This document shows, one piece after another, positions 1 through 51,245 of a DNA stretch of 51,245 nt. The position numbers and the translations under genes were made by a program. This stretch comes from Meiothermus luteus (GTDB taxonomy: Bacteria; Deinococcota; Deinococci; Deinococcales; Thermaceae), in assembly GCF_003574085.1 (NCBI RefSeq), contig NZ_QWKZ01000003.1, forward strand, positions 1 through 51,245. Direction: 5' to 3'. Positions within the stretch are counted from its first letter, which is position 1. Each line of letters opens with the position of its first letter. The notes under the pieces are model-generated. The model ran no database searches. It saw only the letters and a program-made list of their open reading frames with translations, and had not been told where the DNA came from.

Positions 1-938
1 CCCAGGTGGAGCCCCAGCCCCTCCCCGATGCGGCGGGCTGTCTCGAAAAGGGCCATGGAGGCCTGGGTGGGCTCCATGGGCGGGCGGTTGAGGCCGCCTT
101 CTAGGCGTAAAAGAGCACCGGGGAGTTCCGGCCTCAGCGCCCTGAGCGCCGTTTCTATTCGCTCGGCCTCGGCCTGGGTCCAGACCCTAAGGTCTATCTC
201 CACCCAGGCTTCCGCGGCCACCACGTTGGAGGTGGTGCCGCCCCGGACCACGTTGGGCCCCAGGATGGTGCCCTTCTCCCAGTCCTGTAGGGCCACGATG
301 CGGGGAATTTGGTGGGCCAGCTCCAAAATGGCGTTGACGCCCTTTTCCGGTTCCACCCCCTGGTGGGCGGCCTTGCCCTGGGCGGTGAGCCGGTACTGCC
401 CCACCCCCTTGCGGGCCACCTTCAGGTCGCCGTTGCCCATGGGGGGCTCCAGCACCAGCACCGCCTGGCTCCGCAGGGCGGCCTCCTCTATGGCCGCCCT
501 TGAGGCATGGGAGCCCACTTCCTCGTCCGGGGTGAAGAGGAGCTCGAGCCGGGGCCAGCCCAACCCGAGCTCCCGGTTGGCCCGCAGGGCCCAAAGGAGC
601 TGCACGATGCCCCCCTTCATGTCGTAGACGCCTGGCCCGTAGGCCCGCTCCCCCTCCACCCTCCAGAGGGGTTGGAAGCTGCCGATGGGGTGTACCGTGT
701 CGTAGTGGCAGAGTATCAGCACCGGCTTTCCCTCGCCAGCCACCTCTACCCGCAGCAGGGGGCCGTTGGGGGTCTGGGTCTGGGTTACGGGGCCGAAGGG
801 GCGGAAGTGCTCCTCAATCCAGCCAGCGGCCTCCTCCAAGCCCGCCTGGTGATGGGAAGGGGATTCGCGGATGACGAGCGCTTCCAGGTCGGATAGAATC
901 GCCGAAAGCCGGCTTTGCAGGTAGTCCAGGGGTCTCAC
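1..938 (-). CDS. M20-family metallopeptidase (carboxypeptidase G2/ArgE-DapE type), 3' end cut off
   Basis: The protein has the M20 zinc-peptidase signature in order. These are an HYDTVH metal motif near residue 80, a YDMKGG motif with the bridging Asp near residue 105, and a TPDEEVGS motif carrying the catalytic and metal Glu near residue 145. The family removes C-terminal or amino-linked residues from small peptides or acylated amino acids; the substrate cannot be read from sequence. The start is taken as GTG at 938, because it gives MRPLDYLQ and no in-frame ATG lies close upstream. The stop lies beyond the left edge, so about 312 residues are visible of a family that is usually 360-400 long. 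It is divergent from deoD, with 77 bp between the starts. Its assignment to M20 is secure; the exact enzyme is not. Confidence 0.85.
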
Positions 939-1002
939 AGGCCCATCCTAACGCCAAAGGGCTGGCTCGAGCAGGCCCCAAAGGGTGGGGTTGCCCGTGG
1001 GG

Positions 1003-1015
1003 TACTATAAGCACC
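1003..1015 (+). promoter_or_regulatory. -10 box of a leaderless deoD promoter
   Basis: TACTAT at 1003-1008 lies 7 nt before the deoD ATG. There is no Shine-Dalgarno sequence in the remaining space, so the transcript would begin at or next to the start codon. This TANNNT-plus-7-nt layout recurs in the window (ddrO, the CBS gene, the ABC permease). No convincing -35 was seen. Confidence 0.45.
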
Positions 1016-1720
1016 ATGACGCCGCACATTTCTGCCCCCAAAGAGGCCATTGCTGAAATCGTGCTGCTCCCGGGAGACCCCCTGCGGGCCAGGCACATCG
1101 CCGAGAGCTTCCTAGAAGACCCCGTGCTCTACAACCAGGTGCGGGGCATGCTCGGCTACACCGGCACCTACCGGGGCCGCCGGGTGAGCGTGCAGGGAAC
1201 CGGCATGGGTATTCCCTCGGCCAACATATACATTCACGAACTTATCCAGTTTTACGGCTGTAAGACCTTGGTCCGGGTGGGGACCGCGGGGGCCATCCAA
1301 CCCCACCTGCGCCTGCGGGATTTGGTCATCGCCCAGGCCGCCTGCACCGACTCCTCCCTCAACAACCTGCGCTTTGGTGGGCAAAACTACGCCCCTATCG
1401 CCAGCTTTTCCCTCTTGTACCGGGCTTTTGAGCGGGCCCAGGCCCGGGGGATGCCGGTCTATGTGGGCAACGTTCTCTCCACCGACACCTTCTACCCCGA
1501 AGACCCCGAGGCCTACCGGCTTTGGGCCCAGTACGGGGTGCTGGCGGTGGAGATGGAGGCCGCCGGGCTTTATACCCTGGCGGCCCGCTTTGGCGTGGAG
1601 GCCCTTTGCATCCTGACCGTGAGCGACCACCTGATAACCGGGGAGCGCTCAACCCCCGAGGAGCGGCAGGAAACCTTCAACCAGATGGTTGAACTGGCCC
1701 TGGAGACGGTGGCAGGGTAG
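1016..1720 (+). CDS. deoD: DeoD-type purine nucleoside phosphorylase
   Basis: This 234-residue protein has the hexameric PNP layout. An LLPGDPLRA phosphate-binding loop lies near residues 18-26, an RVGTAGA motif near residue 90, a MEME-like substrate segment (VEMEAAGL) near residue 180, and the catalytic Asp in VSDHLITGE near residue 205. It cleaves purine (deoxy)nucleosides with phosphate to free base and (deoxy)ribose-1-phosphate in the cytoplasm, for purine salvage. The length is normal for DeoD. It is probably leaderless. Its stop is 1 nt from the convergent stop of the dehydrogenase gene, so the two transcripts must run into each other. Confidence 0.95.
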
Positions 1721-1721
1721 C

Positions 1722-3239
1722 TCAGCGCACCTGGGGGAAGCCCAGGTCTACCTTGGAGGTGCTGGGATCGGGCCAGCGGCTGGTGACCACCTTGGCTCGG
1801 GTGTAGAACTGAACTCCCTCCGGGCCGTACATGTGCAGGTCGCCGAACAGGCTGGCCTTCCAACCGCCGAAGCTGTAGTAGGCCACCGGCACCGGGATGG
1901 GCACGTTAATCCCCACCATTCCCGCCTCCACGTCAAACTGGAACTGCCGGGCTGCCCCGCCGTCGCGGGTGAAGATGGCGGTCCCATTGCCGTAGGGGTG
2001 CTCGTTGATGAGCCGGACCGCTTCCTCGTAGGTTTTGACCCGTACCACGCTGAGCACCGGACCAAAGATTTCCTCGTCGTAGCACTTCATGCCGGGTTTT
2101 ACGTGGTCCAGCAGGCTTACCCCCAGGAAGAAGCCCTCCCGTTTGGCGATAGGGTCTTGACGGCCGTCCACCACCACTGTGGCCCCTTCTTTGGGCGCGT
2201 TTTCAATATAGGAGGCCACCTTGTCGCGGTGCTCGCGGGTGACCAAGGGGCCCATCTCCACCCCTTCTTCCAGCCCCGGCCCCACCTTGATTTTGGGCAA
2301 GCGCTCCTTGATGGCGGCGATCAGGGCTTCGGCGGTGCTATCGCCCACCGCCACCACCACCGAGATGGCCATGCAGCGCTCCCCGGCGGAGCCATAGGCG
2401 GCGCTTACCGCGGCGTCGGCGGCCATTCCGATGTCGGCGTCGGGCAGCACCACCATGTGGTTCTTGGCCCCGCCCAGGGCCTGTACCCGCTTTCCGTTTT
2501 TGGTGCCGGTCTCGTAGATGTACTTGGCGATGGGGGTAGAGCCTACGAAGCTCACGGCCTTGATCTCGGGGTGCTCCAGCAGCCGATCCACCGCTACCTT
2601 GTCGCCCTGCACCACGTTGAAGACCCCATCGGGAAGCCCCGCTTCCTTCAGCAGCTCGGCCAGGAAGAGGCTGGGGGAGGGGTCTTTTTCCGAGGGTTTG
2701 AGGACGAAGGTGTTGCCGCAGGCGATGGCGTTGGCGAACATCCACATCGGCACCATGGCCGGGAAGTTGAAAGGGGTGATCCCGGCCACCACGCCCAGGG
2801 GCTGGCGAATTTGGTAAACGTCTACCCCCCGGCTTACCTGCTCGGAGTAGCCGCCTTTGAGAAGGTGGGGGATTCCGGTGGCGAACTCCACGTTCTCTAG
2901 GCCCCGGGCCACCTCACCCAGGGCATCGGCCAGGGTCTTGCCGTGCTCGAGCACGATCAGCTCGGCCAGCCGGCGGCGGTTTTGGTCCAAGAGCTCCCGG
3001 AACTTGAACATGATCTCGGCCCGCCGCGAAAGCGGGGTCTGCCGCCAGCTTTTGAAGGCCTCTTTGGCCACCGCCACAGCCTGGTCCACCTCTTCCACCG
3101 AGGCGAAGTCCACCACCGCCTGCTGCTCGCCGGTGGCTGGGTTCCAAACCGGCCCGCTGCGCCCCGACCGGCCCTCCACTACCCGGCCGCCAATCCAGTG
3201 AGAGACGCGCTTTAGGGTTACTTGGGGTTCCTTGACCAT
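1722..3239 (-). CDS. mmsA: CoA-acylating methylmalonate-semialdehyde dehydrogenase
   Basis: The 505-residue aldehyde dehydrogenase has the catalytic Cys at residue 289 in GSAGERCM. The usual general-base Glu of aldehyde dehydrogenases is replaced by Asn in GGAKNH near residue 260. That change is typical of the CoA-acylating MMSDH/IolA branch, which converts (methyl)malonate semialdehyde plus CoA and NAD+ to propionyl- or acetyl-CoA and CO2 in valine or inositol breakdown. The cofactor region ITPFNFP is near residue 155. The reading frame stays open upstream to about 3587. The start at 3239 is chosen because an AAAGGAGG ribosome site sits 7 nt before it and the family begins there. No other valine or inositol gene is nearby. 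Confidence 0.93.
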   Translation of the reverse strand: MVKEPQVTLKRVSHWIGGRVVEGRSGRSGPVWNPATGEQQAVVDFASVEEVDQAVAVAKEAFKSWRQTPLSRRAEIMFKFRELLDQNRRRLAELIVLEHGKTLADALGEVARGLENVEFATGIPHLLKGGYSEQVSRGVDVYQIRQPLGVVAGITPFNFPAMVPMWMFANAIACGNTFVLKPSEKDPSPSLFLAELLKEAGLPDGVFNVVQGDKVAVDRLLEHPEIKAVSFVGSTPIAKYIYETGTKNGKRVQALGGAKNHMVVLPDADIGMAADAAVSAAYGSAGERCMAISVVVAVGDSTAEALIAAIKERLPKIKVGPGLEEGVEMGPLVTREHRDKVASYIENAPKEGATVVVDGRQDPIAKREGFFLGVSLLDHVKPGMKCYDEEIFGPVLSVVRVKTYEEAVRLINEHPYGNGTAIFTRDGGAARQFQFDVEAGMVGINVPIPVPVAYYSFGGWKASLFGDLHMYGPEGVQFYTRAKVVTSRWPDPSTSKVDLGFPQVR

Positions 3240-3380
3240 ACCTGCCTCCTTTGGGCTTCGTGTGAGAGTAGACTTTGGCGCCCAGACAGATTCATGGTAG
3301 GCGCAGGGCCCGGCCGGTGCAATGGACAGGGTGTCTAAAGACTCACATTCAGCTGGCCCCTCTCTATTAGGCTGGCCGCC

Positions 3381-4328
3381 ATGAGCGAGCTGTATGCCCT
3401 GTACCAGCGCCGCGCCAGCGTGCGGAAGTTTAAGCCCGAACCCTTGCGGGAAGGGGATCTGGAGAAGATACTCTTCGCCGCCCAGCGCGCTCCCACCGAC
3501 GCCACTGCGCAGATGTACAGCCTGTTGCGGGTCAGCGATCCCCTGCTTCGGCGCCAGATATCCAGCCATTCCGGGCGGAACCCCCACATAGAGACCTGCG
3601 CGGAGTTTTTCCTGATTCTAGCCGATGTCCACCGGCTGCAGAGGCTGCTCGAGCACCGAGGGGAGGCGCTTGGGCGCTGGCCCCGAACCGCCCTGCACTT
3701 TGCCATTGTGGACGCGGTGCTGGCCGGGAGCGCCTTGGCCACCATGGCCGAGAGCCTGGGTTACGGCATCGTCTGGATTGGGGGAGTTTTGAACGGAATT
3801 CGGGAGATTTCCCGGTTGTGTGGGCTGCCTCGAGGCGTGGTCCCGGTGGCAGGGCTTTGCGTAGGGGTGCCCGACGAAGCACCTCCGCCCCGGCCGCGCC
3901 TGCCGCGGAGCATGGTGCTGCACGAGAACCGGTACCGGGCCTACGAGCCTGAGGAGCTCGAGCAGGCCTACGCCCAGATGGCCCCCATCGCCCGCGGGGG
4001 GGACTGGCACGAGCTGCTCAAGCGCTACTTTGCCCAGGGGGGCACCATGGAGGCCCGTGAACCGGCCTACCGGGTCTTTACCGCCCAGCAGGGCTTTGAA
4101 CCCGACCTGCCGGCAGAGCTGCTGGAGCGCCTCCAGGAGAGGGGGTTGGAGGCAGGCAGCCTGGGGGAGCTGATTGCCCAGGCCCACGCCCGGGGGTTTC
4201 GCAGCCTTCAGTTTCACAGCCAGGGCCACGTTTGGATAGAGAAAGAACCCGCCGCCTACCGGGGCCAGGGGGCTCCGGGAGAGGCCCTGGGCCAGGCCCT
4301 GTTGGAAGCCTTGGAACAGGAAGGTTAG
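3381..4328 (+). CDS. Nitroreductase-family flavoprotein (NfsA-like) with C-terminal extension
   Basis: Residues 1 to about 190 match the FMN-dependent nitroreductase/NfsA fold. They include the RRASVRKF phosphate-contact motif at the N terminus, the APTDATAQ segment near residue 38, a GYGIVWIGGV core near residue 127 and a VPVAGLCVGVP strand near residue 155. Such enzymes reduce flavins, quinones or nitro compounds with NAD(P)H. Residues from about 200 to 315 form an extra region that includes YRVFTAQQGFEPDLPAELLE and is not part of the usual 240-residue NfsA protein; I do not recognise it. The substrate is unknown. It is convergent with the unknown gene at 4325-4616. Confidence 0.8.
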   Translation: MSELYALYQRRASVRKFKPEPLREGDLEKILFAAQRAPTDATAQMYSLLRVSDPLLRRQISSHSGRNPHIETCAEFFLILADVHRLQRLLEHRGEALGRWPRTALHFAIVDAVLAGSALATMAESLGYGIVWIGGVLNGIREISRLCGLPRGVVPVAGLCVGVPDEAPPPRPRLPRSMVLHENRYRAYEPEELEQAYAQMAPIARGGDWHELLKRYFAQGGTMEAREPAYRVFTAQQGFEPDLPAELLERLQERGLEAGSLGELIAQAHARGFRSLQFHSQGHVWIEKEPAAYRGQGAPGEALGQALLEALEQEG

Positions 4329-4616
4329 AGGGCTCGGCGGCTCACGGACGTGAGGACTGAGGAGCTGGAAGAGTCGGGAGAGGCGGCTTTCAGGGTAGTA
4401 GGTCTCGCGGTACAGGACGGTGGCCTCCAGCCAAGCCTGGGCCAGGGGCCGGGCGGTAGGCCGCAAGCGGGGAATTTTTTTCCGGAGTTCTTGCTCTAGG
4501 GCGTAAAGCCCCACCGGGCCCTTGCGGTTGTCCAGCTCGGTCAGGACGTTCAGGACCTCGCTGGGGTGGGCCTTGCCCCGCCCGATGCTCTGCCAGATTC
4601 TTTCTTCACAGCTCAT
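4325..4616 (-). CDS. Unknown small protein with a DdrO-type operator on its promoter; 3' end uncertain
   Basis: ATG at 4616 is preceded by AAGAGGTAG, a good ribosome site. The first 95 or so residues (MSCEERIWQSIG onward, including ETYYPESRLSRLFQLL) look like a real soluble protein. I do not recognise the family. The frame does not stop before the convergent nitroreductase gene. It stays open antisense to it down to 3618, and that part is the mirror of a conserved enzyme. A +1 shift after LFQLL would end the protein at a TAA at 4327-4325, the coordinate used here. So either the gene overlaps its neighbour, or a frameshift is present. The -10 box TATAAT (4641-4636) lies inside a perfect 17-bp palindrome, which suggests DdrO repression and induction after DNA damage. 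The existence of the N-terminal coding part is likely; its function is unknown. Confidence 0.6.
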
Positions 4617-4630
4617 AAGCTACCTCTTTT

Positions 4631-4647
4631 TTATGATTATAGCATAA
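4631..4647. promoter_or_regulatory. Radiation/desiccation response motif (RDRM) operator
   Basis: TTATGATTATAGCATAA has 5-bp arms TTATG and CATAA around a 7-bp centre. This is the spacing and arm sequence of the Deinococcus RDRM, recalled as TTATGTNATTNACATAA-like and bound by DdrO. The A/T pairing extends outward as well (TTTTTT left, AAAAAA right). The centre read on the minus strand contains TATAAT, the -10 box of the gene starting at 4616, so a bound repressor would exclude RNA polymerase. Predicted transcription starts about 13 nt before that gene's ATG. Confidence 0.8.
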
Positions 4648-4689
4648 AAAAGTCTGCATAACACGATGTCTAGGGGGAGAGATTACGCC

Positions 4690-4723
4690 TTGACCATAGA
4701 AAGCTTTTATGCTAGCGTCAGAA
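4690..4723 (+). promoter_or_regulatory. ddrO leaderless promoter overlapped by a second RDRM-like site
   Basis: TTGACC (4690-4695) and TAGCGT (4713-4718) are spaced 17 bp and end 7 nt before the ddrO ATG at 4726, a leaderless layout. TTATG-N7-CAGAA at 4707-4723 matches the RDRM arms at 9 of 10 positions and covers the -10 box. That would give DdrO autorepression, as known in Deinococcus. Confidence 0.65.
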
Positions 4724-4725
4724 TC

Positions 4726-5118
4726 ATGACCCTAGCCGAACGCCTGCGTGAGCTGCGCACCCAAAGGGGCTGGCGCCTGAAGGACCTATCCGAGAAAAGC
4801 GGGCTTTCCGTGCCTTACCTCTCCGACCTCGAGCGGGGCCGCACCAACCCCTCTTTGGAAACCCTACAGACCCTGGCCGCCTCCTACGGGCTCAGCGTCA
4901 ACGACCTTTTGGCCCCGGTGGACTTCTACGGCGAGCGTACCCCTGCCTCGCTGCCCAAGGGACTGGCGGAGCTGATTGCCGACCCCCAGCTTGGGGCGGA
5001 GATAACCCCGGAGTGGCAGCAGACCCTCTCTCGGATCGAACTGCGGGGCAAGCGGCCGGAGTCTAAGCGCGACTGGTACGAGATATACCTGCACCTCAAG
5101 CGGGTCTTGGAGGGCTGA
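4726..5118 (+). CDS. ddrO: DdrO-type XRE-family transcriptional repressor
   Basis: This 130-residue protein has an XRE helix-turn-helix at residues 5-60 ([34 protein letters not shown]). Its C-terminal domain closely follows Deinococcus DdrO: FYGERTP near 68, [12 protein letters not shown] near 76-87, RIELRGKR at 103-110, and [14 protein letters not shown] at the end. DdrO represses the DNA-damage regulon as a dimer and is inactivated when IrrE/PprI cuts it. As I recall, the Deinococcus cut is between Leu106 and Arg107, and here Leu106-Arg107 falls at exactly the same numbers in the LRGK motif. The frame extends upstream to 4666. The start at 4726 is chosen from family alignment and from the -10 box placed 7 nt before it. 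The probable IrrE gene is two genes downstream. Confidence 0.9.
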
Positions 5119-5136
5119 GGGCCTCCGCCCGGCCGT

Positions 5137-5604
5137 ATGGAGCGTCCGATCCTGACCCGAGAGTGGGGTTTTCTGGTGGCGGGCTACGCGGTGCGCACCG
5201 CCCACAGCGCCGAGGCCGACCCCAGCAGGGCCCGGCTCCCTGGGCTCTGGGCCCAGCTAGAGGGGGGGGCCCTCGAGCTGGCCCTGCCCCGCCGGCTGGC
5301 CAAGGGCAAGCCCTTTGTGGTCTACCACGACTACGATGCGGACCAGGACCGCTGCACAATGCTGGTGGGCTATCAGGTGCGCGGGCTGGAGGATGTGCCC
5401 GATGGGCTTGCTGCGCTCAACGTTCCTTCGGGGCGCTATCTGATGTTCACCGCCCAAGGGCCCCAGCCCCAGACGGCCCGCCGGGCCTGGGTGGAGGTAG
5501 AGGCCTACTTCCGCCAGCCCCACGCGCCGCGGCGGGCCTACAGCTTTGATTTTGAGGTCTACGAAAACCATCTGCGGGCCTCAATATTTGTGGCGGTTCG
5601 CTGA
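5137..5604 (+). CDS. GyrI-like / AraC effector-binding domain protein
   Basis: The 155-residue protein consists of one GyrI-like small-molecule-binding fold. It has paired strand-helix repeats, a YHDYDADQDRCTMLVGYQV segment in the middle, a PSGRYLMFTAQGP strand near residue 96, and a C-terminal SFDFEVYEN strand. No DNA-binding domain is present, so it is a stand-alone effector-binding protein. Such domains bind hydrophobic or cationic ligands, and in GyrI they block DNA gyrase. It lies 18 bp after ddrO and 10 bp before the IrrE-like gene, so the three are almost surely co-transcribed. Its role in the module is unknown. The family call is moderate to good; ligand and partner cannot be read. 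Confidence 0.75.
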   Translation: MERPILTREWGFLVAGYAVRTAHSAEADPSRARLPGLWAQLEGGALELALPRRLAKGKPFVVYHDYDADQDRCTMLVGYQVRGLEDVPDGLAALNVPSGRYLMFTAQGPQPQTARRAWVEVEAYFRQPHAPRRAYSFDFEVYENHLRASIFVAVR

Positions 5605-5614
5605 GGGAACACTG

Positions 5615-6334
5615 GTGGACCTGCGTCAACGGGTTTTGGATCTGGCCCGGGCTTACCGCCGGGCCCAGGCCCCTCTCACCCCGGCGCGGCTGGCAGGGGG
5701 GGTAGGGGTCCACCTGGCCTACGGCCGGATGCCAGAGGGGCGTTTTGGCGCCTGGATGCCTGAGCAGAACCTCATCCTGCTGGACCCTCAGGCCCCGCTG
5801 CGGCGGCAGCGCTTCACCCTGGCCCACGAGGTCATGCACCTCCTCATCCAGCAGGACCCCGACCTCCTCTCCGAGCTGCACGAGGCCTACGCGGGGAAGG
5901 CGCTGGAGCGGGAGCTGGAGGCCCTGTGCAACCTGGGGGCGGCGGAGATGCTCCTGCCGAGTGAGGCGGTGGAGGCGGCCATCGCCCGGAAGGGGCAGAC
6001 CCCAAGGCTGGTTTTGGAGCTGGCCGAGCAGCACCAGGTTTCGGAGGAGGTGGCCATCATCGCCCTGGCTGAGCGAGGCCCGGTCCCCTCCTTGGTGCTG
6101 ATGGCGGGAGGACAGCCCCTGCGGGTCTACTTCAGCGCCCGGCACCCCAGCATTCCCGACCGGCTCTCCCGGGGGCTGGGTTTTCGCCGCGAGGACCCCT
6201 TGGCGGTGGCCTTGGAAACCGGTCTGCCCCAGCGGGCCGAGGCCCGCCTGCCCAACCATGCCCAGACCTACCACCTCGAGGCCTACCCCAAAGGGGGACG
6301 GGTTTACGCGGTTTACAAGGCCCGGCTAGACTGA
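5615..6334 (+). CDS. irrE: IrrE/PprI-type ImmA-family zinc metallopeptidase
   Basis: This protein has the COG2856 protease core. HEVMH at residues 71-75 gives zinc ligands His71 and His75 and catalytic Glu72. Glu102 in the segment LEALCNLGAAEMLLP lies 27 residues after His75, the same gap I recall between His86 and Glu113 of Deinococcus IrrE. After residue 150 comes a C-terminal domain rich in strands (LVLMAGGQPLRVYFS, RGLGFRREDPLA) that fits the GAF-like sensor part of IrrE. At 239 residues it is shorter than the roughly 280-330 of Deinococcus proteins, mainly at the N terminus. GTG at 5615 is chosen for the GAGGG site 7 nt upstream; an in-frame ATG at 5546 would overlap the previous gene. 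Role inferred: cleavage of the DdrO encoded upstream after DNA damage. Confidence 0.82.
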   Translation: MDLRQRVLDLARAYRRAQAPLTPARLAGGVGVHLAYGRMPEGRFGAWMPEQNLILLDPQAPLRRQRFTLAHEVMHLLIQQDPDLLSELHEAYAGKALERELEALCNLGAAEMLLPSEAVEAAIARKGQTPRLVLELAEQHQVSEEVAIIALAERGPVPSLVLMAGGQPLRVYFSARHPSIPDRLSRGLGFRREDPLAVALETGLPQRAEARLPNHAQTYHLEAYPKGGRVYAVYKARLD

Positions 6335-6342
6335 GGCGGTTT

Positions 6343-6750
6343 ATGGAGTACCCTATTCCCACCGTGGGCGCGTTGGCTCGAGGGCCCCAGGGCCGCGTGT
6401 TGATCGTGAGGACGGCCAAGTGGAACGGGCTTTGGGGGGTGCCGGGGGGTAAGGTGAACTGGGGGGAGCCGCTGGAGGCGGCCTTGAGGCGCGAGTTTTT
6501 GGAGGAGGTGGGGCTCGAGCCCTCCCGGCTTCGCTTCGCCCTTCTGCAGGAGGGGGTTTTTGACCCGGAATTTTACAGGCCGGTGCACTTTCTGTTCGTG
6601 AACTACTTTGCCGAGGTGGCGAGCGAGCGGGTGCGGCCGGGCCAGGAAATTTTGGAATGGGCCTGGCTGGAGCCAGAGGTGGCTTTGGGCTACCCCTTGA
6701 ACCGGATTACCCGTGGCCTCCTCGAGGTCTACCTGCGGGAGGAGGGATGA
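6343..6750 (+). CDS. NUDIX hydrolase
   Basis: A complete Nudix box lies at about residues 35-58: GGKVNWGEPLE, then RREFLEEVG, with the metal-binding REXXEE core. The 135-residue length fits single-domain Nudix pyrophosphatases, which hydrolyse a nucleoside diphosphate linked to another group. The substrate is unknown. It overlaps the next gene by 4 nt (ATGA) and lies two genes before folE2. A role in removing pyrophosphate from dihydroneopterin triphosphate is therefore a reasonable guess. It follows the IrrE-like gene by 8 bp and may share its transcript. Confidence 0.88.
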   Translation: MEYPIPTVGALARGPQGRVLIVRTAKWNGLWGVPGGKVNWGEPLEAALRREFLEEVGLEPSRLRFALLQEGVFDPEFYRPVHFLFVNYFAEVASERVRPGQEILEWAWLEPEVALGYPLNRITRGLLEVYLREEG

Positions 6751-7460
6751 GGCGGGTAGCCCTGGTGACCGGCTCCGCCAGGGGTATCGGGCGGGCCATC
6801 CTGCTGGCCTTGGCCGGGGCCGGTTTTGACGTGGCGGTCCACTACCGCACGAGCGAGGAGGAGGCCGAGGAGACCCGCAGGCAGGCCGAGGGGCTGGGGG
6901 TGCGGGCCATTAAGCTTAGGGCCGATGTGACCCGGCTCGAGGAGGCCCAAGGGCTGATCCGCGCTGTGGTGGAGGGCCTGGGGGGGCTTCATGTTCTGGT
7001 CAACAACGTGGGGGACTACCTCAAAAAGCCGGTGGAGGCCCTGAGCCCCGAGGAGTGGTGTAGGATACTGGACTCTAACCTCAATGCCCCTTTCTACCTG
7101 ACCCAGGCCGCCCTCCCTTACCTGTGCGCGAGCGGCTACGGCCGGGTGGTGAACCTGGGCTTCGCTGGGGCCCAACAGCTTCGGGCCTGGCCGCAGATCA
7201 CCCCTTACGCGGTGGCCAAGACCGGCCTCATCCTCTACACCAAGGCCCTGGCCCAGCGCCTGGCGCCTCGGGGGGTCACGGTGAACGTGGTGGCCCCCGG
7301 GGTGGCCGAGAACTCCGTTTCTAAGCCGGTGAGCGAGATTCCCATGGGTCGCTTGGCGGCCCTGTCGGAGGTGGCCCGGGCGGTGCTCTTTTTCGTGGAG
7401 GAGGGCAGCGGCTACCTGACCGGGCAGGTGCTCGAGGTGGCCGGGGGTTGGAACCTCTGA
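6747..7460 (+). CDS. Short-chain dehydrogenase/reductase, possibly a pteridine reductase
   Basis: The 237-residue protein has the SDR cofactor motif TGSARGIGRA (residues 8-17), NNVG near residue 90, the active-site YAVAK near residue 157 and a C-terminal VAGGW. The catalytic Ser expected 12-13 residues before the Tyr is replaced: the segment is VNLGFAGAQQ with Gly/Ala there. FolM/PTR1 pteridine reductases also lack that Ser, and the gene lies directly upstream of the folE2 leader, so dihydropteridine reduction is plausible. The Arg at position 3 and the HYRTS segment after strand 2 favour NADPH. The start is set by the ATGA overlap with the Nudix gene. Fatty-acid FabG-type activity is less likely, because the Ser is missing. 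Confidence 0.8.
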   Translation: MRRVALVTGSARGIGRAILLALAGAGFDVAVHYRTSEEEAEETRRQAEGLGVRAIKLRADVTRLEEAQGLIRAVVEGLGGLHVLVNNVGDYLKKPVEALSPEEWCRILDSNLNAPFYLTQAALPYLCASGYGRVVNLGFAGAQQLRAWPQITPYAVAKTGLILYTKALAQRLAPRGVTVNVVAPGVAENSVSKPVSEIPMGRLAALSEVARAVLFFVEEGSGYLTGQVLEVAGGWNL

Positions 7461-7485
7461 CCGCGCTGGGGCGCTTAGACCATCG

Positions 7486-7657
7486 TTCAGGTTACGTTTA
7501 GCCTTCGTATAAGGTGGCATATTGGGCGGGTGTGGTCTGAAGCGTCCACACGGGCCCTCGGGCTGGGCGGAAGGGAGACGGCCCAGGGGCCCCGGCTGGG
7601 CTCCCTTCACCTGGCCACCAGACTCTCGAGGTTGCTGGTGGGAATAAGGAGACGCCC
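7486..7657 (+). promoter_or_regulatory. Promoter and structured 5' leader of folE2
   Basis: TTCAGG (7486-7491) and TATAAG (7508-7513), spaced 16 bp, could start a leader of about 138 nt. Two strong hairpins can form. In the first, AAGGGA (7571-7576) and GCCCAG (7581-7586) pair with CTGGGC (7596-7601) and TCCCTT (7602-7607). In the second, CCACCAG (7615-7621) pairs with CTGGTGG (7635-7641). The second ends 4 nt before the AAGGAG ribosome site at 7646-7651, where it could gate translation. I do not recognise a known riboswitch class. Confidence 0.4.
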
Positions 7658-8686
7658 TTGCTTCGCTACGACGATAAGCAAACCCTCGAGCCCCTCCCTC
7701 CTAGTGGGCAAAACGGTGGCAGAAAGGCCTACCTGTTTCGCAATACCGATGGCGCCGAGCCGGTGATTCCACGGGTCTACGACGCCCATTTCCGCCCCGA
7801 TGAGGCCTACCGGGCCAGCCTGCCCGACATGACCGAGACGGTGGATGCGGTGGAGGGGGCCAATGTGCCCATCCCGCAGGTGGGCATTGCGGGTTTCCGG
7901 CTGCCCCTTCGCTTCGCCGTCCCCTCAGGGGAGCCTTTGCTCCTGGAGGCCCGGGTGACGGGAACGGTCTCCCTCGAGGCCGACCTCAAAGGCATCAACA
8001 TGAGCCGGATTATCCGCACCTTCTACGCCCGAAAGGAGGCGATCTTTGACCTGGATACGCTGGCCCAGGTGGTGCGCGACTACCAGCGGGAGCTGGGCAG
8101 CCTCAGCGCCCGGGTCAGGGTGGCCTTTAGCTACCCTATGCTGGTGCCCTCGCTCCGCTCGGGTCTGGAGGGCTACCAGTACTACGATGGCCGCTATGAA
8201 GCGGCGGTAGAGGGGAGCGGGCCGGTGCGCCGCTATGTCGAGCTGGACTTTGTTTACTCCTCGGCCTGCCCTTGCTCGGCGGAGCTGGCCGAGCACGCCC
8301 GCGACGTGCGGGGGGCCTACGCCATACCCCATAGCCAGCGTTCGGTGGCCCACCTCAGGGTGGAGGTGGCGGAAGGGGCCCGGCTGCACCTGGAAGACCT
8401 GGTTCATCACGCCCGGGAGGCTCTCAAGACCGAGGTTCAGGTGATGGTCAAGCGAGAGGATGAGCAGGCCTTTGCCGAGCTGAACGGGGTCTACGTGAAG
8501 TTCGTGGAAGACGCGGTGCGCCTGCTTTACGCCAGGTTGGTGGCCGACCCCCGCATCCACGACTTCCAGGTAGCCTGCGCCCACCTGGAGAGCCTGCACG
8601 CCCACGATGCGGTTGCGGTGATAGCCAAGGGGGTGCCAGGAGGTTTTCGGCCCGACTTCACCGATTTTTCCAGCCTGGTGCGCTAG
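7658..8686 (+). CDS. folE2: GTP cyclohydrolase I, type IB (FolE2)
   Basis: The protein has the FolE2/MptA signature: KGINMSR near residue 111, a [13 protein letters not shown] segment with Cys204 and Cys206, and a C-terminal [14 protein letters not shown] stretch carrying metal ligands. It converts GTP to 7,8-dihydroneopterin triphosphate, the first step of folate and queuosine/pterin synthesis. FolE2 enzymes tolerate metals other than zinc. The start is TTG at 7658, supported by AAGGAG 6 nt upstream; no better ATG exists. At 342 residues it is somewhat longer than the usual 260-310, because of a longer N terminus. The preceding Nudix and SDR genes fit a pterin pathway group. It overlaps the convergent pckG by 4 nt. 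Confidence 0.92.
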
Positions 8687-10539
8687 GTGCTGTACCCCTC
8701 ACCCCCCACGTCCCAGTGCTGGGGAGAGCGCCAGAGATTGGAGATAAGAATCTCCCGCATGGCCAGGAACTCCTTGGGCATCCGGGTGTAGAGCTTGATA
8801 AAGAGCTCCTCGTGGGAGAGGATTTCCTTGAGCCATAGGTCGCGGTCTATGGCCATCAGCTCCTGAAACTGCTCCTTGCTGAAGTTGAGCCCCCGCCAGT
8901 CCAGGTCTTCGTAGCGGGGCACGTAGCCCAGGGGGCTTTCGGTGGCGTAGCCCCGCCCGTTGGCCCGCTCCACAATCCACTTCAGCACCCGCATGTTCTC
9001 ACCGTAGCCGGGCCACAGGTAGTTTCCGTCCTTGTCCTTGCGGAACCAGTTCACGCTGAAGATGCGCGGAGGGTCCACCACGCGGCGGCCTATATCCAGC
9101 CAGTGGTTGAAGTAGCTGGCCATGTGGTAGCCGATAAAGGGCAGCATGGCGAAGGGATCGCGCCGCACCTCGCCAATTTGTCCGAAGGCCGCTGCGGTCA
9201 TCTCCGAGCCCATGGTGGCCCCTAGGTACACCCCGAAGCTCCAGTTGAAGCTTTGGTAGACGAGCGGGACCACCGTGGCCCGCCGACCGCCGAAGATGAA
9301 GGCCTTGATGGGCACCCCCTTGGGATTGTCCCACTCGGGGTCAATGGCCGGGTTTTGATGGGCTGGAGCGGTGAAACGCCCGTTGGGGTGGGCTGCTTTT
9401 CGGCCGCAGTCGGGCGTCCACTCGTTGCCCTGCCAGTCAATGGCCCTGGCCGGGGGCGGGCCGTCCATGCCCTCCCACCACACGTCCCCCTCCGGCGTGA
9501 GGGCCACGTTGGTGAAGATGGTGTTGGCCCGGATGGTCTCCATGGCATTGGGGTTGGTGGCGTAGGAGGTACCGGGGGCCACCCCGAAGTAGCCCGCCTC
9601 GGGGTTAATGGCATACAGGCGGCCGTCGGGGCCGGGCTTAATCCAGGCGATGTCGTCGCCCACCGTGGTAACCTTCCAGCCCTCTTCCTGGAAGGGCTTG
9701 GGGGGGACCAGCATGGCGAAGTTGGTCTTGCCGCAGGCCGAGGGGAAAGCCGCCGCCACGTAGGTCTTCTGGCCCTTAGGGTCTTGTACCCCCAGGATGA
9801 GCATGTGCTCGGCAAGCCAGCCCTCGTCGCGCCCGATAACGCTGGCAATGCGCAAGGCCAAAGCCTTTTTGCCCAGCAAGGCGTTGCCCCCGTACCCGGA
9901 GCCGTAGCTCCAAATGCTGCGCTCCTCGGGAAAGTGCACGATGTACTTGGTGGGGTTGCAAGGCCAAGGAACGTCTTTCTGACCGGGTGCTAGAGGCATG
10001 CCCACGCTGTGCATACAGGGCACGAAGTCGCCGTCCTCGCCCAGCACATCGTAGACCGCCTTGCCCATCCGGGTCATGATTCTCATGTTGACCACCACAT
10101 AGGCCGAGTCGGTGATTTCTATGCCGATGTAGCTGATGGGCGAGCCCAGCGGCCCCATGCTGAAGGGCACCACGTACATGGTGCGGCCCCGCATGCAGCC
10201 GTCGAAGAGCTCCAGGAGGGTGGCCTTCATCTCCTTGGGGTTGACCCAGTTGTTGGTAGGACCGGCGTCCTCCTTGTTAAGGGAGCAGATGAAGGTGCGG
10301 TCTTCCACCCGGGCCACGTCGCTGGGATCGGTGCGGGCTAAGAAGCTGCCCGGACGCAGCTTTGGGTTCAGGCGGATGAAGGTCCCGCTGGCCACGAGTT
10401 GGTCGCACAGGGCCCGGTACTCCTCCTCTGAGCCATCGCAGAAGTGAACCGCGTCCGGCTTGCACAGGGCCACCGCTTCGGCAATCCACCGCTTGACCCG
10501 TTCGTTTCGGATGTAGGGGGGAAACTCGAGGTTCTGCAT
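8683..10539 (-). CDS. pckG: Phosphoenolpyruvate carboxykinase (GTP)
   Basis: The 618-residue protein spans the whole GTP-type PEPCK family. It has the P-loop [14 protein letters not shown] near residue 265, the metal-binding [10 protein letters not shown] segment near residue 295, and the EGMDGPPP region. It turns oxaloacetate and GTP into phosphoenolpyruvate, CO2 and GDP, the first committed step of gluconeogenesis. The GTP-type rather than the ATP-type enzyme is certain from these motifs. The start ATG at 10539 matches the family and has no obvious ribosome site. A TAGAGT box 9 nt upstream suggests a near-leaderless transcript. Confidence 0.96.
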
Positions 10540-10624
10540 GTCGCATTAACTCTAAAGGGTAGGGCCAGTTCTTGCACAAGCACTTTGCTGGGCCTGGTTG
10601 TAGACTTGGGGGTGGAGGAGCGTT

Positions 10625-11629
10625 ATGAAGCTGAGCCGAGGGAAGTACCAGCGGATACAGGCCTGTGCGGACGAAAGAGGGGTCATTGCTGCTGCCGCCA
10701 TGGACCAGCGGGGTTCGCTCCGCAAGGCCATCGCCAAGGCCAAAGGGGCCGAGGTTAGCGATGCTGAATTGACCGAATTCAAGACCGCGGTGGTCAAAAT
10801 CCTAACCCCCTACGCCTCGGCGATTCTGATGGACACCGAGTATGGCTTGCCAGCTCTCCAGCACAAGGCTCCCCGTACCGGGGTTCTGTTGGCTTATGAG
10901 AAGTCGGGGTACGATACCAGCGTACCCGGGAGGCTTCCCGACCTTCTTCCTGAGCTGAGCGTGCGGCGCATCCAGGAGCTTGGTGGGGATGCGGTTAAGA
11001 TCCTTCTGTACTACAACCCCGAGGACGATGCCAAAATCAACGCCATCAAGCACGCCTTTGTGGAGCGCGTGGGGGCGGAGTGCGCTGCGCTGGAGATGCC
11101 CTTTTTCCTCGAGCCCATCGCCTACGACGACCGGTTGGGAGAGGGGCTGGAGATGGCCAAGGCCAAGCCGCGCTACGTGGCCAAGTACATGGAGGAGTTC
11201 TCTAAGGACCGCTATGGGGTGGATGTGCTCAAGGTGGAGTTCCCCTTCAACATCGCTTATACCAGCGGCACCTTGGGCTTCAAGGGCGAGGCTGCCTACA
11301 CCCGCGCCCAGGCCCTGCAGTTCCTGAAGGACACCGCCAGCGCTGCGGGCAAGCCCTTCATCTACCTTTCGGCCGGGGTGAGCGACGCGGTTTTCCGGGA
11401 GTCGCTGGAGATGGCTGCGGAGGCCGGGGTGCCCTACAGCGGGGTGCTCTGTGGACGGGCCACCTGGCAGGACGGCATCCCCGTGTACGCCCAAAAGGGC
11501 CTGGCGGCCCTGGAGGATTGGCTCTCCGACCAGGGGGTGAAGAACATCCAGATGCTCAACGCTGTGCTGGCCAAAGGAGCCAAGCCTTGGTGGACGGTTT
11601 ACGGCAGCCCGGAGGCGGCTTTGGCCTAA
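10625..11629 (+). CDS. lacD: Tagatose-1,6-bisphosphate aldolase, LacD family
   Basis: The 334-residue protein has the class I LacD layout: an AAMDQRGSLRK segment near residue 20, LMDTEYGLPA near residue 73, and the Schiff-base Lys in VDVLKVEFP near residue 200. It cleaves tagatose-1,6-bisphosphate to dihydroxyacetone phosphate and glyceraldehyde-3-phosphate, and several family members also use fructose-1,6-bisphosphate. The other lac/tagatose kinase and isomerase genes are absent nearby. A general glycolytic or gluconeogenic aldolase role beside divergent pckG is therefore as likely as galactose use. A GGAGGAG ribosome site precedes the ATG, and TAGACT at 10601-10606 may be the -10 box. Confidence 0.9.
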   Translation: MKLSRGKYQRIQACADERGVIAAAAMDQRGSLRKAIAKAKGAEVSDAELTEFKTAVVKILTPYASAILMDTEYGLPALQHKAPRTGVLLAYEKSGYDTSVPGRLPDLLPELSVRRIQELGGDAVKILLYYNPEDDAKINAIKHAFVERVGAECAALEMPFFLEPIAYDDRLGEGLEMAKAKPRYVAKYMEEFSKDRYGVDVLKVEFPFNIAYTSGTLGFKGEAAYTRAQALQFLKDTASAAGKPFIYLSAGVSDAVFRESLEMAAEAGVPYSGVLCGRATWQDGIPVYAQKGLAALEDWLSDQGVKNIQMLNAVLAKGAKPWWTVYGSPEAALA

Positions 11630-11652
11630 GGCTTTTCGCCTTGGGGGGTTTG

Positions 11653-11661
11653 TGCTAGACT
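11653..11661 (+). promoter_or_regulatory. Extended -10 promoter of rpmH
   Basis: TGC followed by TAGACT (11656-11661) forms an extended -10 element about 45 nt before the rpmH ribosome site. The ten bases GTGCTAGACT are identical to those upstream of ndk on the other strand. Confidence 0.5.
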
Positions 11662-11712
11662 GCAAGGGTTGCCTGGCTCGGCCCGGCAGGACTTCACGCC
11701 TGGAGGAACCCG

Positions 11713-11871
11713 ATGAAGCGCACTTGGCAGCCCAACAAGCGTAAGCGGGCCAAGACCCATGGTTTTCGTGCCCGAATGAAGACCGCCGGCGGCCGCAAGG
11801 TGCTGGCGCGCCGTCGCGCCAAAGGCCGCCACAAGCTTACCGTGAGCAGCGAGCCCCAGCTTCGGCGCTAA
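11713..11871 (+). CDS. rpmH: 50S ribosomal protein L34
   Basis: This 52-residue basic protein starts [18 protein letters not shown] and carries [21 protein letters not shown], the universal L34 pattern. It is a structural protein of the large ribosomal subunit. A TGGAGGAAC ribosome site precedes the ATG. It is the first gene of the classical rpmH-rnpA-yidD-yidC-jag block near replication origins. In Thermus, rpmH lies inside an extended out-of-frame rnpA. Here the rnpA frame has a TGA at 11843-11845 and no start codon between there and 11918, so the two genes are separate. Confidence 0.97.
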
Positions 11872-11890
11872 GCCTGGGGCAACGCCGGGG

Positions 11891-11914
11891 CTCCCCAGTT
11901 TTGGGGAGTTTTTT
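11891..11914 (+). terminator. Intrinsic terminator between rpmH and rnpA
   Basis: CTCCCC (11891-11896), a 6-nt AGTTTT loop, GGGGAG (11903-11908) and six T residues form a canonical terminator. The T run ends 3 nt before the rnpA ATG, and the 3' arm GGGGAG is also the only Shine-Dalgarno candidate for rnpA. The element would therefore both end most rpmH transcripts and hide the rnpA ribosome site. Confidence 0.85.
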
Positions 11915-11917
11915 ACC

Positions 11918-12250
11918 ATGCCCTTCTCTTCGCTAAAGGGGGAAAAAGCCTTCCAACGCCTGCGTGGGGGGCGGGTGGGGCGCGGGAAGTACCTGGTGCT
12001 CCGCTGGCTTCCCTTGCGGCCTACCGCCTACAACCCGGTGCGGGTGGGCATTGTGGTCTCGAGCAAGGTTTCCAAGAAGGCCACCGTGCGCAACAGAATC
12101 CGCCGACGCTTGCGGGAGATTCTTCGGAAGATGCACCTTCCGCCCTCAGAGATGGTCATCTGGGTGCAGCCTGAAGCGGTAGAGGCTTCCTACTGGGACC
12201 TGCTGCGCGACCTAGGGCATGCTTTGAAGAAGAGCGGGCTGGTACAATAG
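11918..12250 (+). CDS. rnpA: Ribonuclease P protein component
   Basis: This basic 110-residue protein has the RnpA fold. It shows [17 protein letters not shown] and the family box [13 protein letters not shown] at about residues 59-71. It binds the RNase P RNA and helps mature tRNA 5' ends. The length is normal for bacteria, unlike the N-terminally extended Thermus proteins. The start ATG at 11918 directly follows a terminator, so expression should depend on read-through from rpmH. It is followed after 7 nt by yidD. Confidence 0.94.
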
Positions 12251-12257
12251 CACGGGT

Positions 12258-12557
12258 ATGGGAGCAGGAGTCCGGGTGGAAGCGGCCGTGAAGCGGTTCT
12301 TGGTAGGGGGTGTGCGCTTTTACCAGCGCTATCTTTCCCCCTTGAAGCCCCCTACCTGCCGTTTCTACCCTACCTGCAGCCACTACGCTTTGGAGGCCCT
12401 CGAGCGCCACGGACCCTTCTGGGGACTCTATCTAAGCGTGAGGCGCATCCTCAAATGCCATCCGCTGCACCCAGGGGGGATAGACCGGGTACCCGAGGAG
12501 CACCCTAGGGTTCGCTGGAGCCCCCTGGGGGTGCGAAAAAAAGGAGCATCTGGATGA
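12258..12557 (+). CDS. yidD: Membrane protein insertion efficiency factor YidD
   Basis: The 99-residue protein carries all the YidD marks: an N-terminal amphipathic or hydrophobic helix, [27 protein letters not shown] with its paired Cys, and [12 protein letters not shown]. It sits on the inner face of the cytoplasmic membrane and supports YidC- and Sec-dependent insertion. The stop overlaps the yidC start by 4 nt, so translation is probably coupled. Confidence 0.94.
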
Positions 12558-13930
12558 GACGTTGGTTTTGGACGAGTCTGGCTTTTTTCGCCCTAGCCCC
12601 CGCCCTGGCCCTCACCCCTGAGTGGCGGGAGGTGGACGTGAACAAAGACGGCCGGCCCGAGAGGGTGGCGGTAACCAACCTGGCCGATGTGGCCTTCAAC
12701 CTGCAAGGCCAGATTGTGGGCTGGTATGTCAAGACCGCCCGCGCCACCGACTTCAAGGGCAACTATGAGCGGGCCCACAACCTGGTCCGCCCAGGGCAGA
12801 CCCCTCCGGGCACCCTTGAGGGTTTTGTGCCCACCACCTTTGAGTTTACCCGGCGCGAGGCAGGCAACCCCGATGCCGACTTCATCGCCACCTTCAGCGA
12901 TGGCTCCACCCGCCTCACCTACACCATCCACCCCCGCTTCCTAACCTTGGAGGTGGAGGTGGAAAGCCCCACCCCGCGCAAGCTCATCTGGACCGGCATT
13001 GGGGGCACCGATACGCCCATTACCAAGTGGCTTGGCCTGGGCAACGCCCAGCCCATCAACGCTGGGCAGGGGCCTGCGGTCTATGTGGGCTGGCAGACCC
13101 AGAAGGGTTCCGGTTTCGCCATGTTTCTCAGACCCCAAGAGCCCACCCCTATCAGCATGACCCAGCTCAACGGAGCGGGCATTGCCGAGGTAAGCCTTCC
13201 GGCGGGGAAGACCAGCCTGAAGGTGTACGGCGGCCTGAACGAGTTGGTTCGGCTGCATGTGGAGGGGTTTTACCAGCTTCCTGGGGTTTTCCAGCCCAAC
13301 ATCTGGGGGCAGGTTTCGCTGGGGCTCATCTGGGCCCTGGAGCAGGCCCATCGGCTGGCCGGGGGAAGCTGGATTCTGGCCATTTTGATCGTGACCGTGG
13401 GCATCCGGCTCTTGATGTGGCCTCTGATGCACCAGCAGTTCAAGAGCATCGCCGAGATGCAGAAAATCCAGCCCCTCATAAAGAAAATCCAGGAGAAGTA
13501 CAAGGACAACAAGGAGAAGCAGCAGGAAGAGATGATGAAGCTCTACCAGGAACACAGGATTAATCCCCTGGGGGGCTGCTTTCCAATCCTCCTGCAGATG
13601 CCCATCCTTTTCCTCATGTACAAGGTGATGGTGGGCTACGAGTTTGGCCAGGGCTTCTTGTGGATTCGGGACCTGGCCCTGCCCGATCCCCTTTACATCC
13701 TGCCTTTCTTGTACATTGTGGTGCTTCTGGCCTCGACCTGGCTTTCGGCGGCCGGGAACAAGGACGCCTTGCGCCAGGGTATTCTCATTAACCTGGTGTT
13801 TGCCTTCATCCTCTTTAGCTTTCCGGCTGGGGTTACCCTATACTGGCTGGTCTCCACGCTGATAGGGGTGGGCCAGCAGTGGCTCATCAACAAGCAACTG
13901 GGTCTGCCCCTGGCCCCAGCCAAAGGGTAG
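12554..13930 (+). CDS. yidC: Membrane protein insertase YidC
   Basis: This 458-residue YidC has an N-terminal hydrophobic segment (residues 3-20) and an extracytoplasmic beta-rich P1 domain at about 21-255. Its C-terminal 60KD insertase core of five membrane segments begins near residue 258. The core has a conserved Arg in [11 protein letters not shown], a charged coiled hairpin rich in Lys and Glu ([20 protein letters not shown]), and [15 protein letters not shown]. It inserts membrane proteins, alone or with SecYEG. The P1 domain is smaller than in E. coli (548 residues in total). A terminator follows. Confidence 0.95.
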
Positions 13931-13946
13931 GCCGCCAAACCCTATG

Positions 13947-13977
13947 CCCCCGGCTCGAGGTCCGGGGGTCTATTTTT
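13947..13977 (+). terminator. Intrinsic terminator after yidC
   Basis: CCCCCGG (13947-13953) pairs with CCGGGGG (13962-13968) around CTCGAGGT and is followed by TCTATTTTT. It lies 17 bp after the yidC stop and 28 bp before jag. Confidence 0.85.
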
Positions 13978-14004
13978 CCTTGGTAAGCTATAAAGCGATT
14001 ACGT

Positions 14005-14607
14005 ATGGATGACAAGAAGCGTGGACTTGACGACCTGTTGTCCGACCTGGGGATTGGGGAGAACGAAGCCGCCCCCGAGGTCGTGCCGAGGGAGGAGGAG
14101 GGGCCCATTGTGGCCCCAGCCCCTCCGCAGGAGGACCCTAAGAGCGTCCTGGAGAACTTCTTGGTGGGGCTTTTGCTGCGTTTAGACCCTGCCTACTCGG
14201 TGGATGTGCAGCAGCAGGAGAACCTCTTTCGAGTGGAGGTTTTGGGGGGGGACTCAGGGCGGGTGATTGGCCGTGAGGGGAGGACGCTGCAGAGCCTGGA
14301 GTTCCTTACCAACGTGGTCATGGCCAAGCATTTTGGCCCGGCCTACCGGGTGGTGCTGGATGCCGCAGGCTACCGCAGGCGCAACGAGGAGCGCATCCGT
14401 CGGCTGGCTGCCGACGCCGCGCTGCAGGTGGAGATGAGCGGCCAGCCGGTGGAGCTACCCCCCATGCGCCCGAGCGAGCGGCGCATCATCCACGTCTTGC
14501 TGAAGCAGCACCCCAAGGTGACCACCACCTCGGTTGGGGAAGGGGAAGCCCGGCACGTGGTGGTGATGCCCCGGGCTGAGGCCGAAAGCTCACCGGAGGA
14601 GCCCTAA
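14005..14607 (+). CDS. jag: Jag/KhpB RNA-binding protein (KH and R3H domains)
   Basis: The 200-residue protein has an acidic, Pro/Glu-rich N-terminal stretch (residues 1-50) in place of a full Jag-N domain. A KH domain with the GREG loop (GRVIGREGRTLQSLEF) lies near residues 85-105, and an R3H domain with RNEERIRRLA and PMRPSERRIIH lies near 125-170. It binds RNA and is linked to cell elongation and YidC partners in other bacteria. A TATAAA box 10 nt before the ATG suggests its own short-leader promoter after the yidC terminator. prmC starts 6 nt downstream. Confidence 0.92.
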   Translation: MDDKKRGLDDLLSDLGIGENEAAPEVVPREEEGPIVAPAPPQEDPKSVLENFLVGLLLRLDPAYSVDVQQQENLFRVEVLGGDSGRVIGREGRTLQSLEFLTNVVMAKHFGPAYRVVLDAAGYRRRNEERIRRLAADAALQVEMSGQPVELPPMRPSERRIIHVLLKQHPKVTTTSVGEGEARHVVVMPRAEAESSPEEP

Positions 14608-14613
14608 GGCCTG

Positions 14614-15447
14614 ATGGGGAGCTATCTGGCCCTTTTGAGGGCCCTTCGGGAGCGGTTAGAGGCTCACGGAAAGCCTTCTGTAGAGGCCCGCTGGATGCTG
14701 GAACGCGCCGCAGGACTAGGGGCCGGTGAGCTGTTCAGGAATCTTCAGCAGCCGGTGCCAAGCGGGGTGGCCGAGGTGGTCTGGGCCATGCTGGAGCGGC
14801 GCTTAAGAGGGTACCCCTTGCAGCTTCTGTTGGGGGAGACGGAGTTCTTTGGGCTTAGGCTCGAGGTGGCCCCCGGGGTGCTCATTCCCCGCCCGGAGAC
14901 CGAGGGCTTGGTGGAGCTAGTCCTGGCCCGCTTTCCGGAAGGGGCGGCCTTGCGGGTGTTGGACGTGGGGACCGGAAGCGGGGCGATTGCCTTGGCCATT
15001 AAGGCCAGGCGACCGGAGGCCTTGGTGTGGGCTACCGAGGTGGACCCTAAGGCCCTGGCGCTGGCCCGCAGGAACGCTCGGCGGCTTGGGCTCGAGGTGG
15101 CCTTTTTAGAGGCCCCTTTTACCGGTGGCTTGAGCGGCTTGGACCTGCTGGTCTCCAACCCTCCCTACCTGCCGGAGGCCTATCGGAGCGAGGCCCCAGC
15201 CGAGCTGGCCTACGAGGATGAAGCTGCCCTCTACGCCGGTCCAGACGGGCTGGGGGTGGCCCGGCCCTTGCTCGGGGAAGCGGAGGTGGCCCTACGGCAG
15301 GGAGGTTGGCTCCTGCTGGAGCTGGCCCCTGAGAACGTGGGAGTTCTGGCCGACGAGGCGGTGACCCGGGGCTGGCGGGCGGTGCGGGTGGAACGCGACC
15401 TGGCCGGAAGGCCCCGCTACTTGGTAGGGCGGTGGGGGAGGGCCTAG
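14614..15447 (+). CDS. prmC: Peptide chain release factor N5-glutamine methyltransferase PrmC (HemK)
   Basis: The 277-residue protein has an N-terminal helical domain (1-80), then a Rossmann methyltransferase domain. The latter has the SAM motif VLDVGTGSGAIALA near residue 113, an acidic loop ATEVDPKAL near residue 138, and the catalytic NPPYLP near residue 180. It methylates the Gln of the GGQ motif in release factors 1 and 2. The stop codon overlaps the convergent DUF1653 stop through a shared CTAG. Confidence 0.94.
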   Translation: MGSYLALLRALRERLEAHGKPSVEARWMLERAAGLGAGELFRNLQQPVPSGVAEVVWAMLERRLRGYPLQLLLGETEFFGLRLEVAPGVLIPRPETEGLVELVLARFPEGAALRVLDVGTGSGAIALAIKARRPEALVWATEVDPKALALARRNARRLGLEVAFLEAPFTGGLSGLDLLVSNPPYLPEAYRSEAPAELAYEDEAALYAGPDGLGVARPLLGEAEVALRQGGWLLLELAPENVGVLADEAVTRGWRAVRVERDLAGRPRYLVGRWGRA

Positions 15448-15671
15448 GGGTCTTTGGGCCCCAGGTAGCGGAAGCGCGGCACCCTTTGCCCGCCGACCTC
15501 CACTTCTTCTAGGAACATCGCTAAAGGGCGCACCCAGAGGCTCTCCTCTCCTTGGCCATAGCAGGTCTGGTAGACCACATACCACTCCTCGGTCTCGCTG
15601 TGGCGGGCTAGGCCCAAGACCCGGTAAAGCCCTCCTTTGTAGTGCCGGTATAGGCCCGTGGGTAACTGCAT
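15444..15671 (-). CDS. DUF1653 family protein
   Basis: The 75-residue protein matches the short DUF1653 pattern: GLYRHYKGGLYRVLGLARHSETEE, VVYQTCYGQGEESLWVRP and FLEEVEVGGQRVPRF. The biochemical role of the family is not established. It follows the deacetylase-like gene by 9 nt and is probably the last gene of that three-gene unit. Confidence 0.88.
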   Translation of the reverse strand: MQLPTGLYRHYKGGLYRVLGLARHSETEEWYVVYQTCYGQGEESLWVRPLAMFLEEVEVGGQRVPRFRYLGPKDP

Positions 15672-15680
15672 AGGTGCCCT

Positions 15681-16817
15681 TCACTTCCAGTAGGGGCGGA
15701 CCGCTTCCAAGAGCCGCTCGGCCACCTGGCGGTTCCGCCGTTCAATCTCGGTCCGGCGAGGGATTTCCGGGTAGGGGTTGGGTGGGTCGTGAAGCGTGGG
15801 GGTGAGCCCCCGGCCAAGCTGGGAACCCCAGCGGTGTAGCCAGGCCTCCGGCAGCTGCTCGGGCAAGGGCAGGTCTTGCAGGAGCAGGTACAAAAGCGCC
15901 CAGACCCGGCTGGTGGCGTCCAAGCTATATCCTCCGCCCAGGGTATAGATGGCCCGGCCCCCAGCAAACTCGGCCACGTACTGGCGGAGTAGTAGGAAGA
16001 TTTGGGCGTAGGCCCGGGTGGAGAGCAGGATTTCCGCCAGGGGGTCTTGGTAGTGGGCGTCGGCCCCGCACTGAATCACCATCACATCGGGGCGGAACCA
16101 GCGCAGGGCGGGCTCGAGGCTCATCTGCAGCACCTCTAGATAGGAGCCGTCCTCGGTGAAGGGCTCCAGCGGAAGGTTGAGCTTGCGCCCAGTGCCCTGA
16201 GCCTTCCCTATCTCGTGGATATGGCCGGTGCCGGGGTAGAGGTAGCGCCCCGACTCGTGGATGGAGAGGGTGAGCACCGCGGCCTCGTCGTAGTGAATCC
16301 ACTGCACCCCATCGCCGTGATGGACGTCAATGTCCACATAGGCCACCCGCAGGCCTTGGTCGGTGAGGTGCCGGATGGCCACCGAGAGGTCGTTGTAGAC
16401 GCAAAAGCCCGCTGCCAGGTCTTTTTGCGCGTGGTGCAGCCCGCCCCCGAGCTGCAAGACCTCCTTGGCCTGCCCCTGGGCGACCATCCGGGCGGCGCTT
16501 AGGGTGCCCCCCACCAGCCAGCGGGCCGCCTCGTCCATGCCGGGAAAGATGGGGGTGTCGGCGGTACCCAGGCCATAATGCTCAAAGCTAGGGGAGGCCT
16601 CCCCCCGGCTGGCCGCCTCTACCCGCCGGACGAAGGACTCCAGGTGCACCGTGCGCACCTCCTCGCGGGTGGCTGGGGCCGGCTCGGTGAACCTGGGGGG
16701 ATGCCCCAGGTGCTCTAGAAGCTCGAGCAGCATCACCAAGCGTAGCGGGCTGAAGGGGTGCTGAGGCCCGAAGTTGTAGTCCAGGTAGTGGGGGCTGTAG
16801 ACCACGGGCACGCTCAT
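15681..16817 (-). CDS. Histone deacetylase family protein, AcuC-like
   Basis: The 378-residue protein has the class I/II deacetylase fold. It shows QLGGGLHHAQ with the paired catalytic His near residue 130, YVDIDVHHGDGVQW with zinc ligands near residues 168-180, QCGADAHYQDPL with the second zinc Asp near residue 245, and LGGGYSLDA near residue 290. The family removes acetyl groups from lysine or small amines. AcuC in Bacillus deacetylates acetyl-CoA synthetase. The frame is open upstream to 16997, but the start at 16817 fits the family and gives a 4-nt overlap with the CBS gene. Pairing with an AcuB-like CBS-ACT protein supports the AcuC assignment. Confidence 0.88.
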   Translation of the reverse strand: MSVPVVYSPHYLDYNFGPQHPFSPLRLVMLLELLEHLGHPPRFTEPAPATREEVRTVHLESFVRRVEAASRGEASPSFEHYGLGTADTPIFPGMDEAARWLVGGTLSAARMVAQGQAKEVLQLGGGLHHAQKDLAAGFCVYNDLSVAIRHLTDQGLRVAYVDIDVHHGDGVQWIHYDEAAVLTLSIHESGRYLYPGTGHIHEIGKAQGTGRKLNLPLEPFTEDGSYLEVLQMSLEPALRWFRPDVMVIQCGADAHYQDPLAEILLSTRAYAQIFLLLRQYVAEFAGGRAIYTLGGGYSLDATSRVWALLYLLLQDLPLPEQLPEAWLHRWGSQLGRGLTPTLHDPPNPYPEIPRRTEIERRNRQVAERLLEAVRPYWK

Positions 16818-17449
16818 AAGCCCTTGCTCGGCAGCTCGGGGGGCCACTGAACCGAGAACCCCTGCTGGCGCAGCTCCTGGGCGAGCTTGCGCACCTCCGG
16901 GGTGCTCACCCGCACCACGCTGTTGACCTGGGTCGGGTTCAGGGGGTAGCTCAGCAGGGAGTGGATGTTGATGTTCCGGCTGGCCAGCTCTGCACACAGC
17001 CGGGCCAGCTCCCCAGGCCTATCGGGCAGGGTGACCTCGAGCCGCCCGCTGGGTTTGCCCACCCCGGTCAGGCGCAGGAGGGCATCCAGAAGGTCGATCC
17101 CGGTTACGATGCCCACGATGCGCTCTTCCTCCAGAACTGGCAGGGCCCCAATCTTGCGCTCCCGCATAACCCGCGCGGCCTCTTCCACAGGGTCTAGGGG
17201 ATGGCCGGTGACCACTGGTTGGCTCATTGCCTCGCCCACCGGGGTGTGGGTGGGCCGGGCCCCTTTGGCCGAGAGGGGGCTGGTGGCAAGCCGGATGTCC
17301 CGGTCGGTTATCATTCCAACCAGCCGGCCCTGGGCGGTGACCGGAATGTGCCGGATGTTGTGCTTTAGCATGAGCCAGTAGGCTTCTTCTAGGCTTGTCC
17401 CCACCTCTACTGTCAGAACGGGGCTGTTCATCACGTCCTTGACCAGCAT
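16814..17449 (-). CDS. Tandem CBS domain plus ACT domain protein, AcuB-like
   Basis: The 211-residue protein has two CBS repeats, at about residues 1-60 (MLVKDVMNSPVLTVE, GMITDRDIRLA) and 75-130 (VGEAMSQPVVTG, GIVTGIDLLDAL). An ACT-like domain follows at 135-205 (LEVTLPDRPGELARLCAELA). CBS pairs bind adenine nucleotides and ACT domains bind amino acids, so it is a probable sensor. The same architecture and partner occur in AcuB. The frame is open upstream to 17785. ATG at 17449 is chosen because a TAGACT box lies 7 nt before it and the family begins there. Confidence 0.87.
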   Translation of the reverse strand: MLVKDVMNSPVLTVEVGTSLEEAYWLMLKHNIRHIPVTAQGRLVGMITDRDIRLATSPLSAKGARPTHTPVGEAMSQPVVTGHPLDPVEEAARVMRERKIGALPVLEEERIVGIVTGIDLLDALLRLTGVGKPSGRLEVTLPDRPGELARLCAELASRNINIHSLLSYPLNPTQVNSVVRVSTPEVRKLAQELRQQGFSVQWPPELPSKGL

Positions 17450-17456
17450 TTGCCTT

Positions 17457-17506
17457 AGTCTAAACCACTGCCGCAATATGCAAAGCCGCCGGGGCCTGCT
17501 TAGACT
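17457..17506. promoter_or_regulatory. Divergent leaderless promoters of the CBS-ACT gene and the ABC permease
   Basis: On the minus strand, TTTGCA-16-TAGACT ends 7 nt before the CBS-ACT ATG at 17449, with TAGACT at 17462-17457. On the plus strand, TAGACT at 17501-17506 is also exactly 7 nt before the permease ATG at 17514. No ribosome site is present on either side. Both transcripts should be leaderless. Confidence 0.55.
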
Positions 17507-17513
17507 GAGACCG

Positions 17514-19393
17514 ATGTTGGCCCTGCGCCTGCGCCTTTTGTGGAACGGCTTTCGCCAGAGTCCTGCTGCGGCCCTCCTGGGCTTTTCCCTGGGGGCGGGG
17601 CTGGCTTTTGGAATGGGCTGGGGCACGAGCTGGTTTCTTAACTTCCTTAGCAACGAGATTTTTGGCAGCGGTGCGTTTTTGAATCGCCTAGTGGCGGCTT
17701 TCACCCGAGATGTGTTGGTAGACCGGCTTCTGGGAAGCTTGCTCCTGGTACTCTCCAGTGCGGTGGTTCTCTCCGCCTTGCCCAACGCGGTTTCGGTTCT
17801 CTACGCCTCGGAGGATTTGCCCTTGCACCTGGCCTTGCCGCAGAGTGCGGTCCGGGTCTTTTTGTTCAAGGTGGGCGAGGTTTTTGCGGTCACCGCACTT
17901 TGGCCCACCCTGCTCCTGCTGCCGGTGCTTTTTGCCTATGGCCTGCACTACGCTGCTCCACCGGTCTTTTTTGTGGGCGCGGTGGCGGTTGCACTCTGCC
18001 TTTTCGCCTTTCCAGTGGCTTTAGGGGTGGGGCTGGCCCTGCCCCTAGTGCGATACGCCCCAGCCGGCCGGGCCCGGGAGTGGGCGGCGGCGGTAGGGGC
18101 GGTGCTGGGCGGGGCCTTGATTTTCCTGCTGCGGGCCTTGAGGCCCGAGATGCTCATGAACTACTCGCAACCAACTGCGTTTGGTTGGAGTTTCGCGCGA
18201 CCATCCTCACAAGCTTTGACGTGTGTGGGGCACTCGCTTGCGGCTCCCTTTACGCGCATCCCCGTTCCAGGGATGACCCACGAAAGTATTATACAGGGCT
18301 TTGCCCTGGTGGGGCTATCCTTCCCCGGCCAAGGTGGAGCGCTTTGGCCGGGGACTGCCGCCCCACACCCCTATGGTTCAAAACCGATTTCTCCAATCCC
18401 GAAGAGCTGGACCGCTTTTTGGAAGCCTTCCGCGACCCCTCAGCCCCCCTTCTGCCCTCCTCGTTGGCCCAGCAGGCCCTGAAGGGATTGGGCCAGGGGC
18501 AGGTGGGGGAGGCTTTTTGGCTGCTGCTCTTGCTTGCGGGAGGGCTTTTGGTGCTGGTGGGCCTGCTGGCCGGCTACGCCTACCAACAGGGCTGGGTTCG
18601 GGCGCTGGAAGGGTCGGTGCGGGAGCGGGGCATGCAAGGGCCAGGGCTTCTTGACCGCTGGACCATGTCGGGGGTGGTGGGCGCGCTTTGGGCTCGCGAC
18701 CTGCGCCTTTTCTTCCGCGACGCCAACCAGGCGGCCCAGCTCGTTTTGGTAGGGGTTCTGGTGCTCCTATACACCACCAGCCTGCAGTACCTGCCGCTGG
18801 GGGAGGTGCGCTTCCAGCTTGTGGCAGGCTTCATGCACCTGGCCTTCCAGGGGTTCGTGATTGGGGGGGTCGGGGTGCGGCTAGCCTACCCCCTTTTGAG
18901 CCTCGAGGGGCCCAGCTACTGGATGCTCCAGACCGGTCCTGTTTCCAAGCAGACCCTGCTCCTCACCCGCTTTGCCTTGGCCCTTTTTTTCCTGCTGCCC
19001 CTGGGGCTGACCTTGGGCTACTTGTCCCCTAAGGTCCTGGGGCTGGACGCCAACCTTACCCAAATCTCCTTGCTTCTGGCCCTGGCCTCGGCCTTGGCCA
19101 CAGCCGGCTTGGGGGTGGGGCTGGGAGCGGCCTACCCCAAGTTTGATGCTGCCAACCCCGCAGAGGTCCCCCTGAGCACCGGTGGATTTTTGTATATGGC
19201 CCTGACCCTCCTGCACGCGGGGATGCTGGTCCTCCTGGCCAGCCGCCCGGTCTATTTGGCCTTGGTGGAGCGCCAGAGCAGCTACCTAACCAGCCCGGAA
19301 GGGCCCCTTTGGCTCTTGGTGCTGGTGCTTGTGACCTTGGTGCCGGTGGGGTTGGCGTTGGGTTTTGGCTACCTGCGGATGGGGGAGAGGTAA
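17514..19393 (+). pseudogene. ABC-2/ABC_export-type exporter permease, split by an insertion
   Basis: The N-terminal part (frame of 17514, to about 18160) and the C-terminal part (another frame, from about 18390 to the stop at 19393) together make one polytopic membrane protein. It belongs to the putative ABC exporter permease family. The N-terminal part is rich in membrane segments and ends in FLLRALRPEMLMN; the C-terminal part resumes with NPEELDRFLEAFRDPSAPLLPSSL and ends GYLRMGER. The join RPE..LMNP is where homologues read straight through. The 236 bp between the two Asn codons are not protein-like in any frame and shift the frame by 2. The intact product would have about 545 residues with a dozen or so membrane segments. 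No ATPase gene adjoins it. An assembly error is the alternative to a broken gene. Confidence 0.72.
18161..18396. other. Insertion of about 236 bp, rich in short inverted repeats, inside the permease gene
   Basis: Length is measured from the Asn codon at 18159 to the matching Asn codon at 18395. The segment has lower GC and no codon bias. It contains several hairpins: CAACCAA/TTGGTTG near 18168-18187, CAGGGC/GCCCTG near 18294-18308, and CCCCGGCCAA with TTGGCCGGGG near 18323-18353. No clear terminal inverted repeat and no long target-site duplication were found. It could be a miniature mobile or REP-like element. The edges are approximate. Confidence 0.5.
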
Positions 19394-19420
19394 GGACGGC
19401 CCAATATACTTGGCCATGGC

Positions 19421-20941
19421 ATGGAGGGCCTTTTCATTCACGCAGTGTTGCGGGGGCTGATGGGCCGGCTGCCCTCGCGCGCTTTGGGCTGGGTCTTTCC
19501 CGACGAGGGAACCGCGGCGCTGCTCCTAGAGGGAGTGGGCAACCTGGTGCTGCGCTACCGCCCTCCCCGCCCGCTGCTCGGCGTGGAACTAGGCCGCCTG
19601 TGGGGGGAGGCCAAAACCCCCTTCCAGCGCCTGTTGGAGGCCCGATGCAAAGGACGGCTTTTAGCCGCGGAGCAGCTCAAACTGGACCGGGTGGTGTTCT
19701 TTGACTTTGAAGGAGAGCGGGGCTTTGTGGACATAGCCCCTACCCGGCTCGTCTTTGAGCTTACTGGGCGGAACGCCAACCTAATCCTCTGCGACCTAGA
19801 AGGGCGCATTTTGGGCTTGGATCGGCCTGTGCCCCGCGAGGTCAACCGCTACCGCGAGCTGCGGCCTGGCCTGCCCTACGTCCCACCCCCCCCCTACCAG
19901 AAGCTTGACCCCCGCACCCTGAAGGTGGAAGACCTGGCCCCTTTTTTGGGCCAGCCGCTGCTCCAGCTCATCAGGAACCTAGACGGCGTGGGTAAAGAGC
20001 TCACCGCTGAGCTGCTGCGCCGGGTCCAGCTACCCTCCCAGACCCCGCTGGCCGCCGAGCACCTGCCGCTCGTTCATGAGGCGCTCCAGCGTCTGGTGGC
20101 GCAGCCTGCCGGCCAGACCCGGCCTTCTGAAGGGCTGCAGAAGCTCTGGGAGGAGGAGGCCGAGGCTTTGCGCAAGCCCCTCCGAGAGGCTTTGCAGCGT
20201 CAGCGCAAGACCTTGCAGGCCCGTCTTTTGGACTACCGACGGGCGCTGGAGCGGCTGGAGGAGGCGGAGCGGTTGCGGGGATGGGGGGACCTTTTGATGG
20301 CCTATGCTTCCCGGATTCCCCCGGGCCCTGTGGCGCGGGTGGAGGACTTTGACGGCAAGGAGGTGGAGATACCGCTGGAGCCGGGGCTTTCCCCGATTCA
20401 GACCGCAGCCAGGTTCTACCAGCGGGCCAAGCGGCTGGAGGCCAGCGCAGAGAGGGCCTTGGAGCTGATTCCCCAGACCGAGGCACAGATAGCCGCGCTG
20501 GAGGCTGAGCTGGCACGCCTGGAGAGCCTGTCGCGGGAGGAGCTGCGTAAGGAGAGCCGCAGGGTTCGCGAGAAAGGGCCGCAGGTGGGCCTGCGCCTGA
20601 GGAGCCCGGAGGGTTTTGAGGTCTGGGTGGGCCGCAACAGCAAAGAGAATGACCTCCTTACCCGCATGGCCCACTCGGAGGACCTATGGTTCCATGTCCA
20701 GGGCCTGCCTGGCTCGCATGTAATTCTGCGTACCCAGGGCCGCCCGGCCGACCTGCCCGACCTGCTTTTTGCTGCCCGGCTGGCGGCTTACCATTCCAGG
20801 GCCAGAGGGGACAGGAACGTTCCGGTGGACTACACGGCCAAAAAGTACGTCTGGCGGCCCCGTAAGGCAGCGGCCGGGCAGGTGCTTTACACCCAGGCTC
20901 GGACGCTTTTCGTGGATGCGCTGCCGCTGGAGGAAGTCTAG
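19421..20941 (+). CDS. rqcH: NFACT family protein, RqcH-like ribosome quality control factor
   Basis: The 506-residue protein has the NFACT-N domain (GRNANLILCD near residue 120, then VPREVNRYRELRPG near 138). A helix-hairpin and a long charged coiled coil at about 230-390 follow. The C-terminal NFACT-R domain has VWVGRNSKENDLLT near 410, HSEDLWFHVQGLPGSHVIL near 425, and the basic DYTAKKYVWRPRKA at the end. RqcH binds split large ribosomal subunits and adds alanine tails to stalled chains. The family is also named fibronectin-binding protein in older annotation. The start ATG fits the family. Confidence 0.88.
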   Translation: MEGLFIHAVLRGLMGRLPSRALGWVFPDEGTAALLLEGVGNLVLRYRPPRPLLGVELGRLWGEAKTPFQRLLEARCKGRLLAAEQLKLDRVVFFDFEGERGFVDIAPTRLVFELTGRNANLILCDLEGRILGLDRPVPREVNRYRELRPGLPYVPPPPYQKLDPRTLKVEDLAPFLGQPLLQLIRNLDGVGKELTAELLRRVQLPSQTPLAAEHLPLVHEALQRLVAQPAGQTRPSEGLQKLWEEEAEALRKPLREALQRQRKTLQARLLDYRRALERLEEAERLRGWGDLLMAYASRIPPGPVARVEDFDGKEVEIPLEPGLSPIQTAARFYQRAKRLEASAERALELIPQTEAQIAALEAELARLESLSREELRKESRRVREKGPQVGLRLRSPEGFEVWVGRNSKENDLLTRMAHSEDLWFHVQGLPGSHVILRTQGRPADLPDLLFAARLAAYHSRARGDRNVPVDYTAKKYVWRPRKAAAGQVLYTQARTLFVDALPLEEV

Positions 20942-20963
20942 AAAAGCCGGCCTCCAGCTGGTG

Positions 20964-22187
20964 TTAGGCCTCGAGTCTGACCGCTGCTTGAGGAGCCTGG
21001 CCCTCCTCCACCCGGCACACCCGGGCAGCCCAGGAGAGGGTGGTGCCCTGCACCAGCAGGGATACCAGCACCACGAAAAAGCTCACGTTGAATATCTTCT
21101 GGGCGGCGCCTACCCCGGCCAGCAGGGGGAAGGTAGCCAGGACGATGGGGATGGCCCCCCGCAGCCCCACCCAGGCGATAAAGGCTTTCTCACCCCAGCC
21201 AAAACGGGTCGTGGGAAGGCTGAGAAAGACTGCAATTGGGCGGGCTACCAGCATCAGGAAGGCTGAGAGGAGCAGGGCTGGAGCTGCTACCGCGGGGAGC
21301 TGGGAGGGAAAGACCAGCAGCCCCAGGATGAGGAAGAGCCCAATCTCCATCAACCAGCTCATGCCCTCGTGAAAGCTAAGCAGGGCCGTTTTCCGGGGGA
21401 AGTCTTGGTTGCCCACCACTATTCCGGCCACATAGGCGGCCAGGAAGCCGCTGCCCCCGAGCATCGCGGGGATGGCGAAGACCAAGAGCATCAGGGCAAT
21501 GGACAGCACGGCATACAGCCCATCAAAGCCCAGCCGCAACCGCCGCAGCAGGAGCACCACGCCCCAGCCCAGCCCGTAGCCCAAGAGCAGCCCTAGGAGC
21601 ATCTGCTGGATGAAGAGGGGGAGAATCTGCCAGCCGCTCATCTGCGGCTGGGTAAGAAGCAGGGTCAGGCCTATGGTCAGAAAAATGGCCATGGGGTCGT
21701 TGCTGCCGGACTCAAACTCCAGCAGGGGTTTGAGGTGCTTTTTTAAGCGTATGGCCCGCTGCCGCAGAACGCTAAAAACTGCGCTGGCGTCGGTGCTGGA
21801 AACGATGGCCCCCAGCAGCAGGGCCTCGAGCCAGGAAAGCTCCAGCGCATAGCGGGCAAAGGCCCCGGTGAGCAGGGTGGTGAGCAGAACCCCTAGGGTG
21901 GCCAAGGAGAGCCCCGGTCCGAGGATAGGCCGCACCGCCGCCCAACGGGTAAAGAGCCCCCCCGAGTAGAGGATAAAGACCAGGGCTGCGGTTCCCACAA
22001 ACTGGGCCAGGGGATAGTTGTCAAACCAGATGCCGCCCGGTCCGTCGCTGCCGGCTAGCATGCCGATGGCCAAAAAGAGCAACAAGCCCGGTATTCCAAG
22101 CCGTCCGCCCAGCTTAGAGGCCAGCACGCTCAGAAGGAGCAGTGTCCCGGCAATTAGGAGAACCAGTTCGGCTTTGAGCAAAAACAC
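20964..22187 (-). CDS. K+/H+ or Na+/H+ antiporter, CPA family (NhaP2/CvrA-like)
   Basis: The 407-residue membrane protein has about 12 hydrophobic segments and the CPA ion-binding motif FESGSNDPMAIFLT near residue 168. SSTDASAVFSVLRQ lies near residue 130, and VGLRGAIPIVLATFP near residue 340. It exchanges a monovalent cation for protons across the cytoplasmic membrane. It ends soon after the last membrane segment, without the cytoplasmic TrkA-C and regulatory domains of the roughly 570-residue NhaP2/CvrA proteins. Which cation it carries is not readable. Confidence 0.85.
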   Translation of the reverse strand: MFLLKAELVLLIAGTLLLLSVLASKLGGRLGIPGLLLFLAIGMLAGSDGPGGIWFDNYPLAQFVGTAALVFILYSGGLFTRWAAVRPILGPGLSLATLGVLLTTLLTGAFARYALELSWLEALLLGAIVSSTDASAVFSVLRQRAIRLKKHLKPLLEFESGSNDPMAIFLTIGLTLLLTQPQMSGWQILPLFIQQMLLGLLLGYGLGWGVVLLLRRLRLGFDGLYAVLSIALMLLVFAIPAMLGGSGFLAAYVAGIVVGNQDFPRKTALLSFHEGMSWLMEIGLFLILGLLVFPSQLPAVAAPALLLSAFLMLVARPIAVFLSLPTTRFGWGEKAFIAWVGLRGAIPIVLATFPLLAGVGAAQKIFNVSFFVVLVSLLVQGTTLSWAARVCRVEEGQAPQAAVRLEA

Positions 22188-22303
22188 CTCCTCCCTTGGG
22201 AAAATTCCAGTCCTAGCTTTAGTATGGCCTTTTGATTTGGAAATGAAAGGTGCTCCTCCTTAGGTTTCTGATTCCGGGGGCTGGCCTTAGGTAAGATGAA
22301 CGG

Positions 22304-23494
22304 GTGGAGTATCTGGCCTATGGGGTGCTGGTTCTGACCTACTTGGGCCTGGGCCTGGGCTACTGGCCCGGCTACCGTATGAACCGCGCTGCCATCGCCC
22401 TTACGGGGGCGGCCTTGCTCATTGTGCTGGGGGTGCTTGACTTTGAGGGGGCCTGGCGGGCGCTGGAGCCCCACACCCTGGGCTTTTTGTTTGGGGTAAT
22501 GGTGCTCAATGCCCATCTGGGCTACGCGGGGTTTTTTCAGCTATTCCTCTACCGGTTGGTCCGTCTGGCCCACAGCCCGCTGGGGATGCTGGTCTGGCTC
22601 ACCTTCGGAACCGGGATTCTTTCCGCCCTGTTCCTAAACGACACCATTGCCATCCTCTTTAGCCCTTTGGTCCTTTCCCTGAGCCGGGCCCTGGGGCTGC
22701 CCCCAGTACCCTATCTGCTGGCCCTAGCCGGGGCCACCAATGTGGGCAGCGTGGCTACCCTCACCGGGAACCCGCAGAACATCGTGGTCGGAAGCCTCTC
22801 CAAGATAGGCTACCTGGACTTTGCCCTGGCCCTAGGCCCGGTGGCCCTTTTAGGCTTGCTGGTACAGGTGGTTCTGCTCTATGCGCTTTACCCGGCGGTG
22901 CGCTCGAGGGCCCCTCTGCCCCCTCTGCCGTCTTTCCGCTTCCGCTACAGCCGCCCCCTTTTGCTCAAGGGGGCTGCGGTGGCCCTGGGCCTTTTGGGGG
23001 CCTTCCTGCTGGGCTATCCGCTGGCCCAGGCGGCCTTGGTGGCTGCTGGGCTTCTGCTTTGGAGCCGGCGACTTCGCTCCGAGCGGTTTTTCTCTCGGGT
23101 GGACTGGGAGCTTCTGGTGCTTTTTGCTGGACTTTTTATGGTGACTGCGGCGGTGCAGGCGCTGGGGTTGCTGGAGGGGGTGGCCCCGCTGGTGACCACA
23201 CCCCTTAGCCTGATGCTGGCAACGGTGGGGCTTTCCAACCTGATCTCCAACGTTCCCGCGGTGCTCCTGATGCACCCCTTGGTGGCCCCTGGGGACACCC
23301 AGGGCTGGTTGCTGCTGGCCGCAGCCTCTACCCTAGCCGGCAACCTGACCCTTTTGGGTTCGGTGGCCAACCTGATTGTGGCCGAGGCCGCACGACGCGA
23401 GGGGTATCGCTTGGGTTTCCTCGAGCACCTTCGCTTTGGCCTGCCCTTAACCCTTCTGACCCTGTTTCTGGCCTATGTCTGGATATACCGCTGA
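22304..23494 (+). CDS. ArsB/SLC13-type anion transporter
   Basis: The 396-residue protein has about 11 membrane segments and the family motif GSVATLTGNPQNIVVGS near residue 150. SNLISNVPAVLLMHPL lies near residue 310 and GSVANLIVAEAAR near residue 350. The ion-transporter superfamily includes ArsB, SLC13 carriers and NhaD; the cargo here is unknown. The GTG start at 22304 lies 6 nt after TAAGAT (22292-22297), a leaderless arrangement. The trmK start lies inside its 3' end. Confidence 0.8.
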   Translation: MEYLAYGVLVLTYLGLGLGYWPGYRMNRAAIALTGAALLIVLGVLDFEGAWRALEPHTLGFLFGVMVLNAHLGYAGFFQLFLYRLVRLAHSPLGMLVWLTFGTGILSALFLNDTIAILFSPLVLSLSRALGLPPVPYLLALAGATNVGSVATLTGNPQNIVVGSLSKIGYLDFALALGPVALLGLLVQVVLLYALYPAVRSRAPLPPLPSFRFRYSRPLLLKGAAVALGLLGAFLLGYPLAQAALVAAGLLLWSRRLRSERFFSRVDWELLVLFAGLFMVTAAVQALGLLEGVAPLVTTPLSLMLATVGLSNLISNVPAVLLMHPLVAPGDTQGWLLLAAASTLAGNLTLLGSVANLIVAEAARREGYRLGFLEHLRFGLPLTLLTLFLAYVWIYR

Positions 23495-24146
23495 AAAGGC
23501 GATTGTCTTGGAAGCTCGGCTGCTGGCGGTGGCGGCGGAGGTGGTGGGGCCGGTGTGCGCCGACATAGGAACCGACCATGCCCGGCTGCCCCGCTACCTC
23601 CTGCAAACTGGCCGGGTGGAACGGGCCATTGCGGTGGAAAAGAGCCGGGGGCCTTTTGAGAACGCCAGGCGGGCCCTTTTGGGCCTGAATGCAGAGGTGC
23701 GTTTTGGCGATGGCTTTTCGGTCTTGCGGCCCGGCGAGGCCAGCTCGGCGAGCCTGTGTGGGATGGGGGCGAGGCGCATGGTGGGCATCCTCTCCCGTCA
23801 CCCCGAGCGGCTCCCCCAGCGGCTGGTGTTGCAGCCCAACGACGGGGCCGAGCCCCTGCGCCGCTGGGCCCTCTCGGCGGGGTATGCGCTGGTGCGCGAG
23901 CAGATGGTGGAGGGCTTCTGGCGCTACCCTGTTTTGACCTTTGAGCGGGGGGTCTGTACCGCCTATGCTGGGCTTCCCCTCGAGCTGGCCCTTCGCTTTG
24001 GCCCTTGGTTGCTTCGTCAAGGGCATCCCCTGCTTAAGACTGAGCTGCTGGCCCAGCGAAAGCGGCTGCGGAGCCTTCCGCCGGTGGAGTGGGTGCGGTT
24101 CGAGCTGCGCTGGGTGGAGGAGGCCTTGGCTCTGCTAGGGGAATAG
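23475..24146 (+). CDS. trmK: tRNA (adenine(22)-N1)-methyltransferase
   Basis: The 223-residue protein has the TrmK pattern: RLLAVAAEVVGPVCADIGTDHARLP with the SAM-binding motif near residue 30, EKSRGPFENARRAL near residue 55, LCGMGARRMVGIL near residue 93, and LVLQPNDGAEPLRRW near residue 115. It methylates N1 of A22 in tRNAs. The ATG at 23475 overlaps the transporter gene by 20 nt and has only a weak ribosome site, so translation may be coupled. Confidence 0.88.
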   Translation: MSGYTAEKAIVLEARLLAVAAEVVGPVCADIGTDHARLPRYLLQTGRVERAIAVEKSRGPFENARRALLGLNAEVRFGDGFSVLRPGEASSASLCGMGARRMVGILSRHPERLPQRLVLQPNDGAEPLRRWALSAGYALVREQMVEGFWRYPVLTFERGVCTAYAGLPLELALRFGPWLLRQGHPLLKTELLAQRKRLRSLPPVEWVRFELRWVEEALALLGE

Positions 24147-24148
24147 GG

Positions 24149-24598
24149 TTAGTGGGGCAGCCTCCGCTGCAGCCAGCCGTAGGCGTAGGTGCCCAGCAGG
24201 GCCCCCAGGAAGACCACCCCGGCCCCGGCCACCCCGCTTCCGAGCAAGGCGTAGATAGGGCCCGGGCAGGCCCCCACCAGCCCCCAGCCTAGGCCGAAGA
24301 CCACCCCTCCAAGCAGGTAGCGGTAACGCCCTGGCTCGCTGGGCCGTATTTCCAACCCCCACCGGCGCAGCAGCCGCAGGCAAAGAGCCCCGGTGAGCAC
24401 CGCGCTGCCGATGATGCCGTACATGTGGAACGACTCAAAGCGGAACATCTCGTAGATGCGGTACCAGGAGGCTATCTCCGAGCGGATGGCCAGGAAGCCG
24501 AAGAAACCTCCTGCCACGAAGTAAGGAACCAGCCCCAGTACCGAAGGGGTTGGCCGGGAGGCTTCAAGGGGAAACTCATCCGGAATGGGAAGCGCCAT
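24149..24598 (-). CDS. YeeE/YedE-family (DUF6691-like) membrane protein
   Basis: The 149-residue protein has four hydrophobic segments and the half-YeeE signature [25 protein letters not shown], with a conserved Cys near residue 110. Such small proteins work in pairs with a second YeeE half in thiosulfate or sulfur-compound uptake. It starts 3 nt after the partner gene, with a GAGGTGA ribosome site overlapping the partner's stop. The [12 protein letters not shown] segment near residue 57 is also typical. Confidence 0.8.
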
Positions 24599-24601
24599 GG
24601 T

Positions 24602-25165
24602 TCACCTCAACGCCTGCAGGGCCCAGGGCAGAATCAGGTGGGCCGCCAGTAGCCCCCCTAGGAAGAAGCCCAGGGTGGCCAGAAGGGAAGGGGGCTGGAA
24701 GGCTGAAAGGCCGCTGATGGCATGCCCAGAGGTGCAACCCCCTGCCCAGCGGGCCCCGAACCCCACCAGGAAACCCCCCAGCAGAAGGAACACAAAACCC
24801 TTCCAGCTCAGCACCGCCTGCCACGAGAAGAGCTCCTGAGGCACCAGCCCACCTTCGGGTGAGAGGCCCATCTGCCGCAGGGCCGCAGCGGTCTGGGGGC
24901 TGAGCTCGAGGGGGCCCGGGTGGGGCAGCAGCACCCCTGCGGCAAACCCCCCGGCGGCGATGCCCAGCACGAAGGCCAGGTTCCAGGCCTCGGCCCGCCA
25001 GTTGTAGCGGAAGAAGGGCAGCCGGCTGCCCATGGCGGCGCACAGGTGGCGCAGCGAGGAGGAGATGCCGAAGCGTCGGTTGCCAAGGACGAGGAGCAGC
25101 GGCACGAAAAGCCCGATGAGCGGGCCGGCCAGGTACCAGGGCCAGGGTTGCTTGAGCGCCTCCAT
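24602..25165 (-). CDS. YeeE/YedE-family (thiosulfate transport-like) membrane protein
   Basis: The 187-residue protein has about five hydrophobic segments. It carries the key motif [18 protein letters not shown] near residues 135-152, whose Cys binds thiosulfate in YeeE. It forms a two-gene operon with the downstream half-protein, as in PmpA/PmpB-like pairs, likely moving a reduced sulfur compound across the cytoplasmic membrane. The start ATG at 25165 has a weak AAGAAG ribosome site. A perfect palindrome over the probable -10 box suggests repression. Confidence 0.83.
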
Positions 25166-25186
25166 GGCTTCTTATGATGTGGGATA

Positions 25187-25207
25187 AGTTTACATAGATT
25201 GTAAACT
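25187..25207. promoter_or_regulatory. Palindromic operator over the YeeE operon promoter
   Basis: AGTTTACA (25187-25194) and TGTAAACT (25200-25207) are a perfect 8-bp inverted repeat around TAGAT. On the minus strand TTGCAA-18-TAAACT can serve as promoter, with the -10 box inside the repeat. A dimeric repressor, perhaps a sulfur-responsive ArsR-type protein, would fit. The regulator is not in the window. Confidence 0.6.
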
Positions 25208-25214
25208 GATTTGC

Positions 25215-25261
25215 AAAAAGGGGCCCCCACCCGCTGGGTGGGGTGGTTTCGGGTAGGCCCC
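25215..25261 (-). terminator. Intrinsic terminator of ndk
   Basis: Read on the minus strand directly after the ndk stop, CCCCACCC-AGC-GGGTGGGG forms the inner stem. An outer GGGGCC/GGCCCC can add to it, and the structure is followed by TTTTT (25219-25215). Confidence 0.75.
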
Positions 25262-25678
25262 TTAGCTCAGGATTTCCTCGGGTTTGAAGAAGAGGCCAAT
25301 TTCGCGGGCCGCGCTCTCCGGCCCGTCGGAGCCGTGGATTACGTTCTCGTCCACGGTGATGGCGAAGTCGGCCCGGATGGTGCCGGGGGCTGCCTCCCAG
25401 GGGCGGGTGGCCCCCATCAGGCGGCGCATCTCGGCGATGGCTCCGGGGCCCTCCACCACCATAGCCACCACCGGCCCGCTGGTGATGAAGCGGACCAGCC
25501 CTTCGTAGAAGGGCTTGCCCTGGTGTTCGGCGTAGTGGGTTTCGGCCATCTCGCGGGAAATCCGCATCTTCTTCATGGCCACGATCTGGAAGCCTTTGCG
25601 CTCAATGCGCTGGATAATCTCGCCGGTAAGCCCCCGGCGCACGCCGTCGGGCTTGACCATGATGAAGGTACGCTCCAT
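25262..25678 (-). CDS. ndk: Nucleoside diphosphate kinase
   Basis: The 138-residue protein starts [16 protein letters not shown] and has the active-site His115 in [12 protein letters not shown]. It transfers the gamma-phosphate between nucleoside tri- and diphosphates through a phospho-His. The frame is open upstream to 25975, but the start at 25678 matches the family. It is flanked by terminators on both sides and has its own extended -10 promoter, so it is monocistronic. Confidence 0.97.
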
Positions 25679-25688
25679 ACCGCAGTAG

Positions 25689-25697
25689 AGTCTAGCA
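25689..25697 (-). promoter_or_regulatory. Extended -10 promoter of ndk
   Basis: On the minus strand TGC-TAGACT (TAGACT at 25694-25689) lies 10 nt before the ATG, just after the terminator of the upstream gene. GTGCTAGACT is identical to the rpmH element. Confidence 0.5.
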
Positions 25698-25709
25698 CTA
25701 CCCCACGGC

Positions 25710-25739
25710 AAAATAAAAAGCCCTCCCCATGGGGAGGGC
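25710..25739 (-). terminator. Intrinsic terminator after the PpiC/SurA-type gene
   Basis: On the minus strand GCCCTCCCC and GGGGAGGGC form a 9-bp perfect stem around AT, followed by TTTTTATTTT. It lies 6 bp after the stop of the upstream gene. Confidence 0.9.
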
Positions 25740-25745
25740 CTGGGG

Positions 25746-27596
25746 CTAGCGGTTGGAGGGGTTCTGGCCCGGCTGGTTTTGGGGCGCGCTCGAGCCCGAG
25801 CTAGAGCGGCCCTCCTCCTTCTTGGGTTCCTCCTTGGGGGTGAGGGCGGCCAGCACCTTTTGCAGGTTGTTCTCCACCTTGGCAGCCTTGCGCACCTCTT
25901 CCACCCACTTCTGGGCGGCCTCGGCCCGGCGGCTGGCCAACACCATCTGGCGGGCCTCCTCTTTGACCTCCTCAAAGGGGCGCAGCACCTCGGCCTTGCG
26001 GTCGTTCACGATGAGCACCTGGAAGCTGCCGTCCTCTAGCTTCACCACCTCGCTCACCTCGCCCAGAGGGCCTTTGGGGAAGCCGCCCCGGGTTAGGAAG
26101 ACCAGCCGATTGGGTACCGGGGGCAGGGTGCCGGGGTTGGCCGTCCCGTAGTCCTGCACGGTACCCCCGTTGGCCTTGGCCAGGTCCTCGAGCTTGCCGC
26201 CTTTTAGGGCTGCAGCCCGGAAGGCCTCGGCCTTGGCCCGGTCCTCCCCCTTGAAGCTGACCGCCTGCACCCGGGCCGAGGCCGGGATGGTGAAGCTGGC
26301 CAGGTTGGAGTCGTAGTACTTGCGCACCTCGGCGTCGGTAACGGTGATGTCGCGGGTTTTCCACTGCTGGGCCTGGTTGGCGATGTCGGTCTTGGTGCCG
26401 AAGAAGGGCTGGCCCAGCCCCTTGGCTGCTTGTACGACGGCTTCCCGGTTGATGAGCTGCTCCAGGGTCTGGGGTAGGAAGAACTGCAACGCCAGCTCGC
26501 CTAGGCCCTGCTGGAAAAGCTGGAGCACCTGAGGGTTGGCGAAGACGATTTGGGTCACCTCGGCGAGGCGGATCTCCGCGTCCCCCACCTTGGCCACCAC
26601 CGGGTTTTCGTAGCGGAACTCGGCCCCTTCAGCCACCTTCACACTGGCCTTGGCCCGCAGCCCCTCGAGGTAGGCTTCCAGCGCCCCCTGGCCTTTGACC
26701 CGCTTGGCGTCCTCCCGAACCCGGTCTTTGACCTCCTCAAAGGCCACATCGCTGGCGGGCAGGTACTTTTCTACCTTCACGATGTAGAAGCGCCCTCCGG
26801 CCTCAATGGGCTTGGTAATCTGGCCATCGCGGAGCTTAAAGACCGCCTCCGCCACCGCGTTGGGGAAGACCACCCGGGTCACTGGGCCTGGCTCGCTCTT
26901 CCCCGCCTCGGCCCCCAGGGCCCCGCCCTGTTCGGCGTTGAGCTTGGAGTGGGCCTTGGCGAGGGCTGCGAAGTCGGCGCCCGGGGCCGTGGCTTGGGCG
27001 TAGACCTTTTCCGCGGTGGCCTTGTCGTCAAGCACGATCTGGCGGGCCAGCACCCGCTCCTCGTTCCTGTACTGCTCCCGGTTGAGCTCAAAGTAGAGCC
27101 GCATCTCCTCCTCGGTGGGCTCGGCTTTCTTCTGGATTTCCTCCACCCGCTTATTTATGCGGATTTGGTCGCGCAGCTCGCCCCTGAGCTGGGCGTCGGT
27201 GTAGCCCACCTGGGTCAAGAAGCGGTCGTAGTCTTCCTTTTTCTGCAGGCCGAAGCGCTCTTTGATGCTGTCCAGTTCCTTTCTAAGCTCCCCGCTGGAG
27301 ACCCGGATGCGGGCGGTGTCCTGCAAGAGCGCGGTAGTGATGATGAAGCGGTCGGCGAAGTTAATCTCCGCCAGGTTCTTCAGCAGCCCTTGGGGGTTGG
27401 TGCTCAGAATGGCGTCGCTTTGTCGGGCCCGGGCCAGCTCGAGCTCGCTGACCGCGCGGCCGTTCACGGTCAGCACCGTTTTTCCTTGGGGGTTGCGCTG
27501 GCCTTGGGGGGTGAAGAGCAGAATTGAGCCCACCACAAAAGCCAGGGCCAGGACGCCAAAGACAACCCCAACTACCCTCTTGCTGATTCCAAACAC
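25746..27596 (-). CDS. Membrane-anchored peptidylprolyl isomerase of PpiC/SurA/PpiD type
   Basis: The 616-residue protein has an N-terminal membrane anchor (residues 8-30). A SurA-N-like chaperone domain (about 35-170) follows, then a PPIC-type rotamase (about 175-280: [33 protein letters not shown]). A second, more distant helical plus rotamase-like region lies at 300-580, and a low-complexity tail rich in Lys, Glu, Ser and Pro ends the protein (from about 585). It probably helps fold exported proteins at the outer face of the membrane. The whole protein resembles PpiD in layout. The upstream 42 bp separate it from tRNA-Arg on the other strand. Confidence 0.85.
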
Positions 27597-27638
27597 TTGA
27601 CTGCCTCCTCTTTCGGTGCTACCCTTCTTGGTGCTGAT

Positions 27639-27714
27639 GCACCCGTAGCTCAGTGGATAGAGCGTTCGCCTCCGGAGCGAAAGGCCACAGGTTCGAGTCC
27701 TGTCGGGTGCGCCA
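27639..27714 (+). tRNA. tRNA-Arg (anticodon CCG)
   Basis: The 7-bp acceptor stem is GCACCCG with CGGGTGC, followed by discriminator G and encoded CCA. The D arm is GCTCAGTGGATAGAGC. The anticodon stem is TTCGC/GCGAA around loop CTCCGGA, with CCG at 27672-27674. The T arm contains GGTTCGAGTCC. It reads CGG codons. A T-rich stretch (ATTTTTCTTTT) follows and may end transcription. Confidence 0.97.
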
Positions 27715-27826
27715 TTTTTCTTTTGGAGCCCCTTTGGCGACCCTTTCTAAGCCCTTTGTACCCCGAGTTGCTAAGACCAAGGTTAAGGGAGTCCACACCA
27801 AGTGGCGATTGTAGCATAAGGGCTGG

Positions 27827-28513
27827 ATGCGAATCCCCTTTGACCTGAAAGAAGCGGCGGCACTGCAGCAAACCTTGGCCCAGCGGGTAGCGCTTGGGGG
27901 GGGGCTGCAGGGCGTGCGCTACTTGGCCGCGCTGGACGCCTCCCATCCACCACGATTCTCTGCTGGGGTGGGCCTCTCGGTGGCTGTAGCGGTGCTTTGG
28001 GACCTAGAGGCTGGGCGGGTGGTGGAGGTGGCTGTGGCCCAGGCTGAGGAGGTGGAGCTCTTTCCCTATGTGCCCGGCTTCCTATCCTTTCGCGAGGCTC
28101 CTCTTTACCTGGTGGCTTTGGCCCGGTTATCCCGTTCTCCCCAGGCCCTTCTCGTGGACGGGCAAGGTGTGGCCCATCCCCGTGGCCTAGGCATTGCGGC
28201 CCATCTGGGGGTGCAGCTGGACCTCCCGGCCATCGGGGTGGCCAAGAGCCTCCTATGCGGCCATCCAGAAGGGGAACTACCCGTGGAGGCTGGCGCATGC
28301 GTGCGGCTTCTGATGGGCGGGGTTCAGGTGGGCTGGGTCTACCGCAGCCGCAAAGGGGTGCGGCCCCTCTACATCTCTCCTGGCCATCGGGTGGGCATGG
28401 AGGAGGCTTTAGCCTTTGTCCGTACCCTTCCCGGGAAAACCCGGCTTCCTGAGCCCTTGCGCAGGGCTCACCTCGAGGCGGGTCTAGCCCGGCGGCGGCT
28501 CGAGGCAGTGTGA
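27827..28513 (+). CDS. nfi: Endonuclease V (deoxyinosine 3' endonuclease)
   Basis: The 228-residue protein keeps the catalytic acids of the family: Asp37 in YLAALDASH, Glu90 in YVPGFLSFREAP, and Asp111 in LLVDGQGVAHPRG. The strand-separating PYIP wedge appears as PYVP at residues 80-83. The enzyme nicks DNA one base past a deoxyinosine, repairing deaminated adenine, which is useful at high temperature. TAGCAT at 27812-27817 lies 9 nt before the ATG and may be its -10 box. Confidence 0.94.
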   Translation: MRIPFDLKEAAALQQTLAQRVALGGGLQGVRYLAALDASHPPRFSAGVGLSVAVAVLWDLEAGRVVEVAVAQAEEVELFPYVPGFLSFREAPLYLVALARLSRSPQALLVDGQGVAHPRGLGIAAHLGVQLDLPAIGVAKSLLCGHPEGELPVEAGACVRLLMGGVQVGWVYRSRKGVRPLYISPGHRVGMEEALAFVRTLPGKTRLPEPLRRAHLEAGLARRRLEAV

Positions 28514-28598
28514 GCTAGGACAGCTTTATAAAGGGAAGCCTACCGTTATGGTTTTTTCCGGTAACCTGCCAGCTAGGGGCATTAGAAAAGGAGGCTGT

Positions 28599-29513
28599 AT
28601 GAGCAAGGTTTCAAGACGGGGAGCGCTACGGTTTATAGGGGCTACCGGTGCGGCGGCCGCAGTGGGCACAATGCCTGCCATGGCCCAGCAAAGCCCGCCT
28701 TTGCCCAACGGGGCGGGGTTTTATCGTTTCAAGTTGGAAGACTACACCCTCACCGTCCTGAGCGATGGTCAAAGCGCGCCGGGCAATGCTTTCCCCAACT
28801 GGGGGGCCAACCCGGGCCGACAGGCAGAGTTTGCCGCCGCCTTGCGGGAACACTTCCTGGACCCCAGCCAGTTCATCAACAACTTCAACCCTATGGTGAT
28901 TGACACTGGGCGGGTCAAGGTGCTGGTGGATACTGGCCGGGGCCAGGCCGGGCAGCTTCTGGCGAACATGGCCAACGCTGGACTCAGGCCCGCTGATATC
29001 AACATCGTCTTTATCACCCACGGCCACGGCGACCACATCGGCGGTCTGGTGCGGGACGGCCAGCCGGTCTTTGCAAACGCCCAGCACATCATCGGGGAGA
29101 CGGAGCTTCAGTTCTGGCTTTCCCAGGCCAACCCCCCAGCCAACCTGGCCGCCCTTCAGAACCGCTTTACCCGGGTGCGCGGCGGGGCCGAGATTGCCCC
29201 TGGGGTGACGGTGGTGGACACCCCTGGGCACACCGTGGGGCATATGGCGGTGCAGGTGAGCTCGGGCGGCCGGACGCTGTGGCACCTGGGCGACGCGGGC
29301 GGGCACTACATCCTCTCCCTCCGCTTCCCCGACCATTACCTGGGCTTTGACGCTAATCCCCAGCAGGCCGTGGCCACCCGGGCTCGGCTTTGGCAGACCG
29401 CGGCGGCAGAGCGGATTATGGTGGTGGGCTACCACTTCGCCTGGCCGGGGGTGGGATACGTGCGCCGGGCGGGCAACGCCTACGAGTTCGTGCCGGCGTT
29501 TTTCACCTTCTGA
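28599..29513 (+). CDS. Tat-exported MBL-fold metallo-hydrolase
   Basis: The 304-residue protein begins with a twin-arginine signal (MSKVSRRGALRF, hydrophobic Ala/Gly core, AMAQQ cleavage region near residue 29). The mature part is a metallo-beta-lactamase fold with THGHGDHIGG near residue 147, TPGHTVGHMA near residue 212 and LGDAGGH near residue 235. It should act folded outside the cytoplasmic membrane with a di-metal centre. The substrate is unknown; lactonase-like members of the family have this pattern. The start at 28599 has AAAGGAGG upstream, so the longer frame from 28548 is not used. Confidence 0.88.
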   Translation: MSKVSRRGALRFIGATGAAAAVGTMPAMAQQSPPLPNGAGFYRFKLEDYTLTVLSDGQSAPGNAFPNWGANPGRQAEFAAALREHFLDPSQFINNFNPMVIDTGRVKVLVDTGRGQAGQLLANMANAGLRPADINIVFITHGHGDHIGGLVRDGQPVFANAQHIIGETELQFWLSQANPPANLAALQNRFTRVRGGAEIAPGVTVVDTPGHTVGHMAVQVSSGGRTLWHLGDAGGHYILSLRFPDHYLGFDANPQQAVATRARLWQTAAAERIMVVGYHFAWPGVGYVRRAGNAYEFVPAFFTF

Positions 29514-29524
29514 GCCTGAGGACC

Positions 29525-29565
29525 CAAAGCCCTTCCCCAGGACCAAGGGAGGGCTTTGCGCTTTT
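29525..29565 (+). terminator. Intrinsic terminator after the MBL-fold gene
   Basis: CAAAGCCC-T-TCCC (29525-29537) pairs with GGGA-GGGCTTTG (29547-29558), with one bulged T, followed by CGCTTTT. The stem is strong and the T tail short. Confidence 0.65.
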
Positions 29566-29603
29566 AAGTCGTACAATTGCAACCAAAGCCTAAGGAGGAG
29601 CCT

Positions 29604-31223
29604 ATGCAGTCCACCATGATGGATTTTCCCCTTACCCTGGTGCACATCCTGGAGCGGGCAGGGAAGTTCTTCCCCCAAGAGGAGGTCGTGACCCGGCTGC
29701 CCGACAGGTCGCTCCACCGCTACACCTACGCCGAGTTCTACCGCCGGGCCCGCCAGCTGGCCTCGGCTTTGCAAAAGGCTGGGTTGCAAAGGGGCGAGCG
29801 GGTGGCGACCCTCTCCTGGAACACCTACGCCCACCTCGAGGCCTACTTCGGGGTTCCGGTGGCGGGGGGTGTGGTGCACCCTTTGAACCTTAGGCTCCAT
29901 CCCTCGGATATCGCCTACATCGTGAACCACGCCCAGGACAAAATCCTGATCGTGGACGATGTGCTCCTGGGGCTTTACGAGGCCATCCGGCCCCACGTCC
30001 GGCTCGAGCGGGTGCTGGTGGTGCCCCTCACGGGGCAGCCGGTGCCGGAGGGCTTGGAGAGCTACGAGGACTTCCTGGCCACGGGGGACGAGGGCTTCGC
30101 CTACCCCGAGCTAAGTGAGCAAGAGGCCGCCGGGATGTGCTACACCTCTGGCACCACCGGGAAGCCCAAGGGGGTGGTGTACTCCCACCGCTCCATTGCC
30201 CTGCACAGCCTGGGCTCGGCCCTGCCGGACGCCCTGAACCTCTCCAGCCGCGATGTGCTCCTGCCGGTGGTGCCCATGTTCCACGTGCTGGCCTGGGGGC
30301 TGCCCTACACCGGGGTAATGACGGGCTGCAAACTGGTGCTGCCGGGGCCACACCTGGACGCGGTGAGCCTGCTGGACCTGTTTGAGGCGGAGGGGGTGAA
30401 CAAGACCGCCGGGGTGCCCACCATCTGGCTGGGGGTGCTGCAGGCCCTGGAGAAGGAGCCCACCCGCTGGCGGCTGAGGCCCATGGAGATGGTGGTGGGG
30501 GGCAGCGCGGCCCCCGAGGCCATGATCCGGGCCTTCGACCGGCTGGGCCACACCGTGCTCCACGCCTGGGGCATGACCGAGATGAGCCCCCTGGGCACCG
30601 TGAGCCGGCTCAAGCGGCACCTGCTGGGTGACCCCGAGGTGGCCTACCGTTACCGGGCCCAGCAGGGCCTGCCCACCCCCTGGGTGGAGATTCGGGCGGT
30701 GGGCGAGCAGGGCGAGGTGCCCTGGGATGGGCGCTCGCTGGGCGAGCTGCAGGTGCGGGGGCCCTGGGTGGCCAGGAGCTACTACAACCTCGAGGCGGAG
30801 TCCGACAAGTGGACCCCGGACGGCTGGTTCCGCACTGGGGATGTGGTGGCCATTGACCCCGAGGGCTATATTCGCATTGCCGACCGCACCAAAGACCTGA
30901 TCAAGTCCGGCGGCGAGTGGATTAGCTCAATTGACCTGGAGAATGCCCTGATGGCCCACCCCGCGGTCAAGGAGGCCGCGGTCATCGCCATCCCCGACCC
31001 CAAGTGGGACGAACGCCCGCTGGCGGTGGTGGTCCTCAAGGAGGGGCAGAGCGCCACACCGGAGGAGCTAAGGGCCTTCCTCGAGCCCCGCTTCGCCAAG
31101 TGGTGGCTGCCCGATGGGTACGTTTTTGTGGACGAGATTCCCCGCACCAGCACCGGCAAGTTCCTGAAGTCTAAGCTGCGCGAAACCTACAAGGATTACA
31201 AGGCCACCGCAGCCCAGCAATAA
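29604..31223 (+). CDS. Fatty acyl-CoA synthetase (AMP-forming)
   Basis: The 539-residue ANL-superfamily enzyme has the P-loop YTSGTTGKPKGVVYSH near residue 184, HAWGMTEMSPLGT near residue 325, GWFRTGDVVAIDPEGY near residue 410, the hinge DRTKDLIKSGGEWIS near residue 430, and the adenylation Lys in TSTGKFLKSKL near residue 520. It activates a fatty acid with ATP and CoA. It resembles the long-chain acyl-CoA synthetase of Thermus, but chain length preference is inference. The start at 29604 is supported by AAGGAGGAG upstream; a frame from 29577 is not used. Confidence 0.9.
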   Translation: MQSTMMDFPLTLVHILERAGKFFPQEEVVTRLPDRSLHRYTYAEFYRRARQLASALQKAGLQRGERVATLSWNTYAHLEAYFGVPVAGGVVHPLNLRLHPSDIAYIVNHAQDKILIVDDVLLGLYEAIRPHVRLERVLVVPLTGQPVPEGLESYEDFLATGDEGFAYPELSEQEAAGMCYTSGTTGKPKGVVYSHRSIALHSLGSALPDALNLSSRDVLLPVVPMFHVLAWGLPYTGVMTGCKLVLPGPHLDAVSLLDLFEAEGVNKTAGVPTIWLGVLQALEKEPTRWRLRPMEMVVGGSAAPEAMIRAFDRLGHTVLHAWGMTEMSPLGTVSRLKRHLLGDPEVAYRYRAQQGLPTPWVEIRAVGEQGEVPWDGRSLGELQVRGPWVARSYYNLEAESDKWTPDGWFRTGDVVAIDPEGYIRIADRTKDLIKSGGEWISSIDLENALMAHPAVKEAAVIAIPDPKWDERPLAVVVLKEGQSATPEELRAFLEPRFAKWWLPDGYVFVDEIPRTSTGKFLKSKLRETYKDYKATAAQQ

Positions 31224-31230
31224 GACCGGT

Positions 31231-32262
31231 CTACTCGGGCTTAGCCTCACGCCCCATCAGCCGGGAGAGTTCCTCTAGGGGGTCGGCTCCTAGGTAGACG
31301 ACCCGGTACACCGCCTCGGTGATGGGCAGGTCGGCTCCGGTGGCCTGATCCCAGGCGTGCAGGGCTTTTACCGTGTAGATTCCCTCTACCACCGATTTTT
31401 GAGCCTCCAGATGGTCCAGGGTTCGTCCTCTTACAAGCTGCTCCCCCGCGCTGCGGTTTCGGGAGAGGGGGCTGTGGGCAGTGGCGATGAGGTCGCCCAG
31501 GCCTGAGAGGCCCATAAAAGTGGCCTCCTGGGCTCCCTGGGCTATCCCGAACCGGATGATCTCCCGCAGCCCACGGGTGATAAGGGCGGCCTTGGCGTTG
31601 TCCCCCAGTCCCAGGCCGTCCACCATGCCTGCGGCCAAGGCGATCACGTTTTTGAGCGCACCGCCCAGCTCCACCCCCACCAGGTCGTGGGTTGTGTAGA
31701 CCCGGAAGCTGGGGCCACTGAAGACTTGCTGCACCTGTTGGGCCAGGGCGGGGTCGCGGGAGGCGGCCACGGCGGCCGCGGGCAGGAATCGGGCCACTTC
31801 TTCGGCCAGGTTGGGGCCTGAGAGCGCCGCTAAGCGGTCCACCCTGGTAGCCTCCTGGATTACCTGGCTTATCCGCAGGAGGTGGTTTTCGGCGAAGAGC
31901 AGGCCCTTCACCGCCGAAACGTAGGCCGGGGCCTTGGGCAGGCCTTGTAGGGTTTCCCGCAGCCCCCTGGAGGGCACTGCTACCACCGCGAACTGGGCCC
32001 TGGCCAGGGCCTCTTCGGCGTCGGCGGTGGGGTGGAGGTGTTCGGGGAAGAGGGCTCCGGGCAGGTACTCCTGGTTCTGCCGCTCCTCTTGCATGGCTTG
32101 GGCGTGCTCAGCCCGGCGGGCCCACAGGTAGACGGGGATGCCCTTGGAGGAGGCCAAAAGCGCAAGCGCAGTGCCCCAAGCCCCAGCGCCCAGCACCGCG
32201 ATGGGGTCTTGGGAGGGTTGGGCTCGAGCCTTGGGTTTGGTTAGGGCTGTGGGGTGGAGCAT
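31231..32262 (-). CDS. gpsA: NAD(P)-dependent glycerol-3-phosphate dehydrogenase
   Basis: The 343-residue protein has the Rossmann motif VLGAGAWGTALA near residue 23, the SGPNLAEEVA segment near residue 150, the catalytic Lys in GVELGGALKNVIALAAG near residue 200, and GLSGLGDLIATAHSPLSRNR near residue 260. It makes sn-glycerol-3-phosphate from dihydroxyacetone phosphate for phospholipid synthesis. A roughly 20-residue N-terminal extension rich in Pro and Ala precedes the Rossmann motif if ATG at 32262 is right. No ribosome site marks the start. It is the last gene of the argF-to-gpsA run. Confidence 0.9.
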   Translation of the reverse strand: MLHPTALTKPKARAQPSQDPIAVLGAGAWGTALALLASSKGIPVYLWARRAEHAQAMQEERQNQEYLPGALFPEHLHPTADAEEALARAQFAVVAVPSRGLRETLQGLPKAPAYVSAVKGLLFAENHLLRISQVIQEATRVDRLAALSGPNLAEEVARFLPAAAVAASRDPALAQQVQQVFSGPSFRVYTTHDLVGVELGGALKNVIALAAGMVDGLGLGDNAKAALITRGLREIIRFGIAQGAQEATFMGLSGLGDLIATAHSPLSRNRSAGEQLVRGRTLDHLEAQKSVVEGIYTVKALHAWDQATGADLPITEAVYRVVYLGADPLEELSRLMGREAKPE

Positions 32263-32273
32263 GGTCGGCGCGG

Positions 32274-33314
32274 TCAAGGCCGCATGAGCACCAGAACAGA
32301 GAAAGCCTCGTACCAAGCGCCTACGAGTAGGAAGAAGGTCCCCAGGTAGATCGTGTGGCCCAGGGCCCGCAGGCCGGCCCGATAGCCCTCACCCCGTAGG
32401 GTCTTGGTCAACAGCACCAGCCCCCCAAAGGTAACCAGGATGTAGGCTTGCAGCTCGATCACGATGGTCGGAAGGTGCAGCAGGTAGTTGAGGGTGGGCA
32501 GCGCCACCGGGCTAAGGGCGAAGCCCAACACGAAGTAGCGCAGAGCGTTGAACAAAAGGGCGGGGATTCCCAGAAGAAGCGCCGGTACTGCGGTGGTGAG
32601 CAGAAGGCCGTTGGCCAGGTTCCAGTAGAAGATCACCACCGCCAGGCTGAGCACCCCTCCGCCCAGCGCGCCCCCTAGACCGATCTGTTCCAGGGCCCCT
32701 CCTACCAGCTCCTGGGTTAGCCGCACCAGCTCAGGGCTGGCATAGGCCACCAGGCTTCCCAAGGCAAAAAGCCCGTATAGGCCGATGTTTGTGCCTAGAT
32801 AAAGGCCGCGGTGCTGCTGTACCAGGGTCCAGCCTTCCACCCAGCCGCGGGAGAGGGGGTTGTTGCCGCGCAGGGCCAGCAACCAGCCCAGCGAGAGGGC
32901 CACAAAGAGGGTCCAGGTGAGGGGGCTTTTGAGCCAGAGGGGCAGCAGGCCCCCTTCAGGGGCGAAGCCGATGCGGGTGACCTGGCCTTCCCGCAGGGTG
33001 ACCCGCACCTCCCCTCCGCGGCCGCCTGCGGTGGCCGGGAAGGACACCACGCTGCCCCGGGGGGTGGTGTCCTCCAGGGGCTCGTCCAGGTTTACCGAGA
33101 GGTCCCGGGGGGGGTCAGGGAAGGCCAGGCTGCGCTCCAGAAGCCGGATGGCCTCCTCGGTAGGCTTGCCGATGGCTTGGGCGGGGTCTACCCGGTATTT
33201 TCCGGCCTGCCAGTCCAGCACGGCTTGGCGGGCGGTTTCCAAGTTGGACTGGGCCAGGGTGAAGCCTGCCAGCAGGCACAGAAGGAGGGCTCGAGCGGCC
33301 TTTAGCATCATCAT
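32274..33314 (-). CDS. SpoIIM-like (DUF95) integral membrane protein with signal peptide
   Basis: The protein has about 346 residues. It starts with a signal peptide (LKAARALLLCLLAGFTLAQ), then a soluble region at about 20-135 (including LSVNLDEPLEDTTP). A membrane part of about six segments follows, beginning at PLTWTLFVALSLGWLLAL and showing the stage II sporulation M pattern (FYWNLANGLLL, LFNALRYFVLGFALSP). Stage II sporulation M homologues in non-sporulating bacteria have no agreed function. Three ATG codons in tandem (33314, 33311, 33308) make the exact start unclear. The open frame upstream to 33545 overlaps pyrE and is not used. Confidence 0.68.
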   Translation of the reverse strand: MMMLKAARALLLCLLAGFTLAQSNLETARQAVLDWQAGKYRVDPAQAIGKPTEEAIRLLERSLAFPDPPRDLSVNLDEPLEDTTPRGSVVSFPATAGGRGGEVRVTLREGQVTRIGFAPEGGLLPLWLKSPLTWTLFVALSLGWLLALRGNNPLSRGWVEGWTLVQQHRGLYLGTNIGLYGLFALGSLVAYASPELVRLTQELVGGALEQIGLGGALGGGVLSLAVVIFYWNLANGLLLTTAVPALLLGIPALLFNALRYFVLGFALSPVALPTLNYLLHLPTIVIELQAYILVTFGGLVLLTKTLRGEGYRAGLRALGHTIYLGTFFLLVGAWYEAFSVLVLMRP

Positions 33315-33330
33315 AAGCCTACCAGCCCGG

Positions 33331-33888
33331 CTAGACCTCTTGTAAGGGCACCCCCCTTTGGCAAAGGGGACAGGACTCTGGGGTGTAGGTGGGAAAGTCA
33401 AGCCGCAGAAGCGCCCGGAAGGGGGCTCCGAACTCGGCCCGCCCCGCGCTGCGGTCCACGATGGCCCCCACCCCCACACAGCGGCCCCCTTTGCGCTCGG
33501 CGGCCCAGATGGCCTGCTGCACCGAGCCCCCGGTGGTAACCACATCCTCCACAGCCAAGAAGCGCTCCCCGGGGTGGACGGTGAGCCCCTCGCGTATCCG
33601 CATCCCTCCCTGTCCGTCCTTTTCCGCGAAGAGGGCCCGTGCCCCCAGGGCCTTGGCGGTTACGAAGGAGAGGACCACCCCGCCCATGGCCGGCCCTACG
33701 ACGAAGTCCACCGGCTCCTCAAAGAGCTCCGCTAGGGCCTGCCCCACGGCCTCGGCGTAGAGGGGGTGTTGGAGCAGGGTGGCGCTTTGCAGAAATTTCG
33801 GCGAATGCCGCCCAGAACGCAATAAAAAGTGCCCCTCTAGGAGGGCCCCGGTCGTGCGGTAAAGCTCCAAGACGTCCACGCCCCCCAT
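33331..33888 (-). CDS. pyrE: Orotate phosphoribosyltransferase
   Basis: The 185-residue protein closely follows Thermus PyrE: LYRTTGALLEGHFLLRSGRHSP at the N terminus, GPAMGGVVLSF near residue 65, and the PRPP loop FLAVEDVVTTGGSV near residues 110-123. It joins orotate to PRPP to give orotidine monophosphate. The start may be ATG at 33888 or GTG at 33879, which would align exactly with the Thermus protein; neither has a clear ribosome site. Its C-terminal SCPLCQRGVPL is typical of this branch. Confidence 0.93.
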   Translation of the reverse strand: MGGVDVLELYRTTGALLEGHFLLRSGRHSPKFLQSATLLQHPLYAEAVGQALAELFEEPVDFVVGPAMGGVVLSFVTAKALGARALFAEKDGQGGMRIREGLTVHPGERFLAVEDVVTTGGSVQQAIWAAERKGGRCVGVGAIVDRSAGRAEFGAPFRALLRLDFPTYTPESCPLCQRGVPLQEV

Positions 33889-33933
33889 GCTACCCGAAGG
33901 CCAGGCAGCCTTTGCCGGTTTTGTGAGGCGCTT

Positions 33934-34557
33934 TTAGGCGCCTTGCTGGCGCTGAGGCCGCTTGAGGGTCTCCACGTGGGCCCCGTTGTGCAGAAAAGCC
34001 GTGAAGAGCTCCCACAGGTTCACTGCCAGCTCGGGCTCAACGGTGAGGTGAGTGAACCGGAAGTAGGCGGCGTCGCCTGAGGGCAGCACGAAGGTAGGGG
34101 TGCCAAAGACGCCCAGCTCGGCGGCTGCCTCCAGGTCGTAGGTGAGCTCCTTGCGCCGGGCCTCCTCTTCCTCCAGGTCAGCCAGGAAGCGTTCTAGCTC
34201 CAAACCCGCCCGCTGGGCCGCTTCCACGCAGCTTTCCTCGTCAAGGGGGCGGCCTTCTTGGTGGTGCAGGCGAAGGAGGCTAAGGGCGAAGCGCAGGTGG
34301 GCGGCGCTGCCCTGCTGTCGGGCGGCGTGGGAGGCCAAGAAGGCCAGAAGGCCACGGGGGCCGCTGCGGGGTTGCTGTGCGATGCGCCAGGCCGGGTTTT
34401 GCGCCAGGCCTCGGTTTTGAGGGTGATTGTGCTGCTCTAGGCTGAAGTGCCGAAGGGTGATTTCCAGGCCCAGGTAGGGTGCCGCGGCGTAGACCAGCTC
34501 CAGCCCTCGCCAGGCAAAGGGGCAGAGGTAGTCAAGGTACAGCGTGACGTTTTGCAC
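33934..34557 (-). CDS. DsbA/FrnE-family thioredoxin-fold protein lacking the second active-site Cys
   Basis: The 207-residue protein has a thioredoxin strand LYLDYLCPFAWRGLELVY at the N terminus. A helical insert (residues 50-140) follows, then the cis-Pro segment AELGVFGTPTFVLPSG near residue 160. The motif is Cys-Pro-Phe-Ala rather than CXXC, so disulfide exchange is unlikely; isomerase- or GST-kappa-like members of the family lack the pair. The start is GTG at 34557, one base after the argC stop, giving translational coupling. The longer frame to 34770 overlaps argC and is rejected. Confidence 0.8.
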   Translation of the reverse strand: MQNVTLYLDYLCPFAWRGLELVYAAAPYLGLEITLRHFSLEQHNHPQNRGLAQNPAWRIAQQPRSGPRGLLAFLASHAARQQGSAAHLRFALSLLRLHHQEGRPLDEESCVEAAQRAGLELERFLADLEEEEARRKELTYDLEAAAELGVFGTPTFVLPSGDAAYFRFTHLTVEPELAVNLWELFTAFLHNGAHVETLKRPQRQQGA

Positions 34558-34558
34558 C

Positions 34559-35524
34559 CTAGTCTCCAGGGTACTCGTAGGTGTGGGGGCCTTCCAGCCC
34601 GAGCATGATGTCCAGGTTTTGCACCGCTGCCCCTGAGGCCCCCTTGCCCAGGTTGTCAAAGCGGGCCACCAAAAGGGCTTGCTCCTGTTTAGGGTTCTCA
34701 AAGACGAAGAGCTCCAACAGGTTGGTGCCGTTGAGGGCCTGGGGGTCGAGGACCGGGTGGTGGGCCCCATAGGTCTCGAGGGGCATTACCCGGATGAAGC
34801 GCTGGCCCGCGTAGCGCTCGGCCAGGGCTTCGTGCAACTCGGCGCCGGTGGTCTTTTTGGGTAGGGCCCACAGGTGCAGCGGGATGAAGTCAAGCATTCC
34901 CTGGCGGAAGCGGGCCACCGCCGGGGTGAAGATGGGAGGACGCTCCAGCCGGGCGTAGAGGGTCATCTCGGGGATGTGCTTGTGGGCAAGCTCCAGGCCG
35001 TAGGCCCGGTAGTCGCCGGCCAGGCGGTGCTCGCCCCGCCCCTCCATGGCCTCAATAAGCTGCCGCCCTCCCCCTGAGTACCCCGAGATGGCGTGGACCG
35101 AGATGGGGAAGGTAGGGGGGAGGAGGCCGGCGTCCACCAAGGGGCGCAGCAGGGCGATGACCCCGGTGGGGTAGCAGCCGGGGTTGGCGACAAAGCGGGC
35201 CTCGCGGATGCGCTGGGGCTGCTCGGGGGTGAGCTCGGGAAAACCATAGACCCAGCCCTCCGCCACCCGGTGGGCTGAGCTGGCGTCCAGGACCCGGGTG
35301 TGGGGATTTTCCAGCATGGTCACCGCTGCTTTGGAGAGCTCGTCGTGAAGGCAGAGAATAGCCACGTCCGCTTCGTTCAGGAGCCGTTTGCGCTCGGCCT
35401 CGTCCTTGCGCCGGGCGGGGTCAATAGAGAGGAGCTCTAGGTCGGTGCGGTTTTTCAGCCGGGCGCGAATTTGCAAGCCGGTGGTCCCGGCCTCGCCGTC
35501 TATGAAGACCTTGGGTTTAGCCAT
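34559..35524 (-). CDS. argC: N-acetyl-gamma-glutamyl-phosphate reductase, short type
   Basis: The 321-residue protein has [14 protein letters not shown] at the N terminus (Rossmann motif), LDASSAHRV near residue 80, and the catalytic Cys in [16 protein letters not shown] near residue 117. It reduces N-acetylglutamyl-phosphate with NADPH in arginine synthesis. The length fits the type 2 enzyme. AAGGAGCAGCG upstream is the ribosome site. It follows argF by 21 bp. Confidence 0.93.
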
Positions 35525-35545
35525 CGCTGCTCCTTAGGCCGGACC

Positions 35546-36481
35546 TCAGCCAAGCAGGTGATATAGCAGGGCTTTCTGTGCGTGCAGCCGGTTTTCAGCC
35601 TGGTCAAAGACCCGCGACTTTTTGTGCAAGGTGGCCTCCTCCACCACCTCCTCCCCGTAGTGAGCGGGCAGGCAGTGCAGAAATATTCCATCGGGGTCTA
35701 TCCTCTCCAGGGTTTCAGGGGTCACCTGGAAGCCGGCGAAGTCCTTGACCTTGCGCCGCTGGCTGGCCTCCGCCTCCTGGCCCATGGAGACCCAGACATC
35801 GGTGTAGAGCACCTGGGCCCCTTCCACCGCGGCCACCGGGTCATGGGTCAGGGTCACGTCGGCGCCCAGCCGCAGGGCCTCCATGTAGATAACCGCGTTG
35901 GGCTCGTAGCCCCTTGGCGTGGCTACGGTGAGCTTAACCCCGGAGAGCACTGCGCACTGGATGTGGGCGTTGGCCATGTTGTTGCCGTCGCCGATGTAGG
36001 TTACCCGCAGGCCTTTGGTGCTGCCGAAGTGTTCCTCTATGGTCTGGTAATCGGCCAGGAGCTGAACGGGGTGCAGCAGGTCGGAAAGCCCGTTGATGAC
36101 TGGTTTTGAGGAGTAGCGGGCCAATTCCTCCAAGGTGGAGTGCAGGTAAACCCTGGCCATGATGGCGTCCACCCAGCGTTCCAGATTCAACGCGATGTCC
36201 CGGACCGGCTCCCGGGTGCCTAGGCCAATCTCGGCGTTGGTCAGGTGGATGGCGTGCCCACCGAGCTGGTTCATGGCCACCTCGAAGGTGGTGCGGGTGC
36301 GCAAGGAGGGCTTCTCAAAAATCATCGCCAGGGTCTGACCCTCCAGAGGTTTTAGGCCCCTAAACTCGCCCCGCTTCATGGCGTGGGCGGTGTCTAGGAC
36401 GGCGCGGTACTCGGCAGGGGAGAGGTCTAGATTGGAAAGGAAGTCGCGGCCTTTGGCTACGGGTTTCGGGGGTTTTACCAC
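35546..36481 (-). CDS. argF: Ornithine carbamoyltransferase
   Basis: The 311-residue protein has the carbamoyl-phosphate site EKPSLRTRTTFE near residue 55, NGLSDLLHPVQLLAD near residue 128, DVWVSMGQE near residue 225, and the ornithine-side HCLPAHYGEEV near residue 263. It makes citrulline from ornithine and carbamoyl phosphate. GTG at 36481 is preferred over ATG at 36517, because GGGAGG lies 6 nt before the GTG while nothing precedes the ATG. It opens the run argF-argC-dsbA-like-pyrE-spoIIM-like-gpsA. Confidence 0.93.
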   Translation of the reverse strand: MVKPPKPVAKGRDFLSNLDLSPAEYRAVLDTAHAMKRGEFRGLKPLEGQTLAMIFEKPSLRTRTTFEVAMNQLGGHAIHLTNAEIGLGTREPVRDIALNLERWVDAIMARVYLHSTLEELARYSSKPVINGLSDLLHPVQLLADYQTIEEHFGSTKGLRVTYIGDGNNMANAHIQCAVLSGVKLTVATPRGYEPNAVIYMEALRLGADVTLTHDPVAAVEGAQVLYTDVWVSMGQEAEASQRRKVKDFAGFQVTPETLERIDPDGIFLHCLPAHYGEEVVEEATLHKKSRVFDQAENRLHAQKALLYHLLG

Positions 36482-36499
36482 AGCGTGCCTCCCAAGCGC

Positions 36500-36535
36500 G
36501 GATGCATAAACAAGCATCCAGGAGGTTTGATTATA
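36500..36535 (-). promoter_or_regulatory. argF promoter -10 and downstream inverted repeat
   Basis: TATAAT on the minus strand (36535-36530) gives a leader of about 42 nt. Inside it GGATGC and GCATCC (36500-36505 and 36514-36519) form an inverted repeat around ATAAACAA. This may be an operator, perhaps for ArgR, or a leader hairpin. No good -35 was seen. Confidence 0.45.
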
Positions 36536-36728
36536 CGATTGGGGGCTTCCTCGAGGTGAGGGGAGCCAGGCTAAAGAAATGCTAAACCCTAAGCCCGGCT
36601 TCTCGCCCTAGCATGGAGGCCAAGGTGGTTGGTATTATACCTGGCCGTGCCTGCTCCGCGTTACGTTAAAATGCCCTTTACTGGAGTCCCATGGGTCTGT
36701 TCGGGTAGCCCTGCATAGTGGGGGGACG

Positions 36729-37088
36729 ATGCGGAGTCTGGTGTTGGCCTTTGTGTTGGCGCTATCGCCCCTGCCGAACCTGCCCCAGATTCCCCCTGGA
36801 AGCGAGATTCGCGTGGTGTCCCCTGACCTGCTTACGGTATACGTGGTCTGGCATGTGGAGCAGCGCAACCTGGTGCTGCAGAGCAAGCTGGCCGCCCCCG
36901 CCAACCGGGAGGTACGGGTGCTTTTCCGCGTGGATGGAGGGTACCGCCCGCCCTACAATGGGGTTACGACCCCTGGCGGGGATGTGGTCCTGCTCATACA
37001 AGGTGAGCGGATTAGCCTGAGCGAGCTCCTTACCCGCACATACCGCCTTAACCTGCCCAACGGGCGGGTCTTGCCGGAGGTTCGATGA
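36729..37088 (+). CDS. Small secreted protein of unknown function, upstream of a two-component system
   Basis: The 119-residue protein has a short signal peptide (MRSLVLAFVLALSPLP), then a probable beta-rich mature domain (VRVLFRVDGGYRPPYNG, GGDVVLLIQGERISLSELL). I do not recognise the family. A GGGGGGA ribosome site precedes the ATG. The stop overlaps the response regulator start by 4 nt (ATGA), so the protein is made together with the two-component system and may feed or report a cell-envelope signal. The 247 bp upstream hold weak promoter-like boxes (TATTAT at 36633, TAAAAT at 36667) and no gene. Confidence 0.7.
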   Translation: MRSLVLAFVLALSPLPNLPQIPPGSEIRVVSPDLLTVYVVWHVEQRNLVLQSKLAAPANREVRVLFRVDGGYRPPYNGVTTPGGDVVLLIQGERISLSELLTRTYRLNLPNGRVLPEVR

Positions 37089-37759
37089 AACGCATACTCC
37101 TGATTGAGGACGACCCAGAGATCGCCCACCTCTTGCAGCTCGAGCTGGGTGAGGCCGGTTTTACTGTGGACTGGGCGCCTGGGGGAATGTCCGGCCTGAT
37201 TCGTCTGCGCGAGGCGGTGCCGGACCTGGTTATCCTTGACCTGGGCTTGCCCGACCTGGACGGCGGCGAGGTGGCCCGCCGCATCCGGGCCGGCTACGAG
37301 GTGCCCATCATCGTCTTGACCGCGGCCGACGCCGTGGAGCGGAAGGTGAGCCTGCTCTCCGATGGGGCCGACGACTACATTGTGAAGCCCTTCCACCCCG
37401 CTGAGCTGCTGGCCCGCATCCAGGTGCAGCTTCGCCACCGGGAAGGCGGTGAGCAGGTGAGCGTGGGGGGGTTGGAGGTGCACATTGCTAAGCGCCAGGT
37501 CTTTTTTGAGGGGCAGGAGATACGGCTCTCCCCCAAGGAGTTCGAGCTGCTTTCGCTCCTGGCCAGCCGGGCGGGTAAGGTCTTCAGCCGGCAGGAGATA
37601 GAGGAGCGCCTTTGGGGACGGCAGCTCGAGCGCGACTCCAACGTGGTGGATGTGCACATCGCCAACCTGCGAGCCAAACTGCGCGAGGCTGGGGCCTACG
37701 GCTACTTGCGCACCGTGCGGGGGGTGGGCTACGCGCTACGCCAGCGCGACGCCGAGTAG
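37085..37759 (+). CDS. OmpR/PhoB-family response regulator
   Basis: The 224-residue protein has a receiver domain with acidic pair Asp9-Asp10, phosphoacceptor Asp52 in LVILDLGLPD, Thr79 and Lys101 in YIVKPF. A winged-helix DNA-binding domain lies at about 130-220 (LSPKEFELLSLLA, DSNVVDVHIANLRAKL, TVRGVGYAL). It should be phosphorylated by the kinase encoded 12 bp downstream. Target genes are unknown. Confidence 0.94.
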   Translation: MKRILLIEDDPEIAHLLQLELGEAGFTVDWAPGGMSGLIRLREAVPDLVILDLGLPDLDGGEVARRIRAGYEVPIIVLTAADAVERKVSLLSDGADDYIVKPFHPAELLARIQVQLRHREGGEQVSVGGLEVHIAKRQVFFEGQEIRLSPKEFELLSLLASRAGKVFSRQEIEERLWGRQLERDSNVVDVHIANLRAKLREAGAYGYLRTVRGVGYALRQRDAE

Positions 37760-37771
37760 GCTGGCCCCACC

Positions 37772-39133
37772 ATGTCCTTCCGCGCCCGCCTGATTCTGGC
37801 CTACGTTGCCCTTTGGGTGCTGATTCTGGCCCTGACCCTGGGCATCGCCCTCTACAGCATCAACATCGGGCTTTATGGCCATGTGGAGCGCATTCTTTTG
37901 CGCTATGTGGGCGAGGTGGCCGAGCTGTACGCTTCGGGGCGGGCAGGGGAGATTAGCCTGCCCCGCTCAGGTCCGGTGGTGGTGAGCTTTTACAGCACCA
38001 GCGGGGAGCTCTTGATCGCCCCCAGCCACGGCTTTGAGCACCGGGTGCCCGAGGCCTACATCCGCGCGGCGGACCGCAACCCCAGGCCCTATTACGCGCC
38101 TCACTTTATGGCCGCCTACCAGGCCATCCCTGGGGCGGTGGTGGCGGTGAGCCAGGACACCCGCTACATTGAGGCTATCTCCGCTACGGTGCGCAACACC
38201 TTGGTGCAGGGGATGGCCTTTTTGTTGCCCTTGGGGGCCCTCCTCATCGTGCTGGCGGCCCGGCTTTCCTTGGTTCCCCTGCACCGCGCGGCCTCGGAGG
38301 TGGAGCGAAGGGGGTCCCGCAACCTCGAGCCCATCCCCTACACCGGCCCCAAGGACGACCTGGGGGTGATGGTGGAGAAGGTCAACGACCTGTTGCGCGA
38401 GCTGAGGGAGGCCCAAGAGCGCGAGCGGGCCTTTTTGGCCGAGGTGTCCCATGAGTTGCGTACCCCTCTGACCTCCCTGAGCGGCTACCTGGATCGGCTG
38501 GCCCGCAACCCAGGCGATACCGAGACGCTCGAGCGGGCCCGTAGAATCGCCGCGCACACCGCCCGTATGGTGCAGGACCTGCTGGCCCTGGCTCGAGGGG
38601 AGGCCGAGCGGAGCGTGAACCCCCACATCGTCAACCTGGTGGACCTGCTGCGCCAGGCGGTGGGGGAGTACCCTGGGGTCCGCCTCGAGGCTCCGCCTGG
38701 GTTCCCCGAGGTGCTGGGCGATCCGGACCGCCTCCTACAGCTTGCGCGGAACCTTATCGCCAACGCGGTGCGGGCTGCGGGTAGCCCCGAGAAGGTGCGG
38801 GTACGGGTCTGGACGGTGAGGGAGCCCACCGACAACCCCCCTGACCCCTACGGGTCGGCCGGTGAGGTCCGCACCACCTCCACCCCCGAGATGAAACCTC
38901 CCAGACAGCCTTGGGCGGTGTTTTCGGTGATAGACCAGGGGCCGGGCATTGCCCCAGAGATAATGCCCCGGCTTTTTACCCGCTTCACCCGGGGGCCTGA
39001 GGGGGGCACCGGGCTGGGCCTGGCCATCGCCAAGCAAATTGCCGAGGCCCATGGTGGGGAGATTCGGGTGGCCAGCCGGCCCGGGGAGACCCGCTTTACC
39101 GTTTTTCTGCCGCTGCTGCCTGAGGAGGAGTGA
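37772..39133 (+). CDS. Sensor histidine kinase
   Basis: The 453-residue membrane kinase has membrane segments at about 8-30 and 145-165 flanking an extracytoplasmic sensor of about 110 residues. A HAMP-like linker follows, then the H-box EVSHELRTPLTSL with phospho-His227. The ATP lid has the N box (LARNLIANAVRAA), DQGPGIAPE and TGLGLAIAKQIAEAHGG. It autophosphorylates and passes phosphate to the upstream response regulator. The sensed signal is unknown. Confidence 0.94.
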   Translation: MSFRARLILAYVALWVLILALTLGIALYSINIGLYGHVERILLRYVGEVAELYASGRAGEISLPRSGPVVVSFYSTSGELLIAPSHGFEHRVPEAYIRAADRNPRPYYAPHFMAAYQAIPGAVVAVSQDTRYIEAISATVRNTLVQGMAFLLPLGALLIVLAARLSLVPLHRAASEVERRGSRNLEPIPYTGPKDDLGVMVEKVNDLLRELREAQERERAFLAEVSHELRTPLTSLSGYLDRLARNPGDTETLERARRIAAHTARMVQDLLALARGEAERSVNPHIVNLVDLLRQAVGEYPGVRLEAPPGFPEVLGDPDRLLQLARNLIANAVRAAGSPEKVRVRVWTVREPTDNPPDPYGSAGEVRTTSTPEMKPPRQPWAVFSVIDQGPGIAPEIMPRLFTRFTRGPEGGTGLGLAIAKQIAEAHGGEIRVASRPGETRFTVFLPLLPEEE

Positions 39134-39142
39134 AGGGCTGGT

Positions 39143-39177
39143 TTGCCTTCTTGTGGACACTTTCGTATGCTTTCGCT
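39143..39177 (+). promoter_or_regulatory. Leaderless promoter and candidate operator of the DeoR regulator
   Basis: TTGCCT (39143-39148), 17 bp, TATGCT (39166-39171), then 6 nt to the ATG at 39178. The 11 bases ATGCTTTCGCT (39167-39177) recur inverted at 39963-39973 before the sugar operon, pointing to autoregulation. CTTTCG occurs twice, 10 bp apart (39160 and 39170). Confidence 0.6.
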
Positions 39178-39960
39178 ATGCCCTCCCTCGAGGCCACCTT
39201 GCGCCACCAGGAAATCCTGAAAACCTTGCGCCAGGAGGGGCGGGTTGAGGTTGGGGCTTTGGCCCAGCGCTTCAGGGTTTCGGCAGTAACGATTCGGGCC
39301 GACCTGGAGTACCTGGAGCGGCAGGGGCTGTTGCGCCGGACTCGAGGGGGCGCGGTGCCCGCCGAGGCCAAGCGGTTTGAGCTCCCCCTGGAGGAGACCC
39401 GGCAGGTCCATGCCCGGGAGAAGGAGAGCATTGGGCGTTACGCGGCCGGATTGGTGCGCGATGGCGAGACCCTGATCCTGGACGTGGGGAGCACCACCAC
39501 CGAGCTGGCCCGGGCCCTCCCGATGCACCTGAGGAACGTGGTGGTGATTACCAGCGCGCTCAACATCGCCCTTCTGCTGGAGGCCCACCCGGGCCTCACG
39601 GTCATCGTGACCGGGGGCACCCTGCGCCCCTTGCAGCACTCCTTGGTCAACCCCTACGGTACCCTGCTCCTGCGCGAGATTAACGCCGACAAGGCTTTCA
39701 TTGGTTGCAACGGGGTTCACCCCGAGAAGGGCTTTACCAACACCAACCTGCAGGAGGCCGAGATTAAGCGGGCCATGATTGAGGCCGCTCGCGAAACCGT
39801 GGTGCTCGCGGACCACAGCAAGCTGATGCAGGTGGCGGCGGCCCGCATAGCCCCGCTGCGTGCGGCCCGGCTGCTGATTACGGATCACAAGGCCAAGCCC
39901 GAGGACCTGGTGCGCTTGCGGGAGGGGGGGCTCGAGGTGGCGGTGGCCCCTAGGGGATGA
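39178..39960 (+). CDS. DeoR/GlpR-family transcriptional regulator of the galactoside locus
   Basis: The 260-residue protein has an N-terminal DeoR winged helix (RHQEILKTLRQEGRVEVGALAQRFRVSAVTIRADLEYLERQGLLRRTRGGA). Its sugar-phosphate-binding domain has DVGSTTTELARAL near residue 105, the phosphate loop TGGTLRPLQHSLVNP near residue 145, and a conserved VVLADHSK segment near residue 210. Regulators of this family release DNA on binding a phosphorylated sugar. The start at 39178 is chosen from the leaderless promoter, although the frame opens at 39130 next to the kinase stop. It most likely controls the sugar operon that begins 140 bp downstream. Confidence 0.88.
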   Translation: MPSLEATLRHQEILKTLRQEGRVEVGALAQRFRVSAVTIRADLEYLERQGLLRRTRGGAVPAEAKRFELPLEETRQVHAREKESIGRYAAGLVRDGETLILDVGSTTTELARALPMHLRNVVVITSALNIALLLEAHPGLTVIVTGGTLRPLQHSLVNPYGTLLLREINADKAFIGCNGVHPEKGFTNTNLQEAEIKRAMIEAARETVVLADHSKLMQVAAARIAPLRAARLLITDHKAKPEDLVRLREGGLEVAVAPRG

Positions 39961-39962
39961 AA

Positions 39963-40012
39963 AGCGAAAGCATTTGTAACTATTGACAAGAAAAAAGAAG
40001 TCCCTTTAGACT
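39963..40012 (+). promoter_or_regulatory. Sugar operon promoter with upstream DeoR-type operator
   Basis: TTGACA (39983-39988), 18 bp, TAGACT (40007-40012). AGCGAAAGCAT at 39963-39973, just upstream of the -35, is the exact reverse complement of the sequence at the deoR start. A 14-bp palindrome GCCCACCGGTGGGC (40051-40064) lies in the leader, and GAGGAGGAG precedes the first ATG. Confidence 0.65.
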
Positions 40013-40100
40013 CCCCTTGAACCTTTGACGGGGAACCAACCGGCTAAGAAGCCCACCGGTGGGCCTTGCTGCCCCGAGAAAGGCTTGCGAGGAGGAGTAG

Positions 40101-41393
40101 ATGAGAGCAATCCTGGCGCTAGGCACGGCCTTGGCCCTTTCCTCGGCCCTGGCCCAACAGATACAGGGGAACCCCAATCTGCGGGGGGAGATCACGGTGT
40201 GGAGCTGGGACATTGCCGCCAAGGCCTTGGAGGCCAACGTCCCCGGCTTCAACAAGCTCTTCCCCAACGTTAAGGTCACGGTGGTTGACCTGGGCAACCA
40301 GGCCACCTACGACCGCGGCCTGGCCGGGTGTGCAGCTGGGGGAGGCGACCTGCCCGACGTGTACTCGGTGGAGAACAACGAGGCCGAGGTCTTCTGGACC
40401 CGCTTCCCGAACTGCTTTACCGACCTCAACACCCTGCAGCCTGCGGCTTCCACCCTGCGTAACCTTTTCCCAGCTTTTAAATGGACCGAACTCACCATGG
40501 GGAATAGGGTTTACGCTATTCCCTGGGACTCTGGGCCGGTGGTGATGTTCTACCGTCGTGACATCTACAGCCAAGCCGGGGTCAACCCCAACACCATCCG
40601 CACCTGGGACGACTTCATCGCCGCGGGTAGGAAAATTGCCGCCGCTACCAACAACCGGGTCAAGGTGGGGGTCATCGCCAACGGCCAGGACGATGAGTGG
40701 TTCCGCATGCTGGCCAACCAGAACGGCTGCTTCTACTTCAACAACGAGGGCACCGCGGTCACGGTAAACCAGCCTGGCTGCGTGACCGCTTTGGAAACGG
40801 TCAAGCGGCTGATTGACGCTGGGATCGTGCTCCAAGGAGGTTGGAACGAGCAGATTCAGGCCTTCAAGGCCGGCACCGTGGCCACCAGCATGTTTGGTGC
40901 CTGGTACGAAGGCACCATCCGCTCCAACGCCCCTGAACAAAGCGGAAAGTGGGGGGTCTACCCCATGCCGGCCTCGCGGCCGGGTGGGGTGCGGGCCGCC
41001 AACCTGGGTGGCTCGGCCCTGGCCATCCCGGCCTCCTCGCGCAACAAAGAGGCGGCCTGGGCCTTTGTCCGCTACGCCTTGGCCACCACCGAGGGCCAGA
41101 TTACCATGCTCAAGCAGTATGGCCTGGTCCCCTCCTTGCTTGCGGCCACCCGTGATCCCTACGTGCAGCAACCCCAGCCCTACTGGGGCAACCAGCGCAT
41201 CTGGCAGGTGATTCTGGGCACCCTAGGCAGCGTTCCGGCAGCCCGGGGCACCCAGTTCTTCCAGGAGGCCCGGGCCATCATGGTCAAGACCCAGGCCGAC
41301 TACGTAGCCGGGCGCTTCCCTAGTGCCAAGGCGGCTCTTGACGCCGCTGCTCAGCAGATTTCCCAGGCCACCGGTCTGCCCGTTGCCCGATAG
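40101..41393 (+). CDS. ABC sugar transporter substrate-binding protein
   Basis: The 430-residue family 1 solute-binding protein has a signal peptide (MRAILALGTALALSSALAQ). The mature part has the typical ITVWSWDIAAKAL start, YAIPWDSGPVVMFYRRDIY near residue 135, and ALAIPASSRNKEAAWAFVRYAL near residue 308. It lacks a lipobox Cys, so it is periplasmic rather than a lipoprotein. The neighbouring galactosidases suggest galactosides as ligand. It is first in the operon and followed by a strong terminator. Two Cys pairs (loops around 75-105 and 210-225) may form disulfides. Confidence 0.92.
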   Translation: MRAILALGTALALSSALAQQIQGNPNLRGEITVWSWDIAAKALEANVPGFNKLFPNVKVTVVDLGNQATYDRGLAGCAAGGGDLPDVYSVENNEAEVFWTRFPNCFTDLNTLQPAASTLRNLFPAFKWTELTMGNRVYAIPWDSGPVVMFYRRDIYSQAGVNPNTIRTWDDFIAAGRKIAAATNNRVKVGVIANGQDDEWFRMLANQNGCFYFNNEGTAVTVNQPGCVTALETVKRLIDAGIVLQGGWNEQIQAFKAGTVATSMFGAWYEGTIRSNAPEQSGKWGVYPMPASRPGGVRAANLGGSALAIPASSRNKEAAWAFVRYALATTEGQITMLKQYGLVPSLLAATRDPYVQQPQPYWGNQRIWQVILGTLGSVPAARGTQFFQEARAIMVKTQADYVAGRFPSAKAALDAAAQQISQATGLPVAR

Positions 41394-41403
41394 GTGCCCC
41401 AAC

Positions 41404-41436
41404 CTGGGGGTGAGGCGGCCCTCACCCCCAGTTTTT
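41404..41436 (+). terminator. Intrinsic terminator inside the sugar operon
   Basis: CTGGGGGTGAGG (41404-41415) and CCTCACCCCCAG (41420-41431) form a perfect 12-bp stem around CGGC, followed by TTTTT. It lies 10 bp after the binding-protein stop and before the first permease. Partial termination here would give more binding protein than membrane subunits. Confidence 0.88.
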
Positions 41437-41456
41437 CGGTTTTATTTGGAGTTGGT

Positions 41457-42296
41457 GTGAAGCCTGGAGCCACGCCCTACTTGTTTTTGCTGCCCTACCT
41501 GGCGGTCTTCGCCCTCTTTTGGGCCTGGCCGATACTGGACTCTTTGCTGCTCTCGTTTCAGAACACCCGGGTCTACCCTCCGGTCTGGGACCTGGGGGTC
41601 AACTGGGGCCGTATCCTGCGGGACTCGGCTTTCTGGGACGCCTTGCGCAACACCCTGCTGATTTTGGTCATCCAAGTGCCCCTAATGCTGACCCTGGCCA
41701 CGGCGCTGGCCGTGGCCCTCAATTCCCACCTGCTGAAGGCCCGGGGGTTCTTCCGCTTTGCCTTTTTTGCCCCGGTGGTGGTGGGGGCGGTGGCCTATTC
41801 CGCGGTGTTTCGCCTGCTTTTCAATCAGAACGGCGCGGTGAACGCGGCTTTGGGCCTGGACTTTAACTGGATTTTTGACCCTGTGGGAGCCATGGTGGTG
41901 ATCATCGTGGCCCTTACCTGGCGCTGGACGGGCTACAACGCCATCATCATTCTGGCCGGCCTCCAGAACATTCCCAAGGAGCTTTATGAGGCAGCCGAGA
42001 TGGATGGGGCAAGCCCCTGGCAGCAGTTTTGGTACGTTACCTTGCCCAGCCTAAGGCCGGTGCTGCTTTTTTGCTTGGTGCTCTCCATTATCGGCACCCT
42101 GCAGCTTTTCACCGAGCCCTGGCTCATCACCAACGGCGGCCCCGGCACCGCCACCACCACCTTGGGGGTCTATCTCTACCGCCAAGGTTTCCAGAACATC
42201 AACTTTGGCTACGCCTCGACCATTGCCTACGTCATCACCCTGCTGGCCCTGGTCTTTTCGCTTATCCAGCTAAGGCTTTTCGGGAGGGAGTCATGA
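41457..42296 (+). CDS. ABC sugar transporter permease (MalF-like)
   Basis: The 279-residue protein has six membrane segments starting at PYLFLLPYLAVFALFWAWP, and the EAA loop ELYEAAEMDGASPWQQFWYVTLPSLRP near residue 180 that contacts the ATPase. The frame opens at 41394, but that region encodes the terminator. GTG at 41457, with GGAG 5 nt upstream, is the likelier start. It overlaps the next permease by 4 nt. No ATPase gene is present; a shared MsiK-type ATPase elsewhere is expected. Confidence 0.88.
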   Translation: MKPGATPYLFLLPYLAVFALFWAWPILDSLLLSFQNTRVYPPVWDLGVNWGRILRDSAFWDALRNTLLILVIQVPLMLTLATALAVALNSHLLKARGFFRFAFFAPVVVGAVAYSAVFRLLFNQNGAVNAALGLDFNWIFDPVGAMVVIIVALTWRWTGYNAIIILAGLQNIPKELYEAAEMDGASPWQQFWYVTLPSLRPVLLFCLVLSIIGTLQLFTEPWLITNGGPGTATTTLGVYLYRQGFQNINFGYASTIAYVITLLALVFSLIQLRLFGRES

Positions 42297-43303
42297 AGCG
42301 GCGGCTTTGGTGGCGCAGCCTTGGGTTGCACCTGTTCCTGACCCCGTTGGCCCTCTTGTGGCTGGCCCCGCTGTGGCTGATGCTGGTCTTCTCCACCCAC
42401 CTCGAGACGGCCATCTTCAGCACCCCCACCCCTTTGCTGCCCGGCGACCAGTTCTGGGCCAACCTGCAGAACCTCCAGGCGGACACCAACTTTGTGCGCA
42501 GCCTTTTCAACAGCGTGGTGGTCTCAGGGTTGTACACCCTGCTCTCGCTCTTCCTGACCAGCCTGGCCGGCTACGCTTTTGCCCGTTACCAGTTTTTTGG
42601 AAAGGGCGCGCTGTTCTCGCTGGTGATCGCCACCCTGACCATCCCCTACTTTGCAGTGGTGATTCCCCAGTTCATTCTGATAGCCCGGGAGGCCAAGACC
42701 CTGCTGGCGGTTTTCCTGGGCATGGCGGCCTTTGGCCTTATGGCCTTGGCCTTGGCCTGGCTTAGGCTGCCCCTATGGCCCCGGCGGGGGCTCTGGCTGG
42801 GCTGGGGGGTGTTGGCGCTGGCCTATTTGCTCTGGGGGGTAACGGCTGTTCGGGAGGCCATGGCCTTTGAGTTTCGCCTGACCAACACCTATTGGGCGGT
42901 GATTCTGCCCGCTTTGGCCAACAGCCTGGGGGTGTTCTTCATGCGGCAGAACTTTCTGAGCCTGCCACAGAGCCTGCTGGAAGCGGCCCGCCTGGATGGG
43001 GCGAGCGAGCTGCGTATCTTTTTCCGCATCGCCCTGCCGCTGGTGCTTCCGGCGATGGCGGCCTTGGCCATCATTCTCTTTCTGAACGCCTGGAACGATT
43101 ATCTATGGCCTCTTTTGGTGCTTTCAGACAAGAACATGCAGACCGCCCCGGTGGCCCTGGGTTCCCTCATCGGGCTGACCCGGGTTTCGTGGGGCGGGAT
43201 TATGGTGGGAGCGGTTATGACCACCCTGCCCTTCCTAGTGCTTTTCCTCTTTCTTCAGCGCTACTTTATCGCGGGCATCACCGCGGGAGGCGTTAAGGAT
43301 TGA
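42293..43303 (+). CDS. ABC sugar transporter permease (MalG-like) with an extra membrane hairpin
   Basis: The 336-residue protein has the MalG N terminus and the EAA loop LLEAARLDGASELRIFFRIALPLVLPA near residue 220. It also has a conserved NAWNDYLWPLLVL near residue 263. It is about 50 residues longer than usual. The extra part, about residues 145-200, contains two hydrophobic stretches (LALAWLRLPLWP and WLGWGVLALAYLLWGV) between transmembrane helices before the EAA loop. The start is set by the ATGA overlap and a GGGAGGGAG ribosome site. Confidence 0.88.
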   Translation: MKRRLWWRSLGLHLFLTPLALLWLAPLWLMLVFSTHLETAIFSTPTPLLPGDQFWANLQNLQADTNFVRSLFNSVVVSGLYTLLSLFLTSLAGYAFARYQFFGKGALFSLVIATLTIPYFAVVIPQFILIAREAKTLLAVFLGMAAFGLMALALAWLRLPLWPRRGLWLGWGVLALAYLLWGVTAVREAMAFEFRLTNTYWAVILPALANSLGVFFMRQNFLSLPQSLLEAARLDGASELRIFFRIALPLVLPAMAALAIILFLNAWNDYLWPLLVLSDKNMQTAPVALGSLIGLTRVSWGGIMVGAVMTTLPFLVLFLFLQRYFIAGITAGGVKD

Positions 43304-43359
43304 GCTGACCCCTTGGTTTTGGGCTCGAGCGGCCGCATGCCGCTGGATGGGAGTTTGCT

Positions 43360-45300
43360 ATGTTAGGCGTCTGCTACTACCCCGAACACTGGCCCTGCGA
43401 GCGCTGGGCCGAGGATGCCCGTCGTATGCGCGAACTGGGCCTCACCTACGTTCGTATCGGTGAGTTTGCCTGGAGCCGTATAGAACCAGAGCCGGGCCGC
43501 TTTACCTGGGCCTGGCTGGACGAGGCCATCGAAACCCTGGGCCAGGCCGGCCTAAGGGTGGTGCTGGGCACCCCCACCGCCACCCCGCCCAAGTGGCTGG
43601 TAGACCGCCACCCAGACATCCTGGCGGTGGATAAAGAGGGCCGGGTACGCGGCTTTGGCTCGCGCCGCCACTACAGCTTCAGCAGCCGGGTCTATCGTGA
43701 GGAGGCCCGCCGCATTGTGACCCTGCTGGCCCAGCGCTACGGCCAGAACCCCCACGTAGCGGGCTGGCAGACCGACAACGAGTACGGCTGCCACGACACC
43801 ACCCGCAGCTACGGCCCCGAGGACCTGCGGGCTTTCCGGGAGTGGCTCCAGGCCCGCTACAAGGACATTGATGCGCTGAACGAGGCCTGGGGCAACGTCT
43901 TCTGGAGCATGGAGTACCGCAGCTTTGAGGAGATTGGTCTGCCCAACCAGACCGTCACCGAGGCCAACCCTGCCCACTGGCTCGAGTTCTACCGCTTCAG
44001 CTCGGAGCAGGTAGCCAGCTTCAACCGGATGCAGGTGGAAATCCTGCGGGCCCACTCGCCAGGGCGCTTTGTGGTGCACAACTTCATGGGCTACACTCCG
44101 GACTTTGACCACTTCAAGCTGGCCCAAGACCTGGACATCGCCGGCTGGGACAGCTACCCCCTGGGCTTTACCGACATGGACGTGCTGCCCTGCACCGAGG
44201 AGGAGAAAATCCGCTACGCCCGCACCGGCCACCCCGACATGGCGGCCTTCCACCACGACCTCTACCGCGGGGTCAAGCCCCGCTGGTGGGTGATGGAGCA
44301 GCAGCCGGGGCCGGTGAACTGGGCCCACCACAACCCCTCCCCGGCCCCCGGCATGGTGCGGCTATGGACCTGGGAGGCCCTGGCCCACGGGGCCGAGGTG
44401 GTGAGCTACTTCCGCTGGCGACAGTTTCCCAAGGCCCAGGAGCAGTTTCACGCCGGGCTAAACCGCCCCGACTTTGAGCCCGACGTGGGCTTTTTCGAGG
44501 CCAAACAAGTAGCCGAAGAACTCCAGAACCTGGGCTCCCTGCCTCCTAGCGGCCCCGCGCCGGTGGCCCTAGTCTTTGATTACGAGGCCGACTGGGTTTT
44601 TTCGATTCAACCCCAGGGAAAAGAGTTCGTCTACCGAGACCTGGTCTGGCGCTTCTACCAGGCCCTGCGCCGGCTGGGGCTGGACGTGGACTTTGTGTCT
44701 CCAGGAGCCGACCTTAGCCCCTACCGGATGGTGGTGGTGCCCAGCCTGCCCATCGTGCGGGAAGCGGCCCTAAGGGCCCTCCAGGCTTTCACCGGCCCTC
44801 TGATCCTGGGGCCGCGCAGCGGCTCCAAGACCGAGTCGCTGGGCATACCCCCTAGCCTGCCCCCAGGGCCCTTGCAGGAGCTGCTGCCCCTCAAGGTGGT
44901 GCGGGTGGAAAGCCTGCCGCCGGGGCTTTGGGAGTCCTTGGAGTGGGGCGGAAAGACCTGGGCTGTGGGGGTCTGGAGGGAGTGGGTGGAGAGCAGGCTG
45001 GTGCCCGAGGCCCGCTTTGCCGATGGCAAGGGCGCCTTGTACCGGGATGGGAACTGCTTATACCTGGCCTTCTGGCCGGAGTTGGAATTTCTCCAGGCCT
45101 GCTTGGCCCAGCAGGCTCGAGCCGCGGGGCTCTCGCCCCAGACCCTGCCGGAGGGGTTGCGGCTGCGGCGGAGGGGCCCTTGGGTTTTCGCCTTCAACTA
45201 CAGCCCAGAACCCTGCCTCGTGCCGGCCCCTGAGGGCGCTCGCTTCTTGCTGGGGGGTAGGGAGGTGGCTCCCTATAATTTGAGCGTCTTTAAGGGGTAG
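43360..45300 (+). CDS. Beta-galactosidase, glycoside hydrolase family 42
   Basis: The 646-residue enzyme has the GH42 A domain with the acid/base Glu141 in WQTDNEYG and nucleophile Glu313 in WWVMEQQPG, almost the same numbers as Thermus A4 beta-galactosidase (141 and 312). A trimerisation domain (about 390-590) and a small C-terminal beta domain follow. It cleaves terminal beta-galactosides, and lacking a signal peptide it acts in the cytoplasm after uptake. The Cys cluster that binds zinc in the A4 enzyme is absent: residue 106 is Ser, and only Cys144 lies near the expected cluster at 150-155. It precedes the alpha-galactosidase by 3 nt. Confidence 0.95.
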
Positions 45301-45303
45301 GGG

Positions 45304-46752
45304 ATGCGGATACAGGGCTACGACTTCCAGGTGCAGGCTGAGCGGACAACGGAGACCCTAGGGGGTTATCTTCTAGAGGGTAAGGCCGTGCAAATAGGCC
45401 ACCCTTTTGGCCGTACTTCATTCTTCAAGCACGGCTGGCAGAGCTGGAGCGAGGCGGCCTGGGTCAGCCTGAAGGAGAGCCCCAAGCCCATCCTGCCGCC
45501 CGAGCGGCGCCCGCAGTGCGACGACCCAGCCTACGCCCTCTCGCCCGTTCATGGCGGCAGCGGGCTTGGGGGGGTGGAGGGCTACGACGGGCGGATGCTC
45601 TTTTTGGGGGCCTTGCGCCCTGGGGCCCGGGTGGAGGCCGACCGGCTTCACCTAAAGGGGCAGGCGGAGCACGAGTTGCAGTGGTTTTTGGCCTATGGAG
45701 AGCCCCTGGAGGTGCTTTCCCGTTACGCCGAGCTGCTGGCCGCCACCCTGGGGGTGCGCCCTCGGCAGCCCGCTCCCCGGGTGTGGTGTAGTTGGTACGG
45801 CTACTATACCCACATCTCCGAGGCCCGGCTCCTCCAGACCCTCGCGGGCCTCCAGGGATTGCCTCTGGAGGTGTTTCAGGTAGACGACGGCTGGCAGCAG
45901 AACATCGGCGACTGGGAACCCAACGATAAATTCCCCTCGGGCATGAACTACCTGGCCCTGCGGGCCCAGGCCCAAGGCCTCACGCCAGGTTTATGGCTGG
46001 CCCCCTTCATCGCCCGGCCCAGCTCCCAGCTCTACCGGGAACACCCCGACTGGTTTCTGCGTGACGAGGCGGGTGAGTTGGTGCTGGCGGGGAACAACTG
46101 GGGCGGCTACTACGCCCTGGATGTGACCTTGCCGGCGGTGCAGGACTGGCTGGTGGCCCTGTTGCGAACGGTGCGCGGCTGGGGGTTCCGCTACTTGAAG
46201 CTGGACTTCCTTTTTGCCGCCGCCCTACCGGGGAAAAGGCACCTCGAGGTGCCCCGCGAGGAGGCCTACCGAGAGGCTCTGCGCCTTGTTCGCGAGGCGG
46301 TGGGAGAGGATACCTACTTGCTGGCCTGTGGGGCGCCGGTGCTGGCCTCCTTGGGGTTGGTAGATGGGCTGCGCATCGGGCCGGACGTGGCCCCTTACTG
46401 GGACAACGAGGACCGCAGGCTCTACCTTCACGACCCCACCGGCCCCAGCGCCTACAACGCCCTGCGCACCAGCCTGCATCGGCTGTGGCTCAAACCCTTG
46501 GTGCACACCGACCCCGATGTAGCCTTCTTTCGCAGCCGCTACAACCTGCTTACCCCTGAGCAAAAGGCGGTGCTGCAGGACCTGGCCTTGGTGGCTGAGT
46601 TCAAGGCCATCTCCGACCCTCCGGAGTGGCTGGATGGGGAGGAGCGGGAGCAGCTTCAGGCCTGGCTCCTGGCCCGCCCTACCCTGGAGCAGACCGGGTT
46701 TTACACCTTCAGGATAGACGGGCGCGAAGTGGATTTTTCGCGTTGGCTATAG
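45304..46752 (+). CDS. Alpha-galactosidase, glycoside hydrolase family 36
   Basis: The 482-residue protein has a short N-terminal beta domain and the GH36 barrel with WCSWYGYY near residue 161 and QVDDGWQ near 192. The nucleophile is Asp301 in YLKLDF and the acid/base Asp361 in RIGPDVAP. The 60-residue gap equals that in Thermotoga GalA. It releases galactose from melibiose- and raffinose-type sugars in the cytoplasm. Compact enzymes of this size are known in Thermus. It follows the beta-galactosidase by 3 nt and precedes galT by 9 nt. Confidence 0.94.
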   Translation: MRIQGYDFQVQAERTTETLGGYLLEGKAVQIGHPFGRTSFFKHGWQSWSEAAWVSLKESPKPILPPERRPQCDDPAYALSPVHGGSGLGGVEGYDGRMLFLGALRPGARVEADRLHLKGQAEHELQWFLAYGEPLEVLSRYAELLAATLGVRPRQPAPRVWCSWYGYYTHISEARLLQTLAGLQGLPLEVFQVDDGWQQNIGDWEPNDKFPSGMNYLALRAQAQGLTPGLWLAPFIARPSSQLYREHPDWFLRDEAGELVLAGNNWGGYYALDVTLPAVQDWLVALLRTVRGWGFRYLKLDFLFAAALPGKRHLEVPREEAYREALRLVREAVGEDTYLLACGAPVLASLGLVDGLRIGPDVAPYWDNEDRRLYLHDPTGPSAYNALRTSLHRLWLKPLVHTDPDVAFFRSRYNLLTPEQKAVLQDLALVAEFKAISDPPEWLDGEEREQLQAWLLARPTLEQTGFYTFRIDGREVDFSRWL

Positions 46753-46761
46753 GAAAAGACC

Positions 46762-47817
46762 ATGACCCAGCTAACCCTACATAAGCGCGCGTACCGCAAA
46801 AAAGATGGACGGATGCTCTACCTCTACGGCCTGCAGCCCCACACCCTGCCACCTTTGGAGGAAGGAGAACTGGCGGTAGAGGCCCGCTCCCACGCCCGCT
46901 GGCATCCTTTGCGGCAGGAGTGGGTGGTCTTCGCAGCCAGCCGCCAGGGCCGCACCTTTCTGCCTCCTAAGGAGTACGACCCACTGGCCCCCAGCAAAAA
47001 GGGGGGGTTCCCCACCGAGATTCCCTTTGAGGACTTTGAGGTTGCGGTCTTCCAAAACCGCTGGCCAGCGCTTTCGCCCGAAGCGGGGGAGCCGCCTTTG
47101 GGGTTACCCGTTCCTACCCGCGACGCCAAAGGCGACTGCGAGGTGGTGGTCTTTACCCCTGAGGACTCGGGCAGCCTGGCTACCCTAAGCCCGGAGCGGC
47201 GCGAGCTTCTGGTCCAGGTCTGGGCCGACCGCTACCGGGAGCTCTACGCCCGGGAGGCCATCCGCTTTGTGATGCCCTTTGAGAACCGAGGGGAGCCCGT
47301 GGGGGTGACGCTCCACCACCCCCACGGGCAAATCTACGCCTACCCCTGGGTGCCCCCTGTTTTGCAAAAGGAGCTCGAGGCTTTCCAGAGGGGTCCGGTT
47401 CTCCTGGAGCTTATGCCTCACCTGGGCCCCTACACGGTCTGGGAGGACGAGCACACCCTGGCCTGCGTGCCTCCTTTCGCCCGCTACCCCTATGAGGTCT
47501 GGGTTTTTCCCAAGGCCTTCCGCCCGGGGCCTTGGGCCTTCAGCCCGGCGGAAACGCACAGCCTGGCACAGGCCCTGGGCCAGGTGGTGGCCAAGCTGGA
47601 CGGCCTCTTCCAAAAGCCGATGCCCTACGTGATGGCCCTGCATGCGGCCCCCAAAGGAGCCGAGGCCTTCTTCCACTTCCACGTGGAGTTCTACCCAGCC
47701 CTGCGCACCGCCGATAAGCTCAAATACCTGGCCGGTACCGAGGTGGCCGCAGGGACCTTTGCCATGGACGCCCTGCCCGAGGAGACCGCCTTGGCCCTGC
47801 GGGAGGTGCCCACCTGA
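46762..47817 (+). CDS. galT: Galactose-1-phosphate uridylyltransferase
   Basis: The 351-residue protein has an N-terminal half with RWHPLRQEWVVFAASRQ and an FQNRWPALSP motif near residue 97. The active site HHPHGQIYAYPWVPP places the uridylylated nucleophile at His188. The C-terminal half has LHAAPKGAEAFFHFHVEFYP with a metal or structural His pattern near residue 293. It moves UMP from UDP-glucose to galactose-1-phosphate in the Leloir pathway. Galactokinase and epimerase genes are not in the window. It is the last gene of the sugar operon. Confidence 0.95.
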   Translation: MTQLTLHKRAYRKKDGRMLYLYGLQPHTLPPLEEGELAVEARSHARWHPLRQEWVVFAASRQGRTFLPPKEYDPLAPSKKGGFPTEIPFEDFEVAVFQNRWPALSPEAGEPPLGLPVPTRDAKGDCEVVVFTPEDSGSLATLSPERRELLVQVWADRYRELYAREAIRFVMPFENRGEPVGVTLHHPHGQIYAYPWVPPVLQKELEAFQRGPVLLELMPHLGPYTVWEDEHTLACVPPFARYPYEVWVFPKAFRPGPWAFSPAETHSLAQALGQVVAKLDGLFQKPMPYVMALHAAPKGAEAFFHFHVEFYPALRTADKLKYLAGTEVAAGTFAMDALPEETALALREVPT

Positions 47818-47823
47818 GGCTAC

Positions 47824-48336
47824 CTACCCCTTTTGGGCCTCCCAGAGCTTGCGGGTGGTGATGATCTGGCCGGCGTGGTGCTGGGCGTGGGCCCCGATGT
47901 GGTCTAGGACATACACCGCCCGGACCTCGTGGGGCCCTACCCGGACGATGCGCTGTAAGTCCTGGTCCTGCAGCCTGCGCAAGGCGGCCTTGATTTCGCC
48001 CATCCGGCTGGTGAAAACCTCCAGCACCGAGCTTGGGGGTTCCCCCGTGGGGGCTAGCTCCTCCGGCGGGCGCAGCCGCAGTCCCTCGGGAATTTCCTGG
48101 CCCAGCCCCCGCAGGAGCAGCCGGTAGGAGGAGCCAGCGATGTGCCGCACCAGCCCCCCGATGGGGTTGGCCTGGGCCGCGGGCACCCACCAGAACCCCT
48201 CGGGGGGAAGGTCGCTGGCCCACCGTTCCACCGTCTCCTCAACCTCCTCGAGGTTCCTGAGCCAGACCGAAACCAGCCAGTGTACGCCCTCAATCTCGCC
48301 ACGCAGGAAGGGGGGTGTTTGGGGTGGGGGTTGCAT
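47824..48336 (-). CDS. DinB-family protein
   Basis: The 170-residue protein is a probable four-helix bundle with the DinB metal-site pattern: His in GLVRHIAGSSYRLL near residue 65, and the pair in HIGAHAQHHAGQIITTRKLWE near residue 150. DinB-fold proteins are often damage-inducible metal or thiol-dependent enzymes of unknown substrate. It is convergent with galT and ends 3 nt after the binding-protein gene starts its own run; the small gap suggests co-transcription with that gene. Confidence 0.78.
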   Translation of the reverse strand: MQPPPQTPPFLRGEIEGVHWLVSVWLRNLEEVEETVERWASDLPPEGFWWVPAAQANPIGGLVRHIAGSSYRLLLRGLGQEIPEGLRLRPPEELAPTGEPPSSVLEVFTSRMGEIKAALRRLQDQDLQRIVRVGPHEVRAVYVLDHIGAHAQHHAGQIITTRKLWEAQKG

Positions 48337-48339
48337 GGC

Positions 48340-49179
48340 TTAGGGTTTCCAGATAGGCACACTGGTGGGGTCTACCCCCCATTCCTTGGCCAGGTAGGTC
48401 TGGGCCAGCTTTTTGAGCACCCCCTCCTTCTCCAGCGCCTCTAGGATTCTGTCCACCTGGGCCCGGTTGGGGTTGCCCTTGGTGAAGAGGGCCCCGTAGT
48501 TCTCACCGGTCTGGAACTGCCCCACCACCACCAGCGCCCCGCCCGACTTGGCTGCTTCAGAGAGCACGATGGAGGTGTCTATGACGAAGGCGTCTATCTG
48601 CCCGGCCCGCAGCGCGGTGAAGCCCCCGGCCACATCGGGGAAGACCCGGGTCAGGTTCTGGGGGTGCTTGAGGGTTTCGCTTAGGAACTTGGCCGCGGTG
48701 GTGGCCTGCTGGACCCCAATCCGGGCGGTCTTCAGGCTGGCTGGGGAGCTGAACTTGCCCTTGTCGGCGGAGCGCACCAGGACGCCGATGTCTGAGGAGA
48801 AGTAGGGCCGAGAGAAGTCCACCACCCTCTTGCGGGCCTCGGTGATGGTGATCTGGGAGAGGGCGAAGTCAAAGTTGCGGGTCTGCCCTGCGATGAGGGC
48901 ATCCCAGGCCACGTTTTGCACCACCAGCTTGTCCAAGCCGGCCCGGTGGGCGATATAGGCGGCCAGGCAGTACTCAAAGCCGTCCTTGATGGTGGCGGGG
49001 CTGTCGCCGTTCCAGAAGCCGGGGCCTGGCAGGTTGGTCTGTACCGTGAGCTGGCCCGCGATGGCCGGCCGGATGGGGAACTGCCCCTTAGGGCCGGTGA
49101 CCTCGCAGTTGCCGATCTTGGTCTGGGCCATCCCCAGCGAGGCTAGGGCCAAAACGGCTAGGGTTCCAAGGCGTCTCAT
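48340..49179 (-). CDS. Amino-acid-type ABC transporter substrate-binding protein, orphan
   Basis: The 279-residue family 3 solute-binding protein has a signal peptide ([19 protein letters not shown]). [16 protein letters not shown] lies near residue 73, [25 protein letters not shown] near residue 107, and [18 protein letters not shown] near residue 150. It binds a polar amino acid or similar ligand outside the cell membrane. No permease or ATPase gene is adjacent. ATG at 49179 with a GGGAGG site upstream is chosen; the frame opens at 49236 inside the promoter. Confidence 0.87.
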
Positions 49180-49207
49180 GCGAACCTCCCTTGTCCTCGT
49201 CGTGCTA

Positions 49208-49236
49208 ACATTACAGAACCCCACCGCCCCTGTCAA
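49208..49236 (-). promoter_or_regulatory. Promoter of the amino-acid-type binding protein gene
   Basis: On the minus strand TTGACA (49236-49231), a 17-bp spacer and TAATGT (49213-49208) form a near-consensus housekeeping promoter, followed by a leader with GGGAGG. It is divergent from the lepA start region. Confidence 0.75.
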
Positions 49237-49282
49237 CGCGCCTCACGGAGGTCCTTTGCCCATCGGCTACAATGGGTGGGCT

Positions 49283-51082
49283 GTGCGGGAGCGGATTCGC
49301 AACTTTTCCATCATCGCCCACGTGGACCACGGGAAGTCCACCCTGGCCGACCGCATCCTCCAGGTGACCCGGGCGGTCTCGGAGCGGGAGATGCGGGACC
49401 AGTTTTTGGACTCTCTGGAGCTCGAGCGCGAGCGGGGCATCACCATCAAGGCCAGCGCAGTGCGGCTTTTCTACGAGAGCAAAGCCGGGGAGACCTATGT
49501 CTTTAACCTGATTGACACCCCCGGCCATGTGGACTTCGGCTACGAGGTGAGCCGGGCTTTGGCCGCGGTGGAGGGGGTGTTGCTGGTGGTGGACGCCTCG
49601 CAGGGGGTGGAGGCCCAGACCATCGCCAACTTCTACCTGGCCCTAGAACACGAGCACACCATCATTCCGGTAATCAACAAAATTGACCTGCCGGGGGCCC
49701 AGCCGCTGGAGGTAGCCCTCGAGGTGGAGGAGGTCCTGGGCATTCCGGCCGAGGAGTGCATCTTCGCCTCCGGAAAAACCGGGCAGGGGGTGGACGAGAT
49801 TTTAGAGGCCATCGTGGCCCGCATCCCAGCCCCCAAAGGGGCTCCGGAAAACCCCACCCAGGCCCTCATCTTTGACTCCATCTACGACGCTTACCAGGGG
49901 GTCATCCCCTACGTGCGGGTGATGGACGGCCGCCTCCGTCCCGGCGACCTCATCCGGGTCTGGTCCACGGGCAAGGAGTTCACCGTGGACAAGGTGGGTG
50001 TCTTCCGGCCGGGGGTCCTCGAGCCGGTGGCCGAGCTGGGCCCCGGCGAGGTGGGCTGGCTCACCGCGGCCATCCGCGAGATTGGAGAGACCCAGGTGGG
50101 CGATACCATCACCCTGGCCCAGAACCCCTGCAGCGCTCCCTACCCGGGCTTCAAACCGGCCAAGCCGGTGGTGTTTGCCGGCCTCTACCCTACCGACACC
50201 CAGGACTACAACCGGCTGCGCGAGGCCCTGGAGAAGCTCAAGCTCAACGACGCCGCGCTTTTCTTTGAGCCCGAGACCTCGGAGGCCTTGGGGTTTGGTT
50301 TTCGCTGTGGGTTTTTGGGCCTTCTGCACGCCGAGATTGTGCAAGAGAGGCTCGAGCGGGAGTTCGGCCTCGAGCTCATCTCCACCGCTCCCAGCGTGGT
50401 CTACCGGGTTCGCCGTACTGATGGCGCGGAGGTGGAGATTCACAACCCCTCCGAGCTGCCCAGTCCGGACAAGGTAGAGGCCGTCTACGAGCCGTATGTG
50501 AAGCTTACCGTCTACACCCCTGAGGAGTACGTGGGCCCCATCATGCAGCTTCTGCAGGAGAAGCGGGGCCGTATGCGCACCATGAACTACGTGGGCAAGC
50601 GGGTGGAGCTGGTCTACGAGGTGCCCTTCGGGGAAATCCTCTACGACTTCCACGACCGCCTCAAGTCGCTGAGCCGGGGCTACGCCTCCATGGACTACGA
50701 GCAGATGGGCTACCAGGAGGGCGACTTGGTCAAGGTGAGCATCCTGGTCAACGAGGAGCCGGTGGACGCCCTGGCCTTCATCGCCCACAAGGAGAAGGCC
50801 TACAGCATCGCCCGGGAGATTGTGGACAAGCTCGCCGAGGTGATTCCCCGGCAGCAGTTTGCGGTGCCCATCCAGGCCGCTATTGGGGGCAAGATTATCG
50901 CCCGGGCTACTGTGAAGGCCCTGCGCAAGGACGTCCTGGCCAAGTGCTATGGGGGCGATGTGACCCGAAAGAAAAAGCTTTTGGAGAAGCAGAAGGAAGG
51001 GAAGAAGCGCCTCAAGGCTATCGGCAAGGTGGAGGTTCCCCAGGAGGCCTTTTTGGCGGTGCTCTCGGCGGGCCGGGACTGA
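49283..51082 (+). CDS. lepA: Elongation factor 4 (LepA) GTPase
   Basis: The 599-residue protein has the G domain with [15 protein letters not shown] (G1), the switch RGITIKA (G2), [16 protein letters not shown] (G3), and NKIDLPGA (G4). Domain II follows, then the LepA-specific [24 protein letters not shown] near residue 340 and the C-terminal CTD with [41 protein letters not shown]. It promotes back-translocation or initiation-phase ribosome function. The frame stays open upstream to 48986, but GTG at 49283 matches the family. TACAAT lies 9 nt before it, with GGTGGG as a possible ribosome site. Confidence 0.96.
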
Positions 51083-51245
51083 TCAGTCCGGCTCCTCTTC
51101 AGGGGCCCCCTCGAGCTCCTCTTGCTCCTGCGCCTCGGGGTAGAACCGACGCAGCCGCCCGCCAAAAAGCTGGACGATTCGCTGAAAACGAGCGTCCTCC
51201 AGCAAGCTGGCTTGGGCCTCGGGGGGGGGTGATGGGCTGGGGGCC
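51083..51245 (-). CDS. 3' end of a gene cut by the window edge, possibly dnaX
   Basis: A minus-strand frame enters from the right edge and stops at 51085-51083, directly after the lepA stop. The 53 visible residues run through a Pro-rich stretch, LLEDARFQRIVQLFGGRLRRFY, and an acidic tail EEEPD. The sequence DARFQRIVQLFGG resembles the end of some DNA polymerase III gamma/tau subunits, but this is too little to name the gene. Codon use is normal for the genome. Confidence 0.45.
   Translation of the reverse strand, partial: APSPSPPPEAQASLLEDARFQRIVQLFGGRLRRFYPEAQEQEELEGAPEEEPD

Follow-up and report, generated by a model that had tools for sequence, protein, structure and literature searches.

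The window analysed here, 51,245 nucleotides of Meiothermus luteus (contig NZ_QWKZ01000003.1, forward strand), carries an ABC exporter permease gene that is interrupted by a short insert. Matches to PF16949 (ABC_tran_2) lie on both halves of the gene with the insert between them, as expected from the preliminary description, which had proposed that an insertion splits such a gene. Comparison with empty sites in relatives places the insert at 18156–18376 (221 bp), to be read on the minus strand. In G011, the closest relative, the empty permease site reads GAGCTGCTC-TTCAA-AACCGATTTC, and the window at the same site reads GAGATGCTC-[ATGAA...TATGG]-TTCAA-AACCGATTTC; the pentamer ATGAA (18156–18160) is part of the element and TTCAA (18377–18381) is the target. 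In 17/17 other genomes of the genus the permease gene is present without a stop in the matched part, and all 17 loci are gap-free across the insertion site, where the insert has no counterpart. The insert amounts to 73 codons plus two bases, and the permease frame is therefore shifted, which bears out the earlier remark that protein similarity resumes in another frame; removing the insert restores the frame. The permease gene is a bystander, broken by a frame-shifting insertion.

The edges first proposed, 18161–18396 (236 bp), have to be revised, because the start was set five bases late and the end twenty bases late, the last 20 bases (18377–18396) being the target pentamer followed by coding sequence. 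The interrupted motif had likewise been misread as RPE..LMNP, and is in fact RPE(L/M)LFKTDFSNPEEL. The lower GC content of the insert is real (60.2%, against 62.9% and 64.5% for the two halves of the permease gene), as is its richness in hairpins: on either strand the single-stranded DNA fold of the interval 18161–18396, on which the test was run in place of 18156–18376, was better than 200/200 shuffles (z −5.15 and −4.15). Read on the minus strand, the insert begins CCATAGGGG directly after TTGAA and finishes GCGAGTAGTTCAT, its right end being ...GTAGTTCAT. The features of the locus are as follows.

17514–19393, plus strand: interrupted ABC_tran_2 (PF16949) permease gene, its frame shifted by the 221-bp insert (PF16949 on both sides; alignments of relatives).
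18156–18376, minus strand: probable non-autonomous IS200/IS605-family element (MITE/PATE), 221 bp, with its 5' (left) end at 18376 and its 3' (right) end at 18156 (empty site in G011 and 16 more relatives; six near-identical copies).
18377–18381, minus strand: target pentamer TTGAA (TTCAA on the plus strand), kept once; expected TAM of a partner TnpB (present in the empty G011 permease, the empty G016 IS5 copy and the empty G011 C192 site; precedes all eight elements of the genome).
18309–18376, minus strand: left end with an imperfect subterminal hairpin, outer arms 18309–18315/18360–18366 and inner arms 18322–18332/18344–18354 (inverted repeats; over 18309–18382, 73/74 identity with the C27 IS605 left end).
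18288–18293, minus strand: TATAAT-like box where the left end meets the right half, possibly a weak promoter −10 (TATAAT, TATACT and TATATT in three lineages; promoter scan negative).
18156–18283, minus strand: right half resembling an omegaRNA (reRNA), with homology to right ends in relatives that bear tnpB (model R1, for which only MITE copies were used, matches the right ends of the tnpB elements G011:C85, G000:C27 and G006:C41 along the whole of the model).
18257–18275, minus strand: internal hairpin CATCCC/GGGATG of the right half (inverted repeat; still paired, through G-U and A-U changes, in three MITE lineages).
18225–18281, minus strand: long-range helix of GUGGG (18281–18277) with CCCAC (18229–18225) (in the IS5-borne variant GUGGG/CCCAC becomes GUAGG/CCUAC, a single paired change).
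18163–18191, minus strand: right-end terminal hairpin ACTC-CAACCAA...TTGGTTG-GAGT (99.1% of cells paired, 11 sequences; in two pairs both bases differ between MITEs and IS605 right ends).
18156–18160, minus strand: right-end terminal pentamer TTCAT, the presumed TnpA cleavage site, inside the element (absent from empty sites; the same at the right end of each of seven other related elements).
18136–18155, minus strand: flanking host sequence directly 3' of TTCAT, the would-be guide of the permease copy's omegaRNA (by analogy with ISDra2, as described in the available passages of PMC8612924).

The host genome, a 2.87-Mb draft in 224 contigs (G000 among the genomes compared), contains six copies of the element at 99.5–100% identity at six unrelated loci (contigs C148, C192, C220, C62, C219 and C6), and a seventh full-length copy, at 85% identity, inside an IS5-type transposase gene on contig C1. 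An eighth match is a left end only, and belongs to an IS605 on contig C27. The preliminary description could not recognise the type of element because the other copies were not in its view; its statement that no known element was present is superseded by the seven full-length copies and the one IS605 with the same ends. It had suggested looking for further copies in the genome and for an empty site in relatives, and both comparisons gave a positive answer. All eight elements are preceded by TTGAA and close with TTCAT; the pattern of the flank script demanded these pentamers, and the raw flanks independently show the same. Empty sites with TTGAA were recovered at three loci, namely the permease gene, the IS5-type transposase gene, of which an empty copy in G016 reads GTCTCTTGAAGGCC, and the C192 locus, where, among the 15 loci given, only that of G011 is gap-free across the site, three being gapped and the others not spanning it. 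At the C219 locus, 14/15 of the loci given are gap-free, with a pentamer other than TTGAA. Insertion therefore occurs exactly 3' of TTGAA, with neither duplication nor loss of the target. Hairpins lie subterminally at both ends of the element; terminal inverted repeats were not found, the sole end-to-end inverted match being 6 nt long and partly outside the element. Searches of plasmids, phages and viral contigs, including two with exact patterns, did not find the element. The C6 copy (L014, element 2067–2287) seems to interrupt a short ORF that looks PIN-domain-like by eye.

On C27 lies a complete IS605-type element (L009 4715–6524), in which tnpA and tnpB are divergent. The left end of this element, next to the 3' end of tnpA, is 73/74 identical to that of the small element, and its right end follows tnpB, reading ...GGTTGGTCGTGGGTAG and then TTCAT. 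C27 TnpA matches IS608 TnpA (2a6m, E 1e-22), with the HxH motif and the tyrosine aligned, and Pfam assigns it to Y1_Tnp; C27 TnpB matches ISDra2 TnpB (8h1j, E 1e-43), with three acidic RuvC residues aligned, and carries the Pfam domains OrfB_IS605 and Cas12f1-like_TNB. The roles of the aligned residues in both proteins are well established, and the host of ISDra2, Deinococcus radiodurans, belongs to the same phylum as the present host. Besides C27 TnpB, no TnpB (PF07282) was found in the genome, which has two Y1 transposases. The second of these (L016, G000:C184:10730–11089) is 30% identical to C27 TnpA, and is adjoined by a tnpB-like fragment that PF07282 does not detect. The C27 tnpB stop codon lies within the last eight bases of the element (L009 6517–6524, GTAG/TTCAT), so that the gene and the right-end RNA overlap completely. 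Named relatives of the C27 IS605 occur in Calidithermus roseus and in a Meiothermus MAG. Seven related autonomous or decayed right ends, that of C27 and six elsewhere, all finish GTAGTTCAT, and the pentamer preceding the left end varies among autonomous elements (TTGAA, CTGAA) whereas TTCAT does not, a pattern that agrees with TTGAA as the target and TTCAT as part of the element.

The right half of the small element was examined with a covariance model, R1, built from four MITE copies (three distinct sequences, none of them linked to tnpB) and searched against 111 genomes of the phylum. Directly below the MITEs themselves, the model ranked tnpB-element right ends from G011 (E 5e-4), G000:C27 (0.02) and G006 (0.035), each covering the full length, 1–128; it also gave three more weak matches, in G013, G068 and G070, none of which adjoins a C27-type tnpA or tnpB. 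The module lies at the right end of the transposon, on the tnpB side and adjacent to the flank, an orientation given by the empty sites and by C27. In an alignment that is independent of the model (A5), 99.1% of cells of the terminal hairpin are paired across 11 sequences, and in 2/10 pairs both bases differ between MITEs and autonomous elements, one sequence being a G-U intermediate. Each of the 23 proposed pairs is preserved in the three MITE lineages, and the RNA fold of the IS5-borne variant is more stable than its shuffles (z −4.06). We gave low weight to the high covariation score of a further alignment (A4), because it was fitted to the model, includes two loci in duplicate and has rows that may be chance (L156, L157, L118). 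The internal hairpin was not given a count of its own, since by eye the autonomous copies L038 and L040 each seem to have one mismatch there. Rfam 15 gave no match at E <= 1 inside the element, only three off-element chance hits, and none at E <= 1 in the C27 IS605. A BLAST search of 50 family genomes for a close tnpB partner of the MITE right end found none; besides MITE-like copies it returned one weak partial match (G017) and a truncated relative in G023. That diverged relative of the small element (G023:C1:3022995–3023164; L048 3974–4165, minus strand) ends after the internal hairpin at another palindromic sequence. A second, shorter solo right-end element, of about 140 bp with TTGAA/TTCAT edges, is present at G013:C1:354172 (L159 ~1470–1608), and has a G-U intermediate in its terminal hairpin; it accounts for the weak G013 match of R1. 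Just past the left end, a TATAAT-like box is shared by both complete variants and the truncated relative in G023 (TATAAT, TATACT, TATATT).

Taken as sequence comparison, these results establish a multi-copy element, precisely inserted 3' of TTGAA, with the ends of the C27 IS605 and a right half homologous to the tnpB-side right end. We consider it probable that the insert is a non-autonomous IS200/IS605-family element (MITE/PATE) in which both ends are kept and a stand-alone omegaRNA-like module replaces tnpA and tnpB, and which would be moved in trans by C27 TnpA and have its RNA loaded by the single TnpB. C27 TnpA would mobilise the element in single-stranded form, by peel and paste; the recent copies, and the G018 junction described below, bear on this movement indirectly. 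TnpB would load an RNA that extends from the right end into the flank, and would then cut TTGAA-flanked empty sites, leading to the element being copied back. By analogy, the putative guide would be roughly the 16–20 nt that follow TTCAT, and the target of TnpB would be the excised site, TTGAA plus guide.

The principal alternative is that the element is an ends-only IS605 MITE, whose hairpins serve TnpA as DNA only and whose right half is a decaying remnant with no function as RNA. Between the MITEs and C27 the right half has diverged strongly (24 bits, E 0.02 per genome), no sigma-70 promoter was found in a consensus scan, the main copy folded as RNA is no more stable than its shuffles (z −1.18), and covariation within the MITEs alone, where there are three lineages only, does not exceed that of shuffled alignments (166 of 500). 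This alternative does not readily account for the conservation of about 128 nt at full length, alignable to tnpB right ends well past the terminal hairpin, nor for the retention of 23/23 pairs in the MITE lineages, including a paired change some 70–125 nt from the end. Close TnpB proteins are also few: G007, G013 and G020 have a copy of the element and no TnpB match at E <= 1e-60, and the TnpB matches in G008 and G016 are only 42–43% identical. Because of the divergence, the scarcity of close TnpBs and the ordinary RNA fold of the main copy, the ends-only reading keeps substantial weight as regards function, though not identity; overall we judge it the less probable of the two by some way, yet a serious contender. 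With the right ends so well diverged, compatibility of C27 TnpB with the small element is only presumed. We think it most likely that TnpA acts on the small element in trans, and that the element retains an omegaRNA module, for which flanking host sequence would serve as guide.

Reading the element in reverse, with ATGAA as the target on the plus strand and the element running CTACTCG...TTCAA, is very improbable. Every copy is indeed flanked by ATGAA on that side, but the empty G011 permease has TTCAA and not ATGAA, the empty IS5 and C192 sites likewise have TTGAA, and among autonomous elements it is the left pentamer that varies, never TTCAT; the empty sites rule out an ATGAA target. Equally hard to sustain is an intron-like, self-splicing or excised intervening sequence that would leave the permease functional: the insert is inside a coding gene, and without it the frame is restored, but the other copies occupy unrelated sites, its boundaries, its ends and its partner are all of IS605 type, and no Rfam intron matches at E <= 1. 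An assembly artefact, conceivable in a draft of 224 contigs, is scarcely credible and is refuted for the family as a whole by exact, identical boundaries at seven loci and by the same variant in six other genomes, some of them assembled in 1–3 contigs.

The 85% variant is found inside the IS5-type transposase gene in seven genomes of three genera. The surrounding stretch of about 12.8 kb (L166 about 1300–14130, G000:C1), the left limit of which is set in several genomes by the ends of the segments compared, is 99.4–99.8% identical to the G000 copy in G007, G008, G016 and G023 and 96.0% identical in G020; in G018 it is in two pieces, 99.98% and 98.8% identical to G000. We read this near-identity across three genera as recent horizontal transfer. 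The stretch carries, besides IS5::MITE, an ORF that looks P450-like by eye. G018 lacks the 458 bp that separate the element's TTCAT from a downstream TTGAA, so that TTCAT directly abuts the base 3' of that TTGAA (L176 around 15489, G018:C120, compared with L166 11470–11929; L023 1723). Such a junction would be expected if a cleaved right end had been transferred to a new TTGAA with the left end staying put, and this footprint suggests that the right end of the element can also rearrange host DNA.

A bolder extension of the trans-acting scheme, which we put forward tentatively and think rather unlikely, is that the copies are dispersed, mobile solo guide-RNA genes: seven copies would give the single TnpB seven guides, each directed against its own empty site, and the IS5-borne stub could spread through and police another transposon. 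When the would-be guide of the IS5-borne copy is compared with intact IS5 copies, TTGAA is present, and there is one mismatch in 20 in one G016 copy. With one TnpB, one cognate TnpA and seven small elements, four of which have known empty sites, the trans-guide idea is directly testable, and these Deinococcus-related thermophiles offer a compact natural system in which to ask if a TnpB encoded elsewhere maintains a nuclease-free IS605 derivative.

Stand-alone omegaRNA loci were reportedly described for IscB by Altae-Tran in 2021. Reported as guide-RNA genes with no adjacent nuclease gene, they resemble the present element, the nuclease being IscB there and TnpB here. According to the available passages of PMC8612924, ISDra2 of D. 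radiodurans encodes a Y1 TnpA and TnpB, inserts 3' of TTGAT with no target duplication, and yields an reRNA of about 150 nt from its right end, for which about 16 nt of the flank act as guide. The small element likewise uses a pentanucleotide target without duplication, TTGAA in place of TTGAT; ISDra2, however, is autonomous, with overlapping genes in one direction (PMC8612924, same passages), whereas here the parent genes are divergent, the small element is protein-less, and the counterpart of the reRNA is a putative one. IS608 of Helicobacter pylori shares with the present system the TnpA sequence match (2a6m), subterminal hairpins, the single-strand peel-and-paste logic and a conserved pentamer or tetramer target at the left end (mechanism via those passages of PMC8612924). 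Unlike the small element, IS608 is autonomous, and its target is TTAC.

The nearest parallel is the PATE-like element of Halanaerobium hydrogeniformans, which, in the available passages of PMC7290912, consists of IS605 ends only, about 270 nt with no complete genes: the hairpin of the left end is retained, as are the final 58 nt of tnpB and the 160-nt right end in full. Both are ends-only IS605 derivatives of a parent with divergent tnpA and tnpB; that element is single-copy, whereas six near-identical copies and a variant are present here, and those passages (PMC7290912) do not discuss RNA, whereas here a structure model relates the right half to tnpB right ends. Our literature search, whose reach stopped short of Meers 2023 and Altae-Tran 2021 on the priority of PATE-type omegaRNAs, found no report of the present element, and a search of PMC12558985 yielded no passage on solo omegaRNAs. 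We conclude that the element represents a new, well-behaved family within the known ends-only IS605 derivatives that keep the right end, and not a new class.
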